A stretch of 64,000 nucleotides of DNA, from positions 8,209,501 to 8,273,500 of the forward strand of contig NZ_JBEJGX010000003.1 in the NCBI RefSeq assembly GCF_040253635.1, in the 5' to 3' direction. The notes under the pieces were generated by a model, which saw only the letters and a list, made by a program, of their open reading frames with translations, searched no databases and was not told the origin of the DNA. Numbering within the stretch: the first letter of the stretch is position 1; each line of letters starts with the position of its first letter. Source of the DNA: Streptomyces sp. Edi2. GTDB lineage: Bacteria; Actinomycetota; Actinomycetes; Streptomycetales; Streptomycetaceae. A program made the translations under genes and the position numbers. Positions 1 to 64,000 of this stretch are shown here, one piece after another.

Positions 1-39
1 GCTGCGAAGGCCCCGGGCTGCCGGCGGTGTCCTGACGGT

Positions 40-302
40 TCAAGGGCGGGCGGGGCATTCTGATCGCCGACCGAGGCCGGCGGGCTGCGGCCTGGGGACT
101 TCGAAGTGCACCGCGTCGACGCCAGGCCCGTGCTCGCCGGTGGTGCGGGCGCCGAAGATCTCCTTGGTCATGCTCCGCCCGGAGGCTTTGGCGCCTTCTG
201 CCCTGACGTGGCGTGCAGGGAGATCAGGTAGGTGCTGCCGTGGACGTGGCCGTAGCTGTAGCCGGGAGTGGTGGCGGCGAAGCCGGAGGCGATGCGCACC
301 AT
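40..302 (-). pseudogene. Broken coding remnant, function unknown
   Basis: Read on the minus strand from an ATG at 302, the first ~30 codons have strongly GC-rich third positions and read like real protein (MVRIASGF, then GYSYGHVHGSTYLISLH). That frame stops near 172. A second frame with the same coding character (MTKEIFGARTTGEHGPGVDAVHFEV) continues to a stop at 40-42. A frame change around 175-215 would join the two, which suggests a decayed gene. I do not recognise the family. The remnant lies just downstream of the alpha/beta hydrolase on the same strand and could be unrelated to it. Two short independent peptides are possible but less likely. Confidence 0.3.
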
Positions 303-345
303 GGCGCGCGCCGGCCGATGTCCACGGTGTGGTCGCCGGTCGCTG

Positions 346-1041
346 TCACAAGCTCAGCACGAGGTCGCGGACGGCGGCCGGCTGGGACAGGAACGGGTGG
401 TGGCCGGCGTCCAGTTCCACGACGCTGCCGGCCCGGCGGGCGAACTCGCGTTGGAGCTCGGCGGGGGTGCCGCGGTCCTGTGCGCAGACGAGGTACGTCG
501 CGGCCACGTGCTGCCAGGCCGCGGACTGCACCGGCTGCTCGAGGACCGTCAGGCTCTGCCGGGCCGTCTTGTCCATGGCCTGTCGCTGGATCTCCGGACC
601 GCAGTCTTGGAGGAATGTCTCGGCCAGGGCGTCCGGCCGGACGGTGAACGTGCCACCCTCGGGATCGATGTCGAGGAACGGGGCGGGCTCCTGGCCGCCG
701 AACGAGGAGAGGCTCTGCCCGGCCTCGGGCAGGTAGCTGGACACGAGCAACAGATGGCGCACAGCCTCGACGCCTGCCGCTGCCTCTGCGGTGACGATGC
801 CGCCGTAGCTGTGGGCGACCACGACGGTCGGCTCGTCGCTCGCCGTCAGCACCCCGCGGACCGCGGCGACGTCCTCCGCCAGCCCCGGGCCTTGCGCGCT
901 TGTCGGCTCACCCGTCTCGCCGCAACTCGGCAGGGCGGGCGCCTCGCAGGCGACGTTCCGCTCGGCCAGCAGCTCAGCGGTGTGGTGCCACCACCACGAT
1001 CCGTCCTTGACGCATGCCCCATGCACGAAAACGACTCTCAT
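346..1041 (-). CDS. Alpha/beta hydrolase (esterase-like)
   Basis: 231-residue cytoplasmic alpha/beta-fold hydrolase of the small salicylate/methyl-ester esterase-like group. The oxyanion turn is VFVHGA near residue 5. The nucleophile elbow is AHSYGG with Ser78. The acid is probably Asp189 in CAQDRGTP, and the histidine is 214 or 215 in DAGHHPF. Length is normal for the family and all triad positions are filled, so it should be active; the substrate cannot be told. The ATG start is preceded by AGGAGG at a good distance. It is a single gene, with a broken remnant downstream and a transposase remnant upstream. Confidence 0.85.
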   Translation of the reverse strand: MRVVFVHGACVKDGSWWWHHTAELLAERNVACEAPALPSCGETGEPTSAQGPGLAEDVAAVRGVLTASDEPTVVVAHSYGGIVTAEAAAGVEAVRHLLLVSSYLPEAGQSLSSFGGQEPAPFLDIDPEGGTFTVRPDALAETFLQDCGPEIQRQAMDKTARQSLTVLEQPVQSAAWQHVAATYLVCAQDRGTPAELQREFARRAGSVVELDAGHHPFLSQPAAVRDLVLSL

Positions 1042-1139
1042 GACGACCTCCTGGTCCGGATCCGATCAGCTACCGAGGACCCTAGATGTTCCGGTCGTCG
1101 GCCGCCTCGGACCGTCGCTCGCACTTCCGCCCCGTCAGC

Positions 1140-1470
1140 GATTTCGTAAGGACGCCGTGTTGATCGTCGACGGCGCCCTCCTTTCTGGTGCGAAGGCCGC
1201 CGTCGGCCGGGCCGCGGTCATCGCGGACGGCGGTTACCGGGGCACCAGCCTGCTCATCCCGCACACTGCCGTGAATGCGGCCAGACCGCACTGCCGGCTC
1301 GGAAGGAGGCGCACAACACCTCTCACCGCAAGGGTTCGGGCCCGTGTCGAGTACGTCTTGGCGCGGATGTAGGCCTGGAAGACCCTTCGCGCTTGCCGTC
1401 TGAAGGCGACGGCGTTCACGCGCCATGCTCGGCATGACCCGGCTGTACCACCTCGCCCTCACGGGATATC
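1140..1470 (+). pseudogene. Decayed IS5-family transposase
   Basis: Remnant of an IS5-type DDE transposase. One frame reads VLIVDGALLSGAKAAVG, then AVIADGGYRGTSLLIPH, then VRARVEYVLARM. These match, in order, the DG-T-L segment, the central ADGGYRG-(L)-IPH segment and the end RARVEH-FARMKTWK segment familiar from actinobacterial IS5 transposases. About 45 residues appear deleted between the first two. An in-frame TAG follows ARM. The expected end then continues as AWKTLRACRLK and, after another frame change, MLGMTRLYHLALTG. No terminal inverted repeats were recognised. It has at least one internal deletion, one stop and one frameshift, so it is inactive. Confidence 0.75.
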
Positions 1471-1546
1471 TCCCGTCCCATACCGGGCCAGAGAGGTCCA
1501 AGGGAGGAGGCTCCCCCAGCTCCCACCCCTCCGGCTCGGAGAATGC

Positions 1547-1975
1547 TCAGTCGATACAGAACTCGTTGCCCTCGATGTCCAGCATCGGGATGCACGAATC
1601 ATCGCCGTCATACAGCGTTTGCACGTGTACCGCGCCGAGCGGGATCAGCCGTGCGCATTCGGCCTCAAGTGCGGCCAGTCGCTCCGGCCCGACGAGTCCG
1701 GTGCCGACCCGCACATCAAGATGCACCCGGTTCTTGGCTCTCTTCCCTTCGGGGACGCGCTGGAAATACAGTCGCGGGCCCACACCAGAGGGATCACTGC
1801 AGGCGAACCATGAATCCCGCTGCTCAGGTGGCTGCGCGCACTTGAATTCGTCCCAGGTGGCAAACCCCTCCGGTGGCGGCGGCACGACGTACCCCAACAC
1901 CTCGCACCAGAAACGAGCGAGGCGCTCAGGTTCTGCGCAGTCGAAGGTGACTTGGAACTTCTTGATCGCTGGCAT
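1547..1975 (-). CDS. VOC-family (glyoxalase-like) protein
   Basis: 142-residue protein of the vicinal oxygen chelate superfamily, glyoxalase-like type (Glyoxalase_6 style). It has the two beta-alpha-beta-beta-beta halves: FQVTFDCAEPERLARFWCEVLGY at the start, and NRVHLDVRV with MLDIEGNEFCID at the end. The closing D-x-E-G-N-E-F-C motif supplies the usual metal-ligand Glu. Proteins of this size in actinomycetes are mostly uncharacterised; resistance or isomerase roles are possible but not shown here. ATG start at 1975. No operon partner. Confidence 0.85.
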   Translation of the reverse strand: MPAIKKFQVTFDCAEPERLARFWCEVLGYVVPPPPEGFATWDEFKCAQPPEQRDSWFACSDPSGVGPRLYFQRVPEGKRAKNRVHLDVRVGTGLVGPERLAALEAECARLIPLGAVHVQTLYDGDDSCIPMLDIEGNEFCID

Positions 1976-2057
1976 CGGCGCAACATACCAGGGGAATTCT
2001 GCCTTCCACCGGTGGTGCCCGGGATCCAGCCCTGACCAACCACCATCAAGCCAAAGA

Positions 2058-2624
2058 TCAGTTACGGGACGGCCCTTCGTATGCAGGTGTTCGGCGATCG
2101 CGAAGGGCGGAGGCCACCGTCAGAGCAGTCCCGGCGAGGATCGGCACGACCATCGCGGTGAACAGCCACCCGGATACGTCTCGTTCCGGCGTGGAACGCC
2201 ACAGAACTGCGCAGCCGATCAGGAGCGAGATGCCCACGCAAGCGTTGAGTGCCAGCAATGCCCGGGCGGACCGGACGGCGGAGGCGCGGGTGCGAGGCCG
2301 GTTGAGCGACGACCTCGCCGGCCCATTGCCGAATGGCCCATTGCCGGCTGGTGCAATGTCGTCCGGGAGTTCGGAACTCGGAGTTACCCGCAGTGTCAGC
2401 TCGGCACAGGCGGTCAGCAGAACAGTCACGCCGATGTGCACGAATACGAGCGCGAAGGCGCTGCCGACAGACCGGTTCGTCCAGGCGTCCACCCCGTCGA
2501 TGCCGATGTGCTGCGGTATCCGACCCGGCAGATGCGGATAGCGGACGATGCCCCAGATGGACGCCGCGGTCAGGAGAGCGGCGTTGGGGAGGAGCCACAG
2601 TCGTGCGGGAGATGACAAGAGCAT
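2058..2624 (-). CDS. DUF1648-domain membrane protein
   Basis: 188-residue integral membrane protein. The N-terminal segment PHLPGRIPQHIGIDGVDAW is the characteristic DUF1648 motif (P-x-x-P-x-H-x-x-x-G), found in SdpI/YhdP-like membrane proteins. Hydrophobic helices lie near residues 10-26, 55-77, 120-142 and 150-172. In Bacillus, SdpI is an immunity protein against a killing peptide, but most DUF1648 proteins have no known role and none is claimed here. The gene stands alone between the VOC gene and a CAGC repeat. Confidence 0.7.
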   Translation of the reverse strand: MLLSSPARLWLLPNAALLTAASIWGIVRYPHLPGRIPQHIGIDGVDAWTNRSVGSAFALVFVHIGVTVLLTACAELTLRVTPSSELPDDIAPAGNGPFGNGPARSSLNRPRTRASAVRSARALLALNACVGISLLIGCAVLWRSTPERDVSGWLFTAMVVPILAGTALTVASALRDRRTPAYEGPSRN

Positions 2625-2698
2625 GAGGGCGATTGTCCGACGAAGAGATAGAGGGTGGGTAGCTTTTTGCGGTGGGTGGCGGCCGGCCCGAGAGTGGC

Positions 2699-2749
<51 letters not shown>

Positions 2750-2797
2750 CGCGCGGTCCGTCGACGGATGGGGAACCCTTGACTGAAGGTTGACCGC

Positions 2798-3511
2798 TTG
2801 AGTGGCGAGCTGTGGCAAGGGGCGAACTACGTTCCCTTCATGCCTCTACGCCCCTCCCCTCTACCGGTCCTGCCGTACCGCAAACCGACCCGTGGCCGGG
2901 ACTACTGGGTGCTGGACGATGTGCTGCCGGACCCGGCAGCCGTACGGGAGCGCTGCCTGGCCCGGAACGATTGGACCGAGGGCTACCCCCACAAGCCCGA
3001 GAGCTGGCCCGGCCTGCGCAGCATGCCCGCGCTGGAGCCGGATGAGCTGGCGCACGTCGAGAAACTGGTGAGAAAGGCGACCGGGGCCCCGAAGATCTGG
3101 GCCGAACGTCTCGCGAGCGGCGGCACGTTCCACCACAACTGCGTCCAGGTCGTCGGTGAGGGCGAGTGCGAGCCGCGTCCTCACACCGACTCCCGCACCC
3201 TGTGCCGCTATGCGGCCGTGCTGTACCTCAACCCCCTGGCACCCAAGGACGTCGGCACGAGCTTCTACCGCCAGTGCCTGCCGGGCGGCTCACTCGGCGG
3301 CAACCAGGTGGCCGCGCCGTACAACAACCTGGTCGACGCCCTCGGTACCCGCTTCGTCGCAGCGGACTCCTTCGTCGAGGACATCCGTGTCCCGCACCGC
3401 ACCAACCGTCTGCTGCTCTACTCCGCGAATTTGATTCACACGGCCACCGGCTACTGCGGCACCACCCTGGAGGAGAAGCGGATGACGGCGGTTTTCTTCT
3501 GGATGACCTGA
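2798..3511 (+). CDS. DUF6445-like, 2OG-Fe(II)-oxygenase-type protein
   Basis: 237 residues from the TTG at 2798, or 223 from the ATG at 2840; neither has a strong ribosome site. The body reads like the DUF6445 group (from memory), which resembles 2-oxoglutarate/Fe(II) dioxygenases. There is a PHTDSRTLCRYAAVLYLNP segment giving an H-x-D pair, and later a LLYSANLIHTATGY segment with the distal His. That H-x-D...H arrangement suggests iron binding. Substrate unknown. In other genomes such genes sit in biosynthetic or stress contexts, but here there is no partner. The CAGC repeat lies just upstream. Confidence 0.7.
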   Translation: MSGELWQGANYVPFMPLRPSPLPVLPYRKPTRGRDYWVLDDVLPDPAAVRERCLARNDWTEGYPHKPESWPGLRSMPALEPDELAHVEKLVRKATGAPKIWAERLASGGTFHHNCVQVVGEGECEPRPHTDSRTLCRYAAVLYLNPLAPKDVGTSFYRQCLPGGSLGGNQVAAPYNNLVDALGTRFVAADSFVEDIRVPHRTNRLLLYSANLIHTATGYCGTTLEEKRMTAVFFWMT

Positions 3512-3869
3512 GTCGCCGATACCTCACCGGCTGAGCCCGGTCCAGGTGGGCAACTCCTGCCGCCGACGTCGCGTACCTGTGCGAGGCGTGGTGTCCCCGG
3601 CAACTCGTAAAGCAGCGCGGCCGGTTGACGGCGAAGCCCGCCGACGCGTGTCAGCGGGCAGAAGGGCCGGTGGGTGCGCAGTCAGCCCCAGGGCGATGCC
3701 CCTGAGCACCACCGTCCCCGTATCGAGACAGGCCCCCTGATCTCTCTGCGCGTCTCCCGCCCCTGCCTTCCGTACCGCTCGCCGGCGGTCGGTCCGCTCG
3801 CCGGCGGTCCGCACGCCGCTGCCCGCAGGGCCACGAGCCGACCGCCGACGAGGCACGGTGCCGTGACTA
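3512..3869. other. Spacer without a supported gene
   Basis: The oxygenase-like gene ends at 3511 (plus) and rpsR ends at 3870 (minus), so this is a convergent spacer. An open minus-strand frame at 3524-3856 is arginine-rich and lacks a recognisable motif or ribosome site, so I do not call it. Direct repeats of CTCGCCGGCGGTC near 3779-3805 are the only visible structure. Confidence 0.5.
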
Positions 3870-4106
3870 CTACCGGGGCGCGTACGGGAGCAGCGCCATC
3901 TCGCGGGCGTTCTTGATGGCGCGGGCCAGCTGCCGCTGCTGCTGTGCGGTGACCCGGGTGACCCGACGGCTGCGGATCTTGCCGCGGTCGGAGATGAACT
4001 TCCTCAGCAGGTCGGTGTCCTTGTAGTCGACGTAGGTGATGCCGGCCTGGTCGAGCGGGTTGGGACGTGCCTTGAGGGGCTTGCGGGGGTCGGAGCGGCG
4101 GGGCAT
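3870..4106 (-). CDS. rpsR: Ribosomal protein bS18, zinc-free paralogue
   Basis: 78-residue 30S subunit protein bS18. The core [27 protein letters not shown] and the closing [21 protein letters not shown] are typical of the family. It has no cysteine at all, so it is the form that does not bind zinc. Last gene of the minus-strand run rpmG-rpmE-COG0523-rpsR, starting 54 bases after the COG0523 stop. By analogy with known Zur regulons, it should replace the zinc-bearing S18 when zinc is scarce. ATG start at 4106. Confidence 0.95.
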
Positions 4107-4160
4107 GGGAGTTCCTTTTCTCGGTAGGCCGGTTGTGGGTTCGGTGTGCTGTGAGCGGGG

Positions 4161-5351
4161 TCAGGAGACGGGGTGGAGGAGCGCGTCGAACGAGGCCGGG
4201 AGACGCTTCCATGCCTCCCGCCCGCCGGCGAACTCGTCCTCGGTCAGCAGGCAGGAGTCGAGCAGTCGCTCCAGGCCGTCGCGGTCGAGGCCGGGGGCGG
4301 TGAAGACCAGGTGCTGGCAGCAGTCGCCGTGTTCGGGATGCCAGTCGAGGGCGGCGGCCGCCCTGCGCATGGGCGGCACCATCTCCCAGGCGGCGTCGGG
4401 GAGTGAGGCGAGCCAGGGGCCGGCGTTCTCCACGCACAGGGCGCCGCCGGCGGCGTCCCAGGACAGCAGGGCGTCGGGGCGGTCGGCGAGCCAGAAGCGG
4501 CCCCGGCTGCGGGCCCCGGCGCAGGCCAGGTCTTCCAGCGCTTGGTAGAGCCGTTCCGGATGGAAGGGGCGCCGCCGGTGCCACACGAGGGTGGACACTC
4601 CGGCTTCCTCCGCCTCCTGCGGCAGCAGCGCGCAGGCCGGGTGCTGGGCTGCGGCTGCCGTCTCGATGTCGAATCCGGCGAACGCGATCTCCGCCAGCTC
4701 TCCCGAGGCGGCGGTCACGCGACGGGCTGTCGGGTGCAGCTGGGAGAGGAGCGCACGGTCCTCGTCATCCGCGTCAGGGCTGCCGACGAGCGCGAGCACC
4801 GGGGCGTACTCGAGCTGGCGTGCCCAGGTGTCCCCGACGGTCCGCTGATCGGTTGCGGCCGCCGCGAGCCCCGTCTCGGCCAGGTCGTCGCCATTGGCGA
4901 GGTAGGGCAGCACGAGCGCCGGGTCGACCGCGGTCACGACGTTGGAGAGCGTCAGCGCTTCGCCGCCGTGCGCGGCGATGACCTCGGCCATCGCCCTGGG
5001 TTCGACGGAGTCCCAGAGTTCGACCACGGCGAGCCGGTACAGGCCGCTGCCGGCCAGCCGCTGGAGCTCGGGAACCAGGTCCTCGCGCAGGGCGCAGCAC
5101 GCGCAGTCGTTGACGAGGGGTGCCTCGCCGGAGGACAGCGTGCCCGAGGCGTCGTGCACGGTGCGCCGTACGGTGCCCTCCGCGGCCGTGGAGAGGTCGT
5201 GGTGGAGAGCCACACTGCCGCGCACGGTGTGCAGCAGCCGCCGCACCACCTCCTCCCGGGCCTCGGAGTGCAGTCCGCCGACGATGACGACGGGGAGGCC
5301 GGGGGCGCCGGGGAAGTCGGGACGGCCGGGGTGGCCGGGGTGCCCCGCCAT
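4161..5351 (-). CDS. COG0523/CobW-like protein with lost P-loop
   Basis: 396-residue member of the COG0523 (CobW/ZigA) family of metallochaperone GTPases. It keeps the metal-binding CxCC signature (DCACC, Cys83-85-86), the LTLSNVVTAVDP segment and the CobW C-terminal domain (RPFHPERLYQALEDL, then WHPEHGDCCQHLVFTAPGLDRD). The Walker A loop expected at residues 23-31 reads VGGLHSEA instead of GxxGxGKT, so nucleotide binding is unlikely or altered. Its ATG overlaps the L31 stop (TGATG), so the two are translationally coupled. Probably a zinc-handling or regulatory partner of the zinc-free ribosomal set. An upstream-extended start is possible but would overlap L31. Confidence 0.88.
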   Translation of the reverse strand: MAGHPGHPGRPDFPGAPGLPVVIVGGLHSEAREEVVRRLLHTVRGSVALHHDLSTAAEGTVRRTVHDASGTLSSGEAPLVNDCACCALREDLVPELQRLAGSGLYRLAVVELWDSVEPRAMAEVIAAHGGEALTLSNVVTAVDPALVLPYLANGDDLAETGLAAAATDQRTVGDTWARQLEYAPVLALVGSPDADDEDRALLSQLHPTARRVTAASGELAEIAFAGFDIETAAAAQHPACALLPQEAEEAGVSTLVWHRRRPFHPERLYQALEDLACAGARSRGRFWLADRPDALLSWDAAGGALCVENAGPWLASLPDAAWEMVPPMRRAAAALDWHPEHGDCCQHLVFTAPGLDRDGLERLLDSCLLTEDEFAGGREAWKRLPASFDALLHPVS

Positions 5352-5605
5352 CAGGCTGCCCCGCGCCGGCCGTACCGCCGCTCGAAGCGCTCGACGCGGC
5401 CCGCCGTGTCGAGGACCCGGGTGGTGCCCGTGTAGAAGGGGTGGCTCTTCGACGAGATCTCCACGTCGATGACGGGATAGGTGTTGCCGTCCTCCCACTC
5501 GATCGTCTGGTCGCTGGTCGCGGTGGACCGGGTGAGGAAGGCGAAGTCGGCTGCCCTGTCACGGAAGACGACGGGGCGGTAGGCGGGGTGGATTCCGGGT
5601 TTCAT
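5351..5605 (-). CDS. rpmE: Ribosomal protein bL31, type B (zinc-free)
   Basis: 84-residue 50S protein bL31 of the type B form. [42 protein letters not shown] and VERFERRYG are diagnostic. There is no CxxC, so no zinc is bound. In Streptomyces and Bacillus the type B form displaces the zinc-containing L31 under zinc limitation, releasing zinc from ribosomes. The start follows the rpmG stop by 50 bases and its stop overlaps the COG0523 start. Expected to be under the Zur site at 5833. Confidence 0.96.
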
Positions 5606-5655
5606 GACGGCATTCCTGTCTGTGAGCTCGGCTGGGGGCGGGGCTGACCGATGAG

Positions 5656-5820
5656 TCAGCGCTCTTCGCGGAAGTCGACGTGCCGGCCGACGACCGGGTC
5701 GTACTTGCGCAGGACAAGGCGATCGGGGTCGTTCCGGCGGTTCTTGCGAGTGACGTAGGTGAAGCCGGTACCCGCGGTGGAGCGGAGCTTGATGACCGGG
5801 CGTAGTTCGTTGCGAGCCAT
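5656..5820 (-). CDS. rpmG: Ribosomal protein bL33, zinc-free paralogue
   Basis: 54-residue 50S protein bL33 ([41 protein letters not shown]). The four cysteines of the zinc form are absent. It is the first gene of the minus-strand zinc-starvation run; its ATG at 5820 lies 13 bases from the palindrome at 5833, which suits a Zur operator over the promoter. Divergent from rpmB. Confidence 0.95.
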
Positions 5821-5832
5821 GGCAGGTACTAT

Positions 5833-5854
5833 ATGGCAATGGTTTCCATTACCG
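5833..5854. promoter_or_regulatory. Probable Zur operator, divergent promoter
   Basis: The core AATGGTTTCCATT (5838-5850) is an inverted repeat with 5-base arms and a 3-base centre. It sits between the divergent rpmG and rpmB genes. A matching site at 8371-8392 upstream of rpmF shares the outer ATG at the left, AATGG/CCATT arms and the TTA/ATTA-CG right flank. Sharing between two promoters of zinc-free ribosomal genes is strong contextual evidence for Zur. The assignment is an inference. Confidence 0.8.
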
Positions 5855-5883
5855 ATAAGTGCCCCGACGAGAGGTAGACCACC

Positions 5884-6120
5884 ATGTCCGCTCACTGCCA
5901 GCTGACCGGCGCCAAGCCGGGCTTCGGCAAGACCATTTCCCACTCGCACCGCCGTACGTCCCGCCGGTTCGACCCGAACATCCAGCACAAGCGCTACTGG
6001 CTGGCGAGCGAAGGCCGTCATATCCGGCTCACGCTCAGCGCCAAGGCGATCAAGACGGTCGATGCCATCGGCGTCGAGGCCGCGGTGGCACGTATCCGCG
6101 CACGAGGGGTGAAGGTCTGA
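5884..6120 (+). CDS. rpmB: Ribosomal protein bL28, zinc-free paralogue
   Basis: 78-residue 50S protein bL28. The stretch [24 protein letters not shown] is diagnostic. Zinc forms carry CxxC near the start; here only Cys5 remains (CQLTG), so zinc cannot be held. It is preceded by GAGAGG-type ribosome-site sequence at 5870-5875 and by the operator at 5833. Its stop overlaps the rpsN start by 1 base (TGATG), giving a coupled two-gene unit. Confidence 0.95.
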
Positions 6121-6425
6121 TGGCCAAGCAGAGCAAGATTGCGAAGAACGAGAAGCGCAAGGCGATCGTGGAGCGGTACGCGGCCCGGCGCGCCGAGTTG
6201 AAGGAGGTCGTCCGGCGTCCTTCGTCCACCGAGGCCGAACGCGCCGCCGCACAGGCCGAATTGCGGCGCCAGCCGCGCGATGCCAGCGCGACGAGGGTAA
6301 GGAACCGGGACAGCGTGGATGGCCGGCCCCGTGGACACCTGCGGAGGTTCGGCCTCTCCCGGGTACGCGTGCGCGAGCAGGCACACGCCGGCTTCCTCCC
6401 CGGGGTGACCAAGTCCTCCTGGTGA
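6120..6425 (+). CDS. rpsN: Ribosomal protein uS14, zinc-free paralogue
   Basis: 101-residue 30S protein uS14 of the long, cysteine-free form. [27 protein letters not shown] and [34 protein letters not shown] are typical. The short zinc form (about 61 residues with CxxC pairs) is the usual partner elsewhere in the genome. ATG overlaps the rpmB stop. A strong terminator hairpin follows at 6452. Confidence 0.95.
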
Positions 6426-6451
6426 CGTCTTGCCGTTGAGCCCTTGAACTC

Positions 6452-6481
6452 CTGCGGCCCGGGCGAAGACCCGGGCCGCAG
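6452..6481 (+). terminator. Terminator after rpmB-rpsN
   Basis: Perfect 12-bp stem (CTGCGGCCCGGG / CCCGGGCCGCAG) with a 6-base loop, 26 bases after the rpsN stop. No long T run follows, which is usual in Streptomyces. Confidence 0.85.
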
Positions 6482-6625
6482 AGTTCGTTTCCGCCCCGCA
6501 GGGCTCTCGGTGGTGCACCGATGGGCTTCACCGCACGAGGTACACCGAACCCGCCCGTTCAGGCCTGTCTGCCGCCCTCAGGTGCCGAAGAGCGGGGAGG
6601 GGGCAGGATGCTGCGGATCAGGCTC

Positions 6626-6702
6626 GGCAACCGGCAACCGGCAACCGGCAACCGGCAACCGGCAACCGGCAACCGGCAACCGGCAACCGGCAACCGGCAA
6701 CC
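6626..6702. repeat. Heptamer tandem repeat (GGCAACC)11
   Basis: Eleven perfect copies of GGCAACC in the convergent spacer between rpsN and the CobW gene. The 6426-6941 spacer otherwise holds only the two terminators; open frames through the repeat are artefacts of its period. Confidence 0.95.
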
Positions 6703-6893
6703 GCCCGCCAGCAGTCAGCAACCAGCAACTGCGGAAGCCCTGGGAGCGGCCATGTCTGCCGTGACGGTTTCGCCTGACGAGATCGGGCGGGCTGACGGCG
6801 CCCTTGCTGCCTTCTGCCGTTCGTGTTCCGTCTGCCCGTCCGCCCACCTGGTCGCTCGGCGGGTTCGGAGCCGGAGCCGGAACTGAGTCGGAG

Positions 6894-6936
6894 CCGGGTT
6901 GGGCAGTGCCGTGGCTGCGACCACTGCCCAACCCGG
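6894..6936 (-). terminator. Terminator after the CobW gene
   Basis: Perfect 15-bp inverted repeat (CCGGGTTGGGCAGTG and its complement) around a 13-base loop, 5 bases past the end of the minus-strand CobW gene. Converges with the rpsN terminator. Confidence 0.85.
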
Positions 6937-6941
6937 AGCTT

Positions 6942-8147
<1,206 letters not shown>

Positions 8148-8156
8148 TCCCTCGGC

Positions 8157-8327
8157 TCAGCTCTCCGGGCGCAGCAGACCGCGTTCGTACGCCTTGGCCA
8201 GGCGCTGCGGTACCAGATACGACGAGCCGTCGACGGTGACGGGCACGAGCTGGGGAGTGGCGGCTTTCCACTGGGCGCGGCGGTGGCGGGTATTGCTGCG
8301 GGACATCTTCCGCTTGGGTACGGCCAT
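8157..8327 (-). CDS. rpmF: Ribosomal protein bL32, zinc-free paralogue
   Basis: 56-residue 50S protein bL32 ([22 protein letters not shown]). Zinc forms have C-terminal CxxC pairs; here the C-terminal half ([19 protein letters not shown]) has no cysteine. First gene of the minus-strand rpmF-cobW unit. The palindrome at 8371 lies 44 bases upstream of the ATG. Confidence 0.95.
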
Positions 8328-8370
8328 GGCGGACCTCCTGTGTGTGGGTAGGCGAGAACTTCCAGACTAC

Positions 8371-8392
8371 ATGAAAATGGATCCCATTATCG
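8371..8392. promoter_or_regulatory. Probable Zur operator upstream of rpmF
   Basis: Core AATGGATCCCATT (8376-8388), arms AATGG/CCATT around a 3-base centre, with flanks matching the site at 5833. Placed 44-65 bases upstream of rpmF. The Zur assignment is inferred from the shared motif and the regulated genes. Confidence 0.8.
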
Positions 8393-8710
8393 AAAGAGCT
8401 CTGTGGCCGGGAGTCGTAGCCCCTCGAGTCATGGGGGGGGGAGTCGGCCCGCGTTCAAGGGCCCCCGAGGTGATTCCCTTACGGCGGCGTCCCCAGAGGG
8501 CGGTGTACCGTCCGGAACGGGGGCGAGCCCGTGTGCCCTGGTTTCGATGAGTTACGTTGATCATGCACGAACCAACGGCCGGGGCGTTGCATGGAGGGTA
8601 AAGCTGCCTGTCGGCAAAGGGAGTTCAGCGACCTCCGCTTGGCCAACACGCCACAGACGACGCCGGGGGACGACGGCCGGCAACGACGTCATCTGAATCG
8701 GAGAACAGCA
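8393..8710. other. Divergent spacer, no gene seen
   Basis: Between the rpmF operator and the lipoprotein start. It contains a run of nine G at 8433-8441 and no convincing coding frame. It presumably holds the lipoprotein promoter, but no clear -10/-35 pair could be picked. Confidence 0.4.
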
Positions 8711-9991
8711 ATGCGGTACGAGCCGTCCGCGCAGCCTGACATGTGCGGGACGCCGTCCATCGCGAGGCCGACCTCGCGTCGCCGGCTGCTGGGAGTGCTG
8801 GGAGTGTCCGGCGCGGCCCTCCTCACTGCGGCGTGCAATCCCACAGGAGGCAAGCCGTCGGGTGGGGAGGGGAGTGTGCAGCCGAATGCGAAGAGCGGCG
8901 GTGCACCCACGGGCGAGGCGCCGAATGGCGCGCTCGGGGTGAACTTCAACGAGGACCCCTCGGACATGAACTTCGCCCAGGTGAAGGACCTTTCGGCGGA
9001 ATGGGTGCGCGGCTTCGTCCCCATGACGGACTTCCTCGATACGCACGCCCCGGGCCGGCAGCGGTCCATCGCCAGGCTGCTCGATGCGAGCGGGAACGAC
9101 TTCAAGACCATCCTCTCGCTGAAGTTCCCCTTCCTGACTCTCGGGCAGTCGCTGCCCAAGGCGGGCAGCAAGGAGATGGCAGCGCAGCTGAAGCGCGTGG
9201 ACCGGGTGCTGGACGCCGTCATGGGGAAGATGGACATCCTCACCATCGGCAACGAGCCCTGGCTCGAGACCAAGAAGGACGAGCGCGACGCGCGGCTCAA
9301 TGCGTTCTACGAGCACCTCGCCGCACACGTCATCGCCTACCGCAGGAAGAAGTTCCCGCACGGCTGCAGGACCCGCCTGTACATGGGGGCTCTCAACCGC
9401 CTCGAGACGAAGGAAGGGCGCACGAAGGCCACCGAGCGGTGGGTCACCTTCGTCAACAGGACGCCGGAGATCGAGGGCCTGGACATCCACCCGCATGTCG
9501 ACTCCCTGCAGGCGGCCGGCAAGTACGTCCAGTACGTCGTGTCCCGTCTGGGCAAGGGCAAGAAGTTCCTCGCCACGGAGTTCTCCCTGGTGCAGCTCTG
9601 GGAGAACCACATGGATGACAAGATTCCCGCGGCCTACGCCGAGAAGTACGAGGTGCCCCCGGACACCCGCGTGTGGCAGGTGATCGGCAACGCCATCGAG
9701 AAGCCCTTCCCGCAGAAGAGGTGGGACGACTTCCTCGCGATGAGCCCGTGGTTCGCGTCCCACAAGGACTATCTGACGCGGCAGGTGCAGATGTTCCGCA
9801 AGACCGGGAAGCTCGCGGTGGCCACCTACGGGGCGGTGCAGATCGAATCCATGGAGTCGGGCTGGGGCGCCGACAAGAAACCGTGGATCCTCAACCCCCT
9901 GTACGCGAACCGCACCGTCAGGGAGGAGAATGGACGGGTCGGGCGGACCACCGTCTGGTTCGACTCGTTCCGTGCCCTGCAGGGTTCCTGA
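8711..9991 (+). CDS. Tat-type lipoprotein, clan-A glycosidase-like
   Basis: 426 residues. Twin-arginine signal SRRRLLGVLG at 22-31 and lipobox LTAAC with the lipidated Cys at 42 indicate a folded, lipid-anchored extracellular protein. A Ser/Gly/Pro linker to about residue 73 precedes a (beta/alpha)8-like domain. TIGNEPW places a Glu at 182 where clan-A glycosidases have the acid/base, and LATEFS places a Glu at 290 where the nucleophile would sit. Family and substrate unknown. The ATG at 8711 is preceded by CGGAGAAC; upstream in-frame starts lack a ribosome site. Single gene. Confidence 0.75.
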   Translation: MRYEPSAQPDMCGTPSIARPTSRRRLLGVLGVSGAALLTAACNPTGGKPSGGEGSVQPNAKSGGAPTGEAPNGALGVNFNEDPSDMNFAQVKDLSAEWVRGFVPMTDFLDTHAPGRQRSIARLLDASGNDFKTILSLKFPFLTLGQSLPKAGSKEMAAQLKRVDRVLDAVMGKMDILTIGNEPWLETKKDERDARLNAFYEHLAAHVIAYRRKKFPHGCRTRLYMGALNRLETKEGRTKATERWVTFVNRTPEIEGLDIHPHVDSLQAAGKYVQYVVSRLGKGKKFLATEFSLVQLWENHMDDKIPAAYAEKYEVPPDTRVWQVIGNAIEKPFPQKRWDDFLAMSPWFASHKDYLTRQVQMFRKTGKLAVATYGAVQIESMESGWGADKKPWILNPLYANRTVREENGRVGRTTVWFDSFRALQGS

Positions 9992-10085
9992 GCGGCTTAC
10001 GAGGGCGGGTTCGGCCGGGGCGGCCACGCTTCGTGCGTCCACCGAGGTCGGTGCGCGCCGTGTTTCCCTGGGAGATTCCGATCCT

Positions 10086-10589
10086 GTGAGCAGCAGCAAA
10101 CCGGCGTGGTCCGAGCGTGAGCTGCCGGTGTTCTTCCGGCGGTGGCGGAGCGACTGGAAGGACGAGGAGCTTGCCCCGGAGAACTACCTTGACTTCGAGG
10201 GCGGCCTGCGTTTCGTCCTGGCTGCGGCGTGGTTGTTCTGCCCCGAGACGGTCGAGTACCGCGGTGGCGTGTTCCTCGAGGAGCGCTTCAGTCAGGACAC
10301 TGTCGACGAGTGGTTCACGAACCTGGGCGACGATCGGAGACGCATCGAAGCGGTGACCAATCACGTCGAGTTGTGGGACACCTTCATCAACACCGCCCTG
10401 ACGGATGACGATCAGCTCGGGGAGGAACTGCCCCAGCTCGCACTGGCTCTGGGCGAGTGTTGGCAAGGTGTCCTGTCCGCGCGCTACTCCGACCGGGAGA
10501 TCACCGTCGAGGTGAGCGACGAGAAAGACGGCTCCTACGGGCCGACGGTGACCTTCTGGACATCTCCGGCTGACTCGGCCGCCGGCTAG
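10086..10589 (+). CDS. Hypothetical protein, acidic, unknown family
   Basis: 167 residues from a GTG at 10086, a good distance behind GGGAG. Soluble, Trp- and Asp/Glu-rich (SWFFRRW-like start, AAWLFCPETVEYRGGVFLEERF, ALGECWQGVLSARY). No membrane segment, signal or catalytic motif is visible. The acidic, single-domain look resembles immunity-type or SUKH-like proteins, but no toxin lies next to it, so this is not claimed. Ends in the shared palindromic terminator at 10616. Confidence 0.65.
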   Translation: MSSSKPAWSERELPVFFRRWRSDWKDEELAPENYLDFEGGLRFVLAAAWLFCPETVEYRGGVFLEERFSQDTVDEWFTNLGDDRRRIEAVTNHVELWDTFINTALTDDDQLGEELPQLALALGECWQGVLSARYSDREITVEVSDEKDGSYGPTVTFWTSPADSAAG

Positions 10590-10615
10590 CGCGACAGGTC
10601 CCCCCGCTTCTCCGG

Positions 10616-10655
10616 CCCCGTCGCGGGCCCTGGTCGACCAGGGCCCGCGACGGGG
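10616..10655. terminator. 40-bp perfect palindrome, bidirectional terminator
   Basis: A perfect 20+20 base inverted repeat with no unpaired centre (arms CCCCG-TCGCGGGCCCTGGTC and its complement). It lies between the convergent hypothetical gene (ends 10589) and the collagenase gene (ends 10730). Position and symmetry fit a terminator for both strands. Confidence 0.85.
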
Positions 10656-10729
10656 ACCGCTTCCGCGCCGCCCGGTGTCGCGACCGTGAGGTGAGGCTGC
10701 CGCCGCCGGGGTGGGTGGGGCCTTGTAGG

Positions 10730-12784
10730 TCAGGTGGAGGGTCGGGCCGGAGGCCGCTGTACCGGAGGCCGCTGTGCCGGAAACTGGTGTGCCGGAGGTG
10801 TGGTGGTCGGGCCTGGGGTGGCGGCGCAGGCGCCGGTCGCGCAGGCGGTGAGCCAGGAGTCGAAGTCGGCGTCGTAGCGGGTGCCGATGTCGGTGTGGTA
10901 GACGGCGTAGCCGCCGGTGTAGTCGCCGGTCCGGAAGTGCTCCAGCATGGTGGTGACGTCCGAGGGGTGCTTCTCGACCATGTAGCGGGCGGCGAGGTAA
11001 CCCCAGGGGTAGGTGCGGGTCACGTTGCTGTTGGCGTAGGTGGTCTCGAAGAGCGTGCTGAGTGCGTAGGTGTGCTTGCCGGCTTCGGTGACCGCCTCGT
11101 CGTCGGTGATACCGCGGTAGCTGTACGAGACATACTCGGCAAGACCCTCGATCCACCACACGTCGGGGACCGCGGTCTGCTGGCCGAAGTCGCCCTTCAT
11201 GTCGTCACGGGCGTCGAGATAGTGCGTGTACTCGTGGTTGAGGTTCCAGATCCGGGCCGGAAAGCCGTCGTCGGAGCTCTTCTGGTACATGACGGAGGTG
11301 GGCTGGTTGTCGGGCTGGGTCGGGTCTCCGACCATGGTGATGCCGCCGTTGTTGGTGTCGACACCGAAGATGGCTCCGGCGTAGGTCTGGTAGTCGTTGC
11401 GGCTGCCGAACACCACGAGTCGGACGGTCGATTCGTACTGGTGGGGTATCGGGCCGTTGTCCTTCACCAGGCCATGGAAGTACGGGTCCTGGCCCAAAAT
11501 GCTGGCGCAGGTGGCATCAAGCTCCCCGGGCGTCAGAGACTGCGCCTTGATCGTGTGCGTGGCATCGCAGGTGTGGGTGATCGGCAGCGCGGCCTTGGTC
11601 AGCTGGTCCGACAGGTCGCAGACGCCGAAGTACGAGCAGTTGGCTTTGTCGTAGGCGTCGGCCTGGGAAGCGACGGTGACCCACAGGGGCGCGGTCGGAC
11701 CGCTGATCTTCGAGGCGTCCAGCAGCCCCTTCATCAGCGGCCGGACCTTGTCCTGGAGAGCCGGGTGTTCGACGTACCGTGCCACGTTCATGCCGGCGTT
11801 GGAGTCCAGGTAGGAATTGTCGGTGCCGAGCAGGTCCAGGTGGTCGAGCGCGAACGTGTTGAGGGTGTCGATGATGCTCGGATCGGCGGTGACCGCCTTG
11901 ACGTAGTCGGGGTTCCAGTTTCCGCGCCAGAGTGGGGTGTAGACGTCGTTGACGGCGGCCAGCATGCTGGGGATGGCGTCGTAGGAGCTGTTGTAGCCGC
12001 TCAGGACCTGCCGGTAGGTGCTCAGGTAGCGGGCCTGTTCGTCGGCGCTGTCCGTGAGGATGATGACCTCGCCCAGGACATCGCCGTTGTCCGACGTGAC
12101 GTCCTTGGAGTGCGAGGTGGCGAGGAAGGCGTCCAGGCCGCCTTCGGTGGCCGCGGCCAGGGTCGGGCCGTAGCTGCCGACATCGTCCGGATGGTTGGAC
12201 TGCACGTAGTAGCCGGCGCGGAGGAACAGCACGAGCTGCCACACATGGTCCGAGTTGTCACCGGGGTACGTCGTCGCCCCGCTCCGGAAGGCGTTGGCGA
12301 CGGTGACCATCTGGTCCTCGCGAAAGACGTCGTACGCGTCTTTGCCGGTGACGCTGAACAGGGTGTTCACGCAGTCCGTGGTCGAGGCTTCGACGAACGT
12401 GACCAGTTCGGATCCGGTCCGGCTGCCGAAGTCGGACGGGCTGCAGGAGGCCGCCGCGCCGTGCTTCGCGTCGTGTTCCGCTCCGTGCTCCGCGCCATGG
12501 TGCCGTGCCGCCGCAGTCGAAGAAATGGGGGGATTCTTCGCGCTGAGCGGGGGGAGTTGGGCGATGTCGAGCGGCCGGCCCCGCAGTGCGGGCCTTTCGT
12601 TGGTGCCGGCTGCCGGGCCGGTCGGCGGTACGGGGTGGGGGGTGGTCCGGGGCCCGGTGACGGCCTGGGCGGCGGCCGGCGGGCGGGGCGCCGCCAGTGC
12701 CGGCGCGGAGAGCAGACCGGCCGTGGCAACGCAGGTGGCCAGTCCGCCGACCACATATCTGGGCAGGGGGAAGCGGTAGCGCAT
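10730..12784 (-). CDS. Secreted M9-family collagenase-type protease
   Basis: 684-residue exported zinc metalloprotease. The signal peptide is about residues 1-32 ([21 protein letters not shown]). A Pro/Ala/His-rich linker follows to about 120, then the activator and peptidase domains of microbial collagenases. The zinc motif is HEYTH at 517-521, followed by the third-ligand Glu at 546 in [12 protein letters not shown], the usual spacing for M9. It lacks the C-terminal collagen-binding and PKD domains of clostridial enzymes, as short Streptomyces members do. Acts on collagen or gelatin-like substrates outside the cell. ATG start; no operon partners. Confidence 0.92.
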
Positions 12785-13262
12785 CCATGCTCCTTCGTGG
12801 ACAGATGCGCCTCGGGATCGAGCTGAGGCGTGAGTGGCACCGTCTCAGCGGATGCGGACCGCCGACAATAAGGTGTGACATAGCACCTGAAGGGAATGTG
12901 CCATAACATCCGGCCGGTGGCGGGGGTACGGGGGCGGTGCCGGTCTCGACGCCACTCGCGCAGGGGTTCGACCCATACGAAGATGGAGCACGTGCCGCAG
13001 TGGATGTACTCGCTGTCCTGGCAGGCGTCGTGACCATCGCGGACCCGGCCTCCGAGGCGTCAGCGCATGCCTCAACTCGGCAGTCGGAGCCTTCAGCGGC
13101 CACGATGACGATCTCTTCGGAGGCGGCTTCGGGAGTGCAAAGCCGACACGCACGTCGAGCTGCCGCTCTGGGAACAGGGCTTGCCGGTGCCTCTCCCCGG
13201 TTTGGTGAAGACCAGTACGTCCTCGTGCTGGACGACCGAGAGGGGGATGCCTGGCCTCCGGC
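12785..13262. other. Spacer between protease and peptide cluster
   Basis: 478 bases with no supported gene. A plus-strand open frame at 12937-13341 contains a protein-like patch (FGEDQYVLVLDDREGDAW near 13200-13255) but runs antisense into the condensation-domain gene and has no ribosome site, so at most it is a remnant. An AT-richer patch at 12865-12910 may hold the collagenase promoter. Confidence 0.4.
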
Positions 13263-14552
13263 TCAGCGGGCCGTCGACGGCCGGACGAGTGCACCCGGCA
13301 GTTCGCGCAGCCGGGCCAGGAACACGCGGACGAAGCGCTGAGCGGTCGCCGGGGTGAGCACGTCGTCACGGTACTGCAGGACGCCGTGGACGCCACCCCG
13401 GTCGTATTCAACGATCAGGGCCACGTCGAACTTGGCCTGGGCATGCGGGATGCGGATCCTCCGGCATTCCAGGCCGGTCAGGCGCAGCGGTGTCGGGGTG
13501 TCCATGCTCAAATAGATCTGCGGGAAGGTCCGCGGCCTCGGCCGCACGTCCCGCAGCAAGTGGCCGGCCACCGCGGTGAAGGGGATGTCCTGGCGGGCCA
13601 CCGCCGCGGCCAACTCCCGTGCGCCGGAGCGGACATGCTCACGGACCGACAGCGCCAGGCCGCTGTTCGCGGGCACCAGCACCGTGTTGACGAAGCAGCC
13701 GACGACCGCCTCGAAGTCCGGCAACCAGCGGCCGGCGGTGACGCAGCCGAGCAGGAAGTCCTCCAGCCCCAGCACCTCCCCGGCCGCGCGCCGGCAGGCG
13801 GCCGCCAGCAGCATCGGCACCGTCAACCGGGCGGCGACCGCCGCCTCGGCCAGGCCTTCGACGGCGCCGTCCCATTCGCCGATGACCTCGCGGCGCGACG
13901 CCCCCGCCCCGGCCCCGGTCCGGGGCAGCGGCTGGAGGGCGAGCCCCGTAAGGCGATCCGCCGCCGCCCGGGCCCGTTCCCGGGCCGCCGCCGACTCGGC
14001 GGCTGCGAGGTACGCCAGGTTGGCGTCGCACACGGTGGGTCCGCCGGCCTCCGGCAGGCGGGCCGGATCGTCCCAGCAGTCCCGCAAGGTCTCCAGTAGC
14101 ACACGCAGTGCCATCCCGTCAGCCACCAGGTGATGCCAGACCATGAGCATCACGTGGCGCTCGGGCGTCACCGACAGCAGTAGACAGCGCGTCAGCGGGC
14201 CGCCGTCCAGCGCCGGACCGGTCAGCGACTCGTGGTCCAGCACATCGGCTAATTCACCCTCGGCGACGTGACGGTGCTCCACCTCGACGATGTGCTGGTC
14301 GAGGTGCAACTCGGGGACGCCGCGGAGCCCCGGGAGCACCGCGGCGCCGAAGGCCGGATGCGCGGCGACGGCCGCGCGCAGAGCGGTGGCGAAGCGCTTC
14401 GGGTCCAAGGGGCCGAGCAGTTCGTAGCAGGCGTGCTCCCGGTAGAGGGTGGGATCGCCGGTCATCCGGTCCCGCAGCCAGATGGCGAACTGCGCCGGGC
14501 TCAGCGGTGCGTGGCGGGCGCCCGCCACGGCCGGGGTCGATCGCACGGCCAT
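13263..14552 (-). CDS. Stand-alone NRPS condensation-domain protein
   Basis: 429 residues forming one complete condensation domain. The first motif is PLSPAQFAIWLRD near residue 17. The catalytic HHxxxDG reads HHLVADG at 140-146. DFLLGCVTAGRW and VGCFVNTVLV are the later core motifs. No carrier or adenylation domain is attached. Its ATG lies 1 base after the synthetase stop, so translation is coupled. As the last enzyme of a cluster without a thioesterase, it may release the product by condensing it with an amine or alcohol, or perform a second peptide bond; both are inferences. Confidence 0.9.
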   Translation of the reverse strand: MAVRSTPAVAGARHAPLSPAQFAIWLRDRMTGDPTLYREHACYELLGPLDPKRFATALRAAVAAHPAFGAAVLPGLRGVPELHLDQHIVEVEHRHVAEGELADVLDHESLTGPALDGGPLTRCLLLSVTPERHVMLMVWHHLVADGMALRVLLETLRDCWDDPARLPEAGGPTVCDANLAYLAAAESAAARERARAAADRLTGLALQPLPRTGAGAGASRREVIGEWDGAVEGLAEAAVAARLTVPMLLAAACRRAAGEVLGLEDFLLGCVTAGRWLPDFEAVVGCFVNTVLVPANSGLALSVREHVRSGARELAAAVARQDIPFTAVAGHLLRDVRPRPRTFPQIYLSMDTPTPLRLTGLECRRIRIPHAQAKFDVALIVEYDRGGVHGVLQYRDDVLTPATAQRFVRVFLARLRELPGALVRPSTAR

Positions 14553-14553
14553 C

Positions 14554-17500
14554 TCAGAACACCGACCCGCGCGGGTCGCCGGCCAGCGCGGCCAGTGCCT
14601 CCTGGTAGGCGAGCGCTGTGCGGTGGAGGTCTTCCGCTTCCCACAGCGCGCAGTCGCCCGTGAGCTCGATGCGCATGCCGTCCCCGACGGCGTCCAGCGC
14701 AACGTCGACCACCAGCGGGTAGCTCGACTTGTCCCACATACGGGTCGCGCCGACACGCGGGCCTTCCCGGTGCGAGTCCAGTCCCGCCCATAGGCGGAAG
14801 TGCGCGAAGTTGAGGACCACGTCGAACAGCGGCCGACCGGCCAACTCCCGGATCGCGGGGTACGGGAAACGGCGGAACGGCAGCACGGCCCGCTCCTCGT
14901 CGAAGGCCCGGCGTGCCAGGACGTCCCACGTCACGTCGGTCAGGTCTGCGGACACCGGCACGATGTTGAGGAACAGCCCGACCAGCCGGTCGGCCCCGAC
15001 GACTTCGGGTCGGCCGTTGAGCTGGAGCCCGGAGACCGGCCGGTCGGAAACGGTCTGTGCGCCGACCACCGACAGGTGCGCTGCCAGAACCAGACTCTTC
15101 AGCGGGAGGCGCAGGTCGGCGGAGGCCTTCTCCAGCGCGGTGCGCAACGAACCGGGCAGCGGCCGGGAGACCCGGCGGCGATCCGCGCCCCGGCTCGCCG
15201 CGCCCGGCCTCAAGGGCGTCGGCTGGAGGCTGGAGCAGCGCTCGCTCCAGAAGGCGCGCGCCTCCCGCGACTCCAGCATCCGCTGCTCCAACCGGACGAA
15301 TTCCGCGTAGGACACAGCCGGTTGGCGGGGCACCGGAGTGCGGCCGTCCCGGGCCTCGGCGTACGCGGCGACGAGGTCGGACAGGAAGACCGTGTCGCTC
15401 CAGCCGTCCATCACGGCGTGGTGGAAGCCGTACACCAGCCAGAACGAGGCGTCGTCCCGAGCCGCAGCGTACACGCGCATCAGCGGGGCCTCGGCCACGT
15501 CGAAACGGCGGCCGGCGGAGGCCGCGATCCGGGCGAGTTCCTTCTCCTCCTGCTCGGCGTCGAGCCCGCGCAGGTCGTCGAGGACGAGCGGGAGGCGCGG
15601 CTCGGGCTCGACGACCTGGCGGGGGCCGGTCGCGGCGCCGAGGTCGAAGCGGGTGCGCAGCACCTCGTGCGTGGTAGCCACCACGTGGAGCGCGGTACGC
15701 AACGCGGCGGCGTCGAGCGGCGCCTCGATCCGGTGAGCCATCACATCGTGGTAAAGGGCTCCGCCCGTGGCTGACGCCTCGAAGATCAGACCGAGCTGGA
15801 GCCGGGTCGCCGGACACGAGGTCTCCCGCGCCGGGACGGGCGATCCGTCCGGCGTCCCGGGAACACCGGCAGCCGCCGCGGCGACACGGTTCGCCGCCGG
15901 AACGTCGGGCACGGCGGTGCCGGCCGCGGCGACCTCGGCGGCTTCCTCGTCAGGGGGGCAGATGTGCCGCAGGACCGGGTTTTCGAACATGTCGACCAGT
16001 GAGACCCGTACGCCGCGCTCCTCGGCGTCGGCGATCGCACGGATGGCGAGCATGGAGTCACCGCCGAGCGCGAAGAAGTCGTCGTCCGGACCGACCTTCG
16101 GAACGCCCAGAACATCGGCCCAGATCTCGGCGAGGACCGTCTGGTTGCGGCCGCGCAGCACCGCGTCCCCGGCTCCCGGGGCGGGGACCGGGACGGGGGC
16201 CGGGGCGGGGACCGGGCGTTCGCGGAGCCGGCCGCGGTCCAGCTTGCCCGACGGAGTGCGCGGCAGAGCGTCCACCAGCACGACCCGGGACGGCACGAGG
16301 TGTCCGGGCAGCGTCGCGGCCAGAGCGGAACGCAGACCGGAGGGCTCGGCGTGGTGACCGGGCTCGGCGACGACGTAGGAGATGAGCTGTTTGCCGCCGT
16401 CCGGTGACGCCGCCGCGACCGTCCCGGCGTCCCGCACCCCCGGCAGAGCCAGCAGGGCCGCCTCGACCTCCTTGGGCTCAATGCGGAAGCCGTTGACCTT
16501 CACCTGATCGTCAACTCTGCCCACGAACTCGATGACGCCGTCGGGGCGTCGGCGGCCGAGGTCCCCGGTGCGATACATGCGGGCGCCGGGGACCCCGGCG
16601 AACGGGTCGGGCAGGAAGGAGCGCGCGGTCAGGCCGGGGCGCCCCAGGTAGCCGCGGGTCACCCCCCGGCCGCCGATCCACATCTCGCCCCGCTGCCCTG
16701 CCGGTACCGGCGCGAGCTCGGCGTCGAGCAGATGGACGGCAACGGAGCCGAGCGGGCGGCCCACCGGGATGGCGCCGTCCGCGCCGTCCGCGACCCCGAC
16801 CCGGTGGGCGGTGGCGAAGGTCGTGGTCTCGGTCGGACCGTAGCCGTTGACGAGGACCACCGGCCGGGAGAGCAATGCACGGTGTGCCAGGAAGGAGGTG
16901 GCGCGTTCAGCGGACAGCACGTCGCCGCCGACCACCACACGCCGGACGCCGTCGAGGATGCTGATCCGGCCGCGCACCACCTCGTGAAAGTGCGCGGGCG
17001 TCAGGAAGAGCGTGCTGACCGCTTGCTCGCGCAGCAGGTCACCGAGTTCCTCGATCGCCTGGTAGGAGGCCGCGGGCAGCACGAGGCGGGCCCCGTTGGT
17101 GAGCGCGCCCCAGATCTCGAAGGCGGAGGCGTCGAAGGCGACCGGGGCGAGCTGGAGGAACGTCTCGTCCTCGGAGAAATCGGCGTAGTCCTGGTCGCTC
17201 ACCAGGCCGAGGGCGTTGCGGTGGCTGACGACCACGCCCTTGGGCCGACCGGTGGAACCGGAGGTGTACAGGACGTAGGCGGCGCCGTCGGCCGGCACCT
17301 CGGGCCGACGTACCGGTATGTCGCCCGCCCCCTCCGGCCCGCCCGGGGTGACGTGGACCGGGCCGCCGGGCAGTTCGGCGCCCGCCGGGGCGATCACGGC
17401 GGCGGCACCGCAGTCGTCGAGCAGGAAGCGAACCCGCTCGGCCGGGTAGTCCGGCGGGACAGGCACGTAGGTGGCGCCGGCCCGCAGCACGGCCAACATC

Positions 17501-17721
17501 GACACGATGAGGTCAGGGGATCGTTCGAGGTGGATCGCCACCCGCTGCTCGGGGCGGACGCCGAGGCGCAGGAGCCGGGCGGTCAGGGTGTCCGCGCGGC
17601 GCAGGAGTTCGGCATAGCTGATCCGCTCGTCCTGGAAGACCAGGGCGATGTGCTCGGGGGCGTGGCGTGCAAGGTCGGCGACGCGGCCGTGAAGGGTGTC
17701 CTGGGTGGGTTGACCGGGCAT
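14554..17721 (-). CDS. NRPS module A-T-C
   Basis: 1055-residue nonribosomal peptide synthetase. Adenylation domain ~20-505: LYTSGSTGRPKG 151-162, YGPTETT 294-300, YRTGD 383-387, Lys493 in TPSGKLDRG. Carrier domain ~525-595 with the phosphopantetheine Ser556 in LGGDS. Condensation domain ~635-1050 with HHAVMDG 767-773. The specificity pocket reads approximately D-A-F-(F/L)-V-G-G-T-F with Lys493, closest to the known valine code DAFWIGGTFK. The trailing C domain, rather than a leading one, means this module loads first or receives nothing upstream. Linker residues 503-520 are Pro/Ala repeats. Confidence 0.93.
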   Translation of the reverse strand: MPGQPTQDTLHGRVADLARHAPEHIALVFQDERISYAELLRRADTLTARLLRLGVRPEQRVAIHLERSPDLIVSMLAVLRAGATYVPVPPDYPAERVRFLLDDCGAAAVIAPAGAELPGGPVHVTPGGPEGAGDIPVRRPEVPADGAAYVLYTSGSTGRPKGVVVSHRNALGLVSDQDYADFSEDETFLQLAPVAFDASAFEIWGALTNGARLVLPAASYQAIEELGDLLREQAVSTLFLTPAHFHEVVRGRISILDGVRRVVVGGDVLSAERATSFLAHRALLSRPVVLVNGYGPTETTTFATAHRVGVADGADGAIPVGRPLGSVAVHLLDAELAPVPAGQRGEMWIGGRGVTRGYLGRPGLTARSFLPDPFAGVPGARMYRTGDLGRRRPDGVIEFVGRVDDQVKVNGFRIEPKEVEAALLALPGVRDAGTVAAASPDGGKQLISYVVAEPGHHAEPSGLRSALAATLPGHLVPSRVVLVDALPRTPSGKLDRGRLRERPVPAPAPVPVPAPGAGDAVLRGRNQTVLAEIWADVLGVPKVGPDDDFFALGGDSMLAIRAIADAEERGVRVSLVDMFENPVLRHICPPDEEAAEVAAAGTAVPDVPAANRVAAAAAGVPGTPDGSPVPARETSCPATRLQLGLIFEASATGGALYHDVMAHRIEAPLDAAALRTALHVVATTHEVLRTRFDLGAATGPRQVVEPEPRLPLVLDDLRGLDAEQEEKELARIAASAGRRFDVAEAPLMRVYAAARDDASFWLVYGFHHAVMDGWSDTVFLSDLVAAYAEARDGRTPVPRQPAVSYAEFVRLEQRMLESREARAFWSERCSSLQPTPLRPGAASRGADRRRVSRPLPGSLRTALEKASADLRLPLKSLVLAAHLSVVGAQTVSDRPVSGLQLNGRPEVVGADRLVGLFLNIVPVSADLTDVTWDVLARRAFDEERAVLPFRRFPYPAIRELAGRPLFDVVLNFAHFRLWAGLDSHREGPRVGATRMWDKSSYPLVVDVALDAVGDGMRIELTGDCALWEAEDLHRTALAYQEALAALAGDPRGSVF

Positions 17722-17776
17722 GCGGATGCGCTCCCGTACGTGTCGAGGGCTGTGGAGGGTGTGTGTGGTCGCCGGA

Positions 17777-18949
17777 TCAGGCAGGAAGCATCAGTATGGG
17801 AAGGCCGGCGGAGCCGCCGACGAAGGCGGAGTAGACCGGCGTGGCCGGTCCGGCCGGCCGCAGCTCCGCCACCTGGTCGCGCAGCTCGCCGAGCAGGATC
17901 TCCAGTTCCTCGCGGGCCATCCGCGCGCCGAGGCAGAAGTGCGGGCCGTGGGCGAATGTCAGGTGCCGGTTGGGCTGCCGCCCGACGTCGAAGCGGTCCG
18001 GCTCGGTGAACTCCCGTTCGTCGTGGTTGGCGGAGGGGATCCACACGGTCGCCACCTCCCCCGCCGCCAGCGACCGTCTGTGCAGGTCGATGTCCTCGGC
18101 CAGGGAGCGGCCGAGGTGGAGAACGGGGCTGGTCCAGCGCAGCACTTCCTCCACCGCGTCGCTGAGCCCGACCTCACCGTCGCGCAGCCGGCGCCACTGT
18201 TCCGGGTTTTCGGCCAGCGCCCGGATGCCGCCGATCATCGCGAGCCGGGTGGTCTCGTCACCGCCGAGGATGAGGCTGTAGCAGTTGAGGACGACCTCGT
18301 CCTCGCTCAGCCGCTCCTCGTCGATGCCACTGTCGGCCAGCAGGGACAGCGCGTCGCGGCCGGGGCTCGCAGCGCGGGTGCGGGCGAGTCTGGCGAAGTA
18401 CAGCAGCAGTTGGGCCTGAGCCAGCACGAACGGCCGGTCGGCTTCCGGCACGTCGAGCATCGTGCAGATCGCACCGAGCGGGATGTGCGCCGCGATGTCA
18501 CGGGCGGCGTCGACGGGCTCACCGGCCGCACCACGCAGGACGGCCGCCGCCAGCAGCCGCCGGGTGGTGGTGCGGACGTGGTCGCCGATCTCGTTCCGTG
18601 CCTCGGCGGTGAACGCCCGGCGCATCCGGGTGCGCAGGACGGTGTGCCGTGGCGCGTCGCTGACCACCAGCATTCGGTTGCCCGCCGAGTCCCCGTCGCC
18701 GAGCAGCGTGGTGAGCATGTTGCCGCGCGCCGAGGAGAACCGGGCGGTGTCCCGGCTCACGCGCAGGGCGTCCGCGTGCCGGCTCAGCACCCAGAATCCC
18801 CGGTCACGTCCCGGGGGCGGCTCGTGCCAGGCGACGGGTTCGTCCCTCCGCAACCGGGCAAAGAGGGGACGCACGTCGCGTTCCGCGTGGGTCCGCGGAT
18901 CGGTGAGGTCGACTCCGGCGAGTACGGAGGAGGTCGGGATGATGCTCAC
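17777..18949 (-). CDS. Cytochrome P450 of the NRPS cluster
   Basis: 390-residue soluble bacterial P450. I-helix GGDETT 229-234 (oxygen-binding), ExxR at 268-271 (EVLR), and heme-thiolate Cys339 in FAHGPHFCLG. The GTG start overlaps the stop of the truncated C-domain frame by 4 bases (GTGA). Lying directly beside an A-T protein, it recalls the NovH/NovI arrangement, where a P450 beta-hydroxylates an amino acid held on the carrier protein. That role is an inference. The frame is open upstream to 19045 with condensation-domain-like sequence, so a fused form is conceivable. Confidence 0.9.
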   Translation of the reverse strand: MSIIPTSSVLAGVDLTDPRTHAERDVRPLFARLRRDEPVAWHEPPPGRDRGFWVLSRHADALRVSRDTARFSSARGNMLTTLLGDGDSAGNRMLVVSDAPRHTVLRTRMRRAFTAEARNEIGDHVRTTTRRLLAAAVLRGAAGEPVDAARDIAAHIPLGAICTMLDVPEADRPFVLAQAQLLLYFARLARTRAASPGRDALSLLADSGIDEERLSEDEVVLNCYSLILGGDETTRLAMIGGIRALAENPEQWRRLRDGEVGLSDAVEEVLRWTSPVLHLGRSLAEDIDLHRRSLAAGEVATVWIPSANHDEREFTEPDRFDVGRQPNRHLTFAHGPHFCLGARMAREELEILLGELRDQVAELRPAGPATPVYSAFVGGSAGLPILMLPA

Positions 18950-19332
18950 TGTGTCCGGTTCCCCCGGATGCTGAGCGGGCGGATGTCCGGCCAGTGCTCG
19001 TCCACCCCGTTCCGCGGCCTGCGGAACGCCGGTGAGGTCGACCACCCGAAGCGGTGCCGGGCCCGGTGCAGGGTCCGCTGCACCGGTTCGTCGTCACGCA
19101 GCGGGTAGTGGGTGCGCAGTGGTTCGTGCCGGGCCGGCAGAGCCGCCAGGGCGGTGCGGAGGACCGGCACAGCGACCCGTCGCGGGAAGCGCAGGAGGAG
19201 CGGTACGGCGTAGGCGGAGAGGTTGGGGTCGGCGGCGTGCAAGAACCACAGGCCCCGTTGCGACGATGGCAGGGGTGCCTCGATGGCGCCGCGCCGACGC
19301 AGGTCCGGGCGGCGGTCGGTGGCGGGGATCAC
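18946..19332 (-). pseudogene. Truncated condensation-domain stub
   Basis: 128 codons from a GTG overlapping the A-T stop (GTGA). Residues ~18-95 are the opening of a C domain (PLPSSQRGLWFLHAADP, LRTALAALPARHEPLRTHY). The normal continuation, VVDLTGVPQAAERGGRALA, is found in the other frame right after 19048. One extra base there (TTC-GGG to TTCC-GGG on the minus strand) would join it and run straight into the P450 frame. Even so joined, the domain ends long before the HHxxxDG motif, so it is a truncated, probably inactive remnant. A docking role cannot be excluded. Confidence 0.7.
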
Positions 19333-21184
19333 GCGGGGAGCTCGGCGAGCTGTGCGGCGAGCAGGCAGGCGAATTCCGCCATGCTGTCGGCGAAGAGAAG
19401 GTCCGCCGGATTGAGCTCGACGCCGAACCGGTCGCGCAGCCGTGCGGTGGCCTGCATCGCCAGGATGGAGTTGCCGCCGAGAACCAGAAAGTTTTCGTCC
19501 GGGCCGACGCCCGGGAGCTGGAGGAGGTCCGCCACGACAGCGCGTACGGCCGTGAGCGGGTCGTTCTCGTCGCCGTCCGCGGGGACGGCGTCGCCGGGTG
19601 TCGGGGTCCCGTCGGCGGATCCCGGCTCCGGCAGCCGGCCGCGGTCGATCTTCCCGTTGACGTGCATCGGCATCTCGGCCATGACGATCCAGCGGCCGGG
19701 CACCATGTACGCGGGCAGCGCCTCGCGGACCGCGGCCGCGAGGCGGTCGGTCAGGTCGTCGGCCTGTGCTGCGGCACCAGCGGCGGGCCGCACGTAGGCC
19801 ACGAGGCCGGCCCTGGCGCCCTCCCCGGTCTTCTCCACCGCCACGGCGGATGCCATACCCGTGGCCATGAGGGCGAGTTCGACCTCTTCGGGCTCGATGC
19901 GGAAGCCCCGCAGTTTGATCTGCCGGTCGATCCGCCCCAGGAACTCCAGCGCGCCGTCGGGGCGGCACCGGACCAGGTCCCCGGTGCGGTAGACGTGTTC
20001 GCCGCCGGGCAGGGTGACGAACTTGCGGGCCGTCAGGGCCGGGTCTCCGAGGTATTCGGTGGCCAGCTGTGGTCCGCTGACACAGAGTTCACCGTCCTCG
20101 CCCGTCGGGACGGGCCGCGCGTCGGCGTCCAGGACGTGCAGGGTGCCCGGCTGGATGGGGAAGCCGATCGGGACACGAGTGACCTCCGCCGTCGACTGTG
20201 CCGTGCACACGAAGGCGGAGACCATCGTGGTGGCTTCGGTGGGACCGTAGACGTTCACCAGCCGGCGCGGCGGTTCGGCCTCGCACACCCGGCGGATTGT
20301 CACGGCGTCGGCCTGCTCGCCGCCGAACAGCAAGGTGTCCAGAGAGCGGAAGGCGGTCGGGTCCTCGCGGGCGATCATGTCGAACAGCGCGGTGGTCAGC
20401 AGCATGGCGGTGATGCGGTGCTCGCGCAGCAGCCCGTCCCACGCCTGTACCGGGATGCTCGCGGGGTTGGGCAGGACGACCAGTGTCGCCCCGGCCACCA
20501 GGGTGTTCCAGATCTCGAAGGTCGTGATGTCGAACGCCGGGCTGGACAGGCCCGCCACCCGGTCTCCGGGACCGAGCGGGCAGTAGTGCGACGAACGGAC
20601 TAGGAGGCGACCGCGCGATGGCTGATTACCACGCCCTTGGGGCGGCCGGTGGAACCGGAGGTGTACCCGACGAACATCGGTTTCCCGGCGTCGGTTCGGG
20701 CCGGAGCCGGCGGCCGAGAGGCTGGGGCCGCATCGGGCAGAGCCACCACTGCCGGGCCTGCCGGCGGCATCCAGCGGGTGCCCGGCCCTCGGACGACGGC
20801 GCGTGGCGCGCAGTCCTCCACCACGGTCCGCAGCCGCTCCTCGGGTACCGCTGGATCCAGCGGTACGTACGCGGCGCCCGCTCGCAGAACTCCCAGCGCG
20901 GCGACCGGCAGTTCGACGGACCGTTCCACCGCGAGGGCGACCAGGTCTCCCGGTGCCACCCCGGCCTCCGCAAGCGCTGCGGCCATCCAGCCGGCACGTT
21001 CCCACAGCTCGGCATAGGTCAGTGACCTGCCGGTGGTGTCGCGCAGCGCGCATTCCTCGGGCTGTTCCCTCACGCGGCGGGCGACCAAGGCGCTGATCAC
21101 AGATTCGCCAGCGAAGCAATCCGCATGTTCACAAGCGTCAACGACGTAGTCAGTGGACCGCAAAGTCGCCCCCAGGCAGATCAT
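19329..21184 (-). pseudogene. NRPS A-T protein, split by a one-base frameshift
   Basis: Adenylation plus carrier didomain read in two frames. The N-terminal part (MICLGATL... to GYTSGSTGRPKGVVISHRAVAS) stops at TAG 20600-20602. The rest (LVRSSHYCPLGPGDRV, FDITTFEIW, YGPTEATT, YRTGD, VNGKIDRG, LGGNSILA) continues in the next frame to 19329. Adding one C (TCCTAG to TCCCTAG, minus strand) gives a normal 618-residue enzyme. It is therefore either a recent disabling mutation or a sequencing error. The specificity pocket begins D-I-F and I do not recognise the code. Start codon uncertain: ATG 21184 or ATG 21202, both with weak ribosome sites. First enzyme gene of the cluster. Confidence 0.85.
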
Positions 21185-21219
21185 CTTCTCAGCTCGGGCC
21201 ATCTTTGAAGGAGCCGTGA

Positions 21220-21232
21220 CCGTTGTCAACGG
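21220..21232. promoter_or_regulatory. Inverted repeat before the NRPS operon
   Basis: CCGTTG-T-CAACGG, perfect 6-base arms, 36 bases before the A-T start. A second repeat, GGTGAC-5-GTCACC, lies at 21291-21307 near the LysR stop. One may be an operator and the other a terminator for LysR; neither role is shown. Confidence 0.35.
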
Positions 21233-21357
21233 CCGTCGGGGTGCCCAGGGGTGGCCAGGGGAATTGACTCTCGTCCACATTCTGCGGAGTGGTGACACGG
21301 CGTCACCGGCGAGTGGGATGATCGGATGCGACAGTCTAGTAGGGGGATGCCGCCGAG

Positions 21358-22317
21358 CTATGGCCTGGCCACGCTCCAGGTCCGGGAGGCCCATGTCCGG
21401 AAGTGTGGAGACTGTGCGATGAGGGCCCGGTAGGCCTCGGCGGCGGAGCCGAAGAGGGTGTCCGCCAGCTCGTCGGCCAGGCCCTTGCGTCGCCAGGCCA
21501 GCACATAGCGGCACCACAGGGGAGCGCCGGCCAGGGGCCTGACGAGGACACCGGGGATCGGCCGGAGCGTCGCTTGCACGATGGAGATACCGATGCCTTC
21601 GGCGATCATGTTCTGCAACTGCTGCTGGTCGCCCAGGAATTCGTGGACCGCCGCCGGGGTGAACCCGGCCGCCCGGCAGGCCGCGTAGAACACTCCCGGC
21701 CAGCCGGCCCCGTCGTCCGGAGTCAGAAACCACGTGTCGTCGGCCAGATCGGCGAGCGCCACCTCCCGGCAGTGCCGGAGCCGGTGCCCGGCCGGCAGAG
21801 CGACGAAGGACGGCTCGGTGACGATCCCGCGGTGTGCCACGGCTGCTGAGTGCCGCAGTTCACGTCCGGGATAGTCCGCGGCGATCGCGGCGTCCACCTC
21901 GCCGTGCTCCAGGAGCTCGACGATCTCCGAGGACGGATACACGCTGCTCAACGTGAGCGCGAGATCGGGCAGCCGGCTCCGGAGCCGGATGAGCATACCG
22001 GCCAGGACCGGCGAGTTGGTCGCGGCCAGGCGGAGGTGCCGGCGTGTTCCCGTACGGTCTGCGACCGGCCGGCGCCCGATCGCGGCCGCGCGGGCCAGCA
22101 CGTCACGGGCCTGGGCCAGGACCTCGGTGCCGTACCGCGTCAGCTCCACGCCCGAGGTGTTCCGCTCGAACAGCGGATGGCCGAAGTACTGCTCAATCCG
22201 CTGCAGTTGGGTGCTCATAGCCGGCTGCGAGTACCCCAGGTCCGAGGCGGCCCGGCCCACGCTCCCGGCATCGGCGATCGCACACAGCACTCTGAGGTGC
22301 CGAAGCTCCAGCTCCAT
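21358..22317 (-). CDS. LysR-type transcriptional regulator
   Basis: 319 residues. The N-terminal winged helix-turn-helix is about residues 1-60 (MELELRHLRVLCAIADAGSVGRAASDLGYSQPAMSTQLQRIE), followed by an LTTR effector-binding domain of two alpha/beta lobes. Start ATG 22317 has a strong AGGAGG 8 bases upstream, which rules out the longer frame. It lies upstream of and co-directional with the nonribosomal peptide genes, so it is the likely cluster regulator; its ligand is unknown. Confidence 0.92.
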   Translation of the reverse strand: MELELRHLRVLCAIADAGSVGRAASDLGYSQPAMSTQLQRIEQYFGHPLFERNTSGVELTRYGTEVLAQARDVLARAAAIGRRPVADRTGTRRHLRLAATNSPVLAGMLIRLRSRLPDLALTLSSVYPSSEIVELLEHGEVDAAIAADYPGRELRHSAAVAHRGIVTEPSFVALPAGHRLRHCREVALADLADDTWFLTPDDGAGWPGVFYAACRAAGFTPAAVHEFLGDQQQLQNMIAEGIGISIVQATLRPIPGVLVRPLAGAPLWCRYVLAWRRKGLADELADTLFGSAAEAYRALIAQSPHFRTWASRTWSVARP

Positions 22318-22565
22318 GCCTGCACTCCTCCTGTCCGCGCTGCTCCTGCCCGAACCGTCCGGGGCCACCGCGGGCGGCCGCCGGGCACGTGGCCCTCGTC
22401 CGGCGGTCCGGTGCGGTCCGGCGGAGTCCGGTGGAGTCCGCTGTGGAAGCCCACCTCATCGCTCCCGGCCCGCTCGCGCCAGGGCCGGGTACGGCCCGCA
22501 GACATCCGGCGTCTCGAAGCCGTGGGGAAGCGCGGGTGCGCGGGGGAGGGAGCGGCGCGACCGTG

Positions 22566-22601
22566 CCGAGGGGCGGCCCGCATCTGCGAGCCGCCCCTCG
22601 G
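22566..22601 (-). terminator. Terminator after the SGNH hydrolase gene
   Basis: Perfect 12-bp stem CCGAGGGGCGGC / GCCGCCCCTCGG with a 12-base loop, 10 bases past the end of the minus-strand hydrolase gene. Confidence 0.85.
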
Positions 22602-22610
22602 GCGGAGTAC

Positions 22611-24506
22611 TCAGTCCGCCGCGGTGAGGGCCCGGGGCGCCTCGACCAGGACCTTCTTACCGTCCTGACCAGTCATCACGAGGCGTGGCAGCCAGGGCCC
22701 CTTACGGTCGTAGACATGCGTGACGGCCGCTTCGCCCGTCTCCCGCTGCGTACCGTCGCCGAAGTACCAGTGATAGCGGTACCCGGCGGCGGGCGGCTTG
22801 CCGTTCACCGTCACCGACATGCGCACCTCGCTGCCGACGGGCGCGTTCGCCGGGACGTCCAGCTGCGCCCGGGGACCCTGCCGGGGGAGGTGGAACCACT
22901 CGCGGACCTGCGGGTTGAGGAGAAAGGCATCGGCGTACTGCCGGGCGCCCTCGATGTCGGGGTGGGCGACTGCCGCAGTCAGACACTGCGCCGGAGTCGC
23001 GCTGAGCTCGGGGCAGGCCCGCGTGCGCAGCGGGAACGCCGGGTCGCTCACCGGAGTGCCCCAGACCTTGGAGTCAGGGGCGAGAACGGCATTGTCCACG
23101 GTAAACAGTCCGTCGGCCGCGACCGCGTACGGGCCGTCCGGGGACGCCTTGTTGGCGGTGGCCGCCGCTTGGTGGTAGGCGGCATTGGCCAGTTGTGTGT
23201 ACTGCTCGTAGCGCTCGGCCACCCTGCCGAGGGCTCCCCTGCAGGAAGTCAGCCGTGCCCCGGAGACTCCCGGGGCCGAACAGGTCCGCACCGGGATCGG
23301 AGAACTGCTGCGGCTCAGCGCGTAGTAGAAATCGGCCACGATCACCTTCGGCCGCCCCGGCAGGGAATGGGCCTTCTCGATCGCCGCCTGCATCCCGCGT
23401 CCGCCGTATCCGACCTTCGCGCCGCTGAAGTAGGGGACGTTCTTGGCCGGGTTCTCCGGCGCCGCGCCGATGCCGGAGCACTCGCGCTTCACTGCTTCGG
23501 GCAGATGCTGTGAGCCGGGGGTGATGCCGACGCCTATACCGAAGAAGGGATCGAGGTCGTTGATGCAGCCGTTGATCACGACCAGATCGAGACCGTAGCC
23601 GCCCGCCCGCGCCTGCGCGCCCGCCTTCTCCAACTGGCAGAACACATCCGGCGTTTGCTGGGTGACCTCGCCGAACTCCATCTCCCCGTCGCCGTCCGGG
23701 TCCTGCTTCTCCGCCGTGCGCAGACAGGCCGCGTCGTCGTTGCCCACGGGCAGATCCGGTGCGTCGAGCACCGCGCCGGAGATCGAGTAGTCCATGTTCT
23801 GATGGCCCCGGCCGGTCTCCCGGCCGAGCAACTGACCCGTCAGATAAGGAAACTTCTGGTCATGGTCCAGGCCCTGTCCCCAGACCACGGAGTCACCGAC
23901 GGATGCCACCCGCACCGGATCGCACCCCCGGCGCACCGTGTCCCGCCAGACCTTGCCGTAGCGGCCGTGGGCATGACTCCCGGACGAGGTGGCGATGCGG
24001 GCGTCGACCTGCAAGGCGGTCTCGGCTGCGGGCACCCGGTCGAAGGGGATGCTGAACTCCGCCGTGCCGACCGGGGCAGCCATGGCGAGGTGCCCGCCGG
24101 CCAGCTGCTTCTCACCGGCGCGGACGCGCCACTCCACGGTGGCGCCGGCTCTCGCCGCGGCGGGGTCGTAGACCTGCACCCGGCCGTGCACGGCTCCGCT
24201 GCACACCGGATTCGGCGTCAAGTCCACGTCGAGGACGAGGGGGAACGCCGAACCCGGTAAGGCGCCGGCCTGTGCCGCGGCGGGCAGTCCGCCGAGGAGC
24301 TGGCCGAGGAGGACGGCGACCGCAGTGGCCGCCGCGAAACGCCTTGGCACGAAACGCCTTGCCGCGCGTCGCTTCGCCGTGAACCGCGTTGCTGCGAAAC
24401 GCCTCACCGCGAGCGAGCGACGGCTCACCCCCGGCCCGCTGGGAACGGAACTCGCGCCGGTGCCCGCCCGTTTGGGCACAACCCACCGCGACCACACTGA
24501 TGCCAC
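22611..24506 (-). CDS. Secreted SGNH/GDSL hydrolase with PKD domain
   Basis: 631 residues from a GTG at 24506 preceded by AGGGGAG. The N terminus (about 1-60) is unusually long and basic (RRSLAVRRFAATRFTAKRR..), followed by a hydrophobic export helix VAVLLGQLLGGLPAAAQA. The hydrolase domain has the nucleophile in VASVGDSVVWGQG, VVINGCINDLDP, and the closing D-x-x-H-type block VAHPDIEGA. A PKD-like domain (WYFGDGT..EAAVTHVYDRKG) sits at the C terminus. Likely an extracellular esterase/lipase. The basic stretch is encoded by imperfect GCGAAACGCCTT-like repeats, so the exported form's true start is less certain. Confidence 0.87.
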   Translation of the reverse strand: MASVWSRWVVPKRAGTGASSVPSGPGVSRRSLAVRRFAATRFTAKRRAARRFVPRRFAAATAVAVLLGQLLGGLPAAAQAGALPGSAFPLVLDVDLTPNPVCSGAVHGRVQVYDPAAARAGATVEWRVRAGEKQLAGGHLAMAAPVGTAEFSIPFDRVPAAETALQVDARIATSSGSHAHGRYGKVWRDTVRRGCDPVRVASVGDSVVWGQGLDHDQKFPYLTGQLLGRETGRGHQNMDYSISGAVLDAPDLPVGNDDAACLRTAEKQDPDGDGEMEFGEVTQQTPDVFCQLEKAGAQARAGGYGLDLVVINGCINDLDPFFGIGVGITPGSQHLPEAVKRECSGIGAAPENPAKNVPYFSGAKVGYGGRGMQAAIEKAHSLPGRPKVIVADFYYALSRSSSPIPVRTCSAPGVSGARLTSCRGALGRVAERYEQYTQLANAAYHQAAATANKASPDGPYAVAADGLFTVDNAVLAPDSKVWGTPVSDPAFPLRTRACPELSATPAQCLTAAVAHPDIEGARQYADAFLLNPQVREWFHLPRQGPRAQLDVPANAPVGSEVRMSVTVNGKPPAAGYRYHWYFGDGTQRETGEAAVTHVYDRKGPWLPRLVMTGQDGKKVLVEAPRALTAAD

Positions 24507-24791
24507 GCCAACTCCCCTGATATCGCTGCCATTTCGGTCCGCGCGGGATCCACTGCTATCCACTGCTCCCCGCACCGGTAGGGATGATGGCAGCCGGGAG
24601 ACCGGTATGGACCGCGGACGGGGCCCCTGCTGAGTGAAAGTGATCACTTACCCGCAGTTACGGCCGGCGTGTGTGATGCGGCGCCGGCGGCGTGGTGCTT
24701 CTCGGGGCGGCATCCCGGGCGGCAGTCGTGCCGTACCGGGCCGGGTGGCCTCGGCCGGTCGTGTCGCTCGTGGCAGGTGGGTGCGCGTAGG

Positions 24792-25370
24792 TCACGCGCC
24801 GGGAGCGCCGGCCCGTAGTCCGTCCATGACCAGGTCCAGGAGGCGTCCGGCGCGCGACTGCCAGTCGCCGTGGGGGTCGATCTGCCAGAGGCCGGCGATG
24901 GCGAGCACGAAGTCGTCGGCGGTCACCCCCGGACGGATGGTCCCGGCCTCCTCGTTCGCCTGCAGCAGGAGGGTGACCGCTGAGGTGACGGGGCCGTGCC
25001 CCAAACCGGCCAGGGCATTCTGCTTGCTGGTGGCCCTGCGCATCGCGTCGGCCAGGCCTGCCTTGGCCATGGCGTACTGGGCGAGGCGGTCCATCCACTC
25101 CCGCAGGGCCTGGTCGGGTGTGCGGGTCTCCAGCAATTGGGCCGCGGTGTCGGCGACCTGCTGGACCTCGTAGCGGTAGACCTCCAGGACCAGTGACTCG
25201 CGGTTGGGGAAGTGGCGGTAGAAGGTCCCCTGTCCGACACATGCCTTCTTCGCGATGGAGCTCAGCGGGGCATCGGCCGAGTGCGTCAGCTCCTCCAGTG
25301 CCACTTCGAGGATGCGCTCGCGATTCCGTTGCGCGTCCGAGCGCAGGGGCGCGTCCTTTTTCTGCTGCAC
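24792..25370 (-). CDS. TetR-family repressor
   Basis: 192 residues. The helix-turn-helix is about residues 15-60 (RERILEVALEELTHSADAPLSSIAKKACVGQGTFYRHFPNRESLV), then an all-helical ligand domain. Divergent from the molybdenum hydroxylase operon, with two palindromic operators in the spacer. It probably represses itself and that operon until an aldehyde or aromatic ligand binds; the ligand is unknown. ATG start. Confidence 0.93.
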   Translation of the reverse strand: MQQKKDAPLRSDAQRNRERILEVALEELTHSADAPLSSIAKKACVGQGTFYRHFPNRESLVLEVYRYEVQQVADTAAQLLETRTPDQALREWMDRLAQYAMAKAGLADAMRRATSKQNALAGLGHGPVTSAVTLLLQANEEAGTIRPGVTADDFVLAIAGLWQIDPHGDWQSRAGRLLDLVMDGLRAGAPGA

Positions 25371-25410
25371 TCGTCCTCCTTCCGGAAATCAGCGAGGGCC
25401 GGCCTTGCTA

Positions 25411-25456
25411 ACCGGACAGTTGTCCGGTACGTTACGAGGGTAATGGACAGTTGTCC
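25411..25456. promoter_or_regulatory. Two TetR operators (GGACA-GT-TGTCC)
   Basis: Site 1, ACCGGACAGTTGTCCGGT (25411-25428), has perfect 8-base arms around GT. Site 2, GGACAGTTGTCC (25445-25456), shares the same 12-base core. The centres are 31 bases apart, about three helical turns. Both lie 41-86 bases upstream of the tetR start and upstream of the oxidoreductase operon. Confidence 0.85.
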
Positions 25457-25741
25457 GCTTAGGTCCACCATAGCGGCAGATACGGCCGGTGTGGACAGCC
25501 CGTGGGCACTGTGACCTGCCTACCATCCAGCGCCTTCGCCGTCGGCGCTCCGAGCCGGCGCCGCTACGCACCCCGCCGTCTCTTCCCCCACCGTCTTCCG
25601 AACTGTCCCCGGGAACCTCTGTCGTCCGGCACTCCCGCTCCCGCAGTACAGGGGCCGCTCGGCCTCCGGGCCGGCCACGTCGGCATCAGGGTCCGCGCCC
25701 CGATGACCACCGCGCCTCCCATACGCGAAAGAAGGCTGACC

Positions 25742-26353
25742 ATGGCCCTATCGACGTCCAGCGCCATCACCCTGAACATCAACGGCGAGAAACACACGCT
25801 GCCCGTCGACCACCGCACCACCCTGCTCGACGCGCTGCGCGAGCACCTGGATCTGACCGGTACCAAAAAGGGCTGTGACCACGGCCAGTGCGGGGCTTGT
25901 ACGGTGCTGCTCGACGGACGCCGGGCCGTCGCGTGCCTGCAGCTCGCGGTGGCCGCCGAGGGGCGCGGGATCACCACCATCGAGGGCGTGGCGGAGGGCG
26001 AGCGGCTGCATCCGGTGCAGCAGGCGTTCCTCGACCTGGACGGCTACCAGTGCGGCTACTGCACACCGGGCCAGATCTGCTCGGCGATCGCGGTGATCGA
26101 GGAGCATGCGGCGGGCTGGCCGAGCGCCGTGAGCGCGGACGTACGGCCCGAGGCGGGCGTGCCGCCGCTCACCGCCGATGAGATCCGGGAGCGGATGAGC
26201 GGGAATCTGTGCCGCTGTGGCGCCTATGTATCGATCGTGCAGGCGGTCGCGCAGGCGGCGCAGGCCGGTGCGGCGCCGTCCCCTCCCGGACCGCGGCAGG
26301 AAATCGGCCCCTCCACGGCTGCCGGCACGGACGGCGCGGAGGTGACGGCATGA
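25742..26353 (+). CDS. Molybdenum hydroxylase, 2Fe-2S subunit
   Basis: 203-residue electron-transfer subunit of a xanthine/aldehyde-oxidase family enzyme. Ferredoxin-type cluster: Cys45, Cys50, Cys53 (CDHGQCGAC) and Cys65. Second cluster in the helical domain: CGYCTPGQ and GNLCRCG. No Tat signal precedes it, unlike E. coli PaoA, so the enzyme should be cytoplasmic. ATG 25742 is the last start before the conserved domain, behind AAGAAGG. Stop overlaps the next start by 4 bases (ATGA). Confidence 0.95.
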   Translation: MALSTSSAITLNINGEKHTLPVDHRTTLLDALREHLDLTGTKKGCDHGQCGACTVLLDGRRAVACLQLAVAAEGRGITTIEGVAEGERLHPVQQAFLDLDGYQCGYCTPGQICSAIAVIEEHAAGWPSAVSADVRPEAGVPPLTADEIRERMSGNLCRCGAYVSIVQAVAQAAQAGAAPSPPGPRQEIGPSTAAGTDGAEVTA

Positions 26354-27342
26354 GGGAGTTCGGTTATCAGCGCGTGTTCGACGTCCCTGGTGCGGTCGCC
26401 CTGCTCGGCTCCGATCCCGGGGCGCGCGCGCTCGGCGGCGGCACCAACCTCGTCGACCTGATGAAGGCCGGGGTGGAACGGCCCGCGCTGCTCATCGATG
26501 TACGGGAACTCCCCCTCGACCGGATCGAGGCCGGGGACGGCGGCGGTCTGCACATCGGCGCGACCGTCACCAACAGTGAGCTCGCCGCCCATCCCGAAGT
26601 GCGGCGCCACTACCCGGCGTTGGCGCAGGCCGTCCTGTCCGGTGCTTCGGGGCAGTTGCGCAACATGGCCACGGTCGGCGGGAATCTGCTCCAGCGCACC
26701 CGCTGCGGCTACTTCACCGACGCGACCAAGCCGTGCAACAAGCGGGACCCCGGCAGCGGCTGTCCCGCTATCGAGGGCGAACACCACAACCACGCGATCC
26801 TGGGCGCCTCCGCGCACTGCGTGGCCGTCCACCCGTCGGACATGGGAGTGGCCCTCGCCGCCTTCGATGCCGTGGTCCGGTACGAAACGGCGGACGAGCC
26901 TGCGGAGTTGCCGCTGACGGAGTTCTATCGTCCCGTAGGTGCGACCCCGCACCTGGAGACGGCGCTGCCGCCGGGCGCGCTGATCACCGGCATCACCCTG
27001 CCGCCGGCCCCCGTTGCCGCCGTCTCCCGTTACCGGAAGGTGCGCGAGCGCGCGTCGTACGCGTTTGCGATCGGCTCGATCGCCGCCGCCCTCGACGTCC
27101 GGGACGGAGTCGTCCGCGAGGTCCGCCTCGCCTTCGGGGCGGTGGCGTCCCGGCCGTGGCGGGCCCGGGAAGCCGAGCGGGTGCTGACCGGGGGACCGGC
27201 GAGCGCCGACGCCTTCGCCGCCGCCGCGGATGCCGAACTGTCGGCCGCCCGGACGCTGCCCCACAACGGATACAAGGTGACACTGATGCGCAACCTCGTC
27301 GTGGCCGTGCTGACCGAACTCGCCGAGGAGGCCGCCCGATGA
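26350..27342 (+). CDS. Molybdenum hydroxylase, FAD subunit with 4Fe-4S insert
   Basis: 330-residue FAD-binding subunit (CO-dehydrogenase/xanthine-dehydrogenase medium type): ARALGGGTNLVDLMK, ATVGGNLLQ and LHIGATVT bind FAD. The insert RTRCGYFTDATKPCNKRDPG, with Cys119, 129, 138 and 157, matches the extra 4Fe-4S binding loop of PaoB/YagS. That places this enzyme with PaoABC-type aldehyde oxidoreductases. Overlaps both neighbours by 4 bases. Confidence 0.94.
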   Translation: MREFGYQRVFDVPGAVALLGSDPGARALGGGTNLVDLMKAGVERPALLIDVRELPLDRIEAGDGGGLHIGATVTNSELAAHPEVRRHYPALAQAVLSGASGQLRNMATVGGNLLQRTRCGYFTDATKPCNKRDPGSGCPAIEGEHHNHAILGASAHCVAVHPSDMGVALAAFDAVVRYETADEPAELPLTEFYRPVGATPHLETALPPGALITGITLPPAPVAAVSRYRKVRERASYAFAIGSIAAALDVRDGVVREVRLAFGAVASRPWRAREAERVLTGGPASADAFAAAADAELSAARTLPHNGYKVTLMRNLVVAVLTELAEEAAR

Positions 27343-29486
27343 CCACCACGGCCGAAAGCCTCGCGGTGACGCGGGCCTCGGGCACCGCCCACACCCGCCT
27401 GGAGGGCCGGGACAAGGTCACCGGGGCGGCACGCTACGCGGGTGAGATCCCCTTCGCCGAACTCGCCCACGGCTGGCTGGTGTTGTCCACCGTCGCCCGT
27501 GGCCGCATCCGCTCCGTGGAGTCCGGCCCCGTACTCGCCATGCCCGGTGTCCTCGCCGTCCTGCACCACGGCAACGCCCCGCGGGTCAACGGGGACTACA
27601 CCAACGCCTTCGGGACGGCCGAGCCGATCCTTCAGGTCTTCCAGCACGACCGTGTGCCGCACGTCGGCTGGCCGGTCGCGCTGGTCGTCGCCGAAACCTC
27701 CGAGCAGGCCAGGGAAGCTGCCGAAACCCTGGTGGTCCAGTACGAGGAGGAGCCGCACGACACCGCCTTCTTCTACGGACGCCCCGGAGTACGCACACCG
27801 GATGGTTCCCTCGGGACGCCGACGGAGACACAGAAGGGCGACCTGGCGGCCGAACTCGCCGCGTCCTCCGTGGTCGTGGATGCGGAATACACCACACCGG
27901 AAGAGCACCACAGCCCGTTGGAACCGCATGCGGCGATGGCGCGCTGGGACAGCGGCCGGCTCGAAGTCGTCGACTCCAACCAGGGCAGCAGGTTCGTGTC
28001 GGACGAGCTTGCGAAGCTGTTCTCGCTCGACCCCGCCTCGGTACGGGTGCGGTCCGAGCACGTCGGCGGCGCCTTCGGAGCCAAGGCGACCCGTCCGCAT
28101 GTGGTGCTCGCCGCCATGGCGGCAACCGTTCTCCACCGCCCGGTCCGGGTCGTACTGACCCGACGGCAGATGTTCTCCGTCATCGGCTACCGAAGCCCCA
28201 CGGTGCAGCGGGTCAGACTCGGCGCCGACGCCGACGGACGGCTGCGCGCCTTCGACCACCAGGCGCTGTGCCTCACCTCGACCGTGCATGAATTCGTCGA
28301 GCGGAGCGCGCAGTTCGGCCGGGTGATGTACGACGCGGACGCGCACCACACCGTCGACCGCGTCGTCCCGCTCGATGTGCCCACACCGAGCTGGATGCGT
28401 GCGCCGGGCAAGGCCCCGGGCTCCTTCGCTCTGGAGTCCGCGCTCGACGAGCTCGCCGAGAAGTGCGGTATGGACCCGATCGCGTTGCGGGCACGCAATG
28501 AACCGGAAGCGGGACCGCTCTCCGGTCTGCCGTTCAGCAGCCGTCAACTGCCCGCCTGCTTCCAGGAGGGCGCCGCTCGCTTCGGCTGGGCGGACCGGGA
28601 CCCGCGTCCCGGCACCCGCCGGGAAGGACGCTGGCTGCTGGGCACCGGCACGGCTGCGGCCACCTTCCCCTCGGCGGCCGCCCCGTCCACGGCGGCCGTG
28701 ACGGCCGAGGCGGACGGCACGTTCACCGTACGGATCACCGCGGCGGACGTCGGGACCGGCGCACGGACCGCGCTGGCCCTGATCGCCGCGGACGCACTGG
28801 GGGTGGAACCGGCGCGCATCCGTATGAAGATCGCGGACAGCGACTTCGGCCCCGCGATGGTCGCCGGCGGCTCGATGGGCACCCGCTCCTGGGGCTGGGC
28901 GATTACGGCCGCGGTGCGTGAGCTGAAGGAACAGCTGGCGCTGGGCGGGGCCATCCCGCCGCAAGGGATCACGGCACGTGCGGACACCAGCGAGGCCATC
29001 GCCGCGCTGGCGAAGAAGGAACGGCACTCCTACGGGGCGCAGTTCGCCGAAGTCGCGGTGGATGTCACCAGCGGTGAGGTACGCGTTCGACGGATGCTCG
29101 GCATCTTCGCCGCGGGCCGGATCATCAACCCGCTGACCGCCCGCAGCCAATTCATCGGCGGTATGACCTGGGGCCTTTCCATGGCGCTGCACGAGGAGGC
29201 GGTCAGGGATCCGGAGTCGGGCGGCCATGTCGGCGCCGACCTCGCCGGCTACCACTTCGCCGCGCACGCCGATGTACCGCTCATCGAAGCGGACTGGGTG
29301 GACGACCCGGACGAAGACGACCCGGTGGGGATCAAGGGCATCGGCGAGATCGGGATCGTGGGAGCCGCGGCGGCCATCGCCAACGCGGTCTGGCACGCGA
29401 CCGGTATACGTCACCGGAACCTGCCGATCCGTCCGGACCGTGTCCTGCTGGCGGGAGTCGGGAGCGGTAACAGCGGAACCGGCTGA
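27339..29486 (+). CDS. Molybdenum hydroxylase, Mo-cofactor subunit
   Basis: 715-residue catalytic subunit. Domain 1 begins GRDKVTGAARYAGE. Cofactor-contacting segments include EHVGGAFGAK (residues ~235-245), VPTPSWMRAPGKAPGSFALESALDELAE, and AGGSMGTRSWGW. The catalytic Glu lies in GIKGIGEIGIVGAAAAIANAVWHATG near the end. Similarity in order and length is to PaoC/YagR, so aldehydes are the likeliest substrates; xanthine is less likely. Overlaps the FAD gene by 4 bases (ATGA). Confidence 0.94.
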   Translation: MTTTAESLAVTRASGTAHTRLEGRDKVTGAARYAGEIPFAELAHGWLVLSTVARGRIRSVESGPVLAMPGVLAVLHHGNAPRVNGDYTNAFGTAEPILQVFQHDRVPHVGWPVALVVAETSEQAREAAETLVVQYEEEPHDTAFFYGRPGVRTPDGSLGTPTETQKGDLAAELAASSVVVDAEYTTPEEHHSPLEPHAAMARWDSGRLEVVDSNQGSRFVSDELAKLFSLDPASVRVRSEHVGGAFGAKATRPHVVLAAMAATVLHRPVRVVLTRRQMFSVIGYRSPTVQRVRLGADADGRLRAFDHQALCLTSTVHEFVERSAQFGRVMYDADAHHTVDRVVPLDVPTPSWMRAPGKAPGSFALESALDELAEKCGMDPIALRARNEPEAGPLSGLPFSSRQLPACFQEGAARFGWADRDPRPGTRREGRWLLGTGTAAATFPSAAAPSTAAVTAEADGTFTVRITAADVGTGARTALALIAADALGVEPARIRMKIADSDFGPAMVAGGSMGTRSWGWAITAAVRELKEQLALGGAIPPQGITARADTSEAIAALAKKERHSYGAQFAEVAVDVTSGEVRVRRMLGIFAAGRIINPLTARSQFIGGMTWGLSMALHEEAVRDPESGGHVGADLAGYHFAAHADVPLIEADWVDDPDEDDPVGIKGIGEIGIVGAAAAIANAVWHATGIRHRNLPIRPDRVLLAGVGSGNSGTG

Positions 29487-29494
29487 GCCCTCAG

Positions 29495-29640
29495 GGACGC
29501 CCGGGTCCGGCTCCTGTCCCGTACGGATGCCCGGGTTCGGCTCCTGTCCTGCACGGATGCCCGGGTTCGGCTCCTGTCCCGTACGGATGCCCGGGTTCGG
29601 CTCCCGTCGTGCACGGGCGCCCGGGCTCGGGTCCCTTCCC
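29495..29640. repeat. 30-bp tandem repeat, about 4.9 copies
   Basis: Unit such as GGATGCCCGGGTTCGGCTCC plus ten more bases (exact period 30), degenerating at both ends. It fills the gap between the Mo subunit and the XdhC gene. Because 30 is a multiple of 3 it is open in several frames, but no ribosome site or function is apparent. Confidence 0.9.
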
Positions 29641-29724
29641 CTTCGCACCGGACGTCCGGGTGCGATGACGTCCGCTCCATAACGGGCCTTCGTGCGGGGC
29701 CCGCACACCAGGAGGAGAACCGAG

Positions 29725-30882
29725 ATGCTGGACATCGCCGACGAGCTGAACCGATGGATGGCGGACGGGCGGGACTTCGCCGTCGCCACCGTCGTGGCCG
29801 TCGCCGGCAGCGCGCCGCGCAGCCCGGGCGCTGCCCTCGCCGTCGACAGCCGGGGTGCGGCCATCGGATCGGTCTCTGGCGGATGTGTGGAAGCAGCGGT
29901 GTACGACCTGTGCACCCAGGCACTCCAGGATGGCGGGACGGTCCTGGAACAGTTCGGCTACAGCGCCGAGGACGCCTTCGCGGTGGGACTGACCTGCGGC
30001 GGGGTGATCGAGGTCCTGGTCACGTCGGTGCGGGCGGACTCACCGGGCAGGAAGGTGTTCGCCGCGGCGCTGGCGGCCGCCGCCCGGGGGGAGCCGGCGG
30101 CAATCGCCCGTGTGGCCAGGGGACCGGCCGAACTGCTCGGCAGAGCACTGCTCATACGCCCCGACGGCTCCTATGAAGGGGGACTCGACGGGCATCCGGA
30201 GCTGGACCGTGCGGCGGTGGCGGAGAGCCGCGCCATGCTGGACGCGGGGCGCACCGGTACGTTCTCGGTCTCGGAGAGCGGATCGCGCTGCGCGGCCGAC
30301 CTGACCTTGTTCGTCGAGTCGAGCGTGCCGCCGCCCCGCATGATTGTCTTCGGCGCCATCGACTTCGCCGCGGCTCTGGTCCGTACGGGCAAGTTCCTCG
30401 GCTACCACGTGACCGTGTGCGACGCCCGCCCCGTCTTCGCCACCCGGGCCCGCTTCCCGGAGGCCGACGACATCGTGGTCGACTGGCCGCACCGCTACCT
30501 CCAGCGCACCGGGACCGACGGCCGCACGGTCCTTTGCGTGCTCACCCACGACGCCAAATTCGACATCCCCCTGCTGCAGGAGGCCCTGCGGCTGCCGGTC
30601 GCCTTCGTCGGCGCGATGGGCTCACGCCGTACCCACGAGGACCGCAACCGCAGACTCCGCGAAGCCGGCGTCACCGGCCCCCAACTGGCCCGCCTCCGCT
30701 CCCCGATCGGCCTCGACCTCGGCGCCCGCACCCCCGAGGAGACCGCACTCTCCATCGCCGCCGAGATCGTCGCGGCACGCCATGGCGGCACGGGCGCCCC
30801 GCTGACCGGCTCCGGGACACCGATTCACCAGGAGGCGGGGCAGGGGGGAAGCGGCTTGACCGGAACGCGGGTGGTGGCGTGA
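29725..30882 (+). CDS. XdhC-family molybdenum cofactor insertion factor
   Basis: 385-residue XdhC/CoxI maturation protein. The N-terminal XdhC/CoxI domain reads VATVVAVAGSAPRSPGAALAVDSRG and GSVSGGCVEAAVYD. The C-terminal Rossmann-type XdhC_C domain runs from MIVFGAIDFAAALVRTGKFLGYHVTVCDARPVF to GAMGSRRTHEDR. These proteins hold sulfurated molybdenum cofactor and load it into the large subunit. It follows the three subunit genes, separated by the 30-bp repeats. Strong AGGAGG before ATG 29725. The last ~25 residues are low-complexity. Confidence 0.95.
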   Translation: MLDIADELNRWMADGRDFAVATVVAVAGSAPRSPGAALAVDSRGAAIGSVSGGCVEAAVYDLCTQALQDGGTVLEQFGYSAEDAFAVGLTCGGVIEVLVTSVRADSPGRKVFAAALAAAARGEPAAIARVARGPAELLGRALLIRPDGSYEGGLDGHPELDRAAVAESRAMLDAGRTGTFSVSESGSRCAADLTLFVESSVPPPRMIVFGAIDFAAALVRTGKFLGYHVTVCDARPVFATRARFPEADDIVVDWPHRYLQRTGTDGRTVLCVLTHDAKFDIPLLQEALRLPVAFVGAMGSRRTHEDRNRRLREAGVTGPQLARLRSPIGLDLGARTPEETALSIAAEIVAARHGGTGAPLTGSGTPIHQEAGQGGSGLTGTRVVA

Positions 30883-30973
30883 TTCCGGGGGAGCCGGCGG
30901 TGCCGGGTACCGGAGCGCCGCGGTTCTGAGCCGGCGGCGCCGCGTGCCGGTGCGCCGCGGTTCTGAGTTGGCG

Positions 30974-31043
30974 GTGCCGGGTGCCGGGTGCCGGGTGCCG
31001 GGTGCCGGGTGCCGGGTGCCGGGTGCCGGGTGCCGGGTGCCGG
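30974..31043. repeat. Heptamer tandem repeat (GTGCCGG)10
   Basis: Ten perfect copies of GTGCCGG between the XdhC gene and the sigma-factor gene. The 30883-31153 spacer also contains two copies of GTGCCG-GCGCCGCGGTTCTGA-like sequence near 30898-30966. The sigma promoter should lie between 31044 and 31153. Confidence 0.95.
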
Positions 31044-31153
31044 GCGCCGCGGTCTGTGATGACCGTCACCCCGGAACTTTGCGCTGCGTGTCGACCGGAT
31101 GCCGTGCGCCAGGCGTATGCGAGGGGAGACCGAAAAGAACCGGGGAGTGGCCG

Positions 31154-31651
31154 TTGACCGTCGAGGAGTTCGAAGAGTTTTACGCGCAGACGGTCGCCCG
31201 GCTGACCGGGCAGCTGTACGTGATGCTCGGCGATCAGCACGAGGCGCAGGACGTGGTGCAGGAGGCGTTCGCCAGGGGGTGGAGCCGGCGGCGTCAGCTC
31301 GACCGGAACGGTCAGCCCGAGGCCTGGATCCGTACGGTCGCCTGGCGCCTGGCGGTGAGCCGGTGGCGCGTACGGCGCCGTGCCGCGGATGCCTGGCAGC
31401 GCAGCGGCGCCCCGCCGCATGTCGAGGGCCCCGGGCCCGAATCGGTGGCCTTGGTGGAGGCGCTGCGGCAGCTGCCCGCCAATCAGCGGCGGATCATGAC
31501 GCTGCACTACGTGTGTGACCTGACGGTGGAGCAGATCGCCGTCGAGACCGGGCTGTCCGCCAGCACCGTCAAGACCCATCTGGTCAGGGGCCGGACCGCA
31601 CTCTCCGTTCGTCTGCAGGACCCGCGTATTGAGGAGGCACCCGGTGCCTGA
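31154..31651 (+). CDS. SigE-family ECF sigma factor
   Basis: 165-residue group IV sigma factor. Region 2 is about residues 5-70 (FEEFYAQTVARLTGQLYVMLGDQHEAQDVVQEAFARGW). Region 4 is about 100-155 (ALRQLPANQRRIMTLHYVCDLTVEQIAVETGLSASTVKTHLVRGR). The TTG at 31154 is 6 bases after GGGGAG and fits the family start (LTVEEFEEFYA). An 8-base overlap with the next gene suggests a coupled sigma/membrane-partner pair. Confidence 0.9.
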   Translation: MTVEEFEEFYAQTVARLTGQLYVMLGDQHEAQDVVQEAFARGWSRRRQLDRNGQPEAWIRTVAWRLAVSRWRVRRRAADAWQRSGAPPHVEGPGPESVALVEALRQLPANQRRIMTLHYVCDLTVEQIAVETGLSASTVKTHLVRGRTALSVRLQDPRIEEAPGA

Positions 31652-32084
31652 ACCCCATGACCCGCTGCGGTCGTTGTTCCAGGAAGCGGCCTCCACCGGG
31701 CAGTCCCGGGCGCGTTGTGCACCGGTCGTGCTCGTCGCCCGGCGCGGGGAGCGGCTGCGCCGTCGTCGGATCGCCGCGCTCGCCGCCGGCGCCTGCCTGG
31801 TCTTCGCCGGTACCGGTGCGGCCGCGGCCGTACTGCTGCCCGGCAGCCCGAATACCGGCGTCCCGGCCGTCACCCCGTCTCCCTCCCGGCCGAGTCCCGC
31901 CCCGAAACCCGTACCGACGACGCCCCGCAGCACGTCGTCGGTGACCAGTACTCCCGTTCCCGGCCGGACCGAACCGGGCACACCGCCCGCCACCGCGCCG
32001 CCCCGGACCGGCCGGGGAGCCCCGGGGGCGTCCGCCACCGCCACGCACGGAACATCCCCTCCGTCCACCGCGCCACCGCGCTGA
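31644..32084 (+). CDS. Single-pass membrane protein, sigma-factor partner
   Basis: 146 residues from GTG 31644, with GAGGAGG upstream inside the sigma gene. A cytoplasmic N-terminal part (~45 residues), then one membrane helix (IAALAAGACLVFAGTGAAAAVLL, ~46-68), then an extracytoplasmic Pro/Thr/Ser-rich tail. The layout and overlap match the membrane protein often found after SigE-type sigma genes in Streptomyces. An anti-sigma role is possible, but no zinc-binding anti-sigma motif is present. Confidence 0.8.
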   Translation: MPEPHDPLRSLFQEAASTGQSRARCAPVVLVARRGERLRRRRIAALAAGACLVFAGTGAAAAVLLPGSPNTGVPAVTPSPSRPSPAPKPVPTTPRSTSSVTSTPVPGRTEPGTPPATAPPRTGRGAPGASATATHGTSPPSTAPPR

Positions 32085-32159
32085 CCTCTCCGCACCCTGA
32101 CCCGGCGGTCCCGCCGCCGGGCGGCCCCGCACGCCCGAAACCCCAGCAGGAGATCCCGT

Positions 32160-33614
32160 ATGCCCGCCTTGTCGCCCCGCCTGCGCCGGACGCGCCCGCC
32201 GCTCGCCGCCCGCCCCGTCGCCGGACCACGGGCCCCCTCGGCGTCGGCGCGCACCGTCGGTACGACGATCCCGGGTGGCAGGGTGACGCCGGGCGGTACG
32301 GCGATCCCGGATGGCACAGCGGCCCCGGGCAGCACGACGATCCCTGGCGCGACGGCGGCCCCGAGCGACACGGCGCCCCCGGGCGGTGGCCCCGCAGACG
32401 CCGCCGACCCGGCAGTCGACTCCGGACCGGCAGGCCGCTCTCGTCCGGCCCACGCGCCGGAGCCGGGACCCCGCCGCCGACGCTATGTCCCGGGGCCCGC
32501 CGACCGCGAGGTGCTGTGGCTGTATCTGCTGACCCGGGTGGGGATCTGGACCACCGCCTACTGCACCCGGTGGCTGTTTCTCGACGACCGTGATGCCCAT
32601 CACCCCGCCGACTTCCTCGCGCCGTGGCGGCGGTGGGACTGGGGGCACTTCCTGCACATCGCCAGCGAGGGCTACTTCCCCGGTCAGGCCGGGCCGTGGA
32701 TGAACGGCTGGGACAACAGAGAAGCCTTCTTCCCCGGCTTCCCCCTCCTCCTGCGGGCCGTCCACACCGTCGTCCCGCACTGGGCCACCGCAGGCCTGCT
32801 GATCTCCTTCGTCTCCGGCGCCGTTGCCGTCCTGGCACTCGCCCGGATCGCCCGGCTGTACCTGTCCGACGAGCGCGCCGGGCGGCGGGCCGTTCTCTTC
32901 CTGCTGCTCTCACCGTGTGCGATATTCCTGGCGGCGGGGTACACCGAAGCGCTCTTCCTCGCGCTCGCCCTGCCGGCCTGGCTCGCTGCCCAGCGGCAGA
33001 ACTGGCCCGCCGCGGCCGTCCTGGCCGCGCTGGCCACCGGCGTCCGGGTCAGCGGACTCTTCCTCGCCGCCGCCCTCGCCGTCCAGTTCGCCGTCACCGT
33101 CCGCACCCGCCGGCAGTGGCGCGCACTGCCGTGGCTGGCGCTTCCCGCACTGCCGCCCCTCGTCTACAGCGGGTATCTCCGGATGCACACCGGCGACTGG
33201 ATGGCCTGGAAGCACGCCGAAGAACGCGGCTGGTACCGCGACTTCCACGCCCCCTGGGAGGCCTGGGGGAACACCTGGCATGCCGCCTTCGCCGAGTCAC
33301 TGCCCACCGGGTACGCCCTGATGTCCCAGGCCGAACTCCTCGCCATGGTCGTCGGCCTGCTGCTCGTCGGGGTGCTGGTCCGGCGGCGCCGCTGGCCGGA
33401 AGCCGTCTACGTCGGCCTCAGCCTCTGGGCCCTGGGCACCTCGTACTGGTACACCTCCATACCCCGCGCCACCCTCCTGTGGTGGCCCCTGTGGGTCCTC
33501 CTGGCCGGATGGAGCCTGCGCACTCCGCGGGTGAAAACCGCGTACGTCTGCCTCGCGGCGCCGCTGATGACGGTCTTCGCCCTCACCTTCCTGTCCGGGC
33601 GCTGGGCCGGATGA
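32160..33614 (+). CDS. PIG-V-like mannosyltransferase, multipass membrane
   Basis: 484 residues. Residues 1-105 are a disordered cytoplasmic-type stretch of degenerate repeats (TIPGG-VTPGGTAIPDGTAAPGSTTIPG..). From ~115 it is a polytopic membrane enzyme. RWDWGHFLHIASEGYF near 158 and EAFFPGFPLLLR near 188 match the PIG-V/GPI mannosyltransferase-2 family (GT76-like), whose bacterial members use polyprenyl-phosphate mannose at the membrane. About 9 further helices follow. Ends SGRWAG. ATG 32160 is the annotated start, but translation could begin nearer the first helix. Confidence 0.85.
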   Translation: MPALSPRLRRTRPPLAARPVAGPRAPSASARTVGTTIPGGRVTPGGTAIPDGTAAPGSTTIPGATAAPSDTAPPGGGPADAADPAVDSGPAGRSRPAHAPEPGPRRRRYVPGPADREVLWLYLLTRVGIWTTAYCTRWLFLDDRDAHHPADFLAPWRRWDWGHFLHIASEGYFPGQAGPWMNGWDNREAFFPGFPLLLRAVHTVVPHWATAGLLISFVSGAVAVLALARIARLYLSDERAGRRAVLFLLLSPCAIFLAAGYTEALFLALALPAWLAAQRQNWPAAAVLAALATGVRVSGLFLAAALAVQFAVTVRTRRQWRALPWLALPALPPLVYSGYLRMHTGDWMAWKHAEERGWYRDFHAPWEAWGNTWHAAFAESLPTGYALMSQAELLAMVVGLLLVGVLVRRRRWPEAVYVGLSLWALGTSYWYTSIPRATLLWWPLWVLLAGWSLRTPRVKTAYVCLAAPLMTVFALTFLSGRWAG

Positions 33615-33704
33615 CACCACCCCGCCGGACGGGCCCCGCCGGACGGGCCCCGCCGGATGAGCCCCGGCTGATAGCCGCCGCTCCTGACCGGGCAGGGATC
33701 CGTC

Positions 33705-34478
33705 ATGACCGTCTTCGTCGGAACGTCCGGCTGGCAGTACAAGGACTGGCGCGGCGTCCTCTACCCGCACGACCAGCCGCAGCGGCTGTGGCTCGAGGAG
33801 TACGCGCGGCAGTTCGCCACCGTCGAAAGCAATGCCGCCTTCTACCGGCTGCCCGAGGAGAAGACCTTCGCCACCTGGCGGGAACGCACCCCCGGCGGGT
33901 TCGTGATGGCCGTCAAGGCGAGCCGCTATCTGACGCACATCAAGCGGCTGCGGGATCCGCAGGAGCCGGTCGGGCGGCTGATGTCGCGCGCCGCCGCCCT
34001 GGGCCCCCGGCTCGGGCCCGTCCTGCTCCAACTGCCGCCCACGCTGCCCGCGGACGCCGGGCTGCTCGACGCCTGCCTCGGCTGCTTCCCCGCCGGAACC
34101 CGAGTGGCGGTCGAGCCGCGCCACACCTCGTGGTGGACCCCGGAGATCCGCACCGTGCTGGAGCACCGGGGTGCCGCACTGTGCTGGGCGGACCGGCGCT
34201 CGCGGCCCGTGACGCCCCTCTGGCGTACCGCCGACTGGGGGTATCTGCGTCTCCACGGGGGCCGTGCGGAACCCGGGCCCCGCTACGGCAGCCAGGCGCT
34301 CACCACCTGGGCACGACGGATCGCCGACACCTGGCCGGAACGGGCCGACGTCTACACCTACTTCAACAACGACACGGGCGGCGCCGCCGTCCTCGACGCC
34401 GCCCACTTCGCCCGCGCCGCGTCGGCCACCGGACGTTCCGTGAGCCGTACGCCGCCCGGGCGTGGCTCCGCCCGCTGA
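33705..34478 (+). CDS. DUF72-family TIM-barrel protein
   Basis: 257 residues of the DUF72 (YecE-like) family. FVGTSGWQYKDWRGVLYP at the start, FATVESNAAFYRLP, FVMAVKASRYLTHIKRL, VLLQLPPT, VAVEPRHTSWW, YLRLHGG and YTYFNNDTGG are its conserved blocks in order. Biochemical role unknown; structures in the family are TIM barrels. ATG start at 33705. Single gene. Confidence 0.93.
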   Translation: MTVFVGTSGWQYKDWRGVLYPHDQPQRLWLEEYARQFATVESNAAFYRLPEEKTFATWRERTPGGFVMAVKASRYLTHIKRLRDPQEPVGRLMSRAAALGPRLGPVLLQLPPTLPADAGLLDACLGCFPAGTRVAVEPRHTSWWTPEIRTVLEHRGAALCWADRRSRPVTPLWRTADWGYLRLHGGRAEPGPRYGSQALTTWARRIADTWPERADVYTYFNNDTGGAAVLDAAHFARAASATGRSVSRTPPGRGSAR

Positions 34479-34539
34479 CCGCGGGGGCGGGATATATCTG
34501 CGCTCGTACCGCCGGACGAACGAGCGAGGTGAGGCACGG

Positions 34540-34833
34540 ATGATCCGCAGACGGGTGGTGGTCTCCGGAGACGTGCAGGGGGTGTTCTTCCGCGACACCT
34601 GCCGGCGCCTGGCCGACGAGCACGGAGTGGCCGGCTGGGTACGCAACCTGTCCGACGGGACGGTGGAGGCCGTGTTCGAGGGGGAGCCCGAGCACGTACG
34701 GAAACTGGTGGACTGGGCACACGAGGGTCCCCCCATGGCGACCGTCAACACCGTGTCCGTCCATGAGGAAGAGCCGCAGGGACTCACAGGCTTCGAGATC
34801 CGGCCGACGCCTGGCGGATTCCAGGAAGGGTGA
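34540..34833 (+). CDS. Acylphosphatase
   Basis: 97-residue acylphosphatase. The active-site block VVVSGDVQGVFFRDTCRRLA provides the phosphate-binding loop and Arg. The catalytic Asn is in VAGWVRNLSDGTVEAVFEGE. Hydrolyses acyl phosphates such as 1,3-bisphosphoglycerate in the cytoplasm. ATG 34540 behind GAGGTGAGG. The stop lies within a short palindrome GGGTGATCACCC. Confidence 0.95.
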   Translation: MIRRRVVVSGDVQGVFFRDTCRRLADEHGVAGWVRNLSDGTVEAVFEGEPEHVRKLVDWAHEGPPMATVNTVSVHEEEPQGLTGFEIRPTPGGFQEG

Positions 34834-34852
34834 TCACCCCTCTGAAGCGCCG

Positions 34853-36364
34853 TCACCCCATCAGCAGCGCCGCGTCCCAGCCGTCACGCTCGGTCGGTGC
34901 GGTTCCCCGGCGGGCGTCGGCGTAGTCGGCCAGTACGAGGGCGATTCCGGTGGCGCCGTCCAGCAATCCGGGGTGGTGGATGCGGTGCGGGGCGGTCCGC
35001 AAAGAGGGTGACGGCGGGGGTGCGAGCGGCAGAACTTGGGTGTAACCGAAGGGAGTTCGCTCGTCGAATGCCGCGATGAGCTCCCGGGCGAGGGCGTCCG
35101 CGGCCGTCCACAATGCGGGGCGTCCGGTGGCGGTGGCCATGCGGACGGTGGTGTGGAGGACGCCCGCACGGCCGTGGCAGAGGCCCGGGTCGTCGGACGC
35201 GGGTCTGTCGGACGCTGACCCACCGGACGCCGGCCCGTCGTGGGTGCGAGGTGCGAGGGCGCCGATCGCCTCCTCGGCCAGTGCTGTCAGCCGGTGGTCG
35301 CCGAGCGCCTGACCGGCCAGGTGGAGGCTCCAGGCGATACCGGAGGTCCCGTAGCACCAGCCCGGTCGGCTGCGTGTCCCCGCCCGCGGGGAGACTCGGC
35401 GGTGGGCAAGCTCTCCGGGGCGGCCCGGGAAGGCGACCCGGCCGGGCCATTGCATGCCGTGGCCGTCGGTGTACCCGATGCTCTGCACCCAGTCGGCCAT
35501 CCGCCGGATGGCGTCCGGCATCCCCGGTACCCGGTGCCCGGAGCGGTGGGCCAGTGACAGCAGGGCGAGCGGGCCGCAGATCCCGTGGGCGACACCGACG
35601 TTGAAGTCACCTCCCGGGAACTCCTCGCGGTCGCGCGGGACGAGGTACCGGTCGGGTGCGCACCACCATCCGGGCACCTGGATGCCGTCTTCTTCCGCGG
35701 GGCGATCGGGGCGATCGGGGCGGCCGGAGTGGCCGTAGCGGCCGGGGTCGGCGAGGCGGACGGGGTGGCTGATGCCGACGAGAAACTGCAGGACGTCGCC
35801 GAGGGCGGGTACGCACCGTTCGTCGCCGTGGTCGGCCGCCAGCAGGAGGCTGCGCCCCTCTCCCGCCAGGCCCGCGATCGCATCGTAGTCGCCGTACGCC
35901 AGCCCGGGCCCGTGTTCTTGCCGTCGTGCGACGAGGTGGGTGACGCGGGCCCGGACGTAGGCGGCATGGACCTCGACGCAGCGTGCCAGCAGCCGGGTGT
36001 ATCCGCCGTGTGCGTTCGCGTGCAGCCGCGCGGGCAGCAGCAGGTCGCCGACCGCGGCCTGCCCGGCGTCGCGGGCCGCCGCCACGGCCGCCGCGAGATG
36101 GGAGTGCCCGAGGGCCGCGTACCGGGCGTCGTTGCGGGCGCACCGGGTGTGCAGCAGCGCGATGCCGGGGTGTCCGGTCAGCAACGAGGCCGGCTGCCAG
36201 CCGGACTGCGGCAGCTCGGGCGGCAGCGCGGCGAAGGCGTCACGGGCGGCGCCGGCCACCTGTTCCGGTGTGCTCAGCAGGTCGGCGACGCGGTGGGCGA
36301 CGGCCGACGCCGCGTCGCACAGTTCCTCGGGTGCGGTCCCGGTCACGGGTGTGGTCCCGGTCAT
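34853..36364 (-). CDS. lanC: Lanthionine synthetase C-like cyclase (LanC)
   Basis: 503-residue LanC. It catalyses addition of Cys thiols to dehydroalanine/dehydrobutyrine in the precursor. Zinc ligands are present: Cys337 (WCYGTSG), Cys396 and His397 (LCHGRAG). The catalytic His260 motif AHGICG is also intact. N-terminal ~50 residues and the Gly/Ser/Asp-rich loop at 375-393 are extra. ATG 36364 overlaps the LanB stop by 4 bases (ATGA). Last gene of the lanthipeptide operon. Confidence 0.95.
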   Translation of the reverse strand: MTGTTPVTGTAPEELCDAASAVAHRVADLLSTPEQVAGAARDAFAALPPELPQSGWQPASLLTGHPGIALLHTRCARNDARYAALGHSHLAAAVAAARDAGQAAVGDLLLPARLHANAHGGYTRLLARCVEVHAAYVRARVTHLVARRQEHGPGLAYGDYDAIAGLAGEGRSLLLAADHGDERCVPALGDVLQFLVGISHPVRLADPGRYGHSGRPDRPDRPAEEDGIQVPGWWCAPDRYLVPRDREEFPGGDFNVGVAHGICGPLALLSLAHRSGHRVPGMPDAIRRMADWVQSIGYTDGHGMQWPGRVAFPGRPGELAHRRVSPRAGTRSRPGWCYGTSGIAWSLHLAGQALGDHRLTALAEEAIGALAPRTHDGPASGGSASDRPASDDPGLCHGRAGVLHTTVRMATATGRPALWTAADALARELIAAFDERTPFGYTQVLPLAPPPSPSLRTAPHRIHHPGLLDGATGIALVLADYADARRGTAPTERDGWDAALLMG

Positions 36365-39300
36365 CGGTTGTTCCGCTTCCGGCCGAGCCACAGGGCGAGC
36401 GCTTCACGGGCCGTCGCATGGGCCGACAGTTCCTGTTCGGGGCGGGGGCCGAACAGCCGGTTGCAGTGCAGATGCGTCAGGCTCAGGGCGATCCGGCCCG
36501 TGCGGTCCCCGTCCCCGTCCCCTTCACCGGAGAGAAGCACGTCGCGCAGACCGGCCAGCGCCGGGCCGCGGGTGCGCCACCCGACGCCCCAGCCGTCCGC
36601 GGCGGCCGGCGGCCCGGGCCTGCCGTGCGGGTCCAGCAGTGCGGCGAGAGCCTGCTTCCGGGCCCGCGGTACGTCCTTGCGATGCGCCAGGACCGAGGGG
36701 GTGCTGAGCCAGCCGAGCGCCTGGTCCGGGGACCCGAGGTGGGTGAGGATGTCGAGGATGCCCAGCGCGGCCGGCAGCGTCGGGTTGCCCAGTTGGTCGG
36801 GTGACATGGCCAGCAGAGTGACGGCGGATTCGCTGTCGGCGTGGAAGAAGCGCTCGGCGTGACCGAGCGCGGCCGGGCCGCCGTACCGCTCGGTCTCGGG
36901 CTCATAGGTGTCCAGGACCACCTTGGCGAGCAGCCCCGCCTCCGTGCGCGCCTGCGCCCAGGAGTGGAGCTCGGGCAGCAGCACCGGCCACAGGGATTCC
37001 GGCTTGCCGTGGAAGCGCAGCCGGATGTGGGGAGCCGGATCCTCGTAGCGGAGGAAGAACCACAGGTCGGCCCCCGCTCTGCTGAGCAGGCCGGGGTCGG
37101 TCAGCGGTGCGAGATGACGGGCCAGCACCTCCGTCTGGCGGGCCCGGGGCAGGTAGATCTTCGCGTAGAGCCATGCGCCACCGGGCAGTTGAGCGCGCGT
37201 TCCGCGGCCGCTGTCCGTGTCCCGTGTCAGGGGCGGGACCGGCACCGGCGCGGGGAGGGGCCTCCGGGTGTCGGGGGAGCGGGAGGAGTCGCGGTCGGTA
37301 GGCCGGGCGAAGACGGGAAAGAAGAACTCCGCGGCATGGGAGCCCTCCGGCCCCCGGAGCCACTGCCTCCCGGCTGCGCCTGCGAACTGCTCCACCACCG
37401 TCAGGCCGGGGGAGCGCCGCACCTCGTCGCGGAAGGCCATGAGGTGCAGCGGGTCGCCGAGGTCGGCCGCGACGCGGTGGTCCGCCTTGGTGAGCAGCAC
37501 CTGCCGCGGCACGTCCCACCGCTGCCGCCAGCGCCCGACCTGCCGCTCCCACTCCTCGTCCCCGCCCCCGGCCGCGGCGCGCAGCGCCCGGTCCGGCAGC
37601 CAGCGCGCCGGGCAGAGCACGGTCCGGCCGTGGCGCACCCGGGGCAGTGCGGGGGCCGAGGCCCAGCTGCCCCAGCTCCACGGAGCGCAGAAGGCCTGCC
37701 CCTCCTGCCCGAGTTCGAGCAGGAACCTGGCCACGTACGGAAGATGGCCGCTGCTGGGACGGAGCATCGAGTACGACAGCGGCCGCACCCTTCGGCCGGT
37801 CGAGGTGTCGACGAGCCGGAGGCGGTCCGCGTCCGCGTACACCGCCAGGTTCTCCAGGCGCAGATCGTCTGCGGTCCCCGCCACGGCGGGGCCGACGCCC
37901 AGGGGGAGGCGATGGGACAGCCACTGCGGGACGGCGGACACATTGCCGGAACGCGCCACCCTGGGCCGGTAGGCGACACACGCCGGGATCTCGTCCTGCG
38001 GTGCGGTCCGTTCGGTGTGCCGGGCCAGCTCCCGGATCCGGCCGGCCGACCGCTCGTCGAGCACCGGCGCGAACCGGCTGAACACCGCCCCGGCCAGCGG
38101 TGACACCGCATGAGGGCTGAGCACCAGATCGAAATCCCCGCCGCACAGGGCCTCCCAGCCCGGTGCCACCAGCTCGGCTCCCACCTCCATGCTCGGCGGG
38201 GCCGGCCCGCGCTCCGCCGGTTCCAGGGCGCGTACGGCCTCCTCGTCGAGGTCCACCTCCCCGCTGCCGCGGCGGGCGGCGTCCATCAGCAGCTCGCCGA
38301 GCACGCGGTCGCGCGCGAGGGCGTCGGCGCCGGGCGCGGCGGGCGACGGGGCACCGTGCTGCCGGTCCTCGCGACGAAGTCCGAGCCCCCGGGTCTCGTC
38401 GAGCAGTTCCAGCACCGGGACGGGCCGGTCGGTGCCGTACCGCTCCAGAAAGGCCAGATGGTAGTCGCGGAGGTGCGGGTTGCCGCGGTGGACGGGGGAG
38501 GTCCGCCACAGCACCGTCGCGGCGCGCTCCGCTTCCCGGGCCACTTCGTGCGGCAGGGTCAGCCGTACGTCCAGCGCCAGATCCGCCTGGAGGACGTCCG
38601 TGGCCGGCTGCAGGGCCTGCATCCGCGCACGGGCCGCGGTCAGCCGGGCATGCCGGGACTCCGGTGGCGCGGCGTCCAGGGAACACAATTCTGCTCTGAT
38701 GGCGTGCAGTTGACGAACCGTCGGGTGATCGACGCCGTGCAGCAGGTCGCAGATGTGGTCGAGCGGGGTGGTGCAGTCGGGCGGCGGGGTCAGCTCGCTG
38801 AGCAGGAAGTGACCGCGGACGAGCTGCGCGATGCTGTTTTCGACCGCGCCCTCGGGTGCCTGAGGGAACTCCCGCTTTCCCTCCTCCACCAGTGCGGGGA
38901 ATGGCGTGGGCCGGGCCGCGGCCGCCAGGAGGTGACGGACCACCCGGGTGTGGCGTACCGAGCCGGTCCATTGCCGTGTCCCGGTGCGGTCATGATGGTC
39001 GACCAGGACCAGCCGGCCGTCCCGTACGGTGTGCAGGTTGTTGGCGGTGAGCCGTGAACGCTGCCATGCGGCCGGGACATCGAGCAGCGTCGCCAGCACG
39101 CCGTCCAGCCAGTCCGCGTCGGGCCGGGTCGCACTGCGCCCGCCGACCAACGGCTCCCGCGCGGGGGCAGCTCCGAACCCGGCGGCACCGACCCCCGCGA
39201 AGAAGCCGAACGGGGTGGGGCGGTGGGACATCCGCGAGTGGTACTTCGCCAGTGACACCGCGATACGGCGCAGCGATTTGAGCCTCAGCCGCTCTCCCGT

Positions 39301-39537
39301 GACGGCTCGGTCCACCTCCGCCGCGAGGCTTGCGCTGGCGAGGGTCACCGCTTCCATGAGCCGTGGATCGGCGGCGAGCCGGGTCACCTGACGGCGCAGC
39401 CAGCCCTCTTCGTCCACTTCCCCGGCGGACGGCCGCGGCGGCCGGGCAGGTGTGTCATCGGGGGGCAGGGGGAGTGCCGCGGCCCGTACCAGAGCCACCT
39501 CCCCGCACGTGAAATCGACGTCGCTCTTGCCGCCCAT
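36361..39537 (-). CDS. lanB: Class I lanthipeptide dehydratase (LanB)
   Basis: 1058-residue full-length LanB. The N-terminal ~750 residues form the glutamylation domain (KSLRRIAVSLAKYHSRMSHRPTPFGFFAGV is a hallmark). The C-terminal SpaB_C-type elimination domain (~780-1050) includes GGAWLYAKIYLPRARQTEVLARHLAPL, WFFLRYEDPAPHIRLRFHG and TYEPETERYGG. It attaches Glu from Glu-tRNA to Ser/Thr of the precursor, then eliminates it. Both halves in one polypeptide are as in NisB-type systems, not split as in thiopeptides. Start ATG 39537 is 121 bases after the precursor stop, with a hairpin between. Confidence 0.95.
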   Translation of the reverse strand: MGGKSDVDFTCGEVALVRAAALPLPPDDTPARPPRPSAGEVDEEGWLRRQVTRLAADPRLMEAVTLASASLAAEVDRAVTGERLRLKSLRRIAVSLAKYHSRMSHRPTPFGFFAGVGAAGFGAAPAREPLVGGRSATRPDADWLDGVLATLLDVPAAWQRSRLTANNLHTVRDGRLVLVDHHDRTGTRQWTGSVRHTRVVRHLLAAAARPTPFPALVEEGKREFPQAPEGAVENSIAQLVRGHFLLSELTPPPDCTTPLDHICDLLHGVDHPTVRQLHAIRAELCSLDAAPPESRHARLTAARARMQALQPATDVLQADLALDVRLTLPHEVAREAERAATVLWRTSPVHRGNPHLRDYHLAFLERYGTDRPVPVLELLDETRGLGLRREDRQHGAPSPAAPGADALARDRVLGELLMDAARRGSGEVDLDEEAVRALEPAERGPAPPSMEVGAELVAPGWEALCGGDFDLVLSPHAVSPLAGAVFSRFAPVLDERSAGRIRELARHTERTAPQDEIPACVAYRPRVARSGNVSAVPQWLSHRLPLGVGPAVAGTADDLRLENLAVYADADRLRLVDTSTGRRVRPLSYSMLRPSSGHLPYVARFLLELGQEGQAFCAPWSWGSWASAPALPRVRHGRTVLCPARWLPDRALRAAAGGGDEEWERQVGRWRQRWDVPRQVLLTKADHRVAADLGDPLHLMAFRDEVRRSPGLTVVEQFAGAAGRQWLRGPEGSHAAEFFFPVFARPTDRDSSRSPDTRRPLPAPVPVPPLTRDTDSGRGTRAQLPGGAWLYAKIYLPRARQTEVLARHLAPLTDPGLLSRAGADLWFFLRYEDPAPHIRLRFHGKPESLWPVLLPELHSWAQARTEAGLLAKVVLDTYEPETERYGGPAALGHAERFFHADSESAVTLLAMSPDQLGNPTLPAALGILDILTHLGSPDQALGWLSTPSVLAHRKDVPRARKQALAALLDPHGRPGPPAAADGWGVGWRTRGPALAGLRDVLLSGEGDGDGDRTGRIALSLTHLHCNRLFGPRPEQELSAHATAREALALWLGRKRNNR

Positions 39538-39584
39538 TGCTCTCTCCGCCCGCCCGTTCCCCGCCCACCGCTTCTCCGGACGAC

Positions 39585-39627
39585 GGTGCGGGGCGGCGGG
39601 ACGATGTCCCCGGTGCCGCCCCGCACC
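39585..39627 (-). terminator. Attenuator-like hairpin between lanA and lanB
   Basis: A 13-bp perfect stem (GGTGCGGGGCGGC and its complement) encloses a smaller 5-bp stem (GGGAC/GTCCC). It lies 32 bases after the precursor stop. A partial terminator here would make precursor transcript exceed enzyme transcript, as in many lantibiotic operons. The function is inferred. Confidence 0.8.
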
Positions 39628-39658
39628 GCTGTCTCAGCAGCTTGTCCCAGGGGCTCGT

Positions 39659-39799
39659 TCAGCAGCTCCAGGAGGTGACCGGACAGACCTGCGTCATGAG
39701 CTTCGACTCCTGCGCACTCATGGCGACCGTGGCCGAATCCGTGATTTCCATGTCGAGGTCGAGGTCGAATTCGTCCATGCTGGTGATGATGTTCTCCAT
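39659..39799 (-). CDS. lanA: Class I lanthipeptide precursor (LanA)
   Basis: 46-residue peptide. The acidic leader carries F-D-L-D-L at residues 11-15, the FxLD-type LanB recognition motif. The C-terminal part, from about residue 28, holds Ser28, Ser32, Thr36, Cys39, Thr42, Ser43, Ser45 and Cys46, ending VCPVTSWSC. Two cysteines allow two thioether rings. ATG at 39799 follows GGAGGGG at ideal spacing. No other peptide-like frame precedes lanB. The leader cleavage point is not evident, and no double-Gly motif is present. Its position before lanB and lanC confirms the assignment. Confidence 0.92.
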   Translation of the reverse strand: MENIITSMDEFDLDLDMEITDSATVAMSAQESKLMTQVCPVTSWSC

Positions 39800-40260
39800 G
39801 GTCCCCTCCAAAGAAAGATGGTTAATCCCGGAGCGTGTCCGGCTGTTGCAAAGGGCTTTCGCAACCGGCGGTCATTTCACCTTCGGCGCGTATGTCATGT
39901 CAAGCATGGAGAGGTGCGCTCCTCTTCTCGCGGATCCCGGAATGACGGAATCCGGTTCGGTTCCTTGCGACTGCTTATTCCGGTGATAGGGCGAGGGGGT
40001 GGAGGTCACCCTCCCCGGCCGTTCGAGCCATCAAGAATGGCTTGAACATCACCTGAGGGAAAGAGACTTGCTCGTACCTGACAAAAGCGCACGAGGGGAA
40101 AGAGGTGCGACGGAATGCCGCTGTGCATCCGGTCGGGCGCCGTCAAAAGGCCCTTGTCTCCGGCCTTCCGGGTATTCGGCTCGTGGTGAATGCCGAATCA
40201 TCGGGCCGTGAAACCGGTAAGGCGGCGTGAGTTCCCTCACTCCGGGATATGGGGCTGAAA
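39800..40260. other. Leader/promoter region of the lanthipeptide operon
   Basis: 461 bases without a supported gene, lower in GC than the surroundings. A stem-loop GTTGC..GCAAC lies at 39845-39865, in the precursor's leader. On the minus strand TTGACA occurs at about 39895-39901, a possible -35 element; no convincing -10 was found. A further short minus-strand frame there (about 11 codons) is too small to call. Confidence 0.5.
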
Positions 40261-41289
40261 TCAGAGGAAGTCGACTTCGGAGGTGAGCCGCACTCCGGTA
40301 CGGCGCAGAACCTCCTGGAACACGATGTCGATGGCCCGGGTGAAACCGGCGGCGCTCGCGCCCTCCTCGGCCACGAGGGTGTAGTGCAGGGAGGAAACCC
40401 GTACGCCGGTGACGATCGGCCGGCCCAGCTCGAATCCGGCCTGCCGGATGAGCCAGCTCGCGCTGACGCGTATCGAGCCGTCGGGGAAGCGGTTCACCGG
40501 TGCATGGCGCGCCCGCAGGTCGTCGGCCTGGGCGGGGGAGATCTCGGGGCTGAGGAACACGCTGCCGACCGAGCGGTCGTCGGTGCCACTGCACCCCAGC
40601 ACCATGCCCTTGCTCTTGCGGACGGTGAGCACCGCCCGGGCCACCTCGTCCAGCGGCAGCCTGCTCCCGACCGGTACATCGAGTTCGGCGGCGACCGTCC
40701 GGTAGGTGACCGGCGCGCTCAGCGCGGACCGGCGCAGCGCAAAGACCAGGCTCAGCACGGTCCAGCGGCGGGAGCGTTTGAAGACGCTGGTGCGGTGGCC
40801 CAGGCCGCAGGCCGCGGCATCCATGGTCACCTTGCGGCGCAACGTCCAGTCCCATGCCGTCACTTCCACCAGGGTGTCGGCGGTCTCCTGACCGTATGCG
40901 CCGACATTCTGGACGGGGGTGGCGCCGGCGGTCCCGGGGATGCCCACCAGCATCTCCATGCCGGTCAGGCCCTCGGCGACGGTGGCGTCGACCAGATCCC
41001 CGAGCGGATGACCGGCCTGGACCTCGACCAGCACCCGCCCGTCGGCGGTGCTCCCCGCCATGCGTATGCCCTTGGTGCTCATCCGCAGCACGGCGCTGTC
41101 GCATCCGGCGTCGCCGACCAGGACATTGCTTCCTTCGCCCAGGCAGACGGGCTCGCCGGGGAAGACGCCGGCCAGTGCCACGAACTCGGGGAAGTCCGCG
41201 GAGTCGTACAGCTCGATGAGGGCCGCCGCCGGCCCGCCGATGCCCAGCGTGGTCATCGGCGCGAGCGGTGCCTCGTGGGTGACGCGCAT
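40261..41289 (-). CDS. murB: UDP-N-acetylenolpyruvoylglucosamine reductase
   Basis: 342-residue MurB, which reduces UDP-GlcNAc-enolpyruvate to UDP-MurNAc with NADPH and FAD. FAD-binding motifs: TTLGIGGPAA, LGEGSNVLVGD and GIPGTAGATPVQNVGAYGQE. The catalytic Ser is in GSVFLSPEIS, and the C-terminal block is SASWLIRQAGFELGR. It is the type I form. Start ATG 41289 chosen for CAGGAGAAACAGGAAC upstream; longer frames lack a site. It lies upstream of and parallel to the lanthipeptide operon, 460 bases away. Confidence 0.95.
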   Translation of the reverse strand: MRVTHEAPLAPMTTLGIGGPAAALIELYDSADFPEFVALAGVFPGEPVCLGEGSNVLVGDAGCDSAVLRMSTKGIRMAGSTADGRVLVEVQAGHPLGDLVDATVAEGLTGMEMLVGIPGTAGATPVQNVGAYGQETADTLVEVTAWDWTLRRKVTMDAAACGLGHRTSVFKRSRRWTVLSLVFALRRSALSAPVTYRTVAAELDVPVGSRLPLDEVARAVLTVRKSKGMVLGCSGTDDRSVGSVFLSPEISPAQADDLRARHAPVNRFPDGSIRVSASWLIRQAGFELGRPIVTGVRVSSLHYTLVAEEGASAAGFTRAIDIVFQEVLRRTGVRLTSEVDFL

Positions 41290-41679
41290 GTGTTCCTGTT
41301 TCTCCTGGCTGCCGTTCCGGGGCCGGAGGGCCGCCACGGGCGAGGAACCGGCCCGGCCGGCCGGGGTGATCGGCGGGACGCTGTCCATGGTGATCACAAC
41401 GGAGCCGGACCGGTACCGCACCGATGCGCCGAACATTGGCCGGAATGAGGGGCGGAGCGGCGTGCGGCGAGCCGGGAACGGCAGGGGGAAGCGGGAACGG
41501 CAGGGGAAAGGGATTTCGGGACAGCCCTTTGGAGCGGCCCCGGCGGCCGGCAACTCCCGCACGAGCACGCCACCGGCCGTTCCCGCTCCCGCTCCCGCAC
41601 GAGCACGGCAGCGGCCGGTCGTGCGGGAGCCGCCGGCACCGGAGCCGCCGCCCCCGTAGAGCGCCGATGCGGTGTGGCG
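41290..41679. other. Spacer with GGGAACGG-type repeats
   Basis: 390 bases without a gene. It contains direct repeats (GGGAACGGCAGGGG, twice near 41470-41512) and inverted copies of CCCGCACGAGCACG (two near 41557-41617). It must hold the murB promoter; no specific element was identified. Confidence 0.45.
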
Positions 41680-42693
41680 TTACGAGACGATGTCCCGCAG
41701 CGGCTTGCCCTCCAGGTGGCCGAGGACATTCTGTACGGCGGCCAGCGCGATGCGGACCAGCGTCTCGCGGGTGACCCCCGCGACGTGCGGGGAGAGCACC
41801 ACGTTCGGGGCCTTGAGCAGGCGCAGGGCCGCCGTGGGCGGTTCGGGGTCGAAGACGTCGATGCCGGCGCCGGCGAGGGTGCCGGCTGCCAGGGCGTCCG
41901 CGAGAGCGTCCTGGTCGATCAGGGCGCCACGGGCGGTGTTGATCACAAAGGCGGTGGGCTTGAGGAGCGCCAGGCGCTCCGCGTCGAGCAGATGGCGGGT
42001 CCGCTCGGTGAGCGGGGCGTGCAGGGTGATGTAGTCGGAGGTGCGCAGCAGTTCGTCGAGACCGAGATGACGGGCGCCGCCGAGGCGGGCCGCGGTCTCC
42101 GGGGCGACCGGCTTCGGCCCGGTGTAGACGATGTCCATGTCGAACGCGAGGGCGCGGCGGGCGACTTCCTCGCCGATGTGGCCGAGGCCGATGATGCCGA
42201 GGGTCTTGCCGGACAGCTCGGTGATGGACTGCTGCAGGCGCGGCAGCGCCCAGTCGGCCTCGGTGAGCGCCGTATGGGCCGCGACCAACTGCTTGGCCAG
42301 GGCGAGCATCAGGGCGAAGGTCTGCTCGGCGACGTTCTGCTTCTCCGCGCCGCTGGAGCCGATGTTGCAGACCGGGATCCCCCGTTGGCGGGCCGCCTCC
42401 AGGTCGATGTAGTCGAAGCCGTGGCTGGCGCACTGGACGAGCTCCAGGTCCGGCGCCGCGGCGAGATGTCCGGCGGTGACCGGGCCCAGGCCGGTGATCA
42501 GGACATGGGCCTCGCGCAGCGCCGCCGGGTCCTCGTCCGTCGTCTCGACGATGGTGACCCGGGCCTGCTGGGGGAAGAGGCCGGCCAGCGCGGCTCCGGC
42601 GGCGCGGCCGCCGACATGCGGCGAGATGACCGCGAGGACGTTGCGCACGGGGTGCGGCGAGGCGGTGGAGGACGACTCCGGCGAGGTGGTCAT
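41680..42693 (-). CDS. D-2-hydroxyacid dehydrogenase family protein
   Basis: 337-residue NAD-dependent 2-hydroxyacid dehydrogenase (phosphoglycerate-dehydrogenase-like). Rossmann motif LGIIGLGHIGEEVARRA; catalytic Arg in VINTARGALID; Glu in GIDVFDPEPP; His in VLSPHVAGVTRET. Acts on a D-2-hydroxyacid/2-ketoacid pair; the exact acid cannot be told. Its ATG overlaps the stop of the upstream oxidase by 4 bases, so the two form an operon. Confidence 0.93.
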   Translation of the reverse strand: MTTSPESSSTASPHPVRNVLAVISPHVGGRAAGAALAGLFPQQARVTIVETTDEDPAALREAHVLITGLGPVTAGHLAAAPDLELVQCASHGFDYIDLEAARQRGIPVCNIGSSGAEKQNVAEQTFALMLALAKQLVAAHTALTEADWALPRLQQSITELSGKTLGIIGLGHIGEEVARRALAFDMDIVYTGPKPVAPETAARLGGARHLGLDELLRTSDYITLHAPLTERTRHLLDAERLALLKPTAFVINTARGALIDQDALADALAAGTLAGAGIDVFDPEPPTAALRLLKAPNVVLSPHVAGVTRETLVRIALAAVQNVLGHLEGKPLRDIVS

Positions 42694-43859
42694 GCGGATT
42701 CCTTGGTGAGGTCGTCGGCGGTCAGCGTGGCCGGGCGGGAGTGCCCGGACAGGGCGAGGGTCAGGTCGAGTTCGGCGAGCAGGCAGCGGATGACGTGCTC
42801 GACGCCCGCCTGTCCGTCGAGGCCGAGCCCATAGGCGTACGGGCGGCCCACCAGCACCGATTTCGCGCCCAGGGCCAGCGCCTTGAAGATGTCGTCACCC
42901 GTGCGGATGCCGCTGTCGAAGAGCACGGTGAGCCGGTCGGCCGCGGCCTCCACCACGCGGGGCAGCGCGTCGGCGGCGGCGATGGAGCCCGCCACCTGGC
43001 GGCCGCCGTGGTTGGAGACGACCACACCGTCCATCCCGGCCTCGGCGGCCTGCAGGGCGTCCTGGGGGTGCAGGATGCCCTTGAGCACGATCGGGCCGTC
43101 CCAGTTCTCCCGCAGGAACGCCAGGTCCGGCCAGGTCTTGGCGGGGTCGGCGAACATCCCCAGGAAGTGCATCACCGCCGCGTTCGGGTCCTCGTGCACC
43201 GGCTTGGCGAGCCCCGCACGGAACGCGGGATCGGTGAAGTAGTTGGCGGTGCCCACGCCGTGCAGGAACGGCAGGTACGCCTGATCGAGATCGCGCGGCC
43301 GCCAGGCGAGGAGCGGGGTGTCGAGGGTGACGAACAGGGCGGTGTATCCGGCCGCCTTCGCCCGGTGCAGAAAGCTCCTGGTGACCTCGCGGTCCTTGGC
43401 CCAGTAGAGCTGGAACCACCGTTCCCCGTCGCCCATCGCCTCGGCGACCTCTTCCATGGGGGTGCTGGAGGCGGAGGACAGGATGTACGGCACACCCTGG
43501 GCCGCGGCGGCACGGGCGGCGCCGGGCTCGGCGTCGGGATGCATGATCGACAGCACGCCCACCGGCGCCAGCGCGAGCGGCGCGGGCAGCGCCCGCCCGC
43601 ACACCTCCACGGACAGATCGCGTTCGTGCACCTCGCGCAGCATCCGCGGGACGATCCGGTGACGGTGCAGCGCCGCCCGGTTGGCGTCGGCGGTGCTGCC
43701 GGTGCCCGCGCTGCCCGCCACATAGCCGACCGGGCCGGGACCCAGGCGCCGCTCGGCAAGCTCCTCCAGCCGCGTCAGATCGGTCGGCAGCCGCGGTACG
43801 GCGCCGGTCATGCCGTGGAGATAGATCTCGTACTGGAAGTCCGCCCAGTGCTTCGCCAT
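42690..43859 (-). CDS. FMN-dependent alpha-hydroxyacid oxidase/monooxygenase
   Basis: 389 residues of the lactate oxidase/lactate 2-monooxygenase family. FMN/TIM-barrel motifs: LALAPVGVLSIMHPDAE, QLYWAKDRE, LFVTLDTPLLAWRPRDLDQAYLPFLHG, LKGILHPQDA, the catalytic VVSNHGGRQVAGS, and FDSGIRTGDDIFKALALGAKSVLVGRPY. The insert between strands 4 and 5 is long, as in lactate 2-monooxygenase. Oxidises L-lactate or a related L-2-hydroxyacid. Divergent from the PucR gene; translationally coupled to the dehydrogenase. Confidence 0.93.
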   Translation of the reverse strand: MAKHWADFQYEIYLHGMTGAVPRLPTDLTRLEELAERRLGPGPVGYVAGSAGTGSTADANRAALHRHRIVPRMLREVHERDLSVEVCGRALPAPLALAPVGVLSIMHPDAEPGAARAAAAQGVPYILSSASSTPMEEVAEAMGDGERWFQLYWAKDREVTRSFLHRAKAAGYTALFVTLDTPLLAWRPRDLDQAYLPFLHGVGTANYFTDPAFRAGLAKPVHEDPNAAVMHFLGMFADPAKTWPDLAFLRENWDGPIVLKGILHPQDALQAAEAGMDGVVVSNHGGRQVAGSIAAADALPRVVEAAADRLTVLFDSGIRTGDDIFKALALGAKSVLVGRPYAYGLGLDGQAGVEHVIRCLLAELDLTLALSGHSRPATLTADDLTKESA

Positions 43860-43974
43860 TCGTACGTCCCGCCTCTCGTCGCTGAGACTGCGTGCTCACC
43901 CGAGATCCTGGCGACAGTGACAACACCCGTCCACCGCGGTGCGCACAACACGCGGGTGGAATCATCACCCTGTG

Positions 43975-45147
43975 ATGAAGGAACGGGAGCGCATCCGGCA
44001 GCGGCTGATCGCCGACCCCAGGGTGGTCGCGGCGATCGTCACCGCCGTGCGCGAGCAGGTCCCGGCCTATGCCGCCCTCGATGACGGCCGCCTCCACGAG
44101 GTGCGGGCCATCGCCGCCTGGGCGCTGGACCGGCTGCTCCACCTCTGGGCCACCGACGGCGCCCTCACCCCCGCAGACCTGCGCCGGTTCCGCGGGATCG
44201 CTGCGGCGCGGGCCGCGGACGGCCGCCCGGTGCAGGCGGTCTTGAGGGCCTACCGGGTCGCGGCGACGGTGCTGACGGACGAGATCGCGGCCGCGACGCC
44301 CCCGCCGGGCGCACCGGACGCCTTCGCCCTGGCCCGGATGGCGCTGACCACCCTCGACACCCTCTCCGAGGAGATGGCCACCGCCTACACCGCCACCAGC
44401 GAAGATCTCACCGCGGACCGCGACCGGGCACTGCGGCTGCTCCTCGACGACCTGATCGCGGGACGGCACGCCTCCATCGGCGCGCTGACCGACCGCGCCG
44501 CCCGGCTGGGCAGACAACTCCCGGACCCCTACTGCCTGCTGGTGGCCGAGCCGACCGGTGCGGACGGCGCGGGCGTGACACAGGAGACGGCCACCGGGCT
44601 GCTGTCCTCGCTCGGCGGCGACGGCGGCCACGGCGGCGGTCTCACCCCGCTGGTGACGGTCCGGGGCTCGCGCGCCGTCCTGCTGCTGCCCGCCGCGGCC
44701 GGCGCGGCCGCGCCCCGGGCCCTGGGGGAACGGGGCCTGCGGGGCTGTGCCATCTCGGGGGAGAGCCTGGACCGGATCGCGGTCGCCTACCGCCTCGCGG
44801 CCGACGCGCTGGACACGGCACCCGCGCACGCCCACCACCCCGAGCGGGTCCTGACGGACGGCGATGCCCAGGTGCTGGCGCTCCTCGGCGGACGCCCCGC
44901 CACCACTCCCGAGCAGATCAGCCGGCTGATCCTCGGGCCTCTCCTCCAGCCCGGCCGGCGGCACCTCATGGACGCGCTCACCACCTACCTCGACACGGGC
45001 TCGGCGAATGCCGCCGCCCGACGGCTCGGCCTGCACCCCCAGTCGCTGCGTTACCGGCTGCGCCGGATCGGCGACCTCACCACGCGGGAACCGCGCGACC
45101 CCTGGCAGCGGCTCACCCTGGACATCGCCCGGACGATCGCGCACTGA
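43975..45147 (+). CDS. PucR-family transcriptional regulator
   Basis: 390 residues. The N-terminal RsbRD-like region is about residues 10-150. The C-terminal PucR helix-turn-helix (LMDALTTYLDTGSANAAARRLGLHPQSLRYRLRRIGDLT) is at ~322-360. Divergent from the hydroxyacid oxidase/dehydrogenase operon with a 115-base spacer, so it is the likely activator or repressor of that operon. ATG 43975; GTG 43972 immediately before is an alternative. Confidence 0.9.
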   Translation: MKERERIRQRLIADPRVVAAIVTAVREQVPAYAALDDGRLHEVRAIAAWALDRLLHLWATDGALTPADLRRFRGIAAARAADGRPVQAVLRAYRVAATVLTDEIAAATPPPGAPDAFALARMALTTLDTLSEEMATAYTATSEDLTADRDRALRLLLDDLIAGRHASIGALTDRAARLGRQLPDPYCLLVAEPTGADGAGVTQETATGLLSSLGGDGGHGGGLTPLVTVRGSRAVLLLPAAAGAAAPRALGERGLRGCAISGESLDRIAVAYRLAADALDTAPAHAHHPERVLTDGDAQVLALLGGRPATTPEQISRLILGPLLQPGRRHLMDALTTYLDTGSANAAARRLGLHPQSLRYRLRRIGDLTTREPRDPWQRLTLDIARTIAH

Positions 45148-45282
45148 GGGGCCGGCGGCGGCACCGCGGGCTCCGTCCTGGTCCGCAGGGCAGTCCCGAT
45201 CCGTCAGATAGTGCCGGCCCGTGGGGCGGTCCCGACCCATGGGGCAGTCCGGATCCGCAGGGCAGTCCCGTGACGTGACTCC

Positions 45283-45744
45283 TCAGCCGTCCTTGTTGGC
45301 CTTCAGCTTCCGCCACACCGTGCTCAGCGCTTCGAGGTCGTCCTGGTCGAGGAGGTCGGTGAACACCGGGGCAAGGCAGGAGCGGCGGGTGGCGTCGGCC
45401 TCTTCGAAGAGCCGGCGGCCCTCCGGAGTGAGGGACACCTCGACGGAACGTGCGTCATGCGCGGCGGGGGTGCGGGTGACCAGGCCGCGGCTCCGGAGGG
45501 CGTCCACGACACGGGAGACCTGGCTGCGGCTGAGCATGGTGCTGTTGCCGAGCACGGAGGCCGGGACCGGGTCCGGGCTGGAGGCGAGCCAGAGCATCAC
45601 CTCGAACCAGGAGACCGGCAGATCGTGGGCCTTGACCAGCGCACGGTCCACGCGTTCGGTCAGGACGGTGCCGGCCCAGACCAGCCCGTAGAAAGCATGG
45701 TCGGCCACCGGCATCTCGGCCTGGGTGAGCTTCCTTTTCGCCAT
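45283..45744 (-). CDS. MarR-family regulator
   Basis: 153 residues. Winged helix: ASVLGNSTMLSRSQVSRVVDALRSRGLVTRTPAAHDARSVEVSLTPEGRRLFEEA. Divergent from the SDR gene, with palindromes in the 99-base spacer, so it probably controls that gene and itself. The spacer downstream (45148-45282) has degenerate repeats of GGGCAGTCC-type sequence. Confidence 0.93.
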   Translation of the reverse strand: MAKRKLTQAEMPVADHAFYGLVWAGTVLTERVDRALVKAHDLPVSWFEVMLWLASSPDPVPASVLGNSTMLSRSQVSRVVDALRSRGLVTRTPAAHDARSVEVSLTPEGRRLFEEADATRRSCLAPVFTDLLDQDDLEALSTVWRKLKANKDG

Positions 45745-45765
45745 GTCGCACAGGCTACCGGTTGC

Positions 45766-45801
45766 GTGTGCGCACACATAATGCCTATGGTGTGTGTACA
45801 C
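45766..45801. promoter_or_regulatory. Probable MarR operators
   Basis: GTGTGC-GCACAC (45766-45777) is a perfect palindrome and GTGTACAC (45794-45801) a second, between the divergent marR and SDR starts. The shared GTGTG/CACAC character and location suggest binding by the MarR protein. Confidence 0.65.
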
Positions 45802-45843
45802 GCACTTAAATTGCTCCGTCGCAACGGGGCCGAAAGGTTCGCC

Positions 45844-46683
45844 ATGTCTTCCAAGGTTGTTCTGATCACCGGCACGTCCTCCGGCATCGGCCTGGCCGCC
45901 GCCGTCGCCGCGGCGCAGGCCGGCTGGCGGGTCGTGGCGACGCTGCGCGACACCGGCCGTGCCGGTGCCCTGCGCAAGGCGGCCACGGAAGCGGGGGTGG
46001 AGCTCGAGGTGCGGCAGCTCGATGTCACCGACGAGGCGTCCGTCGCCGCCGCGGTCGACGGGGTGATCGCCGATCACGGCCGGCTGGACGCGGTGATCAA
46101 CAACGCGGGCGCCGGACACCTCGGCACGCTGGAGAACGAGTCCGTCGCCGAGGTGCGCACGGTGATGGAGGTCAACTTCTTCGGCGTGCTGACGGTCTCG
46201 AAGGCGGCGCTGCCTCATCTGCGCGCCTCCGGGGGCCGTCTGATCACCGTTACCAGCGTCGGCGGGGTCATCGGCCAGCCCTTCAACGAGGCCTACTGCG
46301 CCGCCAAGTTCGCCGTCGAGGGCTACATGGAGAGCCTGGCGCCGGTGGCCGCGAAGGCCGGGGTGACGGTCTCCGTCGTGGAGCCCGGCGCGGTGGCGAC
46401 CGAGTTCGTCAACAACATCGGGGTCGACCGGGAGGGGGAGGTCGCCGCCGCGGGCCCCTACGCGGACGCGCTGCAGGCCTACCTGGACCGCACCGTCGCG
46501 CAGTTCGCCGGCAGTGCGCAGACCCCGGCCGAGGCTGCCGAGGCCGTGCTGGAAGCGCTCACCGCGGACCGGCCCGCGTTCCGTATCCAGACGTCGGACT
46601 GGGCGCGCGGCTTCACCGGCACCAAGCTCGCCGACCTGGACGGCTCGGCGGTGCTCGGCCTCACCGGCAGCTGGGTTGGCTGA
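45844..46683 (+). CDS. Short-chain dehydrogenase/reductase
   Basis: 279-residue classical SDR. Cofactor loop TGTSSGIG at 10-17, NNAGAG, catalytic Ser in TSVGG, and YCAAK for the Tyr/Lys pair. FNEAY suits the 'SDR family oxidoreductase' group with small carbonyl substrates. NAD(P) preference cannot be settled. ATG at 45844. Followed by a terminator hairpin. Confidence 0.94.
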   Translation: MSSKVVLITGTSSGIGLAAAVAAAQAGWRVVATLRDTGRAGALRKAATEAGVELEVRQLDVTDEASVAAAVDGVIADHGRLDAVINNAGAGHLGTLENESVAEVRTVMEVNFFGVLTVSKAALPHLRASGGRLITVTSVGGVIGQPFNEAYCAAKFAVEGYMESLAPVAAKAGVTVSVVEPGAVATEFVNNIGVDREGEVAAAGPYADALQAYLDRTVAQFAGSAQTPAEAAEAVLEALTADRPAFRIQTSDWARGFTGTKLADLDGSAVLGLTGSWVG

Positions 46684-46713
46684 CCCGTCGCGAGCGATTC
46701 CCGGAGCGTCGTG

Positions 46714-46745
46714 GCCCGGGCTCTCTTGGCGGAGAAGGCCCGGGC
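46714..46745 (+). terminator. Terminator after the SDR gene
   Basis: GCCCGGGC / GCCCGGGC outer stem with an inner TCTC/GAGA stem, followed by GTAAAAAATTAGG, 31 bases past the stop. Confidence 0.75.
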
Positions 46746-47331
46746 GTAAAAAATTAGGCTAAAGAAATTCCCAGGGATTCCCCATTTCGGTTGTGGTATT
46801 TGGTCGTTGAGCGGAAAGGTTCGGCGTGCTCCTCGCCCGGGGCGTGGAGGTCCGGCCGCTGAATTGGTCTTGACCACTCGCCGTTCGGCTCGGCGGCACT
46901 CCGGAAAGGCTGCGTGCAGCATCTATTTCTCCCCTCCGCTCGCGGTCCGGTGTGCGCGGTGAAAGGGAGGGTCCGCGTTCACGTCCGCGTTCATGTCGCC
47001 GCTCGCGTGCGCGTCGAAGCCTGGCGCCTTCGGTCAACTCCATTTGGATATCGCCTTGTTGGTGCGGTGGGCGGCGGGGCGAAACCCGGCGTCCTCCCAT
47101 GTCACACGGCCGGAGTGGCGGGGTCGGAACCGGAGCGTTACGGCGTGTTCCGGAGTGAATTGACCGTTTCGGTACTGTCCGGAATGCCCGCCGCGTGACG
47201 GGGGTTCAGAGAGCGATATCACAGCACCCTTCCATATCGTTATTGCTGCGATTCTTGACGGTAGGCCCGGAGATGACGTTCACTTCAGCCGTTCATGGGC
47301 CGGTCAGGCGGCCCCTTTGGAGGTACCGGGA
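46746..47331. other. Long spacer upstream of the binding-protein gene
   Basis: 586 bases without a supported gene, notably AT-richer at 46746-46815 and 47215-47270. Open frames on both strands here lack start sites or motifs. CGTTCACGTCCGCGTTCATG-type direct repeats lie at 46975-47000. It probably carries the promoter and leader of the next gene. Confidence 0.45.
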
Positions 47332-48414
47332 ATGAATGCAATAATGCGGCGTGCCGTCACCGGCGCGATGGCGCTTTCGCTCGCAGCGCCGTTGGCGGCC
47401 TGTGGAAGTGATCAACAGGACACCGGTCCCGGCAAGGACTCCATTGGGCTGCTCCTCCCGGAGAGCAAAGCGGCCCGGTACGAGAAGTTCGACCGCCGCA
47501 TTATTTCGTCGCGCGTTGCGTCCCTGTGCCTTGAATGCAAAGTCGACTACCACAATGCCGAGCAGCAGGTCGATGCCCAGAAGAGGCAGTTCGACGCCCT
47601 GGTGAAGAAGGGCGTCAAGGTCATCATTCTGGACCCGGTCGACGCCGCGGCGGCCAAGAGCTGGGTGGACTCGGCCGCCAAGAAGGGCGTCAAGGTCATC
47701 GCGTACGACCGGCTCGCCGAGGGCGATGTCGCGGCGTATGTCTCCTACGACAACGAGAAGATCGGCCGGCTCCAGGGGCAGGGAATTCTCGCCGCCCTCG
47801 GTGCCCAGGCAGCCGCCTCCGATGTCGTCATGATGAACGGCTCGCCGACCGACCCGAATGCGCCGTCCTACAAGAAGGGCGCCCATGCCGTCCTCGACGG
47901 CAAGGTCCGTAAGATCGTCTACGAGAAGGACATCCCCGGCTGGTCCGCGGCAACGGCCAAGAAGGAGATGGGCGACTTCATCGACGCCCATGGCGCGGAG
48001 GGCTTTGGCGCGGTCTACTCGGCCAATGACGGTATGGCGGGCGGTATCGCCGCGGCACTCAAGTCGGCCGGTATCAAGAATGTGCCGGTCGGGGGCCAGG
48101 ACGCCGAACTCCCCGCGCTGCAGCGGGTGGTAGCCGGCACCCAGACCTTCACGATTTACAAGGAAGTCAGGCCGGAGGCCGAAACCGCCGCCGAAATCGC
48201 CTTCCGGCTGCTGCGGGGCAAGAGCATCAAGTCCCTCACGTCGGCCACCGCCGACAACAAGACCAAGTCCGGTATCCCCGCCCAGCTGTTCAAGGCGCAG
48301 ATGGTCACCCGGAAGAATATGAAGAACACCGTCGTCCGCGACGGCGCCGTCCGCGTCGACCTGCTCTGCGCCGACGGCCTCGCCGCCGAGTGCAAGTCCC
48401 TCGACCTGGAGTGA
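47332..48414 (+). CDS. Sugar ABC transporter substrate-binding lipoprotein
   Basis: 360 residues. Lipoprotein signal with lipobox LAAPLAAC (Cys24), then a periplasmic-binding-protein type 1 fold like xylose-binding XylF: GLLLPESKAARYEKFDRR, VKVIILDPVDAAAA, VIAYDRL, YVSYDNEKIGRLQG, VMMNGSPTDPNA, VYSANDGMAGGIAAAL. Binds a sugar outside the membrane. No permease or ATPase gene is adjacent, so it either joins a distant transporter or acts as a sensor. GGAGG sits 8 bases before ATG 47332. Confidence 0.93.
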   Translation: MNAIMRRAVTGAMALSLAAPLAACGSDQQDTGPGKDSIGLLLPESKAARYEKFDRRIISSRVASLCLECKVDYHNAEQQVDAQKRQFDALVKKGVKVIILDPVDAAAAKSWVDSAAKKGVKVIAYDRLAEGDVAAYVSYDNEKIGRLQGQGILAALGAQAAASDVVMMNGSPTDPNAPSYKKGAHAVLDGKVRKIVYEKDIPGWSAATAKKEMGDFIDAHGAEGFGAVYSANDGMAGGIAAALKSAGIKNVPVGGQDAELPALQRVVAGTQTFTIYKEVRPEAETAAEIAFRLLRGKSIKSLTSATADNKTKSGIPAQLFKAQMVTRKNMKNTVVRDGAVRVDLLCADGLAAECKSLDLE

Positions 48415-48536
48415 CCACCCCCGGTCAGGGGGAAGAACGGACCGGCCGTCCGAGCCGGTCGTACGCTGCCCGCGCCGTGCCTTCCCCCTGACCGCCCCGG
48501 AACACCTGACCGTCCTGACCGTCCTGACCGTCCTGG

Positions 48537-48607
48537 ACAGCCGGACAGCCGGACAGCCGGACAGCCGGACAGCCGGACAGCCGGACAGCCGGACAGCCGG
48601 ACAGCCG
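48537..48607. repeat. Octamer tandem repeat (ACAGCCGG)8.9
   Basis: Eight perfect copies plus seven bases of a ninth. It is preceded by three copies of a 9-base unit (CTGACCGTC) at about 48508-48535. Located in the convergent spacer between the binding protein and the Lrp gene. Confidence 0.95.
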
Positions 48608-48694
48608 CCCGGCGCCCGCGAACGCCGGGGTGTCGGCGCCGGCGGTCACCTAAGGGACGGCGAGGCACCGCACTCCCGCCCAGTAGCGGCCGGC

Positions 48695-49171
48695 TCACCG
48701 CGATCCGGCCGCGCCCACCGCCTCGACCAGCGGCAGCATGCGATGCGGCACCCGCTCGCGCAGCGCCACCTCCGTACGGGTGCGGACCACGCCCGGCAGA
48801 CTGATCAGCTGCTGGATCACATCCTCCAGATGCTCCGCGTCCCGTGCCACCACCCGGGTGAGCAGATCCCCGCCGCCGGTCGTCGAGAACGCCTCGATGA
48901 TCTGCGGGACCTCCGCCAGCGCGTCGGCCACCTCCTCCAGATGGCCCTGGGTGACCTCGATGTGGACGAAGGCGAGAACGGGATGACCGAGCGCGGCAGG
49001 GGACAGCCGGGGACTGTAGGCGGTGATCACACCGTCCCGTTCCAAGCGGTCGAGGCGCGCTTGCACGGTGCCCCGGGCCACCCCGAGGAGACGTGCGTAC
49101 TCCCGCACACTGGTGCGCGGCTGCTCCAGCAGCAGCCGAAGGATCTTGGCGTCGAGGGCATCCACGGACAT
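48695..49171 (-). CDS. Lrp/AsnC-family regulator
   Basis: 158 residues. N-terminal helix-turn-helix (DALDAKILRLLLEQPRTSVREYARLLGVARGTVQARLDRLERDGVI) and C-terminal RAM effector domain (VLAFVHIEVTQGHLEEVADALAEVPQIIEAFSTTGGGDLLTRVVARD). An amino-acid-responsive regulator; target unknown. ATG 49171. Separate from the next gene by 167 bases. Confidence 0.95.
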   Translation of the reverse strand: MSVDALDAKILRLLLEQPRTSVREYARLLGVARGTVQARLDRLERDGVITAYSPRLSPAALGHPVLAFVHIEVTQGHLEEVADALAEVPQIIEAFSTTGGGDLLTRVVARDAEHLEDVIQQLISLPGVVRTRTEVALRERVPHRMLPLVEAVGAAGSR

Positions 49172-49338
49172 GGTGCAACGGCCTCCTCACGAGGTCGGCG
49201 GGCTTCCTGGGGAGTCGTGACTGTACCCAGGGCCCCGGTGAAGGCAGTGCCGGGTGAGCAATCTGTGCTGCCCGCCGGTGTGGGGTTCCTTCGCGGCCGT
49301 GTACGCCGCCCGCCTACGCCGCCCGCCTACGCCGCGTA

Positions 49339-50511
49339 CTACGCGTGGGGCCCGACACCGACCTTCCCGATCGTCAGCTCCGCGGTCCCCTCCAGCACGT
49401 ACGCCAGCCGCTCCACCTGCAGGTCGAGTTCTGCGCGCTGCATGGCCGTCAGGGCGGTGCCCGGCTCGACGGTGACGGCCAGCCGGCGGCCGGACCGGCG
49501 CTGGTGCCAGACACCGCTCACCACGCCGTCGACCAGCAGGACCGGATAGTTGCCCGCCTGGCCGCTGGGGGTCAGCGCCCGCTGGGCCATGGCCCCCGGG
49601 TAGAGCCGGTCGCGTGGCCGGCCGGCCACCACGTAAGCGTCGAAGTACGGCAGCAGTCTCACCCCGCGCGGCGGTTCCCCGGGCATGTCGGTGTCGCCCG
49701 CGTTCACCCAGGCCGCCGTGCCCTCCAGCTCGACGCGCTGGAGGGCGCCGCCCAGGGAGTCGAACAGCTCGGTGGCCCAGCGCGGTGAGACATTGAGCCA
49801 CCGCGCGAAGTGCTGCGGTGTGGCCGGGCCGTAGGTGTGCAGGTACCGCTCCACGAGCCGGGCCAGTGCCGCCGTGCCCGCCATGGCGCGGCCACCGGTC
49901 AGATGCTGCGGGTGGGTGTACGTGACCTTGCGGCCGCGGTTCGGGCCGAAGCACAGCTGCCCGCGGTGCGAGGCGAGGGTGATGGCCTGCCGCCAGCGCG
50001 GCCACATCCCCTGGAAGGCCGGCATGACCAGGTCACCGGCCCAGGGACCGGTGGCGTCTATGACGGCCTCGCTGAGCTCGTCGACGGTCAGCTCGGCGTC
50101 CCGCAGGGCCGCGCCGATGGCCGCGATGACCTCATCCGTCTGGCCGGGCGTCATCCGGATGTCCTGGGGGAACGGACTGGACGAGGGCGGCAGCGCGGTC
50201 AGGGCGCCCACCCACATCGGCAGGTCGGCCGCCGGCAACAGATGGACGGTCCCCCGCGGCCCGTACATCTTGATCAGCGCGGCCTCCTCCCACAGCGCCT
50301 TGCGGACCACGCTCCGGGTGATGCCCTCGCCCCGTATGCCGATGGACAGTTCGGCGGCGCTCAGCACCTGGGCGTGTGCACCGCACAGGGCGCCGGCGAT
50401 CCCCGCGGCGTCCAGGTGCGGCGCAGGCGCGGCCAGGGCGCTGCGCTCCAGACGCCGGGCGGAGACGGCGGGCCACCGCAGGGGGACGGCCTCGCGCGTG
50501 GTGTCGCTCAT
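49339..50511 (-). CDS. AlkZ/HTH_42 winged-helix protein
   Basis: 390 residues of the DUF1006/HTH_42 family (YcaQ/AlkZ-like). Blocks: VVRKALWEEAALIKMYGPRGTVHLLPAADLPMWVGAL, GQLCFGPNRGRKVTYTHP, LHTYGPATPQHFARWLN, VRLLPYFDAYVVAGRPRDRLYPG. AlkZ enzymes are DNA glycosylases that unhook interstrand crosslinks and often sit in genotoxin clusters. The catalytic QxQ-type motif of characterised AlkZ is not obvious here, so only the fold family is asserted. Start ATG 50511. Confidence 0.85.
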   Translation of the reverse strand: MSDTTREAVPLRWPAVSARRLERSALAAPAPHLDAAGIAGALCGAHAQVLSAAELSIGIRGEGITRSVVRKALWEEAALIKMYGPRGTVHLLPAADLPMWVGALTALPPSSSPFPQDIRMTPGQTDEVIAAIGAALRDAELTVDELSEAVIDATGPWAGDLVMPAFQGMWPRWRQAITLASHRGQLCFGPNRGRKVTYTHPQHLTGGRAMAGTAALARLVERYLHTYGPATPQHFARWLNVSPRWATELFDSLGGALQRVELEGTAAWVNAGDTDMPGEPPRGVRLLPYFDAYVVAGRPRDRLYPGAMAQRALTPSGQAGNYPVLLVDGVVSGVWHQRRSGRRLAVTVEPGTALTAMQRAELDLQVERLAYVLEGTAELTIGKVGVGPHA

Positions 50512-50953
50512 CAGTGATCACTTCCTGTTCCTCGGCGCCGTCCCGGCGGCAGACGGACCGGTGAACCTGACCACGGACTGGCGAACCTCTACGGACTGGT
50601 GAACCTCACTATGGAGACTCGCTCCCGGCGTGTCCGGCATTCGCAGGTATCGGTCCCGCGCCCGGGCGCGACGAGACGGCGGGTCGGGGACGGCGGAACG
50701 GGGGACGGCGGGACGGCGGAGGCAGCCCCCGGGGGGGCCGACCCACAGACCGGTCTCTCGCCCCGGTCCCGCCCATTGGCCCCCTCTTGGCCCGGCGCGA
50801 GACCGCCCTGCTATACCAATGGCACAGCCTTTCCGGCCTCTGTTGATCAACATGCCGAAGAAGTGTTGTGATGGCCCCGTCGATGGCGCTGCGGATTCCG
50901 CGGCGCCTTTTTCATGCCGGATTTCATGCCGGAACGTCGAAGGGCGGAAAGCT
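50512..50953. other. Divergent spacer, no gene seen
   Basis: 442 bases between the AlkZ-like and FUSC genes. It contains three degenerate copies of GAACCT-n-ACGGACTGG (50570-50610) and runs of GGGACGGCGG. No convincing frame. Confidence 0.4.
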
Positions 50954-52462
50954 GTGCTGAAGAGGATGTTCGTGGCTCCGGATCCGGGGTGGCTGCGGCT
51001 GCGCAGCGCCGCCCGGTCCGTCCTCGGCATCGGTCTGGCGGTCACCGTGTGCGGTCTCGCCGGGCACTCGCTCGTCGCGGCCATCACCGGCGGGCTCGCC
51101 GCGCTGCTCGCCCTCTTCACGGTCACCGACGCGACGGTCCGCGCGCAGCTGGTCACCACCGGCCTGCTGCCCGCGGTCGGCTTCCCGGTGCTCGCCGTCG
51201 CCGCGGTGCTCCACGACCATCCGGTGGGGCGGGGCGTGGTCTTCGCCGCGGTGGTGGGGGCGGGGGTCTACGCCCGCCGCTGGGGACCGCGTGGCCATGC
51301 GCTGGGGGTGTTCGCGTTCATGACCTTCTTCGCTGCGCAGTTCCTGCACACGGTGCCGGGCCAACTGCCCGAGCTGTATGCCGCGGTCGCCCTCGCCCTG
51401 GCCGCCTCCTCTCTCGTCCGCTTCGTGGTGTGGTGCTACGAGCGCGGGCTGCCCCCGGCCGTCCTGCCCGCCCCGCCGGCCGGCAGGGGACTCGCCAGGG
51501 CGACCACCCGCCAGGCGATCCAGGCCACCGCGGGCAGCGCCTTCGCCCTCCTCGCGGGCCAGCTGCTCTCCGAACAGCGCTGGTACTGGGCCGTGGGCGC
51601 CACCTGGTGGATCTTCGTGAACACCACCTCGCGCGGCGAGACGCTGGTCCGGGGCTTCCGCCGGACCCTCGGCACGGTGATCGGCATCGTCCTCGGTCTG
51701 CTCGTCGCCCTCCCGCTGCACGGCGCCGTCGTCCCCACGGCGGCCCTGATCGCGGTGAGCGTGTTCGGGATCTTCTACACCGCCGCCGTCTCGTATACCT
51801 GGATGATGCTCGCGGTGACCTTGATGGCCACGTTGCTGTACGGGCTGCTGGGAGTGCTGGACGCCGGTCTGCTCACGCTGCGTCTCGCCGAGACCGGTGT
51901 GGGGGCGCTCGGCGCGGCGCTGGCGGTGGTCTTCGTGCTGCCCGTCACCACCCATGCCACCACCGATGCCTGGATCGAGCGCGCCCTGCGCTGTGTGCAC
52001 CAGTGCACCGCCGAGGCCGCCGCCCGCCTCGCGGGCTCCGCGACCGCCGACCCTGCCCCGCACGTCGCCGAGCTGGGGCCGTTGCTGAGCAGGGTGCGCC
52101 TGTCGCTCTCCCCGCTGGTGCACCCCCTGAGCCCGCTGCGGGCCCGCAAGGCACGGGCGCGTCAGGTGCTGGCGCTGCTCGACGACTGCGCCCATGAGGT
52201 GCGCGGGCTGGCCTCCATCGCCGCCGACCCGGAGGCCTCCCACGATGCCCGGCTCACCGCCTCGTGCCAGCGGGTGGAGGCCGCCGTCGAGGCGCTGACC
52301 ACACCGCGCGGGGCACGCGAGGCGGGAGCCGCCGCCGTCGTGGTGGCGCACCCTCCCGCTGCGGAACCCGCGCTGGCCCACCTCCACGGCCTGGAGCGGG
52401 CGCTGGCCGAACTCTCCGCGCCGCTGCGCAGCTCGCCGCGCGCCCCCCTGGCCGACGCCTGA
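50954..52462 (+). CDS. FUSC-family membrane protein
   Basis: 502 residues from GTG 50954; ATG 50966 is an alternative directly after AGAGG. It has two sets of about five to six membrane helices (20-160 and 200-340), each repeat like the FUSC/aromatic-acid exporter (YccS/AaeB) fold, with the second containing WWIFVNTTSRGETLVRGFRRTLGTVIGIVLG, a family hallmark. The C-terminal ~150 residues are cytoplasmic helices. Probable efflux of organic acids; substrate unknown. Confidence 0.88.
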   Translation: MLKRMFVAPDPGWLRLRSAARSVLGIGLAVTVCGLAGHSLVAAITGGLAALLALFTVTDATVRAQLVTTGLLPAVGFPVLAVAAVLHDHPVGRGVVFAAVVGAGVYARRWGPRGHALGVFAFMTFFAAQFLHTVPGQLPELYAAVALALAASSLVRFVVWCYERGLPPAVLPAPPAGRGLARATTRQAIQATAGSAFALLAGQLLSEQRWYWAVGATWWIFVNTTSRGETLVRGFRRTLGTVIGIVLGLLVALPLHGAVVPTAALIAVSVFGIFYTAAVSYTWMMLAVTLMATLLYGLLGVLDAGLLTLRLAETGVGALGAALAVVFVLPVTTHATTDAWIERALRCVHQCTAEAAARLAGSATADPAPHVAELGPLLSRVRLSLSPLVHPLSPLRARKARARQVLALLDDCAHEVRGLASIAADPEASHDARLTASCQRVEAAVEALTTPRGAREAGAAAVVVAHPPAAEPALAHLHGLERALAELSAPLRSSPRAPLADA

Positions 52463-52714
52463 CCACGGTCCCTCAGGAGGGACGCGGCGGGCCGTGCGCC
52501 TTTCCCGGCATCGCGTCCGGAGCGCTCCGTGACGCACGTACGGGCCTGCGGGCTCACGGCGGCGCACGCCCGTGGGCGGGAACCGGCCATCGCCACCGCG
52601 TTCCCGCCCCTGGCTGTTAGCGTCGCGGGGGCACCGTGACGGACACCTTGACGGCCACCTCGCCGGGGCACCTCCACGGGCACCCCGACGGGCAGGCGGA
52701 CGAAGGGCGGACCA

Positions 52715-53776
52715 GTGACGAAGGGCGGACCAGCGGAGGCGGGCGACCACGGGCTGCGTGCGTACATCGGATCGTTCACCGCGGCCGGCGGCCTCGGCAT
52801 CACCACCGCGGCCATCCACCCGGATACCGGCGCACTCACCCCGCTGCACTCCACCGGCGTCCTCCCCAACCCCTCCTACCTGGCCCCGAGCCCCGACGGC
52901 AGGTTCCTCTACGCGGTCAGCGAGACGCCGGACGGCACCGCAGCCGCCTTCGCCCTCACCCCGCAGGGGCCCCGCCTGCTCGCGCCCGCCGTCCCCGTGG
53001 ACGGCGCCGACCCCACCCACCTCACCCTGGCCGACGGCCACCTCGTCACCGCCAACTACAGCTCCGGCAGCGTCAGTACGCTCCCCGTACGGGCCGACGG
53101 CACGCTCACCGGCCCCGCCACGGTGCTCGCCCACCGGGGCAGCGGCCCGCAGGCCGACCGCCAGGAGGGCCCGCACGCCCACGCCGTCCTGTCCGACCCC
53201 GGCGGCCGCTGGCTGCTCAGCGTCGACCTGGGCACCGACTCCGTCCGCAGCTGCGTCCTGGCCCCGGCCGACGGGACACTGTCGGTGCACGCCGAGACCC
53301 GGCTGCGGCCCGGGAGCGGCCCGCGCCACCTCGCCTTCCACCCGCACGGTGACCGTGCCTACGTCCTCAACGAACTCGATCCGACGGTCACGGTCTGCCG
53401 ATGGGATGCCGCTGCCGGTGCGCTGACGCCGCTGGGGGAGACCCGCCTCCTCCCGGACGGGGACGACGACGCCGGCACCTTCCCCTCCGAACTGGTCGTC
53501 TCCCTCGACGGCCGCTTCGCCTGGGCCGCCAACCGGGGCCACGACAGCCTCGCCGTCCTTGCCCTCGACGGCGACACCGCCACCCTCGTCACCACCGTCC
53601 CCTGCGGTGGCCACTGGCCCCGGGACCTGGCGCTGCACCCCGACGGCCGGCACCTTTACGCCGCCAACGAGCGCTCCGGTGACGTCACCTGGTTCACCGT
53701 CGACCCGGCGACCGGCATCCCGGCCCGGGGCGGATCCGTCGAGGCGCCGGCCGCCTCCTGCGTGGTCTTCGCCTGA
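52715..53776 (+). CDS. Lactonase family protein (beta-propeller)
   Basis: 353-residue seven-bladed beta-propeller of the 6-phosphogluconolactonase (YbhE-like) family. NPSYLAPSPDGRFLYAVSE, PTHLTLADGHLVTANYSSGSVST, GPHAHAVLSDPGGRWLLSVDLGTDSV, RHLAFHPHGDRAYVLNELDPTVTV and WPRDLALHPDGRHLYAANERSGDV mark successive blades. Hydrolyses 6-phosphogluconolactone or another lactone. GTG start at 52715; weak ribosome site. Cytoplasmic. Confidence 0.9.
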   Translation: MTKGGPAEAGDHGLRAYIGSFTAAGGLGITTAAIHPDTGALTPLHSTGVLPNPSYLAPSPDGRFLYAVSETPDGTAAAFALTPQGPRLLAPAVPVDGADPTHLTLADGHLVTANYSSGSVSTLPVRADGTLTGPATVLAHRGSGPQADRQEGPHAHAVLSDPGGRWLLSVDLGTDSVRSCVLAPADGTLSVHAETRLRPGSGPRHLAFHPHGDRAYVLNELDPTVTVCRWDAAAGALTPLGETRLLPDGDDDAGTFPSELVVSLDGRFAWAANRGHDSLAVLALDGDTATLVTTVPCGGHWPRDLALHPDGRHLYAANERSGDVTWFTVDPATGIPARGGSVEAPAASCVVFA

Positions 53777-53815
53777 GCCGCCAAGGGCGGCCGTCCCACG
53801 CCGGCGGTAGCCGTC

Positions 53816-54157
53816 TCACCCCTGCGGAAAGCGCCCGCCGAAGTACACCTGTGTCTCGGCGAGACGGCCGTCCCGCACCGTCATCACCTCGACGTTGCGA
53901 TGCCGCTCGCCCGTCTTCAGCTCGTACTCGTACCGGACGAAGACCTGCTCGCCGTCGAGGGACACGGCGTCGAGAATCTCCTGCGAGCGCAGCCGGTCCG
54001 CCGTGGGGAAGCAGATGCCGAGGAATGCGGCCTTGCCGATGTGGTCGTCCTGCGGGCTGGTGAAGACGAAATCCTCGGCGAGCAGCCGGTCCATGGCGGC
54101 ACGGTCCTGGGTGAGATAGGCCGCGAAGGCGGCACGGACGAGGTCGACGTTCGACAT
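53816..54157 (-). CDS. SnoaL/NTF2-like protein
   Basis: 113-residue NTF2-fold protein: MSNVDLVRAAFAAYLTQDRAAMDRLLAEDFVFTSP, VRYEYELKTGERHRNVEVMTVRDGRLAETQVYFGG. Such proteins include polyketide cyclases and many small-molecule isomerases; no partner gene points to either. ATG at 54157, behind GGAAGG. Confidence 0.9.
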   Translation of the reverse strand: MSNVDLVRAAFAAYLTQDRAAMDRLLAEDFVFTSPQDDHIGKAAFLGICFPTADRLRSQEILDAVSLDGEQVFVRYEYELKTGERHRNVEVMTVRDGRLAETQVYFGGRFPQG

Positions 54158-54660
54158 GAACTTCCTTCCGTGGGCGGCCCGCTCACGCCACGAGGGGCGA
54201 GCAGCCGGCGAATGGCCTCTGCAGGACGGTAGACCTCGTGGTGCTCCCGGACTCATCGGTCGGCGCGTCAGGCGTACGGCAAGCCCCCTGTGCGGGCACC
54301 TGACGGGCGTACACCCCTCGGCCCGACTGCGTCTCGGCCGCCGGCCTCCCGGGCCTCCTGACAGGCAACTGCGCCGCTCGGAGCGGAATCGGACGTATCG
54401 CCTCCGCCTGGACACGGCAGCCGGGCAAGGCGACGGGGGAGGGTGACGGGCAGGGCGATCGGACGGTGGCGGGGCAAGGCGGCCGGACGGCGGCGGGGCG
54501 GGGCGTCCCGGCAAGGTGCTCGGCCAGGCGGCGGAGCACGACGACCGGGCACGGCGAGCAGGCACGGCGCCCGGGAAGCCGGCCGGACGCGACGAAGGGC
54601 CGCCCCGCGCGCTGCGCGAAGACGGCCCTTCCGGGAGCGGCGTCCGCTCCGGGGAGAGTC
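54158..54660. other. Spacer, GC-repeat-rich, no gene seen
   Basis: 503 bases upstream of the SnoaL gene and downstream of the CbiX-like gene. It contains several near-repeats of GGCGGGGCAAGGCG/GGCAAGGCGAC (54420-54520). Minus-strand open frames here are Arg/Pro-rich readings of the repeats. Confidence 0.4.
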
Positions 54661-55614
54661 CTAGCGGACCGGTGCCCCCTGTGCCTGCGTCGGCAGGGTG
54701 ATGCCCACCGCCGCCGCATAGTTCGACAGCGCCAGGCGGCCGACCGTGCCGTAGGCGCCCAGCGCCTCGGCCGAAGCGCAGCCCGCCTCCGCCGCGGCCG
54801 CCCCCAGAAGGCCGTCGGTGATCTCCGGGCCGATCAGGTACGGGGCCAGCGCCAGCTGCTGCGAACCGGACTCGCGCAGCTGCTCGGCCGTACGGGAGAT
54901 GGCGCCCTCCTCGTCCAGGGCGGCGGCCAGCACCGGCACCGCGAGCCGTGCGGAGAGCAGCATGCCGGTGATCCCGGCGGCCTGCACGGCCTCCTCGCCG
55001 CCGACGGTGGCGAGGATGATGCCGTCCGCCGCCGTGGCGACGGTGAACAGCCGGGCACGGTCCGCGCGGGCCAGACCGGCCTCGGAGAGCCGGACGTGCA
55101 GCGCCTCGGCCAGCAGCGGGTGCGGGCCGAGCACATCGGTCAGCTCGGCGCCGGAGCCGCTGTTCATCATGGCCTGGCGTATCCGGCGCAGCAGGGCGCT
55201 GTCCGGTCCGGCCAGCAGCGGCACCACCACGGCGGCGGGGCCGGGGTCGGGCTGCCCGTCGGCGCCCGCCCGGGCCTTGTGCTCGTTGGCGGCCTGCGCC
55301 AGCACGGCCTCCAGGGACGGGAACTCGTCGTCGCCGCCGTCCACATAGCCGATCCGGGCGTCGAGGCCCGGGAGCTCGGAGCGGGCGATGCTGGAGACCT
55401 CTTCCGCCAGGCTGCGCGAGGCGCTGGAGGGGGTGCCGGGCACGGCCAGCACCAGCGCGGGCGCACCCTCGGGTGCGGCCAGCGGTTCCGGCTTGCGGTG
55501 GCGGCCGGACTGCCGTCGCGGCATACGTACAGGCAGGCCGGGTGCGGCTCCCGGGCTCGGGGGTGCGGCGTCAAAATCGGGCGAGCCAGGTGCGGGCCCA
55601 GTGGGGGAACTCAT
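54661..55614 (-). CDS. CbiX/sirohydrochlorin-chelatase-like protein
   Basis: 317 residues. A disordered N-terminal ~45 residues precedes two CbiX-like halves: LVLAVPGTPSSASRSLAEEVSSIARSELP and VVVPLLAGPDSALLRRIRQAM, then ELTDVLGPHPLLAEALHVRL. The expected metal-ligand His at the start of the first half (HGS) is replaced by PGT, so it may not be a working chelatase. Widespread in Streptomyces as a hypothetical protein. Three genes downstream in map order (56-58 kb) run on the same strand but are spaced. Confidence 0.75.
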   Translation of the reverse strand: MSSPTGPAPGSPDFDAAPPSPGAAPGLPVRMPRRQSGRHRKPEPLAAPEGAPALVLAVPGTPSSASRSLAEEVSSIARSELPGLDARIGYVDGGDDEFPSLEAVLAQAANEHKARAGADGQPDPGPAAVVVPLLAGPDSALLRRIRQAMMNSGSGAELTDVLGPHPLLAEALHVRLSEAGLARADRARLFTVATAADGIILATVGGEEAVQAAGITGMLLSARLAVPVLAAALDEEGAISRTAEQLRESGSQQLALAPYLIGPEITDGLLGAAAAEAGCASAEALGAYGTVGRLALSNYAAAVGITLPTQAQGAPVR

Positions 55615-55707
55615 GGCGCCGCATGCTAACGGTTCGGACCACCCCTGCGCGGAGGGAGGGTTCGGTGAAGAGGTATCCGTCCCGATTTATCCCGCGCGTC
55701 ACGCCCG

Positions 55708-56745
55708 CTACCCCGGCGCAGGCCGTGTGATCTGCAACAACTGCGCATCGACGGGCAGTGTCAGACGGTCTGCGGCCAGTGCCGCGGCGATGGCCAGCGC
55801 CCCGTCGAGCGGACTGCCGGCCGCGGCCGCCGGACGGGCGTGCGGCAGCCGCTCGGCCAGCGCCCTGCGCAGCGGCGCCAGCAGCGGTTCGCCCAGGCCG
55901 AACAGCCCGCCGGTGCAGCCGACCGCGGTCGCGTCCCCCGCCGGGCAGACCGCGGCGGCGGCATCGGCGATATGGCCCGCCGCGGCATGCATGATGCCGC
56001 GGGCCACGGCGTCGTCCTCGGCGGCGCAGTGGGCTACCTCCGGGGCGAACGAGGCCAGTACGGCGGGCCGGTCGGGGCGCGGGTAGAGCATGCCGGGCAG
56101 CCCGGAGACCGTCCCGAACACCGCTTCCGCGCGCGCCAGGAGGGCGGCGGAGCCGTCCGTCCGTCCGTCGTACGCCCGCATCGCGGCCTCCAGTCCGGCG
56201 CGGCCGATCCAGGCGCCGCCGCCGCAGTCGCCCAGCAGATGGCCCCAGCCGTCCGCCCGGCGCCAACCACCCTCCGCGGTCAGATCCGTGCCCAGGGCGA
56301 TCATGCCGGTGCCCGCGGCGACGACGGCACCGGGCCGCTGGCCCAACGCGCCGGCGTACGCGGTCACGGCGTCCGCGGCGAGGGCGAGGTGGTGTACCCC
56401 GAACGCGGCGGCCAGCGCGCCCGGCAGCCGGGCCCGCAGATCCCCGCCGAGAGTCGCCATACCGGCCGCTCCCACGCACACCGCGGCAAACCCGTGCACG
56501 CCCGTCTCGCGCCGCAACTCCTCTGCGGCGGGCAGGAGTTGGGACAGCAGGTGTTCCGCATCGATCCCGGCCGGGCCGGTGCGCACCGGCTCGCGGCAGG
56601 CGCGGGAGGCGAGCGGCCTGGCATCGAGGTCATCGGCGCGGGCGACGGCGACCCGCAGTCCCGACCCGCCCGAGTCGATCCCGAGCACCCCGGGGAAAGG
56701 GCCGGACCCGAGGGCGCCCGGGGTGCGGCCCGCGGGCTCACCCAA
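55708..56745 (-). CDS. BadF/N-acetylglucosamine-kinase-like ATPase
   Basis: 345 residues of the BadF/BadG/BcrA/BcrD ATPase family, sugar-kinase fold. Phosphate-1 motif GVLGIDSGGSGLRVAV, adenosine/phosphate-2 loop VVAAGTGMIALG, GWGHLLGDCGGGAWIGRAGLEAAMRA typical of GlcNAc kinases, and CTGGLFGLGEPLL. Probably phosphorylates N-acetylglucosamine or a similar amino sugar. TTG start at 56745 overlaps the LOR gene stop by 8 bases, implying coupling. Confidence 0.9.
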   Translation of the reverse strand: MGEPAGRTPGALGSGPFPGVLGIDSGGSGLRVAVARADDLDARPLASRACREPVRTGPAGIDAEHLLSQLLPAAEELRRETGVHGFAAVCVGAAGMATLGGDLRARLPGALAAAFGVHHLALAADAVTAYAGALGQRPGAVVAAGTGMIALGTDLTAEGGWRRADGWGHLLGDCGGGAWIGRAGLEAAMRAYDGRTDGSAALLARAEAVFGTVSGLPGMLYPRPDRPAVLASFAPEVAHCAAEDDAVARGIMHAAAGHIADAAAAVCPAGDATAVGCTGGLFGLGEPLLAPLRRALAERLPHARPAAAAGSPLDGALAIAAALAADRLTLPVDAQLLQITRPAPG

Positions 56746-57808
56746 AGCCGCGGGCGTCCTGCTTGAGGGCGGTGTCGACGGTCAGGGCCGTGGCGACGAC
56801 CAGGCTCAGCAGCGGGTCGGGCAGCTGGTGGTGGATCTGCAGGACGTAGTTGTCCGCCGTCGTGAACATCGTCTTGGCGAGGCCTTCCCAGGTCTTGGTG
56901 ATCCGGGCGACCTCGGTGTCGGCGTGGTCCACGATGGCGAAGTTCCAGGCGCGCCAGTTCTCGGCCTTGATGGCGCCGATCTGCTGGCCGTTGACCATCA
57001 ACGCGAAGTTGATCTTCCCGATGGCGTTCTGCTGCACGATCTCGCCGACCGGTGAGCCGTCCGGACGCTGCACGATCACCTTGGACTTGAGGATCTTCGC
57101 GGGGCGGGTCAGGATCAGCTGCGGCTGGCCGTAGGCGTCCCGGATCTCCAGCTTGTGGGTCATGTACTGATCGAGACTGGAGACGACGCGGAGCACCTTC
57201 TTCGCCGTGCTCTGGCCGACCTGGACGACCGCACCGATCGTGTTGCCGTGCTGGTCGAAGACGCTGTACTCGTTGCTGACCTCGATCAGCTTGGCCTTCT
57301 GGTTGACCACCAGCACCGGCTCGGTGAACAGACTGCCGCCGCCCGGCCCGCCGGGTGCGACCCCGGCCTGCTGCTGCACAGCCCCCGGATGTCCGCCCGG
57401 CATCGGCTGCTGCCCGTACGGCTGCTGCATGGGCTGTTGCATCGGTTGCTGCATCGGCTGGCTGGGCGCCTGCTGGCCGGGCGCCTGCTGGGGGTGGCCG
57501 TAGCCCTGCTGACCGTACGGTGCGCCGCCGTGCTGCTGACCCGGATACGGGGCCTGGCCCGGCGCCTGCTGCGGTGCGGACTGCTGCGGCATCTGCTGCT
57601 GCGGGGCCTGCTGCTGGGGAGCCTGGTGCGGTGCGGCCTGCGCAGGGCCCGGCTGCGGTGCCTGGCCCCGGTCGGAAGCCGCGGGCTGTTGTCCCGGGTG
57701 GGTGTGCTCGGTCCACTGGGACCCGTCCCACCAGCGAAGTTGGTGGGGGGTGCCCTGCGGATCGGCATACCAGCCCGCAGGGATGTTCGCATTCGTCATG
57801 CCAGGCAC
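56738..57808 (-). CDS. DUF2510 plus LOR/scramblase-like protein
   Basis: 356 residues. N-terminal DUF2510 (AGWYADPQGTPHQLRWWDGSQWTEHTHPG), then a Gln/Pro-rich linker of PQQAPQQQ-type repeats (45-150), then a tubby/LOR-type domain related to phospholipid scramblase from about 160 (FTEPVLVVNQKAKLIEVSNEYSVFDQHGNTIGAVVQVG...). Function in Streptomyces unknown; DUF2510 often occurs on membrane-associated proteins. GTG 57808 lies 5 bases after GGGAG; ATG 57799 is an alternative. Coupled to the kinase gene. Confidence 0.88.
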   Translation of the reverse strand: MPGMTNANIPAGWYADPQGTPHQLRWWDGSQWTEHTHPGQQPAASDRGQAPQPGPAQAAPHQAPQQQAPQQQMPQQSAPQQAPGQAPYPGQQHGGAPYGQQGYGHPQQAPGQQAPSQPMQQPMQQPMQQPYGQQPMPGGHPGAVQQQAGVAPGGPGGGSLFTEPVLVVNQKAKLIEVSNEYSVFDQHGNTIGAVVQVGQSTAKKVLRVVSSLDQYMTHKLEIRDAYGQPQLILTRPAKILKSKVIVQRPDGSPVGEIVQQNAIGKINFALMVNGQQIGAIKAENWRAWNFAIVDHADTEVARITKTWEGLAKTMFTTADNYVLQIHHQLPDPLLSLVVATALTVDTALKQDARGFG

Positions 57809-57822
57809 ACTATCTCCCGGTG

Positions 57823-58500
57823 TCAGGGGAGCCTCCAGTCGACGGGCTGTGCGCCCTGCCGCACCAGGAGGTCGTTGGCCCGGCTGAAGGGCCGCGAGCC
57901 GAAGAAGCCGCGGTCGGCGGACATGGGGGAGGGATGCGCGGACTCGACGGCCGGCAGATCGCCCAGCAGCGGCCGCAGATTACGCGCATCGCGCCCCCAC
58001 AGCACCGACACCAGCGGGCGCTCGCGCGCCACCAGTGCGCGGATGGCCTGCTCCGTCACTTCCTCCCAGCCCTTGCCGCGGTGTGCGGCGGGCTTACGGG
58101 GTGCCGTCGTCAGCGCTCTGTTCAGCAGCAGCACGCCCTGCTGCGTCCACGGGGTCAGATCGCCGTTCGACGGGCGGGGCAGGCCGAGGTCGGAGTGCAG
58201 CTCGCGGAAGATGTTCTCCAGGCTGCCGGGCAGCGGACGCACCTCCGGCGCCACGGAGAAACTGAGCCCGACCGCATGCCCCGGTGTGGGGTAGGGGTCC
58301 TGTCCGACGATGAGCACCCGCACCTCGTCGAAGGGCTGTTGGAAAGCGCGCAGCACATTGTTACCGGCCGGCAGATAACTTCGCCCCGCGGCGATCTCGG
58401 CCCGCAGGAAGTCGCCCATCGCGGCGATCCGTCCGGCAACGGGCTCAAGTGCCTTGGCCCAGCCCGGTTCGACAATGTCTTGGAGAGGTCGTGCAGCCAC
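57823..58500 (-). CDS. ung: Uracil-DNA glycosylase
   Basis: 225-residue family 1 uracil-DNA glycosylase, which excises uracil from DNA. Water-activating motif [18 protein letters not shown] (Asp at ~68), [15 protein letters not shown], and the uracil-binding loop [24 protein letters not shown] start 58500 (MAARPL). Full length with all active-site blocks. Streptomyces often have two ung copies. Confidence 0.97.
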
Positions 58501-58578
58501 GGGATCACCCTACTGGCCGTGGCCCGCTCCCGATCAACCGATGGCCAACACCCAGGCCGTCTCCCCTCCCGGCTTCCC

Positions 58579-59664
58579 TCAGGCCACCGCGGCCGCCCGT
58601 ACGCACAGCACGTCCGGCAGATGGGAGGCGAGCTGCTGCCAGCTGTCGCCGTCGTCCGCGCTGGCGTACACCTCGCCGTTGCGGTTGCCGAAGTACACCC
58701 CGGCGGGATCGGCGTCATCGACCGAGAGCGCGTCCCTGAGCACCGTGCCGTAATGGTCCTCCTCCGGCAGCCCCTCGCTCAGCGCCTGCCAGCTGTCACC
58801 GGCATCGGCCGTGCGGTAGACCCGGCAGCGGTTCCCGGCCGGCACCCGGTCGATGTCGGCGGTGATCGGGAAGAGGTAGGCGACATCTCCCCTGTGCGGA
58901 TGGGCGGCCACGGCGAAGCCGAAGTCGGAGGGCAGCCCGCCGCCGATATCCGTCCACTGCGCGCCGGCGTCGTCGCTGCGGTAGACGCCCCAGTGGTTCT
59001 GCAGATACAGCCGGTCGCGGTGCACCGGGTCCTGCGCGATCTTGTGGACGCACTGGCCGAACTCCGGATGCTGGTCCGGAAGGAAGACCGCCTTCACGCC
59101 GTTGTTGGACGGGGCCCAGCCGGCGCCTCCGTCGAGGGTGCGGAAGACCCCGGCGGCGGAAACGGCGACGGTGACCGCGTCGGCGTCCCGCGGGTCCGTG
59201 ACCACCGTGTGCACGGCCAGCCCACCGCCGCCCGGCTGCCATCTCTCCCGGCTGGGGTGGTCCCACAGCGCCCGCACCAGCTCGAAGGTCTCGCCGCCGT
59301 CCTCGGAGCGGAACAGGCCGCCGGGCTCGGTGCCCGCATAGACCACCTCGGGGGCGGCGGGGCCGGCCGGATGCAGCTGCCACACCCGTTCCAGTGAAGT
59401 CCCGGTGTACTCCGGGTACTTGACCGCGGGGCGGGAGGGCTCGTGCCAGCTCTCTCCCAGATCGTCGGAGTGGAACACCGAGGGACCCCAGTGCGCGCTG
59501 TCCGCCCCGGCCAGCAGCCGGGGCGTGGCGCGGCGGGTGTCGATCGCGAGGGAGTACACCGCCTGCGCGGAGAAATGCGGACCGCTCACGTCCCAGTCGC
59601 CGTGCCGTCGACGGCCGATGAAGAGCCCTTTGCGCGTGCCCACCGCGAGTACTACGTCAGTCAT
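58579..59664 (-). CDS. BNR/sialidase-like beta-propeller protein
   Basis: 361 residues with repeated S-x-D-x-G-x-x-W Asp-box motifs: SDDLGESW, SEDGGETF, SDDAGAQW, TADAGDSW, SADDGDSW. These mark a BNR/VPS10-type propeller, as in exo-sialidases and photosynthesis-stability-factor-like proteins. No export signal or sialidase RIP motif is seen, so a cytoplasmic propeller of unknown role is likeliest. ATG at 59664. Confidence 0.9.
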   Translation of the reverse strand: MTDVVLAVGTRKGLFIGRRRHGDWDVSGPHFSAQAVYSLAIDTRRATPRLLAGADSAHWGPSVFHSDDLGESWHEPSRPAVKYPEYTGTSLERVWQLHPAGPAAPEVVYAGTEPGGLFRSEDGGETFELVRALWDHPSRERWQPGGGGLAVHTVVTDPRDADAVTVAVSAAGVFRTLDGGAGWAPSNNGVKAVFLPDQHPEFGQCVHKIAQDPVHRDRLYLQNHWGVYRSDDAGAQWTDIGGGLPSDFGFAVAAHPHRGDVAYLFPITADIDRVPAGNRCRVYRTADAGDSWQALSEGLPEEDHYGTVLRDALSVDDADPAGVYFGNRNGEVYASADDGDSWQQLASHLPDVLCVRAAAVA

Positions 59665-59810
59665 GCCGGAACACCTCCGGGACGCCGTTGTCTCAGATAG
59701 GGGCAAGTCTGCACCCGGCCACTGACAATGGCGTCCCGGACGGTATCCGCGCAGGTCGGACGGTGCGGCTCCCGTTCCTGCCACGGCTGCCGCACGTCCT
59801 CCCGGCGGCC

Positions 59811-60914
59811 TCAGACCGCCCGGTGGTACTGCTGCGGCACGGCGGCCCCGGCACCCAGTTCCCGTGCCGCGTGCTGCGCGAAGCTGGGGGACCGCAGGAG
59901 TTCCCGGCCGAGCAGCACGGCGTCGGCCTGGCCGTCCGCGATGATCTTCTCCGCCTGCCGCGCCTCGGTGATCAGACCGACGGCGCCCACCGCGAGACCG
60001 CTCTCCTTCTTGACCCGCTCGGCGAACGGCACCTGGTAGCCGGGACCCGTGCTGATCTTCGCGTCCGGCGCGTTGCCGCCCGTGGAGGTGTCCAGCAGGT
60101 CGATGCCGTGCTCGTGCAGCTCGCGGGCGAAGCGCACGGTGTCGTCGGCCGTCCAGCCCTCGCGGGCGTCGCTCTCGTCCTCGGTGAGCCAGTCGGTCGC
60201 TGAGATCCGGAAGAAGACCGGCAGCTCGTCGGGCCAGACCTCCCGTACGGCGTCCACGACCTCCAGTGCGAACCGCGTCCGGTTCTCGTACGAGCCGCCG
60301 TACTCGTCGGTGCGCCGGTTGGTGAACGGGGAGAGGAACTCGTTGATCAAGTAGCCGTGCGCACCGTGGATCTCGGCCACCTCGAAGCCGGCCGCCAGCG
60401 CCCGCCGGGCCGTCGCCCGGAACTGCGCGACGATCTCTTCGATCTGCGCCACGGTGAGCTCCGCGGGGGCCGCGAACCCCTCGCCGAACGGCACCGGGCT
60501 CGGCCCGACCGGCTCCCAGCCGTACCGCTGACCGGGGAGGATCGGCGCACCACGGTCCACCCAGGTGCGCTCGGTGGACGCCTTCCGGCCTGCGTGGGCG
60601 ATCTGGATTCCAGGGGTGGTGCCCTGGTCCTTGAGGAAGCCGGTGATGCGCCGGAAGGCCTCGGTCTGGGTGTCGTTCCACAGCCCGAGGTCGTACGGAC
60701 TGATCCGCCCCTCGGGGCTGACCGCGGTGGCCTCCGTGAGGATGAGGCCGGTGCCGCCCGCCGCCCGCGCGGCCAGGTGCTGGAAGTGCCAGTCGCCGGG
60801 CGCCCCTTCCGCCGGGCCCTCGGGGGCCGCGGAGTACTGGCACATGGGTGCCATCCAGAGGCGGTTCGGAACGGTCAGCGCGCGAAGGGTGATGGGCTCG
60901 AAGAGGGCGCTCAC
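59811..60914 (-). CDS. Old yellow enzyme (NADH:flavin oxidoreductase)
   Basis: 367-residue OYE of the YqjM/thermophilic-like class. MAPMCQYSA gives the CysX motif, ATAVSPEGRISPYDLGLW, GIQIAHAGRK, VAEIHGAHGYLINEFLSPFTNRRTDEYGGSYENR (FMN and active-site His pair), VGLITEARQAEKIIADGQADAVLLGRELL. Reduces alpha,beta-unsaturated carbonyls using FMN and NAD(P)H. GTG 60914 follows AGGAG by 6 bases. Divergent from the ArsR gene with two operators in between. Confidence 0.95.
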   Translation of the reverse strand: MSALFEPITLRALTVPNRLWMAPMCQYSAAPEGPAEGAPGDWHFQHLAARAAGGTGLILTEATAVSPEGRISPYDLGLWNDTQTEAFRRITGFLKDQGTTPGIQIAHAGRKASTERTWVDRGAPILPGQRYGWEPVGPSPVPFGEGFAAPAELTVAQIEEIVAQFRATARRALAAGFEVAEIHGAHGYLINEFLSPFTNRRTDEYGGSYENRTRFALEVVDAVREVWPDELPVFFRISATDWLTEDESDAREGWTADDTVRFARELHEHGIDLLDTSTGGNAPDAKISTGPGYQVPFAERVKKESGLAVGAVGLITEARQAEKIIADGQADAVLLGRELLRSPSFAQHAARELGAGAAVPQQYHRAV

Positions 60915-60965
60915 GGCGGGCTCCTGTACCTGGAGGCGAACGGGTGCCGGCCGGCCCCGCACTCA

Positions 60966-61015
60966 TACGATAGGAGTCGTACTACGGTGGATGTCAAACT
61001 ACGACGCTTCTCGTA
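60966..61015. promoter_or_regulatory. Two ArsR operators (TACGA-N6-TCGTA)
   Basis: TACGATAGGAGTCGTA (60966-60981) and TACGACGCTTCTCGTA (61000-61015) share perfect TACGA/TCGTA arms and a 6-base centre, 34 bases apart. Both lie between the divergent OYE and ArsR genes. Confidence 0.88.
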
Positions 61016-61089
61016 CAATAAGCGGGCGGCGGCGCGCCAGGCCCCACCGAGCCCCGCAGACCGAGCCGCAGGATGAGTCAGGAGCCGTC

Positions 61090-61461
61090 ATGCCGACCGA
61101 AACGACCTCCGCGCGGGCTCCGTCGGGCTCCCGGTCGCTGGAGCACCCGGCCCGTGCGGACATCCGGCTGGCCGATGTCCTGCATGCGCTCGCCGACCCC
61201 GTGCGACTGCGGATCGTCTGCGCGCTGGCAGCCGCGGAGGGTGAGCTGAACTGCGCGGACATCGAACTCCCGGTCAGCAAGTCGACCTGCACCCACCACT
61301 TCAGGGTGCTGCGCGAGTACGGCGTCATCCAGCAGCTCTACCGCGGCACGGCCAAGATGAACGGGCTGCGCCGGGCCGATCTGGAAGCGCTCTTCCCCGG
61401 CCTGATCGACGGTGTGCTCCGGGCGGCGGATCTGCAGGCCGGCCGCCTCGGGGAGGGGTAG
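61090..61461 (+). CDS. ArsR-family repressor
   Basis: 123-residue winged-helix regulator: LADVLHALADPVRLRIVCALAAAEGELNCADIELPVSKSTCTHHFRVLREYGVIQQLYRGT. A CADIELPVSKSTC segment supplies two cysteines, but the classic metal-binding ELCVCDL motif is absent. It may sense an electrophile or small molecule relevant to the OYE rather than arsenite (inferred). ATG 61090 behind GGAGCC. Confidence 0.93.
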   Translation: MPTETTSARAPSGSRSLEHPARADIRLADVLHALADPVRLRIVCALAAAEGELNCADIELPVSKSTCTHHFRVLREYGVIQQLYRGTAKMNGLRRADLEALFPGLIDGVLRAADLQAGRLGEG

Positions 61462-61468
61462 CGGGGCT

Positions 61469-61520
61469 GCCGGGAGTGCCGGGAGTGCCGGGAGTGCCGG
61501 GAGCGCCGGGAGTGCCGGGG
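61469..61520. repeat. 9-bp tandem repeat (GCCGGGAGT)5.8
   Basis: Five full copies, one with AGC for AGT, plus seven bases, starting 8 bases after the arsR stop. The stretch to 61651 is Gly/Pro-GC-rich spacer. Confidence 0.93.
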
Positions 61521-61651
61521 CGGCCGTCGGGAATGGCGGGACCGCTCCGGTCCGGCGGGCCGGAGCCCGACGGACCGGTGTCAGGTGCACCGGGGCTCGG
61601 CCGAACGGAGCCCGGCGCCGCGGAACCCGGCGCCCCGACCCGCCCGCGGAT

Positions 61652-63034
61652 TCAGCGGGTCAGGTCCGCCGCCCCCGCCGCTTCCAACAGTCCCGCCCAG
61701 TCCGGAAGTTTGACGGTGCCGCGCCCCAGCCCGCGGCCCCACTCCGCCTCGGCGGCCTCGATGGCCAGCCAGCCCGGCCACGGGACCGGCCGCTGCCCCG
61801 CCCGGATCAGCGCGGCCACCGGGTCCTCGGCCGCCTCGCGCACCGCCAGCGCGGGGGCATCGGCCAGCAGCGACTGCGCGGTCTCCTTGGCGCAGGGCCG
61901 GTTCGTGCCGATCACCCCCGTGGGGCCCCGCTTGATCCAGCCCGCCACATACGCACCGGGCAGCGGCGCCCCGTCCCGCAGTACCCGCCCCGCCTGGTGC
62001 GGCACCGTTCCGGTCGCCTCGTCGAACGGCAGGCCGGGCATCGGCGTCCCCCGGTAGCCGACCGAACGCAGCACCAACTGCCCCTCGATGTCCTCGAATT
62101 GGCCGGTCCCGGTCACTCCGCCGTGCCCGTCGGGTGCCGTCCGCTCGAACCGGACCGCGCGCACCCCGGTGGCGTCCCCGAGCACTTCGACGGGGCGCAG
62201 GAAGAACCGCAGATGAATGCGGCGCCCCGGTCCGGTGGCCCTCGCGTCCGGACCTGCCGGGGCCGCCGGCCGCTCCGCCCAGCCGCGCAGCACCTCGATG
62301 TTCCGCCGCCCCATCGCGGGCAGTCCGCCCGGGTCCCGGTACGCCGGATCCAGCGCCAGCTCCTCGGGCCGTACGCACACCTCCGTATCCGGAAGGGAAC
62401 CCAGTTCCCGAAGCTCCTTGGTGGTGAACTTGGCCTGGGAAGGGCCGCGTCGGCCGACCATCCAGACATCCTGGACGCGGCTGTCCGCCAGCGCGCCCAG
62501 CGGGCCCTGCGGCATATCGGTGGCGGCAAGCTCGGCGGCACCACGGGACAGCATCCGCGCCACGTCCACCGCCACATTCCCCACGCCGATCACCAGGGCG
62601 GACCGCGCCGCGAGGGTGAAGCGGACGGCGGCCGCATCCGGGTGTGCGCTGTACCAGGCGACGAACTCGGTCGCCGGATGGCTGCCGGGCAGCTCCTCAC
62701 CGGGGATGCCCAGATGCCGGTCGGTGGCGGCGCCCACGCAGAACACCACCGCATCGAAGATCTCGCGCAGTTCCTCGACGCCCAGCCCCGGCGCTCCCAC
62801 CTCGATGTTCCCCAGGAAGTGCACCCCGGGGTGCTCCAGTACCGTGCGCAGGTTGTTCTGCAGCGATTTGATCTTTTCGTGGTCCGGCGCGACGCCGTAG
62901 CGCACCAGACCGTACGGGCAGGGCAGCCGGTCCAGGACGTACACCTCGATGTCCGGTACGGTCTGCTGCTCGATCAGGGACTGGGCGGTGTAGACGCCGC
63001 TGGGTCCAGAACCGATCACTGCGACACGAAGCAC
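61652..63034 (-). CDS. Ferredoxin/adrenodoxin-NADP reductase (FprA-like)
   Basis: 460-residue FAD enzyme of the FprA type. FAD loop VAVIGSGPSGVYTAQSL at 4-20, CPYGLVRYGVAPDHEKIKSLQN, the NADP loop ALVIGVGNVAVDVARML, VQDVWMVGRRGPSQAKFTTKEL, and GWIKRGPTGVIGTNRPCAKETAQSL near the C terminus. Transfers electrons from NADPH to ferredoxin, and so to P450s such as the one at 17777 in principle. ATG 63034. Single gene. Confidence 0.95.
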   Translation of the reverse strand: MLRVAVIGSGPSGVYTAQSLIEQQTVPDIEVYVLDRLPCPYGLVRYGVAPDHEKIKSLQNNLRTVLEHPGVHFLGNIEVGAPGLGVEELREIFDAVVFCVGAATDRHLGIPGEELPGSHPATEFVAWYSAHPDAAAVRFTLAARSALVIGVGNVAVDVARMLSRGAAELAATDMPQGPLGALADSRVQDVWMVGRRGPSQAKFTTKELRELGSLPDTEVCVRPEELALDPAYRDPGGLPAMGRRNIEVLRGWAERPAAPAGPDARATGPGRRIHLRFFLRPVEVLGDATGVRAVRFERTAPDGHGGVTGTGQFEDIEGQLVLRSVGYRGTPMPGLPFDEATGTVPHQAGRVLRDGAPLPGAYVAGWIKRGPTGVIGTNRPCAKETAQSLLADAPALAVREAAEDPVAALIRAGQRPVPWPGWLAIEAAEAEWGRGLGRGTVKLPDWAGLLEAAGAADLTR

Positions 63035-63170
63035 GAGTGGCCCCTTCCGCGGAATACCCCCAGGATCGCACCGGCGGACGCGCGGCGGGAGATGCGCTAT
63101 CGGGGTTGCTCCCGGTGGGATGAGCGTGCCGCGCTACTGGGCCGGGTGAGCGGGGGGCTAGGTTTTCAAT

Positions 63171-64000
63171 GTGTCGGAAAGTGACTTTTATACCGTTAAT
63201 CACCGATATGAAGCCCAGGACGCGCCATGGGAGTGGCCCACGTGGGAGCTGCGGGCGCACGGCTCGGCCGCGCCCGCTCTCGCCCCCGGCCCCGCCGCCC
63301 CGGACGATCCCGCCGGATCGCGGGGCCCCGGGTGTCCGCTGCCCCGGCTCGATCCGCTGGGCCCCTGGTGCAGCGCCCGGCTGACGTTCGCCGACGGCGC
63401 CCGGGTCGATGTCCTTGTGACGGTCTCCGACGACCACATCACCGTCGAGGACGTACGGGCCGACCCACCGCTGACCCTCGCCGGCCTGACCGACCTGGCC
63501 CGCTGGATCGAAGGCCCGCTGGACGACGCCTTCCGGGCCGCCACGGGGCAGCCGCACAGGAACCGGCCCGCGCCCCGGCAGCCCGGGGGGCCGGTGACCA
63601 CCTCGGTGGAGCCGGAGAGCGGGCCGCGGACGGGGCCGCGGACGGGGTCGCAGAACGGGCCGCAGGCCGGGCCGCACGCGGCGCCGTTGGGGGGCGCGGC
63701 AGCCGAGCCGGTGACCGGGCCGGGGTCGGGGGGCGAGCCGCGGGGCGAGCCGGGGACGGAGCCGGAGCCGATGGGCGCTGGACAGGGGGCGGCGACAGGG
63801 GGGTGTGTGGTACCTGCGACGCAGGGGGAGGCCGTCCCGGAGGAAGGAACGACGGGCGAGGGAACGACGGGCACCATCCGGGGAGACGGGGTGCTTCACG
63901 GGGCGGAGGCGGGCACCGGCGCCGGGCGCCTCGCTGAGCAGACCGCCGAGCCATCGGCATCGGCCGGACCGCCCGACGAGCCCTCCGCCGGGAAGCCCTC
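63171..64000 (+). CDS. DUF6214-like protein, cut by the window edge
   Basis: From GTG 63171, open without a stop to the last base (276 codons seen). N-terminal ~130 residues read as a folded domain: FYTVNHRYEAQDAPWEWPTWELRAHG, then PWCSARLTFADGARVDVLVTVSDDHITVEDVRADPPLTL, LTDLARWIEGPLDDAFR, which recalls DUF6214 (from memory). Residues ~140 onward are a disordered Gly/Pro/Glu/Thr tail of GPRTG-type repeats. Codon third positions are strongly GC in this frame only. Truncated by the window. Confidence 0.75.
   Translation, partial: MSESDFYTVNHRYEAQDAPWEWPTWELRAHGSAAPALAPGPAAPDDPAGSRGPGCPLPRLDPLGPWCSARLTFADGARVDVLVTVSDDHITVEDVRADPPLTLAGLTDLARWIEGPLDDAFRAATGQPHRNRPAPRQPGGPVTTSVEPESGPRTGPRTGSQNGPQAGPHAAPLGGAAAEPVTGPGSGGEPRGEPGTEPEPMGAGQGAATGGCVVPATQGEAVPEEGTTGEGTTGTIRGDGVLHGAEAGTGAGRLAEQTAEPSASAGPPDEPSAGKP

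Follow-up and report, generated by a model that had tools for sequence, protein, structure and literature searches.

A three-gene class I lanthipeptide cassette with a short two-cysteine precursor in Streptomyces

The window, i.e. the whole stretch of 64,000 nucleotides that was analysed, derives from the soil bacterium Streptomyces sp. Edi2 and carries a three-gene operon on its minus strand, lanA-lanB-lanC, together with the neighbouring features listed in Table 1. The initial annotation had described these genes as a lanthipeptide operon with a 46-residue precursor; its coordinates and strand are correct, and the Pfam domains and motifs agree with it. The lanA frame runs from an ATG at 39799 to a stop at 39659 and is preceded by a strong ribosome-binding site (GGAGGGG), and the most likely start of lanC is the ATG at 36364 rather than the GTG at 36391. 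Three features had been overlooked: a second murB gene, a conserved promoter-like pair accompanied by an inverted repeat, and a conserved hairpin in the lanA-lanB gap.

Table 1 Features of the lanABC locus, in window coordinates
Feature	Coordinates	Strand	Description
lanC	34853..36364	-	Zinc cyclase, 503 aa; start codon most likely overlapping the lanB stop (ATGA)
lanB	36361..39537	-	Full-length class I dehydratase, 1058 aa; glutamylation and elimination domains
Hairpin	39585..39627	-	Between lanA and lanB; 13-pair GC-rich outer stem
lanA	39659..39799	-	46-residue precursor; FDLDLD leader, predicted core ending TQVCPVTSWSC
Imperfect inverted repeat	39839..39871	-	CCGnnGGTTGCGAAA..GCAACnnCCGG, just downstream of the -10 box
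Promoter-like pair	39874..39903	-	TTGACA - 18 bp - TGAAAT; conserved, upstream of lanA
murB2	40261..41289	-	Second UDP-MurNAc dehydrogenase gene, directly upstream of lanA; possible self-protection partner

Both enzymes have the make-up expected of a class I system. LanB contains the glutamylation domain PF04738 (E 8e-169) and the elimination domain PF14028 (E 2e-52), and a separate cyclase, LanC, matches PF05147 (E 5e-30) and contains WCYG and CHG, the motifs that hold the zinc ligands. The closest solved chain to LanB is 5ehk, MibB of microbisporicin, aligned over residues 55-912 (E 1.5e-122), whereas NisB aligns in shorter stretches, the best being 780-914. In LanC, GVAHG and WCYG align with both NisC (2g02) and 8byk, so that AHG and WCYG are common to LanC and NisC; CHG aligns with 8byk, the NisC alignment stopping before it, and DYD aligns with NisC, though in a stretch without significance. 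These matches uphold the earlier description of the enzymes as full length with the LanC metal motifs present. The LanB motifs are RPTPFG, HIRLRF, ETERYGG and THLHCNRLFG. Across 11 loci, as counted with plain text patterns that are perhaps too strict, GxAHGI, WCYG, CHG and RPTPFG occur in all 11, DYD in ten (not L039), ExERYGG in ten (not L016), HIRLRF in nine (not L020 or L041) and THxHxNRxxG in five.

The precursor gene adjoins the enzyme genes, and its product combines an FxLD-type leader with a C-terminal core bearing Ser, Thr and Cys. The FDLD leader and the short core with two cysteines that had been noted were confirmed by an alignment of ten precursors, in which EFDLDL, C39, P40, T42, W44 and C46 are invariant and residue 45 is S, H, R or N. 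All ten contain C-P-x-T-(S/Y)-W-x-C, either terminal or at most three residues from the end, and the core is conserved more strongly than the leader. Because residue 45 varies and T42 does not, the ring is more likely to be formed from T42 than from S45, and the most likely pattern predicted from the alignment is two thioether rings, T36-C39 and T42-C46. The precursors of subtype B (L020 and L041) have a third Cys and a first ring that lacks the T-x-x-C spacing, so the ten precursors cannot all share a single ring pattern.

Intact lanABC is present in 11 Streptomyces genomes and in six genomic settings; the five settings besides that of the window support the earlier view of a class I lanthipeptide operon of minimal make-up, as do the LanB and LanC domains and motifs. 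LanA is identical in two other genomes (G348 and G390) and 70-98% identical in six more. By sequence similarity, therefore, the precursor belongs to a small Streptomyces family and is not an orphan. The initial annotation had regarded it as unfamiliar, and to that extent it was right: a comparison with NCBIfam, including the FxLD family, gave no family at E<=1, although short peptides can be missed in this way, and these models yielded no named product. The family is rare, with 9 carriers among the 392 genomes of a genus sample, one of the nine a remnant, and with the window genome as sole carrier in a phylum sample of 346. A further apparent member (G233/L043) was judged a chance match and dropped. 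Among plasmids, 92 records contain relatives of LanB, none of which reaches 60% identity, and a search for LanA gave no match.

The operon can be lost, as indicated by remnants in G280 (lanA and about 100 residues of lanB similarity) and G516 (a frame-broken lanA and no convincing lanB). Such remnants, together with the missing export and immunity genes, would fit a locus that is itself decaying from a larger cluster and makes nothing. This we consider very improbable indeed, since the frames are open without inner stops, dN/dS is 0.33-0.41 for lanB (five pairs) and 0.32-0.56 for lanC (four pairs), all below 0.6, and the core, promoter-like pair and hairpin are conserved. The same dN/dS values and the intact state of the operon in 11 genomes argue that lanABC is not a chance association.

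The promoter-like pair is kept in unrelated genomic settings, with TTGAC in ten of the 11 loci (not L020) and TGRAAT in nine (not L020 or L039), and the operon thus seems to have its own promoter. The inverted repeat beside it is a possible operator; its conservation is clearest in the syntenic group, whereas the repeat is blurred in L018, L019 and L040 and not evident in L020 and L041. A co-regulated exporter was sought through further copies of the repeat, which occurs just once in the genome at up to three mismatches. The whole lanA-lanB gap folds with a z-score of -3.27, none of 200 shuffles being as good, and the hairpin stem is conserved, both sides having changed in a compensatory way at pairs 3, 10 and 12, although the hairpin is missing from the minimum-energy fold of L019. 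Placed after lanA, it probably raises the amount of precursor over enzyme, and may do so through mRNA dosage. Rfam gave no match in 34000-42000. A small ORF at 39872-40009, considered as an extra precursor, was rejected as coding: it overlaps the promoter-like region and has no family match, and its protein identity of 61-68% over 33-34 residues in L014 and L015 is accompanied by no match in L016-L021, L023 and L039-L043.

Operons of this kind usually come with export and self-protection genes. The earlier statement that transporter, protease, methyltransferase and immunity genes are absent is borne out among the ten neighbours that were searched with Pfam, a set that excludes the acylphosphatase-like and sigma-factor-like genes; the only transport-related match there, a lone solute-binding protein, lies 7.5 kb from lanA, at 47317. 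Partial scans of 40 flanking genes, ten in the window and 30 in the five other settings, revealed no exporter or protease in more than two of the six settings. The sole recurring accessory block, consisting of an MFS protein, a regulator and murB2, occurs in two settings; it stands beside lanABC in L016, L017 and L039 and also, differently oriented, in L041. Its MFS protein was rejected as a dedicated exporter for the window genome, where no match was found at E<=1e-60.

We propose, with a probability of about 70%, that lanABC is a self-contained class I cassette making a bicyclic peptide, with any processing and export left to general machinery. LanB would dehydrate Thr and Ser in the LanA core using glutamyl-tRNA, as is known for the LanB family, and LanC would then close the two rings, T-Q-V-C and T-S-W-x-C. 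The product would be a peptide of about 11-13 residues with its terminal ring closed by the last Cys, possibly antibacterial or signalling in role, and any leader removal and export would fall to general cell machinery encoded elsewhere. That exporter, protease and immunity genes do not recur over the six settings in the partial scans, the MFS protein in two of them excepted, would also suit a peptide with no antibacterial role, serving as a signal or in development, that needs no export because its site of action is inside the producer or on its cell wall. We hold this to be quite unlikely, as nothing positive points to it, general exporters and proteases could serve, and the patchy distribution (9/392) is unlike that of a developmental peptide. 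If the product of the proposed cassette is real, it is a very small class I lanthipeptide from three genes, and with so few genes the cassette would be a convenient test bed for ring formation by LanB and LanC and a chance to ask by what route a peptide gets out of the cell when no exporter is dedicated to it.

Of the neighbours, murB2, which encodes an enzyme of cell-wall precursor synthesis, is the only one relevant to self-protection, and the evidence linking it to lanABC is no more than suggestive. It exceeds the cut-off of the MurB equivalog model NF010478 (286.5 bits; cut-off 231), with six other MurB models matched under their cut-offs (e.g. TIGR00179, 111 against 144.5). A larger unit can be imagined, comprising lanABC and murB2 and, in some genomes, the MFS protein and regulator, in which the peptide disturbs the synthesis of cell-wall precursors, MurB2 is a resistant spare that shields the producer from this effect, and the MFS protein exports the peptide. 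The gene is rare, with matches at E<=1e-60 in 6 of 121 genomes; G000, G064, G048 and G036 have it full length at >=61% identity, three of these four being lanABC carriers. Of the 11 lanABC genomes, eight have murB2, and in seven it lies near lanA. Its dN/dS of 0.16-0.39 (five pairs), which includes two pairs among genomes without the MFS protein and regulator, and the block beside lanABC in four loci also favour such a unit. However, there are only two arrangements, one of which, shared by inheritance, accounts for six of the seven genomes with murB2 near lanA; lanABC occurs without murB2 in G311, G285 and G454, and the block occurs in G036, which gave no lanA match. Moreover, the block stands apart from lanABC in S. 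rimosus, G348 and G390, like the window genome, lack an MFS match anywhere at E<=1e-60 despite their identical LanA, and the promoter-like pair belongs to lanABC itself. We therefore regard the larger unit as unlikely. Decidedly unlikely is a new bicyclic class I family whose target is a cytoplasmic or membrane step in making cell-wall precursors and in which a duplicated MurB replaces the usual LanI/LanFEG immunity. If the link to murB2 were true, it would imply a target in cell-wall precursor synthesis and a route of self-protection that is not known for lanthipeptides.

The proposed cassette differs from the systems with which we compared it. In PMC7268733, the nisin lipid II motif is given as SxxxCTP(G/S)C, which is absent from all ten aligned precursors, placing them outside the nisin/gallidermin type of lipid II binder so defined. 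The actinobacterial class I families I 1-4 have an O-methyltransferase (PF01135) in the cluster and a conserved core Asp (PMC7268733); the present system shares their FxLD-type leader, LanB and LanC and actinobacterial hosts, but its core has no Asp and PF01135 is absent from the ten scanned neighbours, so it does not belong to these methyltransferase-linked families. The strain of L018 and L022 is S. rimosus WC-3904. Birimositide was considered as the lanABC product because of L022; it too is a lanthipeptide from this species (strain WC3908), but is described as two-component, of families II 9 and II 19, with a lacticin 3147-like alpha peptide (PMC7268733), and is ruled out as a member of another family. 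Streptomyces pinistramenti SF28 (L023) encodes a LanB about 40% and a LanC 32% identical to those of the window, and immediately upstream of them a short ORF (9739-9867) with an FDLD leader, whose core, TTSVITFICH, has a single Cys and no CPxTSWxC. The precursor core here is far shorter than in class I systems of the nisin or microbisporicin type, and its T-S-W-S run also occurs in the microbisporicin core, in another ring context.

The lanABC operon, which occupies part of a 64 kb window in a genome of 9.8 Mb, is a real and conserved class I lanthipeptide cassette of minimal make-up, and its cores form a small family. The initial annotation had claimed just such a minimal operon, and this was borne out by the Pfam domains of the dehydratase LanB and the cyclase LanC, and by the recovery of intact lanABC from 11 genomes. 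By sequence, the nearest solved structures are 5ehk, 9g04 and NisB for LanB, and 8byk and NisC for LanC. Searched as text patterns, the LanC motifs GxAHGI, WCYG and CHG and the LanB motif RPTPFG were found in 11/11 proteins checked, and the remaining LanB/LanC motifs in 5 to 10 of 11; by analogy with NisC and NisB, these motifs would hold catalytic or zinc-binding residues. A further PF14028 match in the same genome, a 365-residue open frame (locus L026, C3:3075368-3076360), may belong to another peptide pathway.

Features of the lanABC operon in the window
Feature	Position	Strand	Product or domains
lanA	39659-39799	minus	MENIITSMDEFDLDLDMEITDSATVAMSAQESKLMTQVCPVTSWSC
lanB	36361-39537	minus	PF04738 + PF14028 (Pfam)
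lanC	34853-36364	minus	PF05147 (Pfam)

The cassette is sparsely distributed. The LanA sequence matched 9 of 392 genus genomes at E<=0.01, the window genome included; an alignment of nine precursors (A1) matched 11 of 293 order genomes, all of the same genus as the window; and an alignment of ten rows (A2) matched 9 of 394 family genomes and, among 346 phylum genomes, only the window genome itself. These samples overlap. When pooled, they yield intact lanABC in the window genome (G000), G348, G390, G294, G064, G424, G485, G048, G311, G285 and G454, and remnants in G280 and G516. In G280 an intact lanA-like ORF is followed by only ~100 residues of lanB similarity (locus L021, 8880-9416). The A1 match in G516 is a broken copy, either a relic or an assembly error; that in G233 was judged a chance match. 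The G516 copy (locus L042, about 8540-8670) is a frame-broken lanA of subtype B, one of two core types, near which a convincing lanB match was not found. A LanB search of genome contigs returned three loci, in Streptomyces rimosus subsp. rimosus NRRL WC-3904 (74%; a lanABC carrier, locus L022), S. pinistramenti (40%) and a Polyangiaceae MAG (30%). The distant LanB/LanC pair of S. pinistramenti (locus L023, 10001-14433) lies behind a 42-residue ORF (9739-9867) with an FDLD leader and the single-Cys tail TTSVITFICH, and this locus possibly encodes another very small class I product.

Six loci (the window, L014-L017 and L039) have a common setting, in which lanABC is flanked by a DUF72/acylphosphatase-like pair on one side and murB2 on the other, whilst five (L018, L019, L020, L040 and L041) each lie between different genes. 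In a 12-row LanB tree, the window groups with L014 and L015 at 100/100 and L016 joins at 96/97; L018, L019 and L040 cluster (98/99) despite their three different genomic places, and L017, L039, L020 and L041 have no resolved placement. Such a pattern would be consistent with a cassette that has moved or been rearranged. A Pfam scan of 30 flanking genes, part of those around the five non-syntenic loci (7, 6, 4, 6 and 7 genes), found no exporter, protease or immunity family common to two of them. Single loci carry a trypsin-like protease (L020), a C39-like peptidase match with a weak M48 peptidase match (L019), a methyltransferase (L040) and, in S. rimosus (L018), two Imm49 immunity-protein genes (14836-16929) about 1.3 kb past lanC; a further L018 ORF (17818-18678) resembles these by eye. 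The L041 flank holds an MFS gene, and since its orthologues adjoin murB2 in L016, L017 and L039, two of the six settings have an MFS gene in the vicinity of lanABC.

Across ten precursors E10-L15, C39, P40, T42, W44 and C46 are invariant, and three extend beyond C46, by Gly in L019 and L040 and by AAE in L021. The first ring spacing is T-x-x-C in seven subtype A rows and S-x-x-C in L021; the subtype B core (L020, L041 and the broken L042 copy) reads GTGTC(L/I)SCP(V/I)TSWHC, which contains a third Cys and has a different spacing. We infer a two-ring pattern for the LanA product, in which T42 would most likely be the donor of the ring to C46, because position 45 varies freely. When nine subtype A genes are compared, 19 codons of the leader (codons 1-31) differ in the encoded amino acid and 2 differ only synonymously, against 3 and 5 for the last 15 codons, the core region; mean dN / dS over 36 pairs is 0.168 / 0.141 and 0.070 / 0.231 respectively, rough values drawn from few sites and non-independent pairs. 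On this rough measure constraint is not seen over the leader as a whole, yet EFDLDL is invariant.

Upstream of lanA, TTGAC is present in 10/11 aligned loci and TGRAAT, 17-18 bp past it, in 9/11, unrelated flanks included; the inverted repeat past this pair is best preserved among the syntenic loci. For the 124-nt lanA-lanB gap the folding energy is -67.7 kcal/mol, where shuffled sequences average -56.1 (z -3.27; 0/200 shuffles as good). Among ten relatives, whose gaps are GC-rich throughout, z is <= -2.9 in three, -2.0 to -2.7 in two and > -1.3 in five, and the conserved stem is absent from the L019 minimum-energy fold. Full pairing of the outer 13-pair stem is possible in 8/11 loci and 12/13 pairs can form in L016 and L041; L020 has 6/13 in the common register and its own 17-pair stem there. 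Pairs 3, 10 and 12 have changed on both sides yet remain paired in at least one locus. Such hairpins set the precursor-over-enzyme ratio in lantibiotic operons elsewhere, and this one may likewise favour precursor over enzyme.

Directly upstream of lanA lies murB2, which matches the MurB equivalog model NF010478 above cut-off and is 41% identical to the usual murB of the genome, at 3.95 Mb. It is rare, with matches in 6/121 genomes at E<=1e-60: four are full-length at >=61% (G000, G064, G048 and G036), G090 has a fragment and G009 a 45% match. Three of these, G000, G048 and G064, also carry lanABC, and they make up the carriers identified in that sample. At >=61% identity murB2 occurs in 8/11 lanABC genomes; G311, G285 and G454 have only the usual murB, and it was not found in the remnant genomes G280 and G516. 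It is near lanA in 7/8, six sharing one inherited arrangement and G485 (L041) having it about 4 kb off on the other strand; in S. rimosus it is on a separate contig from lanABC. Given two arrangements and three absences, the murB2-lanABC link is only suggestive. Genes for an MFS transporter and a regulator precede murB2 in L016, L017, L039, L041, L072 and L073, and this block, whose regulator has a TPR-like region, is kept in these six loci with or without lanABC nearby (e.g. L041 10862-14671). G036 (L073) has the block and no lanA match, and no MFS match at E<=1e-60 was found in the window genome, G348 or G390. G090 (L074, 6677-7338), also without a lanA match, holds its partial murB2 as two pieces, ~70% identical, in different frames.

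We could not match the LanA core family to a product. PMC7268733 reports 2698 class I precursors, the majority of families having no characterised member, and the window precursor may already be among those listed there. The interest of the cassette lies in its small size, in the absence of linked export and immunity genes, and in the murB2 lead. Elsewhere in the window, short tandem repeats (about 30974-31058; VPGAGCR in one frame) lie ahead of a sigma-factor-like gene, and a similar run, LRAPGSG, occurs near 10070-10340 of L042.
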